In this document: piece by piece, positions 1-64,000 of the stretch | Numbering within the stretch: position 1 is the stretch's first letter | Layout of the letters: each line of letters begins with the position of its first letter | From: Antedon bifida | Taxonomy: Eukaryota; Echinodermata; Crinoidea; Comatulida; Antedonidae | Direction: 5' to 3' | DNA length: 64,000 nt | Assembly (NCBI GenBank): GCA_963402885.1 | Contig: OY727095.1 | Location: 9,057,001 to 9,121,000 of the forward strand | Program-made: the position numbers and the translations under genes | Notes under the pieces: generated by a model | What the model was told of the DNA's origin: nothing | Database searches by the model: none | What the model saw: only the letters and a program-made list of their open reading frames with translations

Positions 1-295
1 TGTGTTTCAATCCGTTTAATCAGGGTTAAGTTTCACTCTTCCCTGGTTTAACTGAGTTCACACTTATGTCTGGGAAAAGCCCTGGGTTTTGTTCGGATGC
101 TTTGTTAACACACGTAGCCTACGCTTTGTACGAAACACTACATACACCTTTCATGGATTTTTATCCGGCAACCGGACGCTAATATATGCTCAGTGTGAAA
201 CTAGCTTTATACCAGAGTTAACGACGCGGATGTCAGTAAAGATTTAATAACAGCGAATTGCCAATGCACCATTATAGAATGGATGTGAATACCGC

Positions 296-487
296 TTAAA
301 GGGTCGTTCACACCTGTTCCGGTACGGTTCAAGTCCAACAAATCGAACGCCAATGTTTCGTTTTCACGACGTTCCACGCGGCTATGCGTTAATCGATATG
401 CGCGTAGCCGCGTGAAAACAAAACATTGACGTCTGATTTCCAGCGCCGGACCCGAACCGTGCCAGAAAAGGTGTGAAAGACCCTTAA
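296..487. mobile_element. 192-bp MITE with TTAAAGGGTC ends
   Basis: Left TTAAAGGGTCGTTCACACCT, right complement TTAAGGGTCTTTCACACCTT; inverted ends extend over about 35 bases including CCGGTACGGTTC versus GAACCGTGCC. The central part is itself palindromic around CGCGGCTATGCG. Confidence 0.78.
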
Positions 488-2195
488 GCTATTACTGTAT
501 AATAAATTACTTTTAAGGAAAATTATTATATTTGCAATTATAATGTATATATAATCTGGATAGATTAACAGTACGCAACGTAATATAATAGGCCTCCTAC
601 GCGCATGTTTGAATGTGAAATGGAGTGCGCTTCAAATGATGTATCCCTGTGAGTGAATGTCCTGCGGTGGTGGTGGAGATTTTATCGAATTTTTCACAAT
701 ATTCCCAGTACTGTAATGACAGATAGTCAATGAACATACTTCCACGAAGTCATCTCCTTTTACTATGCAAACTCACCATTACGCCATGCTTCGCAATACG
801 TTATAGAAATCACAATTGGATTAAGACTGTAGAGAAACCGAATTTAAATTCAATGCACTGCAAATCATTATTGATTACTTACATCTAATCTTAGTGGTTT
901 GCCTTCGTTGTCGATTTAATCAGCATAACCAACATAAGAATTAATATTCCCTTCACTTCCAATTACCGTTTGAATAAAACACATAAAAGATTAATACACA
1001 ATACATTTGTGCCGTGTGTTTAATTCAGTATTGGAATGTTTTATAGATGATTCAGATTTTCACATCTGAAAGCACTCGCCCGGCCGAGAAAGCGTAAATT
1101 ATTGTTATTAAATAGCTTATGGTAAGTGTTGTCTTATTAATATTATATATAAAATAATTTTGTATATAAATATATATAATACATTTTCACCCGAATTGTA
1201 TTGTATCTCTGCTTTATGGCACTCTGCTCGGTATCATAGGCAAATTGTGTAATACGGTCACGTGTATCAGATGTGCCTGTTAGGGTTAGGTTAAGCTTAT
1301 ACAGGCGTCACATGTGATACATGTAACATTGTATAAACTGTCCTCTACGATACTGACAAAGATACAGTGACGAGAATGACAAATTACTGAATTTGTACTA
1401 TATTTTTCCAATTTCATTTAAACACTGTGATACTCTGTAAATACAATAGGCCCCTTCTAAGGACGAAGGGTATAACATATATGTTTTCATACAACAACTA
1501 TTTAGAGGACACCCGCTGATATCCTTAATTCATAATGTACTTGTGTTTTTTAATTTGTTTCGGTAAATATTTCAAATGTTATATTGTACTAGTAAAAATT
1601 CCCGCAGAGTTGATGTTTTCTTTATTTCTGCTTCTCTTGCCATAGTAGGTATAAGAGGTATAACAAAAAACAGACCCCTCAACAGTTTGTTTATAGATAA
1701 TATTTGATTTAGTCATACCTCAACTATTAACATTTGAGTGTAGAGACGACAGTGCCAATTTAAACGAAATGTAAAATGTTGCCACACATCTTGTTTATAA
1801 AAGTAATGTTGTTATCGTTAACTTTTCTCATAACTTATGTAGGCCCATGAAGTTATCCATGGCAGGTAGGCCTAACTATTTAGATTAAGAAGTCGTAAAA
1901 TTGCCAAGTACAGAAATATACCAAATCTTTATACTTTGTTTATAAATATTTAAATTGTTCTAATCCACAGATGGCTTCAATCAGATCCTTAAAAATAAAC
2001 TTAATTATTTTTGTCTGTGAACTGGCAATTAAAAACTTGATAGAAGTTAAACAATCCGGGAATTTATCTAAAGCCGTCTACACTATCAAAAACGTGTGTA
2101 TAGTAAAGGTGGAATATAAAACATCGCATCTTTTAATAGATCACATTCCCTTTCTTCTTCACTATGGTATTTATATACGGCCACCGTTTCCGTAA

Positions 2196-2382
2196 TACAG
2201 TCAACTCTCCCAATACCAGAAACCTTTGGGCGTGCCTAATAATTATGTCTGGTTTTATGAAATGGTATTAATGTGTTTCTAGTGGTAAAACTGAATTTGG
2301 GACATTTTGGATCTCAAGAAAAGTCTGGTTTTGGGAGAGTTTCCGGTTTTCAGAGAGTCCGGTATTGCGAGAGTTGACTGTA
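2196..2382. mobile_element. 187-bp MITE with TACAGTCAACTCTC ends
   Basis: Left TACAGTCAACTCTCCCAATA, right complement TACAGTCAACTCTCGCAATA; TA at each outer end. The CAGTCAACTCTC terminus resembles pogo/Tigger-type elements; that class call is inference. Confidence 0.8.
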
Positions 2383-3287
2383 TTAACATTTTGTCAAACC
2401 AATTCCTATTATGATAATAGTCTCTATGTAGTAATGATTTGCTTTGTTGTACTGATTTGATTGATTGATTGATATGATTATTCAGTTTTGTTTTCACTGT
2501 TATTATAAACCAATACCTCGAAACCTTAACGATTGTGGTAATGCTAGTGGGAACTCGCTTCCTTAATCGTGATCCTTCTGTTTGTATTTCTAAGAGCGGC
2601 TTAAGACCCATTTATTTTTGTCAGTTTAGACATTGGTTTTCGTTCATGACTGAGTTTCTATAGCTTTACTAGGAGATGAGGCGCCCGTCATGGGAACCAG
2701 GGGACTCAACTGGTGCTAAACCGCTTCAATAGTTCAAATCCTGGTTAGCGACGAGGGCGTATCCCCATCGGATTAGATTGAAACTACATATACTATCTAT
2801 CTGTATAAGTAAGGGATACCTAAACCCCGACTTTCACCTTAACAGCCGATTCTCGGTACTATTTCATATGAAAGTATCATATGAAAATTTGGGAATACAT
2901 CAGCACACGTGTCTAGTAGTAACAAACCGTACATGATACAGGCATCATATGTGTATTACCAAATGTTCCTATGATACTTGGGAATATAGATAGTGTGGAG
3001 ATACAGCATTGGGAATAGGGGGTGACCTTAATCGAGGTTTCTCCTATAAAAAAATGATTGCATGCCCTAGTGATGTCCCAGACGAGGAGGTTACGTCATC
3101 AGTATCCCTTCAATAGAGTGTCTATTTTTTTATTATATTTAATGAGGGTGATCCATCTAGCAATTGCTGATCATAAGGGACCCTCAGAGGTTGACAAGAC
3201 AAACATACACAAGCTGCTCTACATAAACAAAGTCTTATTACAAGTCTTTGGGAGTGGAGTTGTAATTTTTTCCTTAGAAAAAAAATC

Positions 3288-3368
3288 CTGACATGTGACG
3301 GGACTTCAACCCAGGACCCTTGGAGTGGTAGCCAAGCATCATAACCACCAAGCCACACTCCACTCACA
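3288..3368 (-). repeat. tRNA-derived SINE-like fragment
   Basis: On the minus strand, GTGGCTTGGTGGTTATGATG resembles an RNA polymerase III A box region, and TGGGTTGAAGTCCCGTCAC a B box. Spacing is about 35 bases. It is related to 10490-10545 (CTTGGTGGTTAAGCTGCTTC, GGGTTCAAATCCCGTCAT). There is no acceptor stem, so it is not a functional tRNA. Confidence 0.6.
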
Positions 3369-4794
3369 TTCTCATGAATATGGTTTTAATAAATTAATTT
3401 CCATGTAACATCTGCGCTATTGTGCTTGAATCCGTTAGTTGCCATTCGCTTTGTATTTTATTACTTTTTTTGCTTTTGAGGTCGCGGTTCGTTTAGTTTA
3501 ATTACAGTTGTAATGAGAGTATGCGATGCTTCCCGTTTCTCATCATAATCCCTTAGATTAATGTAGATGACGATATCAAACAGTAATAACAATCATATTC
3601 TACTGCTTTGTAATAAACCGTGCATGTACACTACTAAAGTTTAATCAGATTTTAACCAAAACATCTATTAGATTTTGGTTGAATCTTTTCTTTTACATTT
3701 TGATCGTAACTATTTCTGGCTTTTATTGATTCCTCGAGGCTTTTTGTTGAACTATTATTGGGTGAAAAAACTCTAATCGTAGAAGGATGTTGTAGAATAG
3801 ACATTTATGAACACAAATCGTTTCCGTTTAGTAAAAGACGAGTAAAATATAACAAAATGGAAATAACCGCGAATAGGCTCGATACGAAGGACTTGAAAAA
3901 CGGTAAACTATAGCGTAGATTATTAATTTTATTAAAGGCATTCTGTCCCAGTTTGAATTCTACTCCATGATCAAAATGTCGTCTCATCAAAACATAATGA
4001 ATGACACAATGAGTACAAGTCTTCTCTGATAAGGTCCAGTGTACACATCTGGTTCGTGTGAACTTCAAATAAACCAGTATATCTTTCGGAATAGTAGGGG
4101 AGAGGACTATACCCCGGTTGGTCCATCTCAGCCAGCCCATCGTTCATGGTAAGGTGGACTGTTGCTAGCGTGGGTCCGTAGATAGCATAAACAAAATGTA
4201 AAACAGACAAACAAAAATTGAAAAACGTAAAATACTTTTAATGACAAAATGCCACTGTGGAAAATAGACGTCAATGTACAGTCGTTTATGCACAGTTATT
4301 ATACATAAACGACTCTACACAAACGTTTTTTTTCACATTTAAATTTTCATTAATTTTCAGCTAGATAAGAAAGATTCCTTCAGGACTCTAATTTACTGGA
4401 ACTGGAACTCATATCCGGCTTAGGCACACAATACCGTATAATTAATGAAGACGAACATAAATTACAACACATATAGGCCTAAATAATGTACCCTGAACTA
4501 CTTTTTAGATGAATGACACGATGAATTAGTGTCACTTTGATAATGAATAAATTAAGTTGTGTTCCTAGTTAAATTGTCAATTTGAAAATAAGGTTGTACC
4601 ATTTGACAAACAAGATCAACCTCCGGGGCTCAGGGTTCTTCATTTTCAAGAGTTGTGTTAGACCTCTCCTTTTTTCCATTAATTTCCAAAGTATTATACA
4701 TTTTATCCACTATTTTAGTGTGACTAATTTCCCACCTAAATGTTGTGTTTAATGTTTGCTTTAAAATGAACACTAGTCCTTTTTTTATGTTTTT

Positions 4795-4902
4795 ATGTTA
4801 GTCCACCAGTCGGTGTTTCGATTTTTGTATGAATAGGCCTACTCTAGCTCATGTATTACGTATGAAACGCCATATGTGCCAAAATATTTATTTTTACTAA
4901 TT
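4795..4902. repeat. Dispersed 105-bp repeat, copy 1
   Basis: TTAGTCCACCAGTCGGTGTTTCGATTTT-like start, split by a diverged middle, then CGTATGAAACGCCATATGTG and CCAAAATATTTAT. The same order occurs at 8039-8145. Confidence 0.75.
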
Positions 4903-7900
4903 TCGGTCTAGAACCCAGACTATATGCACACCCATGGTATTCAAGATTCACACGCATACGCTATTGACAACCGCTTGAAAGAAAGCAGGATTCACAACTT
5001 CTGTCATTATGCACGTTTACAACATAAAATGTACGGTATCTATTTTAATTATTACGGATTGATTTTAGTGTTGTTGTAATTGACTATAGCTTGATAAGCT
5101 GAGAGATTTTTCTAAAATTAACGTTATGATTCGAAACAAATTCTTCATTTCAATTAAGCTCCATAGCTCCCATTGCAGTACTATAATTAATGAATTAAGT
5201 GTCGCTATGACATTTTCAGCGTTTTCAACGCGGCTTTTATTTGTTCGCGGCACTCATATTTGACTGCTCCAATTATTATGGTGTTATGCATGCAGTGTCC
5301 ATTTAGCAATTGCGAACATTCGAATTATTTAAGTTAATTTTATATTTCTGAAAGAAATTCTTATGTATTCAACAATTGAAGACTATCTTTTCTAACAACC
5401 TTTTTCATAACCATTTATTTTGCCATTTCTGTTACATTAAGTTATGTACAGCGCATCGAGAGCTATGCGCTATCATAAAAATGAACTAATATAATTACTT
5501 GTTACCACAAAAAGTCAATAATGTAAAAAGGCATTTTCACTCAAACGTGCAACAATGTTATTATTTTATTTTTTGTCACTAATAATACAACATTTTGTCC
5601 AAAAATGGCTACAACTACCATTTTATGTCGCTTTCTGTACCCACCACAGCTCAGGTTGGGGGACAGGTAGGGGGAAGATGTCAAAGAAACCACTGTGGTC
5701 ATGCTACAAAACAATAGACTATCTGATAACTTAATCACAAGACTACCACAATAGAAAACCACGTAAGAAGCATTTTACTATTTCACCACTAACTGAGCTG
5801 GCATTATGAACAATACAATACTAAGGTATGTTCCTGTTACGGTTAACAATGGTTGGCCTAACGTTTGTTCATGTTTTGACAGTCGATAATGATTTCGTAG
5901 TTTCTGATCTTTTTCCTTATCACGCATACGGATCCTTCTACTACTATTGCTATATTAAACTAGACCAAAGTCAAGGTGAAACGATCGATCTATTCGTAAG
6001 CCTCCGTGTTGTTCCATAATGTGTTGTTGTTTTTCATGTCGTTTTGTGTAAATACGCATTTCCGGTATTACTATTATATTGATATTATGTTCCTCCATGG
6101 TGATACAGTATTCTACAAGAACAGTCAATTCAACAACAACTATTGATGTTGACTTCGTGTAGCTTTTAAGAACAACACATTATTGATTTCTTTTTAGTAT
6201 TTTTCATGTTTAGCTTTAAAGAAATTATATTATCATTTCCAGAAGAATATCTAAAATGTCTGCGAATTAATGAAAGGTAAGAAATGCTATTGTGTTGCAT
6301 TTGTTTGAAGTTGCCGACTGGTCATCTTCTATAGTGTCAGATGGTCATCTAGTGACCGATGGTTATCTTCTTATTCATTATAAAGCATTCGTCTGTTTGA
6401 ATATTGCTCCCTCAGCTTAAATTTCCTTCGGCCATATACTGTCTTCGACAATTACTAACATTTACCGAAAGCTAGACCATTACGGAATAGATAAGAAAGA
6501 ATAGGCTTTTGCCTCAATTTTCCTGTCCCAGGAGAGCCAACCAGAGAAATATTATATTGAGATTATTACTAAAAGTATAAGAACATAAAATGTTAGGGAA
6601 ATGGACAGGTAAGAGAGAGCGTTTGTACGTTTTCACAATCTAAACAAACGGAGTCCGGTATCAAAATGACCGGAATTGAAAGTTTTAAACTACACTGTGG
6701 GCCTACTTTAAACCCCGTCTTAAGGAAGTGTGTTTGAGATGGGGGCTTGGAGCGGATTCTCTCTTATGTGTAATATAAAATAATACTACTATATTTAAAA
6801 TAACGTTGGTATAAGAGGATAACACTAGAGTTGCAATCTGGAAATTGATGCTAGCCTGCGGCAATTTTTATATAGCTGTTATGCAAGACTTGAAAGCTCG
6901 ATATACCTGAATATTTTATATACATTAAACATTCAATACACTTATATTATAATTGTATATACTTCTTTTAGCGACTGTTTTAACGCCTTCGGTAGTTTAA
7001 TTATAGGCCTACGGTGTTTAAAGTCAGACTTTTGAAGCTCAGTGATGAAGATTTAATGACAAATACCCCCCTTGGGCCGAAGAGTCGTTGGTTCAGTTCT
7101 ATCTATTTAAATAATAAATCATTTCAGCTTTAAATCAATCAAGCCAATTTACCATTTAGTCACAAAGTGCTAAAGAAATTAATTTCACCTCGAGTATAAG
7201 TATGAATCGTCGCAATTCAATAATGTTTATTTTCTTCTTGCGTTGATGCTTATAATAATATTGTTAATACAATATTTTGTATGTACCGGTATAACATGTA
7301 ACACTTTTTTTTAGTGCTCTATCTCGGGTACAACCTTGCTTGTTTTTTCGTTTGTTTATGAGATGAATAAAGAGATTTATGTTACAACAATTATTGTACC
7401 AGTAGCCAATTTGTACTCATAAGACTATCACATGCGATGCTGTGTTTCGGAATTTTCTTATGATATTGGGAAAATATATATACAGAACCGAGAGGTATCA
7501 TTACGGCTAAAAATAGTAATTTCGTCCCCATCCGTAACCCTCAAAATCTGGTACAAAATTAGTAAAATTATTTGCATCATGGAGTTTTTTCTCTAATGTA
7601 AAACTATTACATTCCCAGAAATTGTTTTATGAATTGCTATACAGTAGAATCGTTATTAAGGGGTCACCTTCGGCATAAAACAATGTGTCTATCCTCAATA
7701 GGGGTGTCCCCTGAAAGAGGTGTCCCCCATAGGAGGAGTATGTTGTGATTAGCGTGTACTACCGTTCACATTGTATAACCAAATGGGAACAAGTCAACGT
7801 TAATCAACATGCGTGTGTTTCTGTGAAACTCTAAAGTAACAACAACTGAAACAATCAGTTATGACTAATATCGAATCAATTTAGGATTAGGATGAAAGTC

Positions 7901-8038
7901 AAGTGAACCACAAACATCGTTAATATTGATGTAAAAACCATGAACATCGATAGATGTATATTGTAAATAATATTTTCATTTGTTTATTTCACTAACCACA
8001 ATCTAGACTTGCCCCAAGTCTGTATATATTGTCTTTTT

Positions 8039-8145
8039 TATGTCAGTCCACCAGTCGACGTTTCGATTTTTGTCTGAAAATACAAGCGCAAGTAGTATAC
8101 GTATGAAACGCCATATGTGCCAAAATATTTATCTTTTTACTAATA
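8039..8145. repeat. Dispersed 105-bp repeat, copy 2
   Basis: Partner of 4795-4902. AGTCCACCAGTCG and CGTATGAAACGCCATATGTG are identical between copies. Confidence 0.75.
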
Positions 8146-8426
8146 TTAAGTCAATCAAACATGAAAAAATTGCTTTGTATAGTCACGGTCTCCAGTTTAA
8201 CAATTCTAATGTTTATACAATAACTGTTATCTTAATGGCCGACGTCTGTCGCAAACAACAATGTCATTAGGCCTACATTATCTGTTAATTTATCAGTTAT
8301 CAATGGTTTCTCTCGTGGAGTGCCCTCCTTGGTCAGAGGAAAGGCATGAGCCAATACGTCTGAGGCAGATACTAGATGCAGGGGATGCCATAAGAGTCAG
8401 CAGTGCTGATTTCAAACGCGTGATGA

Positions 8427-8579
8427 GACCCCAACTCCATATTACATTCCCAGATGGTCTGCCATCCAACCTCTAAAGACCCCAACTCCATATTACATTC
8501 CCAGATGGTCTGCCATCCAACCTCTGAAGACCCCAACTCCATATTACATTCCCAGATGGTCTGCCATCCAAGCTCTAAA
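8427..8579. repeat. Three tandem copies of a 51-bp unit
   Basis: Units start at 8427, 8478 and 8529. Each reads GACCCCAACTCCATATTACA then TTCCCAGATGGTCTGCCATC. They differ at only one to three bases, so the triplication is recent. Confidence 0.88.
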
Positions 8580-10489
8580 TTTTCCCTTTGATATATAATT
8601 ATTATACGTACTGCAATATGGTTTAGGCAGGCGCTGGATAACCTGGGCTATTGCTGATATAAAGCCTATTTTACACACTACCGCGTGTGCAAATTGTTTC
8701 GTGTACCACAATCTTTCCATAATTACGCATGCGCTGTGGGATATGCCTACCATCAACTTATTAAATTTGCTTATACGGCTTTAATATTGACCAATTAAAA
8801 CATTTATCTTATATATTATGTTGTATTCTATTATTATTATCATTTCGATGATAAACTCGCGTTAAATTGAGTAAACTGACTACGAACTTCGGTCAAAAGT
8901 TTTTTTTATATATGTAAACATATTTTGACAAGGTGTAAATGACCTGCAAATTGGTTGTGTTGTCCAGGGAGAGCGTATAGCGCCTCGCAGGCATCTGTAA
9001 CTGTTTGACATTCAAACAAATCGATATGTATTTTGCATGTTGTTCAACAGGTTAAGTGTTATTAAACACAAAGCCGTCTATCTGCTTAGATATGACAATA
9101 GACTACGCTGGTCAGTTTGGTAAAGGCTGTGGAAGATGCTTAGTAAAGTAAACACGTCTAATATTGTGATATCAGCATGGTACGCAATGATCGTACTCTG
9201 GAGTGAAGGACTGTTTAGCTAACTTCTTGATTCCATCACGTTTGCCGCCAACATGTTACCGTCTGATTTAGTTTCAAGTGTGACAATTGATTGTTGTAAA
9301 ATTAAAATACGTGTTTTTTTACAATAAATATGAGTGATTGTATAGTCTTGTTCGTCTGTTTTGGAGATGCGATGTAGGCCTACAGTAAGTACTAACTAAC
9401 TACTATTATATCAATACATACCGAATTGAGTAGCTGATTTTATAAGGTATCGTGCATATTATGATGTAGGGCTTGTTACAGTAAGTACAGTAAAGTATAT
9501 CATTCTATCAATAAATTGAGTAGATGATTTTAATTTGCATTTTAGGTATCATGCAAAATCTTAAATTCGATTTACGTTACTTCCATGCGTTGATACAATT
9601 TGTAATGGAATTTAGATAAAGTTCAATCAATTGTTAAAAGATTATTCTATATTTAAAATAATGTCTTCAAAGACACAATTTGGACACAAACTTAGAACCA
9701 TCTCGATTTACAGCTTTAAAATTAGTAACCTACCTTGTGTTACATTATTTATATCATTCTTAATATTCGATTCGCGATAAAATCGGAGTCCACCAAGTTA
9801 ATGCCGAAAGACCTCGGCGATTGACTTGACGGCCATAATTGCATAGTGAGTAGGCCTGGAGTAGCTATTCGTAACTATTTTTGGATCCTAGGCGTGAAAT
9901 AACTATTTATGGCGACAAGAATCGATTTTCGTGCATTTTATAGATCATCATATCTTCTGGAGATTCTAAAGCTTCCAGGCTATCTTGGAAATTCGATTCA
10001 ATTGATTGTTGACTACAAATGCTGGTTCTTTTGTCAATTAGTTTGATAGTTTCTGCATGGCCTATATAAAACGATCAGATAAGGCACTGTTTACAATGTG
10101 GTTTAATAATGTGTATTAGTCTGGTGTTTGCTGATATAACAATGGTTTGGGGTTTTGGATATATGACTATAAAAAAAGGCTCATAAATAGGATTATCACT
10201 GTCGTATATGGAACATCACCGCGTTGGTATCTCCACTCAACTGAGCATAAGACGATCCCCATGATTCTTCAGAGTGTGTAATTGTCTTCTTACTGAAATT
10301 CTTCTAAATACGCTTTTGATTTAAGATTTTCTCTTTATCTTACAGTAATGAGAGTACAGTGCTTGTTTTTATAAGGAAAACTGTCCAGGATATACCATAA
10401 GCGAATATTTACTCACTGTTTTTGTTCAAAGTGACAAACTGTTAACAGGACCAACCTTTGTCTTTGGAATGGAGTCGTTATTTTGTCAT

Positions 10490-10545
10490 GAGATGACGGG
10501 ATTTGAACCCAGAACCTTGGAAGCAGCTTAACCACCAAGCTATAA
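10490..10545 (-). repeat. tRNA-derived SINE-like fragment, same family
   Basis: Minus-strand TAGCTTGGTGGTTAAGCTGC and CTGGGTTCAAATCCCGTCA form A- and B-box-like blocks. It lies about 55 bp upstream of the receptor exon. Confidence 0.6.
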
Positions 10546-10597
10546 TTATTTGTGTATATTTTGTAATAATGACATGTTCTTTTTTATAACTTTACAG

Positions 10598-10664
10598 CCA
10601 TGATATGAAAATCACAACGTAAGGATCTCGTGTCCTGGTGGTCGAACGCTTCAAGTCACCAAAT
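10598..10664 (+). promoter_or_regulatory. 5' leader of the dopamine receptor with two tiny upstream ORFs
   Basis: After the candidate acceptor at 10596-10597 there are two ATG codons before the receptor start. One opens a two-codon ORF (10600-10608), the other a five-codon ORF (10605-10622). Both end before the main ATG at 10665. If this is the transcribed leader, they could lower translation of the receptor. That effect is inference. Confidence 0.4.
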
Positions 10665-11972
10665 ATGTCTACAAAAGCCGTTCAACCTAACTTGTATTCC
10701 GTGACTGTAATCGGACTTACATCGCCGTACAGAACAGTGGTGTTGGATGAAAATTCACTAAATAGTACATATGAATTGAGAGTTCCAACAAGTGCTTTGA
10801 TGAACGATGGATTCGATCAATTATCATCTACAAATTCTTCCGGAAATCTACTTTGCCCTACAGAGGGCAATGCGCAGGTTGCAGCAGGTATTGCACTTAC
10901 GTGCATAACACTTGCAACGTTTTTTGGTAACTGTCTAGTCATCGCATCGGTATTAAATTGGCGACATCTACGGAAAAGAATAACAAATCATTTTATTGTA
11001 TCATTAGCCTTCTCGGACGTTCTCGTCGCTTTACTTGTTATGAGTTTTAACGTTGTTTATACAACGGCTGGATATTGGCCGTTTGGTCGTTTTTGTGATA
11101 TACACACGGCGCTGGATATAATGATGTCAACCGCTTCCATTTTAAATTTGTTTGTTATCAGTTTGGATAGATATTGGGCTATAATGATGCCGTTTCAATA
11201 CCAGAGTAAAATGACAAAAAGAAAGTCACGAATAATGATAATGACTGCGTGGATAGTTTCTGCTCTTTTGTCGTTTGTACCCGTTTTAACTGGAATACAC
11301 CGGGAACCAGAAGATTTAGGACTACTTGATTGTGATATCCCAAAATGTGATTTCGCCTTAAATAGGTATTACTCCGTTATATCGTCTTGTATTAGCTTTT
11401 ACATTCCGTCTCTAATCATGGTTGGCCTGTACTTACGTATATATTTAGAAGCACAAAAACAGGAAAGGCAGATACGTCTTCAAACAAAACTCTCACGTCA
11501 TCAAAAACACGCACGCGGTGAGCGTCGAGCGGCAAAAACGCTTGGAACAATTATGGGTGCCTTCGTTTGCTGTTGGCTGCCGTTTTTTGTTGTAAATTGT
11601 ATCAAGCCATTTTGCAGCGATTGCGTGGGACCTACAACGTACTATGTTGTTGTCTGGCTTGGTTGGATCAATAGTTCACTTAACCCTTTGATATATTCCA
11701 CGAACACTGAATTTCGCAGTGGATTTAAGCGCCTTCTCTGTCGTAAAGCTTTTTACAGAGACCGAGACAATTCTGAATTTACTGCATTGACAAACGTCAT
11801 GTCATTCGTCTCACCAAATAAATCAGTCAATGGAAACGGCAGTTCGACCACGATTGACGCCAACAAAAACCACCATATATCTCCTGAACTTCAAGTGTGT
11901 TTAAACGATATCACAGAGGAACAAACAGAACCATTAAATGGTAAAGAATATGTGCGTATTGATCAAGTATAA
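10665..11972 (+). CDS. D1-like dopamine receptor (class A GPCR)
   Basis: A 435-residue rhodopsin-type receptor in one uninterrupted coding exon. Seven membrane segments are visible. Asp151 in LDIMMSTAS is the helix-3 Asp (3.32) that pairs with the amine. DRY is at 168-170. ISSCISFYIP (239-248) carries Ser240, Ser241 and Ser244, the helix-5 serines that bind catechol hydroxyls. CWLPFF (303-308) is followed by Asn311 (6.55), and NPLIY is at 340-344. The runs VISLDRYWAI, IMGAFVCCWLPFF and GWINSSLNPLIY resemble vertebrate DRD1/DRD5 more than octopamine or 5-HT receptors. Known role of the family: Gs coupling and cAMP increase at the plasma membrane. N-glycosylation sequons occur at Asn33 and Asn57. 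The start chosen is the first ATG; a GTG 27 bases upstream is in frame but unlikely. A splice acceptor (ctttacag) ends at 10597, so an upstream noncoding exon is likely. The exact amine ligand is inferred. Confidence 0.93.
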   Translation: MSTKAVQPNLYSVTVIGLTSPYRTVVLDENSLNSTYELRVPTSALMNDGFDQLSSTNSSGNLLCPTEGNAQVAAGIALTCITLATFFGNCLVIASVLNWRHLRKRITNHFIVSLAFSDVLVALLVMSFNVVYTTAGYWPFGRFCDIHTALDIMMSTASILNLFVISLDRYWAIMMPFQYQSKMTKRKSRIMIMTAWIVSALLSFVPVLTGIHREPEDLGLLDCDIPKCDFALNRYYSVISSCISFYIPSLIMVGLYLRIYLEAQKQERQIRLQTKLSRHQKHARGERRAAKTLGTIMGAFVCCWLPFFVVNCIKPFCSDCVGPTTYYVVVWLGWINSSLNPLIYSTNTEFRSGFKRLLCRKAFYRDRDNSEFTALTNVMSFVSPNKSVNGNGSSTTIDANKNHHISPELQVCLNDITEEQTEPLNGKEYVRIDQV

Positions 11973-12189
11973 CATATATATAAAATATATTAAAAACATA
12001 TATAATATAATAATTATATCCCACCCATGAGCTTTTATATTTAATATTAAATATTTCGTCCATCGAAAAGCACGTGAATCTATTTATTGTGTGCATTTAG
12101 GACATACCTGCTTTAAAATCTATTTTACACGAGCTCTTAGTCTACGCTCTGCCGTTATAATATAGTCGGTATGAAAAGCATAGTCCCTA

Positions 12190-12310
12190 TTACTCTAGAG
12201 ACGCATCGCAAGGATGTAGACACAACTCAAGCGAACTAACCAATGACAAGCTACAGTTTGTATAACCCTTCACTTGTGATTGGTCAAATCACTTACGTTG
12301 CGTTACGTTA
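12190..12310. mobile_element. Palindromic element family C, third copy
   Basis: Contains ACGCATCGCAAGGATGTAGA, ACCAATGACAAGCTACAG and TTGTGATTGGTCAAATCAC, matching the copies at 12554 and 15072. The outer arm is decayed. Confidence 0.6.
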
Positions 12311-12553
12311 TGGTAGCATTAAGCTACGTTCCATCAAAATAGTGAAACAAGTAGAACCGTTCACACTTTACTCATCCGGATTTCGTTAAAAAACAACGCA
12401 ACGTGGCCTTCTTCTCCGGCTACCCGACCGAAATGTCACTATTACTGATATCGAAAAAAAACCCAAAAAAGTTCAAAGCATCAACTCAGTAAAAAGGTAT
12501 CTCGTTTTACTTCTATGTTTTGTTATTGTTAGCATCAATGAAATTGACTCGAA

Positions 12554-12688
12554 TGCTTGATTCCCACTAGAACGCAACACAAGGACGTAGACACAACGCA
12601 AGAGAGTTGACCAATGACAACCGACAGTTTGAATATTCTATCGATTGTGATTGGTCAACTCGCTTGCGTCCTGGTGGGAACCAAGCTT
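12554..12688. mobile_element. Palindromic element family C (GCTTGGTTCCCAC type)
   Basis: Left GCTTGATTCCCACTAGAACG pairs with right GGTGGGAACCAAGC; the inner arms GTTGACCAATGACAA and TGATTGGTCAACTCGC also pair. Related copies lie at about 12190-12310, 15072-15196 and (left half) 50337-50430. Confidence 0.75.
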
Positions 12689-14720
12689 AAAACGGAATAA
12701 CCATTTCTTTCTTTCTTTTATTCAATTTTTCACACTTCAAAAATAATACAAGTTATGTGAAACATTAAGGTAATCAAACTAATTTAAACAAAATATATAG
12801 AGATACTTGTACAACAAAGAAGTGTGAAAGGAGGTCAAATAAGTATGATACTTTAAGCTTGACCCCCTAACAAGACTGCAGTTACGGTACATGACAAAAA
12901 CCATGACAAGTGGTCTAATGGTAGTTTATTAAGTTCACTTGATGTGCAGCCGGGTTCAATCTCTCACCATTTGTTGAACAGTGTACCTCTCTGATATGCC
13001 TACAAATATTACAAAATATGGGCATTTTATAGATGCAAATAAAATATTTAGAAACTCACTATTTACAGTCATTAACGTTAGTACATGATACGAACTATTA
13101 ATCGAACACGTGTGTTGAATACCGGTTTCTATGAAGTTTTTCTTAATAAAATGCTTATAACGAATAAATAGTCTGTGTTTTCTACTCTGTTCTGCCATGT
13201 CTGTCGTTATAGGTCCGCTTTGGATGATTAAACTAAGAATCTGGAACTGCCTCTTGCATCTGGTTTTGTCAAGAAAATGTCTCCAGTATCAAAGGAAAGT
13301 TCTTTAATACAGCATCACATGTGTCTCACATGTAGGCCTATCGCTTTGCATCATAGACCAAACCTTAACATAACCACGATACAGTACCACATGAGATGCT
13401 GTATTATGAAATTTTCCTCAAACACTGTACAAGTATTGCCATGATATGGAGACAGCACTGGGGATCGGGTAATAGAAATTCACTATTCCATTGTAGTTAT
13501 TTGATTATTTAATTTATACAAATAAATGTTTTAATAAAATCGAATTTATGATTACCTGTTAACAAACATTAAAACAATAATGTAGGAGGGCGCCAGAATG
13601 GTTTGTAAGTAAAAGTGAAAAGTAAAATTTGCTGCCACCTATCTTGCTTTCATTGATGAGTAAGTACATTTGCATAAATCTTTATCCAGGTTGAATATGC
13701 TCCCTGTGGATTACCATTGCATGCCGCTGTTTAGTGTCGCAAGAACGAAAGCAATAATATGCAGCGGAAGAAACTCATTCTAAGCCGTGTATGTTTTTAT
13801 TTCTACTTTTTAAAATAATAGGCCTAGCTATAATTGACTATTTAATATGAGTTATGGCATTGAGTAGATAGATAAATTGATATTGCTAAAAGGCTGCTAT
13901 TGTGTTATTTTGCATATAAATGTTCATTATGATATATATTGTATGTTAGTTTTTATTTAATTGCAACTAAACTGTTTGTCGGTCAGTTAAATGCAGAAGA
14001 GAATCGTATTATCGATTGTTTCTTCGCGACAGTGCAATGACATTAAAGTGCAATTCCCATTCAGCGGTATGTCAAATACCGGATATACTCGCGTGCATTG
14101 CTCGTGCAAAATTCGTGGGTTATTTTATATAGAAAGACATCATCTAATCTGGGAGTGCCACACGCGCATAATGAACGCGTATTGTCCGCGAAACAATGAG
14201 AACGATATAAAGTGCCTATCTGTAATATCAATATCCATATTTTATTAAATTCATTTTATCATGATTAAGTGAAGTATGATTTTATCTAAAGCTTAGAAAT
14301 TCGAAGGTTCATTACTATGGTAAGCGCATTAAATATAATTATATGGCGAAGATATTAATAAATAACTGTACTAAAGTACTGTACTCGAATCCGACTCGAA
14401 TATGTGGCGCCGTTTTTATGAAAATAGTTTGTGTGCACATGTTAAGTTAATATAGATATTCGTCGTCGTCGTCGTTTTCGTGTAAAATATATAGATTTAA
14501 ACATCGATAATGCTTTTATCTAATTAATGTTAAAATCGGCTTGTTTGATTATAATTAAATAGTCATTATCTACCCATTGGGAATGTTCTTTTCATTTATT
14601 AAAATATTAAGTTAATGGGTTGTTTTTAAGCTTATATATACGTCACATTGTTTGTATCTTTAGATATTTTATATAACTTTTTTTTTCTAAACTTAGGTTC
14701 TAAACTAAACGCGCGTGTCT

Positions 14721-14800
14721 GATCGTGTCGCAGCTCCACAGATAAACCCTCTGATCTTCGTAGCCCTGCAGCATCCTGTTGTTAGATTGTCTTGGTTGTC
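14721..14800. repeat. Dispersed 75-bp repeat, copy 1
   Basis: GATCGTGTCGCAG, CCACAGATAAACCCTCTGAT and CAGCATCCTGTTGTTAGATT match 17646-17722. No gene can be read through it. Confidence 0.75.
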
Positions 14801-15071
14801 CCAATGAAAGCAGACCTTACTACTATGTCATTTGAACCAATTTTACAAAAACATTAATAATCCCATATTTATATTGTGCCTGTGGTAAGCCTATTTTCTG
14901 TGTAGGCCCAGATCATGCCGTATTAGAATTGAGTGTCCTGTGGCCATATTCAGTTACAGTAAGAGTTAAGTTACACTAAGATAAGAGGCTTACCCTGAAA
15001 ATTAAATAAACAATCTCCTATCTAACTGAATACAATTTAAGGGAAGTATGTATTGAGTTAAGTGAAATACT

Positions 15072-15196
15072 TAACGCAACGTAAGCGAGTTGACCAATGA
15101 CAAGCGACAGTTCGCATAATCCATCGCGTGTGAATGGTCAAAATCACTTAAGTTGCGTTCGTTACGTCCTTGTGTTGCGTCTAGTGGAAACCAAGC
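15072..15196. mobile_element. Palindromic element family C, second copy
   Basis: AACGCAACGTAAGCGAGTTG on the left, TTGCGTCTAGTGGAAACCAA on the right, with the GACCAATGACAAGCGACAG interior of the family. Confidence 0.7.
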
Positions 15197-16594
15197 ATTA
15201 TCGAAAACAAGGCCAACAGCCATAAGTCGCGTGCTCTCAGAAAAAAATGAACTTTCAAAAAGTAATGTACTTTAAAACTTTTCTGTACATCAAAACAGTT
15301 CAAAAAGTACAGAAAAGCGATAAAACGCATAGTGATACCGGACCGACAGACAGACCGACAGACCGACATAGTGAACTATAGAGTCGCGTCCACGCGACTA
15401 AAAATGACCTATGCTAAGAAAGAAAGGAATTGTTAGAGTACCGTATAATGATACTTAGTATCGGTTAAGTCGTGATTTATCACATTATTAAATGGAATTA
15501 GCACTCTTAATACTACTTCTTTTTATAAGCAAGTAAATCATTGACAAACCATTAAGATTAAGTAGATACATGTCGTAAGTATTGTTCGTGGTATTTCAGA
15601 AATACGGCAAAATATATTACGGATTTTACTATCGCCTTTCATACGACCGGATCTTTCTGACCTACTTTCAGAAACATTAATGTAATTAATTCTCTGTTTG
15701 AGTTCAAGATTACACAGTTCGTAAATCTATCAAAAATGAATTGCAAACATGATGTGTTCTTAATGGGATCGATAAAATCGCACAAAGTTATTTTAATATT
15801 AATAATTACTAATTACTGAAAATGTTATCGCAATGAAGATCCAAATAAAATAAGCAAAAAGCTAAATCAAAACGGTAAAGCAAACAGCCAAAAAGATTAA
15901 GCGCCATGGTTTTGGAAAATACATTCCTTCGTCATTATAATAAAAGTAATAGTTAATTTCATAGAGGCCTTCTGATATATAAAGTGTTGAGTACCACAGA
16001 ATGTTCGTCAACAATGATTTAGCCTATAACATCTCTCGTAGAATGTACAACCATTTATTAATTTTCAATATTGATAATTCGTGTATGCCTATTGAACTCT
16101 AATAGCAATTTTTAATGAAGTACAGTAGCCGATTGACCGCCTTGGATTTTTATAAGTACTGTAACCTAATGCCGATGCCGTGAATTCGGCGCATGAAACG
16201 GATAGACGGGTATTTTACTTTTACTAATGTTAGAATCGTACTATTAATCAATATGCTTTATCCGTTCACGAGACGTCTGGCGGCAAGATGCAGGTGTACG
16301 GTTTTCTACAAAAATCTACGACATATTCAAGGTGCATGTTGGTGTTTTTTTAATTAGTTATACAGGTGTATGTGATCTAGGTATTGAATGTATGTATTGA
16401 TTTTGTTTAACACGGTAATCTAATTCAAAAAATGTGATATGTATGAACATTTTTTTTTTCCGAGGGTTGATATCCATGCAGTGACTTTAAAAAAGAAAAG
16501 GGGGATACATACACGAGTATAGCATGCGAGGTATTGTGTTATTATAGGATGAGGGGGCTTTGGGTTTTATCAATTTTATCAGGCCAACTAACTT

Positions 16595-16682
16595 AACTAC
16601 GACCATTTAAATGGCTTGTTTTTTCTTGACCATTCAAATGGCCTGTTTTTTCTTGACCATTCAAAAGGCCTAGTTTTTTCAA
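16595..16682. repeat. Second block of the same 27-bp minisatellite, three units
   Basis: Three units of the same CCATTCAAATGG-bearing repeat lie about 1.2 kb beyond the 3' end of the actin gene. They are separated from the intronic block by actin exon 4, which suggests spread or rearrangement of one satellite within about 2 kb. Confidence 0.85.
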
Positions 16683-17024
16683 AACAAAACAAATCTCCAA
16701 AGTTCATAAAAATCTTTTCGTTGAACAATTTAATAAACAAATACGTGACTAAAGTGCATAATCCATTAATACAAATTACTCTAAAATTTATCAAATATAA
16801 ACTGGTAAAATATAAAATGTATTATTTCAAATGTCAACCACACCAACAGCGAATCAATGTCACTATTATAGGCTGGTATATAACTATATAGTATATTAGT
16901 ATATAATAGTATAAACCTTAATTCTATGTTACATACATCTATTTACACAAAATGTAATAATCTAATATTAAATTGTTAATATTATTGGTTTTATTGTTAG
17001 CACCATGGAAGAAAATCATTAAAC

Positions 17025-17290
17025 ACAAGTTTAAACATATTTTACATTTCACAGTTAAATTAAATATAATTTATATATATCTAAATACCCACTACATCTG
17101 GTTAGTGTACTATTTATTCTTTCGCACCCACCCTTACCGTCGGAAACCCCCCCCCCCCCGCGCAAATTTAAACATATTTAAATTTTTACAGTTAAATATA
17201 ATATAATTTATATATGTCTAGATACATTTCAACACGGCACATCTGGTAATTCTTTCGCATCCACACCCCACCTAACCGTCGAAACCGGCT
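17025..17290. repeat. Tandem duplication of about 130 bp with a poly-C tract
   Basis: 17025-17160 and 17162-17290 share AAACATATTT, CAGTTAAAT, ATAATTTATATAT, CACATCTGGT, TTCTTTCGCA and ACCGTCGAAACC in order. A run of about ten C lies at the boundary. Confidence 0.7.
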
Positions 17291-17645
17291 TACAAAACAG
17301 AAGCTACTGGGCCTTTTTTATAAATTTCATTAGCAATCATTTCATTACCAACAACCAATTCTAATTGCACTATTTACTATAACATACATATTACACTTAA
17401 TTTAGGCAATATAAATAGGCATTAATATTTTTTATTTTCAGAATACTGTTTACAATTAGGACTAGGAATTTGAAAATTAAAATGACTTGAACCAATGCAT
17501 TCTGACAACAGGACACCGAGCATGCCTTGCCAAGATATGAATTCGTAACAGTCCTTTGATCTTATGTCTGGCTGCGACAAATACCACAGTGCTGTACTAT
17601 GTACATTCTCAGCGCGTGCGGTGCGTGTTAAGGGGCGTGGAACTG

Positions 17646-17722
17646 ATCGTGTCGCAGCCACAGATAAACCCTTTGATCTCAGGAGCTCAGCATCCTGTTG
17701 TTAGATTGCCTTGCTTGAACAT
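17646..17722. repeat. Dispersed 75-bp repeat, copy 2
   Basis: Partner of 14721-14800 (same GATCGTGTCGCAG and CAGCATCCTGTTGTTAGATT words). It lies just past the actin stop codon. Confidence 0.75.
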
Positions 17723-17843
17723 TTTTTTGTCAAATTCATAAATCTTAATGTCAAATTCATAAATCTTAAAGATGAAAATCTTAAGCTCCCTAATAAATAG
17801 GTGTCCGACAGTTTAAGATTTTCAATTCTGTCCCTGTTTTGTC

Positions 17844-20800
17844 TCATAAAATTAATTTTTTAATAGCACGATTGCCGAGTTCGTCGTACTCTTTCCGAGT
17901 AATCCAACACTTTTGAAATGTACTCAACGACCCTAAAATAGATCCCCCTATCCATACATTAAACTTTCGTTCCGGTGCAGCTACTACCTTTACTCTCATG
18001 GACTTAGGAGCCAGTGATTTTATTTCCTTCTGGAGCCTCTCGGCAAATCCTGGTATTAGAGAAGTTCCACCAGAGATCACAATACTGCAGCATATGTCAC
18101 GACGTATATCAATACCACACTTCATTATACTGTTATAAACAGTCTGGTGAATGCCGCAATGACCCAGTTCCATCAAATACGGATCAAAAAGAACTTCCGG
18201 ACATCGGAATCTTTCTTTTCCAAGGGTAATCTCGCGACCATCTGCAAGTTGGTAACTCTTTGCTAGTAATGGATTGGACGATGCTGATGCTAACTCTTGT
18301 TGAAAATCTTCAGCGACGTAACAGAGGCTGTCCTTTAATTTTCTTACGCTTTCCATCTCGGCTAAAAAAAAACACATAATTTTTGTTTAATTAAATCTAA
18401 ATGGACAAGCTGTTAAATTCCATATTAATGAATATTTTTACATATGACTTGTTAATCAAGGCTACCTGCTGTTAACAATGATTATTGAGAATATTCTCAC
18501 TCCGTTCTTTGAAACAACATAATCGTCCAATTATGTCAAACGCAATGATAGAAACTACTAGATTATGGCTCGCCCCATTTTTTCATTTTCATTTTTTCAT
18601 TCAAATGGCCTGTTTTATCCTTGACCATTTAACTGGCCCGTTTTTTTCCTTGACCATTCAAATGGCTTGTTCTTTTCTTGATCATTCAATAGGCTTGTTT
18701 TTTTTTTCTTGACCATTCAAATGGCCAGTTTTTTTCTTGACCATTTAAATGGCCTGTTTTTTCCTTGACCATTCAAATGGCTTGTTTTTTCCTTGGCCAT
18801 TCAAATGGCCTGTTTTTTCCCTGACCATTCAAATGGCCTGTTCTTTTTCTTGACCATTTAAATGGCCTGTTTTTTCTTGACCATTCAAATGGCTTGTTTT
18901 TTCTTGACCATTCAAATGGCCTGTTTTTTTCTTGACCATTTAAATGACTTGTTTTTTCTTGACTATTCGAATGGCCTGTTTTTTTTCTTGACCATTTGAA
19001 TGGCCTGTTTTTTTTCTTGACCATTCAAATGACTTTACAGCTCACTATGTTGGTCGGTAATACGGCAATACAATTACGTGCGTAGCGCATATAACGCATG
19101 GGTTCGCGCACTTACAATTTTCAAAATTGTCAAATCGGTTGGTCGGTCGATAAACACTAACTTGAGCACACGACTGCAGCCATGTACATGGCCTTGTCTC
19201 TTGACCATTCAAATGGTATGTTACTTGAACATTACAAAAATGACTGATACAAACCTGTATTCATGAATGTATATCCTCTTTCAGCAAGCAACTGAGCCAT
19301 ATACTGCGTTAGGTCACACCCTCCAAATTCAATTCTTTGAATAGCTTTCTTAATGGCATATCCCTCATAAATCGGTACGATGTGAATCACCCCATCACCT
19401 ATATCCACACTTATTGCACTACCTCTACCGGATGCATAGATTGACATTTGACCTTGGATACTCACATACATTGCAGGTACATTAAATTTCTCAAATAACA
19501 CCTATAAAATAATAATAATATTGATAGTGACTGTCACAGTCACTAAGTGTCTTTTGATGATGGACCATTAGGCTGCACAGAAGAAATCATTTTAATAACA
19601 TAATGGGTAAAACCGTGGAAAAAAATAAATTTCAAGAGTTTTGATAGTCGTTTTATTGGTTTACTGAAATATGACCTAATTAATATTTTGATTCCAACTC
19701 CTTCATCATGCCATTAATGGGCAATTTCTTCTGGTTGGGAAAAAAAACATTGTTTACTGTAGAAGCTCAAGATACTCAAGATTGTTTAAATAGCACCCTC
19801 TACTATACTGTTTGATGTATTTTATAATTTGTATAGCACCCTCTCTTGTTTGGATGCTTTCACAATTAATTCTCCAGATATTTAATTTTTTTTCAAGTTA
19901 GGACTTCAGTGGCGGATCTAGGATCTGACGAGGGGGGGTGGCCACGAAAGTGGCAAACAAGGTGAGTAGCTCCGAGCGGGGGAGGGTTTGGGAGCTAGCG
20001 ACGGTCAATCGGAGGTAGGTTGCATCTTTTTTTTGGAGAGAGAATTAAAGGGGTGGCTAGCCACCCTATTCACCCCCCTAGCTAGATCCGCCACTGGACT
20101 TACTGTTTGTTATATAGGTCATATGGTGAAAATGTATTTATTCTTGTTCCTCTGAACAATACCATAACTTAATAATAATTCTAATACTAACCACTTAAAA
20201 TCTTTTAGTGGAAAGTTGGCATTCATATAGTTACCTTCATAATCTGCTCTCTGTTTGAGTCTGGGTTCATAACTGGTTCCAATACAAGAACTAAATGTTC
20301 CTCTGGCTTGATTTTGAGTTCATTGTAAAAACAATGATGCCATATTTTTTCCATTGCATCCCAGTTGGTTATAACACCACGCTCTATGGGATATTCAATA
20401 TCAAGATTGTCTAACTGTGAATAGGCTTCATCCCCAACATAATATTCTTTGTGCTCCAGTGACTTTTGGTAAACAAAAAATAATAATTTGAAAGATAAAT
20501 AGCCACTAGGTAGGGAAGCATTATTTTTTTTCCTATGAGGTTAAGGCAGAAATCATCAATAATTCATTACCTTATTAGAGCTATGAGTACAGTATTAGTT
20601 ATTACTGACTTATCATTGACATAACAAAAAAAACACAAGATTATAAAATATTATGCACAGCACTGAAAGCACATTTCAATTAAAACATGATTAATCCATA
20701 TATTATGTTTAACTTTACTCTCTCATTCATTAGATAGGCCTATGTAATGTAGCATAGGCTAGGCCTAGATACTTTAACTTGGCTTCAAACCGGTTCTCTA

Positions 20801-20958
20801 CGGCAGAGTACATACTCAGAGAGGGTTCGTACCTGATGCTTAGGCCAACCAACGACTGCTGGGAACATGACCCGAGGTGCATCCTCTCCAGCAAAACCAG
20901 CTTTACACATAATAGAACCATTATCGATAACAACTACTGCAGCATTCTCATCAGACAT
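17844..20958 (-). CDS. Divergent actin, full length, four coding exons
   Basis: Coding exons on the minus strand: 20833-20958, 20235-20462, 19255-19501 and 17844-18361. They join in frame to 372 residues (conventional actin is about 375). The start reads [15 protein letters not shown], then [94 protein letters not shown] and [14 protein letters not shown]. These cover both nucleotide-binding loops and the hinge. Differences from conventional actin: the DNase-I-binding loop is four residues shorter, the methylated His73 position is Arg70, Gly15 of the first phosphate loop is Ile, and the terminal KCF is replaced by KKLIL. There is no frameshift or stop, so this is not a processed pseudogene. 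It could be a lineage-specific or tissue-specific actin-like protein; whether it polymerises cannot be told. Confidence 0.9.
18590..19035. repeat. 27-bp minisatellite in the last intron of the actin gene
   Basis: About 16 tandem units, each containing TTGACCATTCAAATGGC followed by a T-rich spacer, fill about half of intron 18362-19254. A lone unit lies at 19198-19215. Each unit contains the near-palindrome CCATTCAAATGG (variant CCATTTAAATGG). Translations of this stretch (repeated NRPFKWSRK-like peptides) are by-products of the 27-bp period, not protein genes. Confidence 0.9.
19907..20096. mobile_element. 190-bp inverted-repeat element (hAT-like ends) in an actin intron
   Basis: Begins CAGTGGCGGATCTAG and ends CTAGATCCGCCACTG, a perfect 15-bp terminal inverted repeat apart from the middle of the element. 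The 5-base word GACTT sits directly outside both ends, a likely target-site duplication. Termini of the form CAG...CTG are typical of hAT superfamily MITEs. There is no coding capacity. It lies in intron 19502-20234. Confidence 0.8.
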
Positions 20959-21531
20959 CTTGTTGTTACGGGATATAACATGAATGTAATATTTTATTTA
21001 GGCCTAATTATACCAATAAATACGGCCTATCAGCTGTTCTAACCATTCGGAATGTCATGCTCGGGGTCTTGGGAGTGGTAGTGGTGAGGCTAAATATAAA
21101 ATAAGTGTAGAAAATAGAGAGGGCGGCAAACATAAATTAACGCACTTCACACTTAATTCCTTTATTTCTTGATTAATCAAACAATGAAACCAATATAGGG
21201 CCTATCACTTATTAATATAATATTATTTTTATTTCTAAAACACAAAGTACATTTCAAATTAAATTGTAATTACATTACACCACTGTACTTTATACTACAC
21301 TAACCAAAATAATGTATATAAAAGAACTGAAATATAGTGGTACAGTAAAGTTCTTCAAACCTATATGTCCATAATGCCTATCTTCTTTCACTTCCAGTGT
21401 TATGATGAGTTTCTTTGCAATTAATTATATTAATTTTAGGCTACAATTTTTAAAAACTTTGCACACTTTTCTTAATAAATTAACTGTTGTTTTCTATTTA
21501 ATGCTGCTACTTAAATGATTTGGTGCTGACT

Positions 21532-23260
21532 TTAATATGGTGAAGGGTGCGAGGCTGGTGGTGGCGGGTAAGCTGCACCAGCCTGTGGCATTGATTGCTG
21601 GACAGGTGGATATGGACCACTTGTTGGCGGGTATGTGGTACTTGGTGGGGGATATGTTGGACCAGAAGGAGGGTACACTGTCCCATACGGTGGCGGCTGT
21701 GGCGGATAGCCAATACCGGGCGGAGGAGGCTGCATAGGTGCATGATACGGTTGTGTACCATGGGGGTAGTAATTCTGTGACGTCATTGGTTGTGGTGGAT
21801 AATGGTACCCTTGTTGCTGCTGTGGTTGTTGCTGACCGTCAACCTGTAATTAAAATTATATTAATTAGTACGCCTATATTTCAGTAGGCCTACCGGTGGT
21901 ACATATGACAGGATTTGAAACAAAATTTCACTTTATACTTCCTTTCTTTCCTAGGAGCATTGCCTTGGCCATTTATTTTACATAGGCCATTGGGCCCAGT
22001 AGGCCTACATCAATATAAATATTAACAATAAAATAAACTTAAATTTATGTGTGCGGTAATAAAAAATCTTTCTCTTTTTATAAGCAAAGTATGAACTTAA
22101 CAAGGCTAGAATCAATATTTTCTTTTTTACTTGACATTAATAAAATAAATTGTTATAGTTCACTGAACTTTATTGTCGTTGACTTATTAAAGATGTATTG
22201 TCCCCTGAAAAAAATCATTCTTAAACATTTTTTGTTGAAAATGCCATTTTAATGTCACATAATATAGTTATCCACTTTGACCAAAAGTTAGATCCAAAAA
22301 AAATTATTTACCTGAAAAAACTGTAATTTAAAGCAAAAAATAGTCAAATTGGCTGCCAGCCAATGTTTTTGGTTAGATTTAACCATTTATTTTGTCATTT
22401 TATAAGTGAAAACATTATTTTCTTGTTAAATTCCTACGGAAGTGATTAACTTTATTAAAACTACACAATAACCTATTCAAAATATGATTAAATCAATCTT
22501 AATTGTTCATGTTTTTGGGGGACAATACATCTTTAATATATCCATTATAATATGAAATCATCTTTAGTCATTCTATGGCTGTTATGATCAATAGCCGATT
22601 AATGGCTAATTTTGGGAGGCTTTTTATTTCGAGCTTTTGCTTGTTCCAAACGTTATATTACAATGTGTAGGCCCAGTACTTTTATCTTCTTACATGAACA
22701 TGAACGACTGTTTCGGTGGATCCATGTGTTCTGTTTGATCCGGAGGATGCCATGGCTGCACCAGCTACAGCTCCGACTGCAAGGGCGCCAAAAGGAGCGC
22801 CTCTTCTTCTCGGAGGCCCGACCACAACTACTCTCTTAAAGTAAATAGGGACGGTTAGAATTAAGACTTTAATTAAGTCTTACATTTTGAAAGATTTATG
22901 TCTATACAATAGACATTGGCCTACTAAATGCTAAGGGAAAAAAAGAAAAATATTGGGTTTCTATCAAATATAGAATGAAACGATTTACTTATTTACTTAT
23001 ATTTTATTTTAATTCTGGGGTTTTTAAACTGTAATAAAGAGTTCAATAATACTATAACATAGGCTACATTGTTTATTCATCTCTACATAGTTACATTATG
23101 TTTTATTTATGATATAGTGTTATTGTAAGTTTTTTTAATTTCTTTTATGAATGTTTTTAATCTATTGCTAAAAAAGCAGGATCATATGTAAAACATGTTT
23201 TTATCCTGTCTAAATAATATGTTTAAAAAAACTACAAATTATTCTTACCCGTCTAGGCAT
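21532..23260 (-). CDS. Small Gly/Ala + proline-rich protein, copy 1 (unrecognised family)
   Basis: Minus-strand coding exons 23249-23260, 22694-22834 and 21532-21843 join in phase 0 to 154 residues. The start is MPRR, then a basic patch (PPRRRGAP), then GALAVGAVAGAAMA at about 20-33. That stretch is a small-residue, Gly-zipper-like hydrophobic segment. TETVVHVH follows at the exon 2 end. The third exon encodes a low-complexity tail rich in Pro, Tyr and Gln (YPP/PPP repeats) with a PPPY motif of the kind bound by WW domains. There is no signal peptide and no Cys. I do not recognise the family and assign no function. The exon plan, the MPR start and the GALAVGAVAGAA segment are shared with the gene at 24781-27294, so the two are tandem duplicates. 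Very short first coding exons (12 nt here) make such genes easy to miss. Confidence 0.8.
22187..22536. mobile_element. MITE family B, complete copy with TTAA flanks
   Basis: About 350 bp. The left end reads TTAA-AGATGTATTGTCCCC and the right end GGGGACAATACATCT-TTAA. The TTAA on both sides is the target duplication expected of piggyBac-like elements. AT-rich interior with no coding potential. It lies in the last intron of the first proline-rich gene. Confidence 0.85.
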
Positions 23261-24780
23261 ATTCACTCGTACAATTCGATAAATTTTAGTAATAGAAAAA
23301 ACAAATATGACAAGTATAATTGTTTCCGAACAAAATATGTAAACAAAACAAAGAAGATCACATGATTTTTATTTCAGACTATTCCATTTAAATTAGTGTA
23401 AATGTATTTTGAATTTTTATCTTTAGTGTCGATGACTTGTTCTTGAACGTTGTGAATTTGTAGTGTGTTAAATCAAACAATCGATAATAATAACTTTAAA
23501 TTTCATTTCCACCAGCCAATTATGGATAATTCAACAAACAATTGTTTTTAATTTATCATCTCCCCTGCGATAGAATAAATTTCAAAATGTTATTGTGTTT
23601 GCTGGTATGTAGAATATTAATGTACTGGTATCTAGGCTGTGATTGGTGATTCGTCATTAACTGATGACTCTTTCTATTTTGGTATATTACGTCACAACAA
23701 ATATTAAAGTCGTGTAACATACGTGTAATATGCATGTGGCATACGAATAATACACAATCATTGAAGTTGAAATAAATACATATTCATGTAATTAATACAT
23801 TTTAAAACCGTGTAAGATGCGTGTAATATTCGTGTGGCGAATAATATACATTAATGAGCACTTAATGAACACAACAATAATATTCTGTTCTAATAACAAT
23901 TTATTCATAATAAACATTTAATAAAAAAAAATTATAATATTATTAATACATCTATTTGTTAGTAATTAAAACGAATATAATATAAATATTAAAACATATC
24001 AAGGAAGAGAAATAACGTATTTAGTTAGCTCTCTCTTCCCTGGTATATTTATTTTACTTCATTCATTAGGCCTATATCTTTATGATAATTCATCAAGCGG
24101 TGTTAAACTATAGCATTATAAAAAAATCAAGATATAAATATTACACAGTAGTTATAATTGAAATTGTGTGGTACTGTATACCTCCATATAATGTTTCCAA
24201 ATTAATTGCCTGGGTTCGAGTCTAGTTAACTTCTACTCTATTCTAGCTATCAAAATTTAAAATAAATAAAACACCAAACAATAAACAGGTCTACTTTCAT
24301 GTAATGTTCACCAATTCACCAAGAGACGAGGATGACGTTTACAATGTTAATATGCCATACAAACTAACATAGGCCTATACCACCACATTTCGTATTAGTC
24401 ATGAGTGTATTATACTATATCTCTTTTTGGTCCTATTTGGTCCCGGATAATAATAATATTATATTATTATCATGTTGACGAATTCAACTCATTTTTTTGT
24501 GACAATCTAACAACAATATTCAAAAGTATATTTTTACAGTTTTCACAAAAGTGAATGTACCTCCTGTACATGTGTGTGAATATATAGTGCATTTTTCTTT
24601 TAAAACACCAACGATATAGACAAGGTGAAAATTCATAATTGCTCTTTCAAAAATACCACAGTAACTAAATATAGGCCTATACAAAAATATAATATAAACC
24701 ATTTTGAACAACCTGTCGTTTACAGGCACCGGGTAATAGTAATCACATTACCAGTTGTGATCAATCATGATTAGGCCTAA

Positions 24781-27294
24781 CTACTGAGGAGGGGGTTGTG
24801 TAGGGGGAGGATATTGTTGCTGGGGTGGGTAGTACCCCGGTGGTGGTGGATACTGATATCCTTGCGGTGGTGGTTGCTGTGGATATCCTGCTGGTGGCGG
24901 TGGTTGAGGTCCTGTTGGATATGGCTGCGGTGGCGGATAGTAACCTTGTGGTGGCGGTGCCGAATAACCAGGATATGGTGGTGGTGCTGACGGTTGTGTT
25001 ACTGGTGCTGGTGCTTGCTGTGAATTAAAAAAACAACATTAAATACATTAGATACACAGTAGGCCGAACATTTTGAATGTATTTAAAATTCAGAAACCGC
25101 CTGTCATTTTAATCTTTAATCAACTTCCCCTTATATCCTATTTATTTTTTCCAAATCCAATAGCGTTGTGTGATGATCAAAAATCGTTGAGATGACGATA
25201 AAAATGCACGACGATAATACGACATAAATTATTATAATCGTCATGCCAAAAGGTGGGTTTAATTAATTATTTAACACACATAATTACAGTATGTATGTAT
25301 GATTATAAAAATTCATGCAGCAAATTGTGGACGGTGGCCAGCGCCAAAATACTGCAAGTTCAACAGTACTTAGGCCTAACTGCTGTAGGACTATAAATTC
25401 ATGACGTACGCATCATATATCTTGTTCACACAGTTAAATTCTATTGTCAATTTCGTGTCGTCGTGTATCCTCCCTGACGTCACATAAAGGATATTGAGAT
25501 TCATTGTTGAATCATGTGACCCCACTTGAATATAGAATAGAAGCAAGGTGGGCTATTGCTGTTTAGCAATGGTATAGGGCACCCGCAACTAGTAACCGGG
25601 CCACGTAAAGCGAATTACAATTCACTGGGCTTTTATACACAGGATGCGCGTTGTCGTATATTTTAATAGAATTAAAAGGCGCATCATAAAATAATGTGGT
25701 CATTGGGATTTTAAAATGTCAATCAATTTCTCACACCAGAAAATCAAACGAAAGAGGACATAATTATGTAACTTTTTGGCACTAAAACCCTCAAAACAAC
25801 AAATTATAACATACCAACGCGGACAAGGAAATACATGTTGGTATTCCGAGTTCGATGCGGTAGGCCTATGCGTATAGATAATATCTGTATTATTCGCGAA
25901 GGATAGTCGTAGCTGAGTCGTAGGCCTATGGTACTAAGCGGAACCAACCGTGATTTACAGAATAATAATCTGAACGTCAGCTTCCATCTGAATACAGTAG
26001 GCCTACAGTAAAACTATCTATTGGGGCACTCGCCCCTATGAGGGACACTTAAAAGAACATTGCGTCAAATGAATTTGGAGCGATGTTTTAAAACAATGCA
26101 TCCTCTAAAGCTGTCTACACTATCAAAATTTATGTGACAAAAAATGTGATGTGCCCATATATGGACATGATGATGTCATACCACTACCATATTTGAGCAT
26201 ACCACAACAATATTTGGGCACCTCACACTTTTTTGTCAAACTACAGTAGTTTGATAGTGTAGACAGAGCTTTACGCCTAGACACTTTGTCGGATCCCGAA
26301 ATTGTCCTCTTGAATTAATAGGGGTTCTCTTTTGAAATAACTGTTGGAAGCAAGGTCACGTAATATTTGATTGAAGTTTTGCTTTTTAAGGAACATCATT
26401 CAAATTATATAGGCCTATGAGATTATGGCATGCCAATCATAATGTTTCCATGAACCTATACATTTAGCTTACGTGGTATACATGTACAACTTCAGTTTTT
26501 GGTTTACTTGAACTTGCAACCGCTGCTCCTGCTACTGCGCCAACAGCCAACGCTCCAAGAGGAGGTCCGCGACGATGGTGGTGTCCAAAACCGCGATGAC
26601 CAAAACCTCTCTAAAATTGAGAAAATGAAAGTTACTACTTATGTCACTGGAGGTAAAAAAATAATTTATTTTTTACATCCATGCTTATGTCTACTTAAAT
26701 CGATCCGTATATCATATGCGACTTTTTTTTAATTCCATCATTCTGAGCTATATATATATTATATAATATTATACTGAAACTATATTGGACATTTTTAACT
26801 ATACGTTTTCTAATTTTTAAACGTCAAATAAAATTGTACATTCTTAATTAATCATTGATGTACATACATTTTATACTGTAAATTGGTGTTATGACATGGT
26901 TGGATAGAAATGGAATACATTTTTATTAATTATTCATACTGTAGTGAGGCCCAGGTCTAATTTTATTTATATATAAATTAATATACAGTAATGTATACAC
27001 GTAAATCCCTTTCATTACAATACCGCTTGGTAAATTGTATATTTGTTTTAGACTGTAGACTATAATCATTATTAATTAATTAACCTTTGTACGTTGATGA
27101 TCACAGAGACTTTATATAAAATAAAATGGTTTTGTAATCGTCACAACGATACTGCTGTATAAACCATATACCACCACCATGTTTACACGGAGATCCATAT
27201 TCATATCATTATCACTCATATATTAGGCTATGAAAAATAGCTAGCTTAACACAGTAGGCTAGAAGAGTCTTACCCCATGGTGTCCTCTGGGCAT
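24781..27294 (-). CDS. Small Gly/Ala + proline-rich protein, copy 2 (unrecognised family)
   Basis: Minus-strand coding exons 27274-27294, 26473-26610 and 24781-25017 join in phase 0 to 131 residues. The start MPRGHHG leads into an Arg/His/Gly region (RGFGHRGFGHHHRRG), then PPLGALAVGAVAGAAVA at about 23-39, and KTEVVHVYH at the exon 2 end. The third exon is a Pro/Tyr/Gln tail with APPPY near residue 68, a possible WW ligand. The Gly/Ala core is almost identical to copy 1, while the flanks differ (His-rich here, Arg/Val-rich there). The tail has diverged in sequence but not in composition. The function is unknown. A membrane or condensate role is possible from composition, but nothing in the sequence decides. 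Confidence 0.8.
26106..26273. mobile_element. MITE family A, complete copy
   Basis: 168 bp with terminal inverted repeats (TAAAGCTGTCTACACTATCA left; TGATAGTGTAGACAGAGCTTTA-type right). The outermost TA at both ends suits a TA target duplication as in Tc1/mariner-type MITEs. The interior has tandem words around CATATTTGGGCA. It is noncoding and lies in intron 1 of the second proline-rich gene's upstream half. Confidence 0.85.
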
Positions 27295-28882
27295 TTTGCG
27301 TTTCCTTGTTCTGTAAAATTTATTACACAAATATCCAATACTAATACTCTTGTTCGCAACAGGCTTTTCTATAATGATTCAGAATTGTTTGGGACCGTTC
27401 TGTATACTGTATTATATTGATCTGTCTGTGGACCATTCCATTATTCTATTGTGTAAACGCAACCTAATGAAGGTCATATTGATTTACGGAGACCCAGATG
27501 AGACTGCCTATTTGTGTTCGTTCACATAATATGTTTTACCAAGGCCTTACAGTAGAATCCAAGTGGAAAACTTTGGCCGCTAACAAAGAATGAACAGTTG
27601 GGGATAATTAATTCGGATTAATTTACATTAAAAAAAAACAACCTAAAACACAAAAATGTCCCCCGGCCAAGAAGATTAATCATAAAAATTAGACATAAGC
27701 AATTTTAATCAAGTTACAGGTATCCACTTTCAACAAAAACCGTTTGATGATCAGGCAATTTGTTTTTCTTGATCCAATTTTTGGTCAACTGAATAACGAT
27801 ATGTGAAATTTAAAATTGCCCTTTAAATTAACTAAACTATATTATTTAATATTATTTTAAATATTAAATTTTTTTCAGGAATAGTTTACTTAATTTTTGT
27901 TGTATTAATTTGTTCTTTTTTTTTTGTATATATATAAGTGTGTGTGTATTATTTTTCACTGTAAACTTGTTGCACATCTCATTGAGACTGTGCCTCTGAT
28001 TTAAAAGAGATAATACAAGTTCAGTTCAGTTCAGACAATACTGTATTGTCTATCTCTGTGAGATATCACGATGACGACTGGATCAATTAACTATAACAAA
28101 TATGTGCGACAGCAAAACGTCTAATAATGTTCTAACGAAATATAGTTGTCTGTCTGTAAAAGTTGTTCCTTTTCATTGTAAATTGAATATTTAAATTTAT
28201 TTAGTTATTATAACCATACTTATGTTATATACATATAAATATGTTTACATGACATGATTTTTAACTGTATTGTATTTATTTTTGATATTTTTTGTAATAA
28301 AATGTTTCTCATATTCTTCTGCACATGCTCTGTAAATTCATAGGTCATTAGCAAAAATCATCGGAAATAAATTTGACACCCAACACGACCGGTGGAAAAT
28401 TTTGAAGATTTTTGCCATAAATAATTGTCCTAGAAACTTATACATTACAGGTAAAACTAGACTGCACGTGGCATTGGTTTAAACTATTGAATTGTTTGAA
28501 CATTTTACTTTGAACTGTAGGTTTTTAACTGCAAATATCTGGCTCGGTCTTGTCTGTTAATTAGCCCCACTGCAAAGTCACAAGAAGTAGGCCTAGGCTA
28601 GCTAGCGGAGTCGGCGAGCCAACCGCACCGGTTGCTACCTGTGTAGTATTGTAACTGGTAGGGCCTGCCCCAGGCCTTGGTGTATCAACATCATTGCTAA
28701 CCTAATTAAGGGGAGAGAACTCCCTGAAGTGGTGTTGATATATAGGCTTACTATGTAATTAATTATTATAGGCCTAATATAATCTATATCCTTTCCTTCT
28801 AGGCCTAGCCTAGGCTAGGCCAACAAGATATATAATAATTAAAATGATGTAATTTTATTTTTCAATTTAGTTGACATTCAAA

Positions 28883-29478
28883 ATGGCTGGTGGTGCAATT
28901 GATGAATCAAAATTTGCCCATTACACTGGTTTGAAGCGTTTATTCAATGCTGATACAGTATTTGGCAAAAGAAATGTAAGACTAAGTGCTATAAGTTATA
29001 ACCTTTTTTAATAAAAGTACTGTAGGACTAGGCCTAGGAGATATCATGTAACATGGATATTAAATATTAATATGAAAGTCAAGCATAATATTCCAAAGTT
29101 TTTATGGTTAACTTAAATGTGCATTTAAAACATATGAATAATTTATTCATAATATGTTTTAATTGCACATTTAAATGTGCATTTAAAACATATATGAATA
29201 ATTAAATCAAAATATTACGTCTTTCTATACTTTTGGTTCAGGACATGTAAGTTATTTTTTTATTAGGCACACTATGGATCCTTTCACAACAGTATTATTA
29301 TCGTTATCAAATCTGAATTTATACTTTTATTGAGAAATATATATATATACTATATATATAACAACTAACCCTTTTCTTACAGTGTGTTGTAGCAACATAT
29401 GCAGCAACTTTTGCCATAGTTTTGTTCTTTCGCTCTCGATCTCAACGCAAAAAGGCCGCCGCCTCAACTTCATCATAA
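28883..29478 (+). CDS. ATP5MK: ATP synthase membrane subunit K (DAPIT/USMG5)
   Basis: Two coding exons, 28883-28975 and 29383-29478, give a 62-residue protein (human 58). The sequence HYTGLKRLFNADTVFGKRN then CVVATYAATFAIVLFF matches the family pattern of an amphipathic start, FTG-like turn, N-C-V-x-ATY junction and one membrane helix (about 32-47). A basic tail SRSQRKK follows. Known role: accessory subunit in the membrane sector of mitochondrial F1Fo ATP synthase, at the dimer interface, inner membrane. The start has ATGG context. A splice acceptor at 28869-28870 only 12 bases upstream implies a noncoding first exon, probably in 28.5-28.75 kb. An AATAAA lies 170 bases after the stop. The short length made this gene easy to overlook. 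Confidence 0.92.
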
Positions 29479-32009
29479 TGGACCGTTACCCATAATAGGA
29501 AATGCTAAAGGATTGTTTATTGAAAGTTTAATCTACCTGGAACATGCAGTTATCTAGAACAGTACAAATCAAATTTATAGAATGCTTGATCATTACCACG
29601 GAGACACTTGTGAACTTTACAATACTACAGATGCTTTAATTTTCAGCAATAAATTTAGAACCATTGTGATTCTTTATGAAGCTTGCTCTCTATCCTTTGT
29701 GGTTTAAATAACCTACATTATAATATTATTAGATAATAAACAGTAGTGTTGAATAAATATACAGATGTGTGTTCTTAAATAAATATGTTGATTGAAAGTC
29801 TATTTTTTATTTAATTTTGTTTCTGTATTAAATGATTTATCCCAAAGATTCCTGACTGAAATTTAAAATTCTATACATTATAAAAAATATAGTACAGGCT
29901 GAGGTATGTGACGAATAACATTGTTTAATAATACTATGTTGTACGTCATTTTCCTTGTACATGTGAAGCACTCAAAATAAGGTTCAAAATTCTGAAGTGG
30001 GAAATGAGAAAATAATAATAAGACAATCATGAAAAAGGTAATATCGCCCTCTATGTTAATATTAAAATCATAAAGCGTGTAAAATCAGTCAAGCGGTAAC
30101 TTTAAGATAGGTCGTTCGCGCGACAACTGGTGGTTTGTTTTTGTGGTGCTGGTGGTGCAGGTAAAGAAACCGTCCAGAGAAAAGAAAAACGTTATCCCTT
30201 TTTTGTTGTTAAACCAAACACGGCATAGGTTTATGTTATGTTTTAATTTGGTAAGTATTATTCGAAAGACGTATCATTTAGTTGTTGTTATTTAGTAAAC
30301 TTATCAATTTATTTCGACTATAATTTTATTACTTCTTCTTCTTCATATTTGGAGCCAACTTCATATGTGAAGACTCTGCTCCTCCAACTCTGTTTTGCTA
30401 GCTCTACTGTATTTGGTTGTGTATTATTATTCTATTTATAGTTATTCTTTTACAGAGAATTTCTATTTAGTTATTCTTTTCTATTTAGTTATTCTTTTAT
30501 TAATTTTTTTAATGTTATTATACGATATGTTAGGCCTAGCATTTGATGGGTAGTTTTTTCGATTCACTACTGAAAATGAAAGATTTATTTTTTAATCTTC
30601 GACTAAAACTTACAATTATAATAAGCAACCTTCACACTTTAGATCTAGCCCAGATCCAGCAGGTGGGTACAGAATAATATAATTACGAATAATTAAATTA
30701 GCTTTTGCTTTACGATGACCTCGAGGCCGGTTTCATCATCATGTTAATAATATTATTTATGTTTGGAGACTCGCTCTATGTTTTTGTGGATCTCAAACTA
30801 TCACATGCAATTAATTTAAGACACCAAATAAGATTTTGATACAACCAATCATCAGAACCTGAAAATAAAAATAGAATTGAATAATTTTAATTGAAAAATT
30901 ACAACAAGACGTCACTGTTTTGAATCATGCCATGCTGTTGGCTCAATACAATTATTTATTTATTCACACTCTTGCACAAGACCAGCAAATTCTGGCTTAC
31001 TGTAGGAGTGAATAACAAGTTAAATAAATGATAAAAACATCAATAAGATATACATCCTGTATTTACAATCATTATAATTTTGTGTTTAATAATTTTTGGA
31101 TGTGATCATCTGTTTTGTAATTCAATGTGTAAAAAATTCTTTTTATCAAACCAATGCATCTTTCAAAAGAAATTAGGTACATCATTATAGATTATATAAT
31201 TAGTGCATTATAGTGATCATGCTGAATATTCTTGCCATTTTATTGGTTGGTTATGTATCACATGCTATGCAATATAATTGAATCCATCCTTTATGTTTGT
31301 GGGTACATTTGCATACTAAGTTTTTTTTGTCAACATTTTGAGAATTTTGTGTGACACAGGGCTGCTGTACACATTATGTAGGATGCGCCCAATTCGGGTA
31401 TATTTCAAACGACAACTTAGTAAAGACGACACACAAAGATATGCGTTAATTTCGGTAACTCTTAATAAATACTGTCAAACAAAACAACATGGTGGTCTCC
31501 GCACGTTGTACCTCTACATAACAACCCTCTACTGTACGTCACGAGTATGGCGGCCTTAAGGGCTTCACATGTCCTACAGCACTATGCGCCCTATTTTTCA
31601 TGACCTATTGTACTGTAGCATTTGAAATTCATAGTAATACTAAATGTTTTTAATTTATGGAGTGGATAAAGTAGCTACAGTAATATCATGAGTTGAAAGA
31701 ATACCTGATTTCTCTGCCTTATTAATTATTATCCAGTTCAACTCATGAAAATATTCAACCAATTCTGGCACTCTTTATTATTTGTATTGTACTGTAATAT
31801 GGCCATTGATAATACTGTACCATCATTATAAGATTCAATATCAACTTGAATAATGAATACGGACAGATTGTTCAATGCACTTTGAATGAAATTTTATGAC
31901 CTTTTCATATTATTGCGTTATGTTTCTTAGCAACGTGATAGATGTATACTGTAGATCGAAATGGTACTTAAGGGAACCGAGTGACCAGATTACAAAAAGC
32001 CTACGCAAA
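29479..32009. other. ATP5MK 3' end and probable ANKRD55 promoter region
   Basis: No coding exon seen. A relatively GC-rich patch at 30100-30165 (GTCGTTCGCGCGACAACTGG) ends in a gcag/gtaaag donor at 30160, a candidate noncoding first exon of ANKRD55. The rest is AT-rich and featureless. Confidence 0.4.
29648..29653 (+). terminator. Polyadenylation signal AATAAA of ATP5MK
   Basis: Canonical hexamer 170 bases downstream of the ATP5MK stop, followed by further AATAAA-like words near 29751. It is the first canonical signal after the gene. Confidence 0.55.
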
Positions 32010-47907
<15,898 letters not shown>

Positions 47908-48110
47908 AAGTTTTCAAATTGGGTAAAATATATCTTTTATCCTGTTATACACTACATACAGTATTAGTAGTGTAAAAGTAAAGCCAAAAAACAACAGTGA
48001 TTGAGACTGTACCATAATATAGCTAGCCAGGCTAAAGCGCCTAGGCCTAATACTAACAGGCCTAGCTAGGCTAGAAAGACAGCGATATCATTACGAAACT
48101 TCGACAGGCA

Positions 48111-48116
48111 AATAAA
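48111..48116 (+). terminator. Polyadenylation signal AATAAA of ANKRD55
   Basis: Canonical AATAAA 204 bases after the ANKRD55 stop codon. It is the first one on this strand downstream of the gene. Confidence 0.55.
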
Positions 48117-49843
48117 ATTTATTTAGGTGTTACAGTATATAATAATATTTGTTCAAAATCATTTATTCATCAATCAAAACCAGACAAAAGCAGAGTATGC
48201 ACTTTATACATCTCATAGTTCACATCCAAGACATGCACCGCCAGCTCGGTTAAGGTTAAGTTCATCTCTTCATTTTAAAACGTTTAGGCCCTATGCCCTC
48301 TCTATCTCAAAATTCTGCATCCACTACTGTACTGTCTTCTTTATCCATGGACACTGCTTATGTCGTAGGCTGTGACCGTCCACTATGTGGTATCATTCTT
48401 GCAGTTGTAGACTTAAAGATAGACACTGTAACAATGATGGTTATCAAGTAACCAGCATTTCCTGGTTATTTTAATTTTACTTGTGGTCTGTGATTGCACT
48501 GTGTCTCGGTAGCTATTTGGCATTGTGCAGACAACCATGGCGTTTTACTGTCAGGCTCTGTAGATTCTGATGAAATTGTTTTATATTTCATACGACTTGG
48601 TAACCATCTACCATATTGTAGAACCTTGTACGATGTACCAAAAACACCAACAAGAAGCCACATGATACTGTATAATAAAATTTCACTACCTATCTTACTG
48701 AAAATTAATTTTGACTGAAATTCATCACTTAAACCATCATATGTAGTTTTCTCCTGTTGTAAACCATTCTGTTTGCAATACAGCTTGTTTTGGTGTGCAA
48801 AATGTGATTAGAATCTACTGTATGGTAAATCAAAATCTAGCTTATTGTAGAGCCTAGTATCATGAACCAAAGTCAACAACCAGCTGCCATGTGACATAGT
48901 ACTACCTGCTACTTTACTGAATATTAATATATATTTTTTACCATTTACCAAAATCAAGTGGTAAACATAAAGTTAACACCAATTCTATTATTATTCAATA
49001 TTTTACTCAGCGGCTCCTCACAAGGGCCTTAGTCTCGTAGAGCCTCTGCAACATATAAGAAATGTGTCTGTTTCAGTCCTCAAATATACAACCCATGAAT
49101 GCTGCACCACCTCCCAAATCCTTATCAACCTTATCATTGGAAATAGTCTTGGTGATGGCCCAAAATGAAGATAAAAAATAAACAACTTAGCATTGGAATA
49201 TTAAAACTATTAAGAATATAGTGGAATCAGCATTTTTTTTTATGTGAATTTACTGAGAGTCATTAGCAAAGGTAGCACTTGAAAGTCACACCTGGTAATG
49301 TGACTAAGTGATTACGATGCCAGTATAAACAAAATGTGTTCATGTGTACTTGGAAAACTATTCCAAAATGTTGGAACTTAAACCAAAGATCTCTGTTAAT
49401 CAAAAACTGGATATATTGCTTATGATGCAATAGTTTTAGAATTTTTAGAACTGTTTAATTATGTGGCCTTAATAAAGTAGTAAATAAACAAACTAGTAAG
49501 TCCTGTTAGTCAATATTTCCTATAGATTGGAAATTGCAAGGGAAGGGGCTAGAGAATACTATTAGCTTCTCTCTACTAGTATTTTTTGTGTAACAATCCG
49601 TAGATATTGCTAAAACATACCTTGAATCAAAATAGTGTTTTGCATATATTTTTAAAACAGCTCAACACCTTGATATTGTTAAATTATAAAGAAAAATGCT
49701 TAAAACTTAGAAATATATATACTCTTTAACATAAATTGAACTAAATATTTAATATAATTGAACTAAATTGTTAATATATATATTTGTGTGCAATATCAAA
49801 TATTGATGTATAAGTGACATATAATAGTTGACAAATGAGAACA

Positions 49844-49887
49844 CGTTTTTTTGTCACATAAAGTTTGATAGTGTGGGCAGAGCTTTA
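49844..49887. mobile_element. MITE family A, right-end fragment
   Basis: Only the right terminus remains (TTTTTGTCACATAAAGTTTG then ATAGTGTGGGCAGAGCTTTA). Confidence 0.7.
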
Positions 49888-50336
49888 GTTCAAGTATGTC
49901 TGGTTATAACGTAAACTATTAGTTTTAGATGTCAATTTTATGAAATTAAGATGGGTATAAAGAAGTGAAATATTTAAAGTATAGTACTGTAATAATGTTT
50001 GACCACTGTGCAATAGAACGAATTAAACCATTAATTAATAATTAACCATTTTGATGGCTAATTTTACATTTGTATGCAATCTTCTTGCATGGTTAATAGA
50101 TAAAAGATACAAGAAACTGTATTTGTCTTCGTAAAAAACAAAAAAATGTCGGTTTAAAAATCTCATTTTAGGCAACCAGAATTGTACCATCTATATTTAA
50201 AATGTATCATACAGTATTTAATGTTATTAATTGAAGGACATTTTATGATTCTACTCATCAAACGCGCTGCAGCGGCATACAATTAAATTAAATTATTTAA
50301 ATTAAAATTTATTTATTCATGGTCTCATTATCTAAG

Positions 50337-50430
50337 GCTTGGTTCCCACTTGAATATAACGCAACGTAAGCGCATTACCCACTTGCGCTGCGCGTACGCC
50401 ATTTGATGTCCCAATTGGTCAGCACACAAC
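50337..50430. mobile_element. Palindromic element family C, left-half fragment
   Basis: GCTTGGTTCCCACTTGAATA then AACGCAACGTAAGCGCATTA and a CCAATTGGTCAGC remnant; the rest is lost. Confidence 0.6.
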
Positions 50431-51139
50431 AAAATACATGTATCCCGTTATCTTAAAAAATATACACTGCCTACAAAAATCGAACAATGCCACTTATCAT
50501 ATATGGTCAATATTGGTATAATAGGCAAACTAAAACAGGTTTCTATGTTCCTAACGTGACCAAGGTACGAGCTATATCAGATATACAGGTCCAGTATCTA
50601 AACAAACCAATGTCTCTTGTTAGAAATATCCCAATGCCTGTTTATCATTCCCAGAATTATATACCCTGGTTGGATGTACCCCTCTCGCTTTAATTTTCAA
50701 GGACCGGGTGTCATCATCCGGCCTTGTGATGCATTAACTTATGCATGCGATATTTAAACTCCGCCCCTTATCTAATATAATTATGACGAGTAATTATGAC
50801 TGGTAGAGTTATATCGAGATATGGTTGTTCGATGAAGCGTGTCGCATTTGTCGATTTGATTCAGTGATCTACAATACATCGGTTATATAGTGGGAGTTTA
50901 TCGCTACGTAATTATTACTACACGGCACTACATTGTTGTTTTTAGTTGAAATCGATTATAACATGTATTGTCGTTGTTGAAGGGCAACAATCGTGGTTAT
51001 ACGCATCAATACTGTCACACTGCTAAAAACACAGAGGCGTGAGGAGCAGCGTTATTACTATTAGTATACTGAAGTTGAAGTTTAAAGTCTTCGGAAACTC
51101 TCTTTCCCTTTTCTGTCACGTGTGTTAGACCCATTCGAT

Positions 51140-54100
51140 ATGGACGCATTACCAACACCTACAAGGGTAGTAGAGGCCAAGTTGGCAACGTCCGACAAGG
51201 ATAAAGTTAAACTTAGTCCAACTCAAGAAAAGATATTGGAGTCCAACTTTAAGCAAAGTAAGAATGTTGATGATATAATGTTGGAGATTATAGCGGCAGA
51301 AGCTGGTTTGAGTGTGAAAGATACAGAGGTGAGTACCGTGTACCATTTCTTATTACATCCGATACCGTATGGACGTTTTACCATACATGTCAGTAATTAA
51401 TCAATTAATTAATCAATTAGTAACAGAAGAACTTGTAGTAGAATCAGATAATAATACATATTATAGTAGTATGAGTATCATAGAAAAGTGCTGGCGATTG
51501 GTAATGTATTACTGTAGTTATATGTATTTTATAATTAGACCTTAAGTTGGGTTTTGAAAACTATCATAGTGGCCTAATAATACTATTTAGACCTAGTGAT
51601 GGTGGCTAGATTATATCATACACAATATACTATTGTGTATCTACATAGGCCAACAGAAAAGGCAAATACTGTATAATGTACACGTTGCTGTTTATGGTGT
51701 TTATGACTAATAAACAACTTCAGTTATTTGGTTTTAAACTTCACTATTTGTATAATTCATATAAGTGCGTTTCGGTTAATCCTTGAAGAATAGAATATAT
51801 TAGAACACTATTAAATTCATATACCGCACATCTAAATCCAATCTTGTCAAGTCCACCACACAACAATAAATATTAAAATTAGCATCAATAATAGATGATA
51901 ATCTCATTATAGTACATGCTTCTAATGCAATGTACATGCATTATGAACCATATTATAATTACTGTTAATGGCTGATCAGAGGGCTATGCTGCCCTAGATG
52001 ATAAAATTACCAGCTGTAGAAAACATCCCACTGTGACTGTGGACTTTAAACGTGAACAAGGAGGTAAATTAACTCCATCATGATTGTGAACAAGCAGCCA
52101 CGATGTTTCAAATGCGTTGTAATAATAATGCAATGTTTAAATCAACTTATACTCGTATCAGATTTACAATTATGTTCTCAATAGCCTGTAGATAATGCAA
52201 TAGTGATTTAAATAAAGTGTAATGACCTTTCTTAGAGAACAAATCTTTTACTCGAAAAAGAAGTTCGTACGTTTATCTGAGATGAAGTCTTCAAGGAAAG
52301 TAATTTACAGTAAAGTATGGACGTCTAATGTCTTCATTCAGGATGACGTCTTCGTAAAGACGTCCCTGGTCTTATTTGAGGTGACGTCTTTGTAAAGACA
52401 TCCCTGGTTTATTTGAGATGACGTCTTCGTAAAGACGTCAGTGGTCTTCATTTGAGATGACGTCTTCGTAAAGAGGTCCCTTAGATACAGTCCTTACTCT
52501 CCAGATGAAATATTCATGCTTTACGTTTACAAAAGAGATGGCGTCCTCGTGAAGACGTCCATGAAACTTACACACAAAAAATACGTCTTCGTAAAGAGGC
52601 CCATGGCCGTTAAGTTTCCAGGAGATATTTCCTCCATTTAATTTAAACTCTTTGAAATAAGACCATGGGCGTCTTTTCGAAACCGACTTTTTTTTTATAG
52701 TAGTCCATATAAACCTTTACTCAATATACTTTCCTTTCAATATATTATTTACTGTTAGCAGTCTGCTTTTAGCATGATTGTTATTGATTAATAGAGTTAT
52801 TATAGGTCATTTCATAATTAACTAACCTCTTCCCATAATTTACTGTCATTTCTCTAATATTTTAAAATAGATCTGTAAAATGTCAATTGACCTTTTGAAA
52901 CGGCTTGTTAGAGGTTTGTTGTTTAGAGGTCTAATGAATTAACTAGTTTTCAAATAGAAGCATCGCAATTAGGCTGAAATCGATGTAAAATTAGTACGAA
53001 TTGAGACTGAAATAGGCCTACATTTGTTTAAATGAATTGTGATGTACTATCAATTTTTTAAGAATTGGAAACTATTTAAAGTCATTTGTGTAATACATTT
53101 GTATTCTACCTCGACCTTTTTATTCTATTTTGTATTAATACAACAATATTTCGAATACATAATAAAGTGGTGTTTATTTTTAAGAAGAACGATGAGAAAA
53201 GTTTCGCTCAGATCTGAATCATACTCGGAAATGACAAAGCATGTCCAGTAGTTTGTTAACCTTGGGTAATAATAAAATAAGTCCAGAGTTTCGGTCCCAA
53301 GACACAAGTCAAAAACATATGTTTTAATGTTAATAATTCTGAATTATAATTGCCCTGTTTCTTTGACCCTCGGAGTTTGTCGAACATCTATGCAAACAGC
53401 GCGACCATAGTGATGTAGTGTTTGCTTGAAGTTGTTTAAATATGGTGTGATCGATATACCTAAAGCTGTCTACACTATCAAACTTTATGTGACAAACACA
53501 TGTGATATGCCCATATGTGGACATGATGATGTCCTATCACTACCATATTTAAGCATATCACTACCATATTTGGCACATCAGATTTGTCAAACTAGTTTGA
53601 TAGTGTACAGAGCTTTATGGTGTGGGCCTTGTATTAATTGATGAAGGCTAGCATTCGTCGGAAACGTTAATACGACAGATATTTCAATTCGGATACGTTG
53701 AGCACGATACGTTTTGAGTCATTCCACTGTTTTAGCAGTAAAGCAGATTTTAATTTGAAAGCCTACTGTTTACAAAAATATACTGACGTATTATAGGCCT
53801 ACGTTCATAATAATTAGTTAGAAACAACGGTCGTACTAGGTCTACAGGTTGTATGCAGATGCTCAATGATGAATTAATTGTGATGACGTTCGGGATGCTT
53901 TTACATTTAATAAAGTAAAGGGTACTCCTTGATTTGTAATTAACAAATCCAAATTCAAAATGCATTTGACTGCATTGACAAAATTAACTGTAATACTAAA
54001 CATTAAAAAAACAGACTTGAGGTATGAAAGTCTAAGGTGCACAACAGTCATCACTGCCCCGTCTCCCCTGCTTCGATTCCAGTCACCGACACGTAGGCCT

Positions 54101-55017
54101 ATACTCTGCTTTTTTTTTTGTTTTTTTTTTATTTTTTTATATTTTTTTATTTTAAGGCATATACTCATTACACTCATCTGATACAGTTTTGATATGATTC
54201 CTTTTGATCATGCTAACATTCAAAATGTTGTCTTCCTTCCTGAGTAGAAAGTGACTGTCCATTTAACACCACCGGTATCATCATTTATCAATGTACTGAC
54301 ACAAACCTAGACATGACTTGAGGCATTCACAGATAATTGTTTTCTTGTTGCTCCATTAAATAACATTATGTGCTCTGTTAGTCGCCGTAAATTCTACCTT
54401 TAGTCCATTAGTGGGATTCAGAACAACACGCATGGGATTAGCATGTCGAGTAATGAAATTAACTGTTTGTAAATTATAGAACAAATGACATTTATTAAAA
54501 CAGTACGAGATGTAATTAATCAATAATATACTTATATTGTGAAAACACAGATATGTGAAATTATGGGCCTATAGACCAAAAAGGCACATACTACGGACGT
54601 TAACGATCGACGATACATAAATATACTGAAAACATAAGAAATACGATAAACCTTGTATTGATCATGACGTCATTTGATGTTAATATTGGTTATCGAGCTT
54701 GGTTCTAGAATGAAAATCTTACTTTTTTTCTGTGGAAAAATGTACATTTATCTATTTATCGTAGGCCTACGGTATTGTAGTATAAACGGATATTAACAGA
54801 CATTAATACTATAGTATTATTTTATTATTGATTAATTACAAAAATAATATTGATATTTATCGATTATTAAAAGTATGCATTTTATAATATGATGCATAGC
54901 ATTTAACGTTTTCTGAAATTATTTTCTTCTTAATTGTATCCTCAGAAATGGTTTCAGAACAGAATAGCATTATGGAGAAAAGAGGAAGGCCTGGCACCGA
55001 GCAGTGGTGGATGGTAA
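51140..55017 (+). CDS. HOPX: HOPX homologue, homeodomain-only protein
   Basis: Two coding exons, 51140-51328 and 54946-55017, give 86 residues (human 73). The homeodomain aligns without gaps: residue number minus 17 gives the homeodomain position. Leu33 (16), Phe37 (20), IIAAEAGLS, Trp65 (48), Phe66 (49) and Trp73 (56) match HOPX. The block IIAAEAGLSVKDTEKWF is the clearest link (human LIAAEAGLSEEETQKWF). The intron falls between homeodomain codons 46 and 47, a position known in paired-class homeoboxes. Known role in vertebrates: a nuclear cofactor acting through serum response factor and HDACs, without DNA binding. Here Gln67-Asn68-Arg69 restores the canonical WFQNR with Asn51, but position 53 is Ile and 55 is Leu, so binding may still be weak. 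The start is the first ATG. AATAAA occurs at 55314. Confidence 0.93.
52345..52610. repeat. Array of small hairpins built on GACGTCTTCGTAAAGACGTC, HOPX intron
   Basis: Four units at 37-39-bp spacing start at 52345, 52383, 52420 and 52459. Degenerate units follow near 52541 and 52589. Each holds an 8-bp inverted repeat (GACGTCTT / AAGACGTC) around a 4-base loop, and most are preceded by TGA, giving TGACGT half-sites of cAMP-response elements. Spacers share TTTGAG and CCCTGGT words. The array is intronic. Confidence 0.8.
53461..53617. mobile_element. MITE family A copy in the HOPX intron
   Basis: Starts TAAAGCTGTCTACACTATCA and ends GATAGTGTACAGAGCTTTA, with two internal ACCATATTT units. Confidence 0.85.
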
Positions 55018-57529
55018 ATGGATGAAAGAACATGGCAGGCCTAGGCCTAAATGTTTCCACGGGTGCTAGTTGATCAGAATCAGGACTGTTCAAACAGAAA
55101 CGTATCGCGTGCCTTAGAATATTGAATGTGAAACATGGCTACAACTACTTTATAAATAATTTTGAGCTTCAGAATATCAATGTTTATTAAATACTTATTA
55201 AAGGTAAACAGGGCGTTGGAATTGAAAATCATATACTTTTTGAAGTATGCGTCTAGATTGTGAATTTTATTCCATATTGTAAAAATGAAGCCTTAGCATA
55301 CGTTTAAAATTGAAATAAATGTTGGAAATAGTCCTATAGTATTATATTATACTCCGTATAACCTGATAATGTGAATCTTAATAATTGTAATCTAGATACG
55401 GTAACTCGATATCTAGTAGTGACTTGATACGCTTTATAATTTCCAATAATAGCCTTGCTCTTTATAATCGCCACCAATTATTTGGTAACTTTCATTCACT
55501 ACAATTCAGCCAGTAGTATGAATTATAATACGGAATGGGGATACTAGATTAGAATACCAAAATTCCATTCTGCCAACCATCGACCGTTTTCGCTTCAACG
55601 CCTAATAATGCATTGTTTCTCCAGTGTAAGTACTATAGGCCTAGAGTAATATTGTTTACCATGACAAAACGAAACTTTTTCTGTAATGGATAGGCTACTC
55701 AGTCTGTGGTTCGTCGACCAGTATTTTTTTCGATTTGTGGGGAAACGTTGCGTTACATAATTTAAAATGTTACGTTAAACTACTGGTAATCATCTAAACT
55801 GTTTCTTCTTAATGTTATCATTAAGGCCTGCTCAATTTACGAATGAATCAATTCACAACTGTGTGCTGTATATTCTGGTTTTGATGTATATTTTTTGTTT
55901 ATCTCTATTGAATATCATACTTATCAAATGTGTTAGTCTTTCTTATGTTGTTAAGATATAAATAATACGTTGATTTTCAGATAATAGCTGCTATCATAAC
56001 GTGTGTGTCTGTGTTTCAACATTATTTGTGCAGTATGACAATTTTGTTCAATTAATTGTCTCCACATCTATTGTAAGATGCTTGTAAATAAAATATATAA
56101 TTAGGAGTATACACTTTTTAGAATATTATATATATTAAAAATGTAATATTTATATATGGATATATTATTATATTTTGTGTACATTTAAAATTCCATGTGT
56201 ACGATATATTGGTAGTAGTAGAGGTATACGCACTTAGTTAAATAAGGTTATGTGAGTCATGGAGTCAATTCTGATTGAACCAAAACCACTAAGTAACACC
56301 ACCAAGTATCATAATGAGACAGAAAGAATAGTGTATCACTGTATTGATAGTATTTTAGCCTATAACTGTTGGAGTGAATGAAATAAAAGACAATACGTCA
56401 CACATGGCCGTAGTTATGGTTGTTCAGAAATTGCATTACTACTTCCCAGTTTGTGAATTGATTTGAATTGCTATACGATCTAATTAAGCATGCAATTATA
56501 GTACCGTAATAATAAAGCACTTGGATATGAATGGAAAAGGCTCACGGGCAAATACTTTATAGGGGCGTTGCTGAGATTTAGTGAATGGGCCTGTATAGGG
56601 GGAATGCAAACAGGCTAAAATAAGTAGGCCTAAACCTCGTCCATTATACTACAAAGTTTGGAAAATATCATGCAGTTAAAGTGTACTCTAATAGCACTGA
56701 ATTAAACCCGGAAAGTAGGCCTACACGCGACTATACTCCGTGTAAAGATCGATAATTGCATCAGTTGACGTTCCAATTTTCTATTTATGATTATCAAGAG
56801 CAATTGTTATCGCATAATTTAGAACGGAAATTACTTAATTTAGTCTCTGGTTTGTCATTGAATATTGATCCAATTTGAACATCACGTACGTCAACCTGGT
56901 GGCGAAATGGAGGTGATGATGTCATGTAATGAATTAAAATCTGTAATAATCAAGTCCGAATCTCTTCCCTTTATTATTAAAAATGATATAGGCCTAATGA
57001 TATTTAGTAGATTGAATTGAATAGGCATATGGTGTAAATACAATATGAAATAAATATTCAGATTCATGATATATAATATTATTAAGATTATAAAAATGCT
57101 TTTATTAACAATTTAAGAAGATAATCATTACAAAGGGAATAAAACCATGCGTACATTGACTTATCATACGATTAGTGTAAATCCATTTCTACCGATTCTC
57201 GGTACTGTATCTATTTCCGAAGTATCATAGGAATATTTGGCAACACAACATCAACCTAACCCTTAACGTTCCAAAATGAGATGCTGTATTACTAAATATT
57301 CCTATGAATATGAATTGATAGTATGTGGAGATGCAGCACTGGGACTCGGGTCATTTCTTTCAGTTTCAGACCAAGACATGAGGCTGAATTAACATATACA
57401 AAATCCCGGATATGCGTACATTATTTTGTTGTTATATTTGCTACCAAAGTAGACCTAAACATATAGATGAAATTTTATATAAAGAATAAACAAAATAAAT
57501 ATACATTTTATAATTCATTGTTTGATCCC
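55018..57529. other. Convergent 3' ends of HOPX and the FAM20-like gene
   Basis: No coding exon seen. About 57190-57350 holds a diffuse inverted repeat (GATTCTCGGTACTGTATCT / GAGATGCAGCACTGGGACTC) that also occurs near 2850-3025 and 13275-13470, an old palindromic element family. Confidence 0.5.
55314..55319 (+). terminator. Polyadenylation signal AATAAA of HOPX
   Basis: Canonical hexamer 297 bases after the HOPX stop codon, on the same strand. Confidence 0.5.
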
Positions 57530-60500
57530 CTACACATTCCCATTGTCCACTTTGCGGTAGTCTTTTGATATTAGCATTATTGTATCAAGGCGGCGGTCAA
57601 GCGCTTCAAAGTGTCCATCGCTAAGGATGTTGTTTAAAGAGTCACGTCTTAATGAAGCCTTCATCAAAGCTCCAAGTTTTCTATTTGACGCCAAGTGACT
57701 TAAGTGTGTCCAGGTTCGGTTTGATATTCTATGATAAGAAAGAAAAGCGACATTTAAATAGAACAGATGTGTTAAATTTCTGTTTGTATTTATAAATAAA
57801 ATATCATAATATTCATTTTATCATAACTATTGTACACTCAGCAGTCAACATTTTCCGCATTTTCTATAGGCTAATCAGTTTGGGCTTTGTAAAATCTTAC
57901 GCTCCTCATTAAGAAACTCTCGATTTACGAGGACCCATAAGACGTCATGGTAATTAATGCAGTGACGTGATGCCTTGCTCGATTCCTCCCCATAGTTTGG
58001 CGCGGATTCTTAAGCCTGTCTACACTACAAACTTTATGTGACAACAAATGTGATGTGCCCTTATAGTCATGACGATATCATATCACTACCATATTTGGGC
58101 ATATCACTACCATATTTGGGCACGCCACACTTTTTTGTAAAACTAATTTGATAGTGTATAGACAGAGCTTTTAGGTAGTGGTCCAGAAAAAGACAAACGA
58201 CACACATGTTTTGCGGTGTCTTCCCTATGTCCGTCGCAAATTGAAGGCTCCTATTAAAAACCTACCGTTGACATTGTGTAAGTGGGGCTAAAATCCGTAC
58301 GTCATCATCTGTGTAATTTCCAAACGATTTGCCGTGATCATAATGTAGAAACATTGCCGACGTTCCCAGGTCAGCAAAATAGGCGTAGGCATGTCTGTCG
58401 TAATTGCCTGTTGTAATATATATGTAAATATAAAATATTATATTTTCCTTAAGAGAATAAAAGTACAGTAGACCGTTGAGCCAATCAAAATTGTTAGAGG
58501 TAATTGCATTTGCATTGCTTTCTACGATAGACGATGATGAACATTGAATGCAACAATAATCACAAGGCAAAATAATAACAAAAACTAGAATACAATTTGA
58601 AGTTTGTTAATTTAATAAGCAATGGTAAAAATTGTTGTTATTATGATGATCAGCTTCAGCTGGATGGACCACCCTCGTAATGATTGTTGAAATAAACAAT
58701 ATGTCTTGTGATTATTCCTCGACCTCTTAAAAGGTCCGGTTTTTATGGTCATACCATGGAGGTGTAGAACTTGTTTTTAAAGATCTTCTGGAAATGTTTA
58801 AATACCATAGTACACTTAACAAACAATTGATAATCTTACGGAGAAGAAAGTCCAAGATGGATGAATCAATCAGGTTGAGAAGAGCTTGTTCTTCGGACTT
58901 AAATTCGTTCTAAAACAAAACAAATAATAATGGTTTACGTTTTTATATAATATATTCATCACAAAAATAGCAAACATGCCTAATTCAATGAGTTCGTTTG
59001 CGTTCGAAACTAAACCCAGGCCTAAACTGTATACCAAGACCTAATTGTCAATGTCAAGAATTAGTTCTAAGTTATGTAATATATAAAATTAAATTAAAAA
59101 ACTCACCAAAAGCACCTCGTCACAGATATTTCTATTTTCCCACCTGTGTAAAATAAATAAATACAGGAAAATCAAATTTTATACGGTCAACTAATTTGCA
59201 CTTTTGTGCATCCGTTTAGTTACTCAAAATACACCTGTATCTGGACGCAGCCTGGTAATAGCAACAATATACAAAACAATGGACAGAACTTGAAAAGAAG
59301 GTTTGATGGTCTATACATCAGATGTGTCAATGGCTTATGTAAGAGCAAGAGTAAGAACAAAATAAGAAACAATAAAGAGAAGAACAATAAATAATACAGT
59401 AATTCTTACATTTTAATACGATCTGGATTGAATGTCCAAGGGTTAACTTCCTCGTGCCACGGTTTGAAGACGTACGTAGTCATAGAAATCTCGAGCGATC
59501 CATTGACTGCACATATCAACTTACTTGGTTTACAGAAAGGACCTTGGCACACCCCGTAGAAACAATATTCACCATCTATCAATAATAAATTTTAATATGC
59601 CATTATACCTCTTATCAAAGTCCACTTCGAAAAACCTTTTGTTGTTAAGAGGTTTTGTATACAAATTTTGCATTTATATATTCTACAATAGGGTTATTTC
59701 TGGTCCTGAATGGTTCTTCCTGCCGCTAAAGATCTGTCTACACTGTATACAACTAGTTTGACAAAAAAAGTGTAATGTGCCCAAATATGGTTGTGTGATG
59801 CCCAGATATGGTAGTGATGTGACATCATCACCATATATGGGCATATCACATTTGTTGTCACATACTAAAGTTTGATAGTGTAGACAGAGCTTTATTTGAT
59901 TATTTAAAGGTTGTATATTATTCTACGTATTAATTGCACACTTACTCTGAATCAAGAATGTGTTGAGAAAGGCTTCATCTTTCACAAGATCACGAAATTC
60001 GCCAGTAATATTGATAGTTCTTCCAACTGTTACCGGTGCTCGATTGAATCTAAGAATTCTAAAGCCAATCATTTTAAGTTAATAAAAACAACAATTAAAT
60101 CAGATAATTTAAGTAATATTTATAAGACAGTATTTTAAGACAATAATAAAAGTGAAAACATTCTGTACATAATTTATTAAGAGAAGTAGAGACGATAAGT
60201 AAGTTACTTATTTACACCACACACACCCTCTCAACACACTACAGAGAAACTATGGCAGTGGAAACTTGGGGTATCTTCCCTTCCTCTTCAAGAGGGACAG
60301 GCGACGGCGAAAAGAGGCTGGATAGTCAACAAACCTGTCTAGATGATACGCTGCAATCTCCGAGGTATGTCTTTCAATATCACCTATCCAATCTCTTCCA
60401 GTCATAAAGTCCCTTCTAGATCTGTTAATTATAACAATAAAAATATTACAAATAAAAATGGATTTCTATACGTAATTAGAGGTCTACCTATTCTATCCTA

Positions 60501-61429
60501 CACACCATGTGTTTGTTTTATTACGTATATAAATAATTACCGAATTGGTTTAACAAGTACATGATTGCCATCTTCTAGAATACACTCCCATTTCAGCTGT
60601 GTTCCTGATGTCGGAATTTTCACGGCAACGATATCCAACTCCAGTAGACTGCGCTCCAGGTTCCATATATCGTCTGCAAACTCCTCTTGATATAACTTCC
60701 CTCCAATTCCAATTCGCTGATTAAATAACTTATATGGAGGTAACGTCTTCTCTGTTTGCTGTTTTAATCTGCACATTTAGAAAATAATAGTAATAACCAC
60801 CAAACAAAGTGAAAAAAGTATTACCGTACACTTATTCTGCCAAAATCTTAAACTACCGTGTGCTCTAAGATAGGCCCAGTTTAGTAGCTATGTTTTTCAT
60901 ATTAAAAGGCATTTTCACATATTAAGCTCTATCTACACTAGCAAACTTTATGTGACAAAACAATGTGTTGTGCCCATATATGGGCATGATGATGTCATAT
61001 CACCATATCTGGGCATATCACTACCATATTTGGGCAAATCACACTATTTTGTCAAACTAGTTTGATAGTGTAGACAGAGCTTTATAGTCTTCTACTTTAC
61101 CTGGTTGTCATTGATGGTTTTTCAGACATATGCCTTATTCCAAAGTCATCAAATATTCTCGAAGACGATGAGTGATACTCTTTGAAGTTCTTCCGAAGAT
61201 TACCGAACATAGTCGAATACGCCACCGGAGGGGCGGTTGCCCTACTGTTTATAGTCATTTTAGATGAAACACGTAATGCGTTTAACAACACTTTATCAAC
61301 TCCTTGATGACGCACGTCGTTCGTTCCACTCCCTTCATTATGACTTTGAATGCTGATTTGCATAAACTTAAACTGGATATAAATCGTAATTATTATCGCT
61401 AAACAAATAAGAAGTCTAGTTTTAAACAT
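57530..61429 (-). CDS. FAM20-family secretory-pathway kinase (FAM20B/C-like), nine exons
   Basis: Minus-strand coding exons: 61101-61429, 60541-60768, 60335-60421, 59946-60058, 59410-59575, 59107-59143, 58840-58909, 58266-58407 and 57530-57728. They join in frame to 456 residues. Residues 6-18 form a signal-anchor helix, so a type II Golgi membrane protein is expected. Kinase elements: Lys183 in VLVKPIR, Glu207 in SEIAAYHLDR, catalytic Asp347 in NYDRHAYAYF, metal-binding Asp367 in HYDHGKSFG, and the C-terminal HFEALDRRLD motif. The cysteine loop CFYGVC...C...C (257, 262, 267, 274) is conserved, as is Cys315 in CDEV. The usual CC near the end is CQ here. The family phosphorylates secreted proteins (FAM20C, S-x-E sites) or xylose in glycosaminoglycan linkers (FAM20B). 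The sequence is too divergent for me to choose. The start is the ATG before the anchor; an in-frame TTG upstream was ignored. Confidence 0.9.
58011..58173. mobile_element. MITE family A copy in an intron of the FAM20-like gene
   Basis: Ends TAAGCCTGTCTACACTA and GATAGTGTATAGACAGAGC, two CATATTTGGGCA units inside. Lies in the intron between exons 8 and 9. Confidence 0.82.
59727..59894. mobile_element. MITE family A copy in an intron of the FAM20-like gene
   Basis: Opposite orientation of the interior (CCAAATATGG words), ends TAAAGATCTGTCTACACT and TAGTGTAGACAGAGCTTTA. Lies between exons 4 and 5. Confidence 0.82.
60923..61084. mobile_element. MITE family A copy in intron 1 of the FAM20-like gene
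   Basis: Ends TAAGCTCTATCTACACTA and GATAGTGTAGACAGAGCTTTA. It finishes 16 bp downstream of the exon 1 donor boundary (gene read on the minus strand). Confidence 0.85.
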
Positions 61430-63394
61430 TTCAATAGTATCCAAACTATTTACACGTTGAGAAATGATTTATGAGTAAAAGTGTATTTGCTTAGTGGATG
61501 TTACAGGTTTATTGTACGTCGTTGAAACAGATGGTACTTGTTGCGTAACTTTACAATTAACGCGCCATCCCACCATTTGTGAGATAGAACAATACTTTAT
61601 TAATTTATCTGACGTTATTATACACACACAGCAGGTCTGCAAAATGACGTGGTAGAATATGAAGGATAAATAATGGTCTATTTTTGTTTAAGGAGATAAT
61701 TTGTTAATAGAGGTGTCCTAAATGAGGGGATCCTACTATATATTTGATGTTTGCTGAAGTCAAAAATAAAATACATATGTATTCATACAATTGTAGCCTA
61801 ATAATTAAAAGAAATACTTTACTAAATACAAAATAAGCACATTCTCTTTATAAATAACCTAACTAACAAATTATATATATGGTTGACGATTAAATGAGTA
61901 CCAAAGATTAAAAAGATTGGTGATACAATAAGGTTGAGAGCAGCTTTTCTGGATATTTTTTTGTTGTCTATTCGATCGATACAAAGTGAAAAAAAAAACA
62001 AAGACGAAAACTCATTTTTAATCTTTATTTCAACTTGAAGTAGTCGAACAAAAAATGTTAACAGGTAGAAATAATTTTATGTTTTTAAATGGCACAGGTC
62101 TTTGTGCGAAATTTGATGAATTAAATCACTACGAATAAAAATAAAATAAGGCACTTTTTTGTTAAATTATACAAATAATTAAATACTCCTTTAAAGAGGA
62201 AAGGTGAAACAACTGCAAATCTAATCATTTGTAACATAATAATGATTTTTAAAATGATAATGGAAATTATAATAATATTAAAATATAATATCAATGTAAC
62301 AGTTCTTATTTTGAGTAATTCTCAATTAAAATAATAAACTTAGTAAATATGTATTCCTTATGCAATAAATTAGTATCCTACACTGAATTTTAAACGATTG
62401 AATGCATGAAAAAAGTACAATTGATGCATTATTTTATTTAAAAAAATAAATATATCACAAAGAATGGACCTGGACTTAGAAATTGCACTTTAATGAGACT
62501 CATACTAAAAATAGTAAACCAAGGTAGAATGTTTTTAATTTTTAACAAACTAACATTTCTATAAATTAGTTAATGAAATAGACCCATTTACATTTACGAT
62601 TTGGGCCGGTCCAGGGCTGGACGCAGACCTGGACCACCTGTGAGATAGGTCCAGGAGCGACTTTTACATTTGGGCCAGCTTATGCAATGAACAGTGACTA
62701 ATGGCAGTGTAAACACGCTGGATCAAACCAAAACAATTAAATCTGGGCTATCTAAATCTAGAGCAGGCCAGGACACAAATGTAAATAGGGTCATAGATAA
62801 GTATTTTAAATATATTAAATAAAACAAATAAATCATCTACTCTATTACTATATAAAAAGAAAGTATTCAGGCATCCAAATAAGGTCAATAGTACTGGTTA
62901 ATAGCAAAATAGAATCTCACAGCAAGCAAATTGAGTACAGTTGAAAAAGGACACCATTTGGACCAAGAGTCCCCCGAATAGGGGTTTGCCTTAACCCCGG
63001 CGAACAATGTTGCTATCGGCTGAGCCAACTGGCACGAATAACACATTACTTGCTAAAACATTTCCCGCAAACTGTGATCGCGTTCTATCGGACGCATACT
63101 AAACGCCTTCAGTATGCGATTTTCTGATTGGATAATTACTTACTACGCTATACGGCGTGTACTGACATATTATAATAAATTAGAACATGTCATGCCCAGT
63201 GGAATTTTTTAGTGAGCTGTGTCAGCAAATAGCTATAGTGTGCGCTGAATCTCTTATTGCCCCTTGTTTCCTTAACAGAAACGTATCCACCTAAATATGT
63301 GTGTTCCAAATGAGAGCTTCAAATAATAATAATTAATAATAAAAATTAATTTAAAAAATTAATACTTAACATGAAATTAGTTGTCATTACTTTG
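61430..63394. other. Spacer between the two FAM20 genes
   Basis: No coding exon. AT-rich, with the element at 62581-62792 and GTCCCC/AGGGG words near 61700-61735 and 62950-62995. It should contain the promoter of the left gene and the 3' UTR of the right one. Confidence 0.5.
62581..62792. mobile_element. 212-bp inverted-repeat element before the second FAM20 gene
   Basis: Starts GACCCATTTACATTTACGAT and ends ACAAATGTAAATAGGGTC. The interior is rich in GGNCCAG words (CCAGGGCTGG, GGTCCAGG). Noncoding. Confidence 0.75.
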
Positions 63395-63614
63395 CTACCC
63401 ATCCATAAGAACACTTTCTCTATTTTTGTCCAATAAACAGGTTTTTACAGTTTCTAACACTGTTTTAACTCGCCGATCAAGAGCCTCCAAGAATTTATCG
63501 TTGACGACGGGCGACAGTACATCTCGTGACAATGATATACGCATTAGGGTGCTCAGTTTATTTTTTTTGTCTTGTGAAAGCTCTGTTAGTCTGTTGTAAG
63601 TAGATCTACGAATT
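63395..63614 (-). CDS. Last exon of a second FAM20 (FAM20C-like) kinase gene, cut by the window edge
   Basis: The exon encodes IRRSTYNRLTEL through LEALDRRVKTVLETVKTC and stops at 63395-63397 (72 residues). It aligns with the C-terminal end of FAM20C (IRKSTYLRLQ...LEALDRRLRVVL) and with exon 9 of the gene at 57530-61429. It begins with the same one-base phase after a TTTTAG acceptor. The remaining exons must lie beyond the right edge, since the gene reads leftward. It is closer to FAM20C than its neighbour is. This is partial, so no statement on activity is possible. Confidence 0.85.
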
Positions 63615-64000
63615 CTAAAACAAAAACAAATTTTATAATCAGATGATAACACAAAAAACACAAAAGTATCATCAATCCAAGCAAATCCTTGTCATTTGAT
63701 TGGTTGATTTTGTATCACATGCTACAATATGTATCATTCTCAAGGATTGTGGGTAATATATGTTATACTCATAAAGATGTTTTTCACACTCAAATCATAA
63801 ATATTCCTTATTTGTATAATATTTTATTGTTAGTGGATAAAATATTATTTGCATATTGTATAATATTCTCCATGTCTGATCAATTATACACACTATATGT
63901 TCAATCAAGCATGGATAACCTAATCTAAAATTAATCTGTAGCTCTTTCTTGTTATTGATGAATTATTATTGATAATAATAATGAAACTTCATACTGGTAG

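Follow-up and report, generated by a model that had tools for sequence, protein, structure and literature searches.

The 64-kb window (the whole stretch of DNA analysed) encodes on its forward strand a two-exon HOPX-like gene. Coding exon 1 (51140..51328, +; residues 1-63) is recognized from its open reading frame, an in-frame stop upstream at 51083, a GTGAGT donor and a tblastn match to mouse HOP, and contains the N-terminal tail, the basic arm and homeodomain helices 1 and 2 (positions 1-46). Coding exon 2 (54946..55017, +), recognized by tblastn and by a scan of AG sites, encodes residues 64-86 with the recognition helix and an EGL tail, followed by a TAA stop. The exons are separated by a phase-0 GT-AG intron of 3617 nt (51329..54945, +) between homeodomain codons 46 and 47, a position that is a HOPX trait; the splice junction reads ACAGAG/GTGAGT ... 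ATCCTCAG/AAAT, and pyrimidines occupy 13/17 positions of the acceptor, TATCCTCAG. We infer the join of 51328 to 54946 from homology and these splice signals. The spliced frame (51140-51328 plus 54946-55017) spans 261 nt and gives 86 amino acids and a stop, with G at -3 and +4 of the start context; re-reading it confirmed the coordinates of both exons in the preliminary description of this locus. With numbering anchored on W48, homeodomain positions 1-46 lie at 51191..51328 (+; residues 18-63; Pfam PF00046) and positions 47-60 at 54946..54987 (+; residues 64-77), and WFQNR (positions 48-52) is read directly at 54949..54963 (+), with the Asn51 codon at 54958-54960. Homeodomain is the sole Pfam family above cut-off in the product, which, at 86 amino acids as read from the open frame, has the HOPX trait of a short protein with little beyond the homeodomain; an unseen upstream exon is possible. 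The AATAAA nearest to the gene (55314..55319, +) is a candidate polyadenylation signal by pattern, and ATTAAA variants occur at 55186 and 55197.

Elsewhere in the window, a single open frame (10623-11969, +) encodes a rhodopsin-type receptor (7tm_1, E 8.9e-68) whose top match among solved structures is the D1 dopamine receptor (E 7.5e-83), and exons of an actin-family gene lie at 17847-18386 and 20226-20540 (-; Pfam Actin, E 9e-55 and 6.4e-22). Ankyrin-repeat exons at 38754-39107 and 44659-45501 (+) perhaps belong to one gene just upstream of the HOPX-like gene. Two exons downstream of it, at 57533-57817 and 63398-63691 (-), match the C-terminal kinase domain of Fam20C; their alignments to the profile overlap, so they may be tandem Fam20 copies. 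A tRNA search of the 64-kb window found none, and Rfam gave no match at gathering score.

The match to homeodomains is well above chance. Pfam Homeodomain (PF00046) aligned to residues 21-75 with 36.4 bits (cut-off 22.9 bits; E 4.6e-9). The search against PDB sequences returned 74 distinct sequences at E up to 10, and among the best 60 of these 74 mouse HOP led with 46.9 and 46.8 bits for its two entries (E 2.9e-11), followed by Pax6 (25.6 bits), ceh-37 (18.0 bits), ZHX3 (16.1 bits) and ZHX2 (15.2 bits); a Zhx/Homez relationship was rejected on the ZHX scores, set against 46.9 bits for HOP. With mouse HOP as the query, its two entries were followed by Gsc (34.3 bits), Pitx2 (31.9 bits) and aristaless (31.2 bits) among the best 60 of 100 matches. 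A 57-amino-acid stretch of mouse HOP searched by tblastn against the 64-kb window matched exon 1 (E 1.2e-4) and exon 2 (E 3.5e-4), the next match within the window having E 1.6; the two matches are separate, in order and meet at the same mouse residue. The helix-3 match at 54946 was the best among 6157 AG dinucleotides on both strands (score 57; next 25). Together, the Pfam match, the PDB match to mouse HOP, the tblastn matches of both exons and the AG-site scan argue against a chance resemblance. Designed toroids among the sequence matches of both proteins, and colicin immunity proteins among those of the mouse HOP query, were taken as unrelated. Fold comparison was dropped as proof of HOPX identity, mouse HOP being absent from the 50 matches listed and the top three being designed proteins. 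Searches of viral and prokaryotic contigs with the protein and with its alignment to mouse HOP gave no relative, a result silent on animals.

Both a tree and rare residues in common with mouse HOP support HOPX membership of the gene. The comparison covered positions 8-60 of 36 homeodomains: the one encoded here, mouse HOP (PDB letters, with its inserted residue cut out) as the one HOPX sequence, and 34 others. The protein and mouse HOP were mutual best matches among the 36 and paired in the IQ-TREE phylogeny (LG+G4; SH-aLRT 98.1, UFBoot 99) and with FastTree (support 0.990). The pair persisted after removal of 7 divergent homeodomains (98/99), on positions 8-46 alone (99.7/99) and after removal of columns 25, 31, 44, 47, 51, 53 and 55 (97.8/81). 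Four residues (I15, N19, T45 and K47) are common to the two proteins and found in 0/34 other homeodomains, the largest number of exclusive residues among 630 pairs (next 3). When mouse HOP was left out, FastTree placed the protein beside LMX1A (0.79), and when the protein was left out, mouse HOP fell beside the LIM group (0.54). Each is therefore hard to place alone, and the pairing rests on the residues they share. The protein is closest to HOP by search and by tree, a HOPX trait here judged against one HOPX sequence, and its proposed status as a HOPX homologue is supported by a tree that includes paired-class homeodomains.

In known homeodomain-DNA structures, positions 25, 31, 44, 47, 53 and 55 touch DNA, with 25, 31, 44, 53 and 55 contacting the backbone. 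The homeodomain has K3, K5, K7, N25, L31, D44, K47, Q50, N51, I53, L55, R57 and K58, so that the loss of conserved contact residues including R53, a HOPX trait, extends to 25, 31, 44, 47, 53 and 55; the usual residue is lost at the same six positions in mouse HOP. The re-read frame has WFQNR at residues 65-69 and the reported Gln50, Asn51, Ile53, Leu55 and Lys5, and the WFKQR ascribed to mammalian HOPX is correct for mouse, the mammal checked (PDB 1uhs/2hi3). Mouse HOP thus has K50 and Q51 where this protein has Q50 and N51; it also has E55, in contrast to L55 and the lysines at 3, 5 and 7 here. A column was called conserved if at least 80% of the 23 PRD-class homeodomains keep it, which gave 27 columns. 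Of these, nine (8, 13, 25, 31, 34, 44, 47, 53 and 55) are changed in both proteins, two (32 and 51) in mouse HOP only and four (9, 26, 42 and 46) in the present protein only. The two proteins have Ile or Leu at position 53, where 34/34 others have Arg; position 55 is Lys or Arg in 34/34 others, and Asn51 is present in 34/34 of these sequences. Position 44 of mouse HOP is Gln, as in 6/34 others, which makes the loss there less clear for mouse. The published PRD class pattern for positions 16-26 is failed by this protein, mouse HOP, DUX4a and DUX4b, and the ANTP-PRD pattern by this protein, mouse HOP and DUX4a (both patterns from passages of PMC2491631); the latter failure, judged by eye, is at position 53 only here and at 51 and 53 in mouse HOP. 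The same passages report that vertebrate HOPX fails the ANTP-PRD pattern. The paired-class Gsc, Pax6, Pitx2 and Otp keep Y25, R31, V47, R53 and K55 and pass both patterns (PMC2491631, in excerpt), whereas the present protein does neither; it resembles them in 60-residue spacing and Asn51.

The preliminary description saw in this gene an intermediate between paired-class homeodomains and vertebrate HOPX. That reading suits the contact positions; it fails for the whole domain, because the branch is longer here than in mouse HOP (0.92 vs 0.46), mouse HOP outscores the protein against 21/23 PRD-class homeodomains, and T9, P26, E42 and Q46, all kept by mouse HOP, are lost. By identities, too, mouse HOP is closer to 18 of the 23 PRD-class homeodomains, with one tie and four cases in which the present protein is closer. 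As read from the sequence, the gene is a mosaic of HOPX and ordinary states and not a midpoint. A stepwise loss of DNA binding, also suggested there, agrees with the data as far as the contact positions go, six being lost in both proteins and Asn51 in mouse only. The intron at codons 46/47, offered as a further pointer to an intermediate, marks none: human HOPX carries the same intron (PMC2211742, in the part covered), which reflects shared ancestry, and so do many paired-class members according to the same excerpt. A better argument, overlooked there, is the missing vertebrate insertion. Human HOPX has one extra residue between helices I and II, in addition to the 46/47 intron and a lack of DNA binding, and the homeodomain makes up 61 of the 73 amino acids of mouse HOPX (passages of PMC2211742). 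F20 and W48 are 28 residues apart in the present protein, as in PAX6, and 29 in mouse HOP. The gene therefore has neither the one-residue insertion (61-residue domain) nor the Asn51 replacement of the vertebrate form, and its normal 60-residue spacing without the insertion places it as a HOPX family variant outside that form. Like vertebrate HOPX (mouse HOP, PDB 1uhs and 2hi3), it is homeodomain-only and has IAAEAGL, T45, K47, an aliphatic residue at 53 and EGL after the homeodomain.

The locus is probably a functional two-exon animal HOPX-family gene, its 86-amino-acid homeodomain-only product being a putative co-regulator that keeps a presumably ancestral N51 and spacing; judging by its distance from mouse HOP, the animal is probably an invertebrate. 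We consider it nearly as probable that the protein works as a co-regulator by binding other proteins and binds DNA specifically either weakly or not at all, because the usual residue is changed at six contact positions. The domain would fold as a homeodomain and act mainly through other regulators, like vertebrate HOPX, whose partners in mammals are SRF and HDAC2; the usual residues at 25, 31, 44, 53 and 55 and V/I47 are gone despite Q50, N51, R57, K58, K3, K5 and K7. Mouse HOPX is reported to lack DNA binding, to antagonise SRF and to recruit HDAC2 (passages of PMC3876040 and PMC9179269), and HOPX is described as a non-DNA-binding exception among homeodomains (PMC9179269, in excerpt). Asn51 and the 60-residue length may be retained ancestral states, in which case the phosphate contacts would have been lost first on the way to vertebrate HOPX, before Asn51 was lost and the insertion gained. 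The combination of Asn51 and normal spacing with six other changed contacts makes this order (backbone contacts, then Asn51 and the loop insertion) testable. If the protein binds no DNA, Asn51 alone is insufficient and the vertebrate Gln51 would be a late, minor change; if it binds DNA, the co-regulator role would have arisen after the origin of the HOPX family.

The same gene and function could hold with an Asn51 kept by chance, kept for protein contact or regained, and thus uninformative on the order of loss. This is possible, at clearly lower probability: the domain diverges widely elsewhere (branch 0.92 vs 0.46) and the comparison contains a single vertebrate member, but Asn51 in 34/34 other homeodomains means that its retention requires no extra change, and Gln to Asn would take at least two base changes in the genetic code. 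It is unlikely that the protein, as a working intermediate, still binds TAAT-like DNA, perhaps weakly or with a partner, through Asn51, Gln50 and its lysine arm. In its favour, the protein has R57, K58, K3, K5 and K7 along with Q50 and N51, and the net charge of helix 3 (positions 42-58) is +3, compared with +2 for mouse HOP and a range of +2 to +7 among the 34 others. Against this stand Ile53 and Leu55, where 34/34 others have Arg53 and Lys/Arg55, the replacement of the usual Y25, R31, R44 and V47, and mouse HOP itself, which lacks the usual residue at these six positions too and reportedly does not bind DNA (PMC3876040, in excerpt). Net charge over positions 7-60 was dropped as evidence on DNA binding, with overlapping values of -1 here, -3 in mouse HOP and -1 to +10 in the others. 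Equally doubtful is the related idea of a preserved step, a living HOPX-family protein that would still read DNA via Asn51 with most phosphate contacts gone; if this were true, the order of loss could be tested directly. Origin from another divergent paired-like family that has grown HOPX-like, such as Lopx or a lineage-specific one, is improbable. The long branches, the missing insertion and the LMX1A neighbour when mouse HOP is left out fit such an origin, as does the report that the Lopx clade stands apart from all PRD families bar the divergent Hopx (passages of PMC6118893); the rare residues shared with HOP, the mutual best match among 36 homeodomains, the match of both exons to HOP and the tree support without contact columns argue against it. 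A decayed copy, or exons of two different genes, is barely credible, for although the gene structure is read from genomic DNA, the frame is open through both exons, the splice signals are good, a start context and an in-frame stop upstream of it are present, and the exons match HOP separately and meet at the same residue.

An invertebrate HOPX is in itself not new, oysters, a snail and the honey bee having been reported already. Excerpts attribute Hopx in molluscs to Paps et al. 2015 (PMC5322547; previously reported from Chordata only) and show that the honey bee was listed in 2009 with a match to mouse Hop (E 9e-8; PMC2656531), and the part covered of a 2025 review mentions HOPX homologs in vertebrates (PMC12608687). 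The oyster and snail genes (PMC5322547, in excerpt) and honey bee GB16549 (PMC2656531, in excerpt) are reported as members of this family outside vertebrates and were likened to the present gene by description; Lopx (lophotrochozoan only homeobox; PMC6118893, in excerpt), a divergent family near Hopx, was likewise set beside it by description only. Among the matches listed by literature searches on Hopx in echinoderms, Branchiostoma and invertebrates, no paper described an invertebrate HOPX at the level of residues, and none of the best 25 of 350 matches named both Asn51 and HOPX. The passages covered of PMC9179269 and of the other papers do not state how HOPX lost DNA binding.

We note that the intron of the HOPX-like gene contains six copies of a 24-nt unit (52346-52606) with a palindrome-like core, GACGTCTTCGTAAAGACGTC, at start-to-start spacings of 38, 37, 39, 81 and 42 nt. 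TAGGCCTA occurs 38 times in the whole window, about 64-fold above the expectation from base composition, and might mark the lineage.
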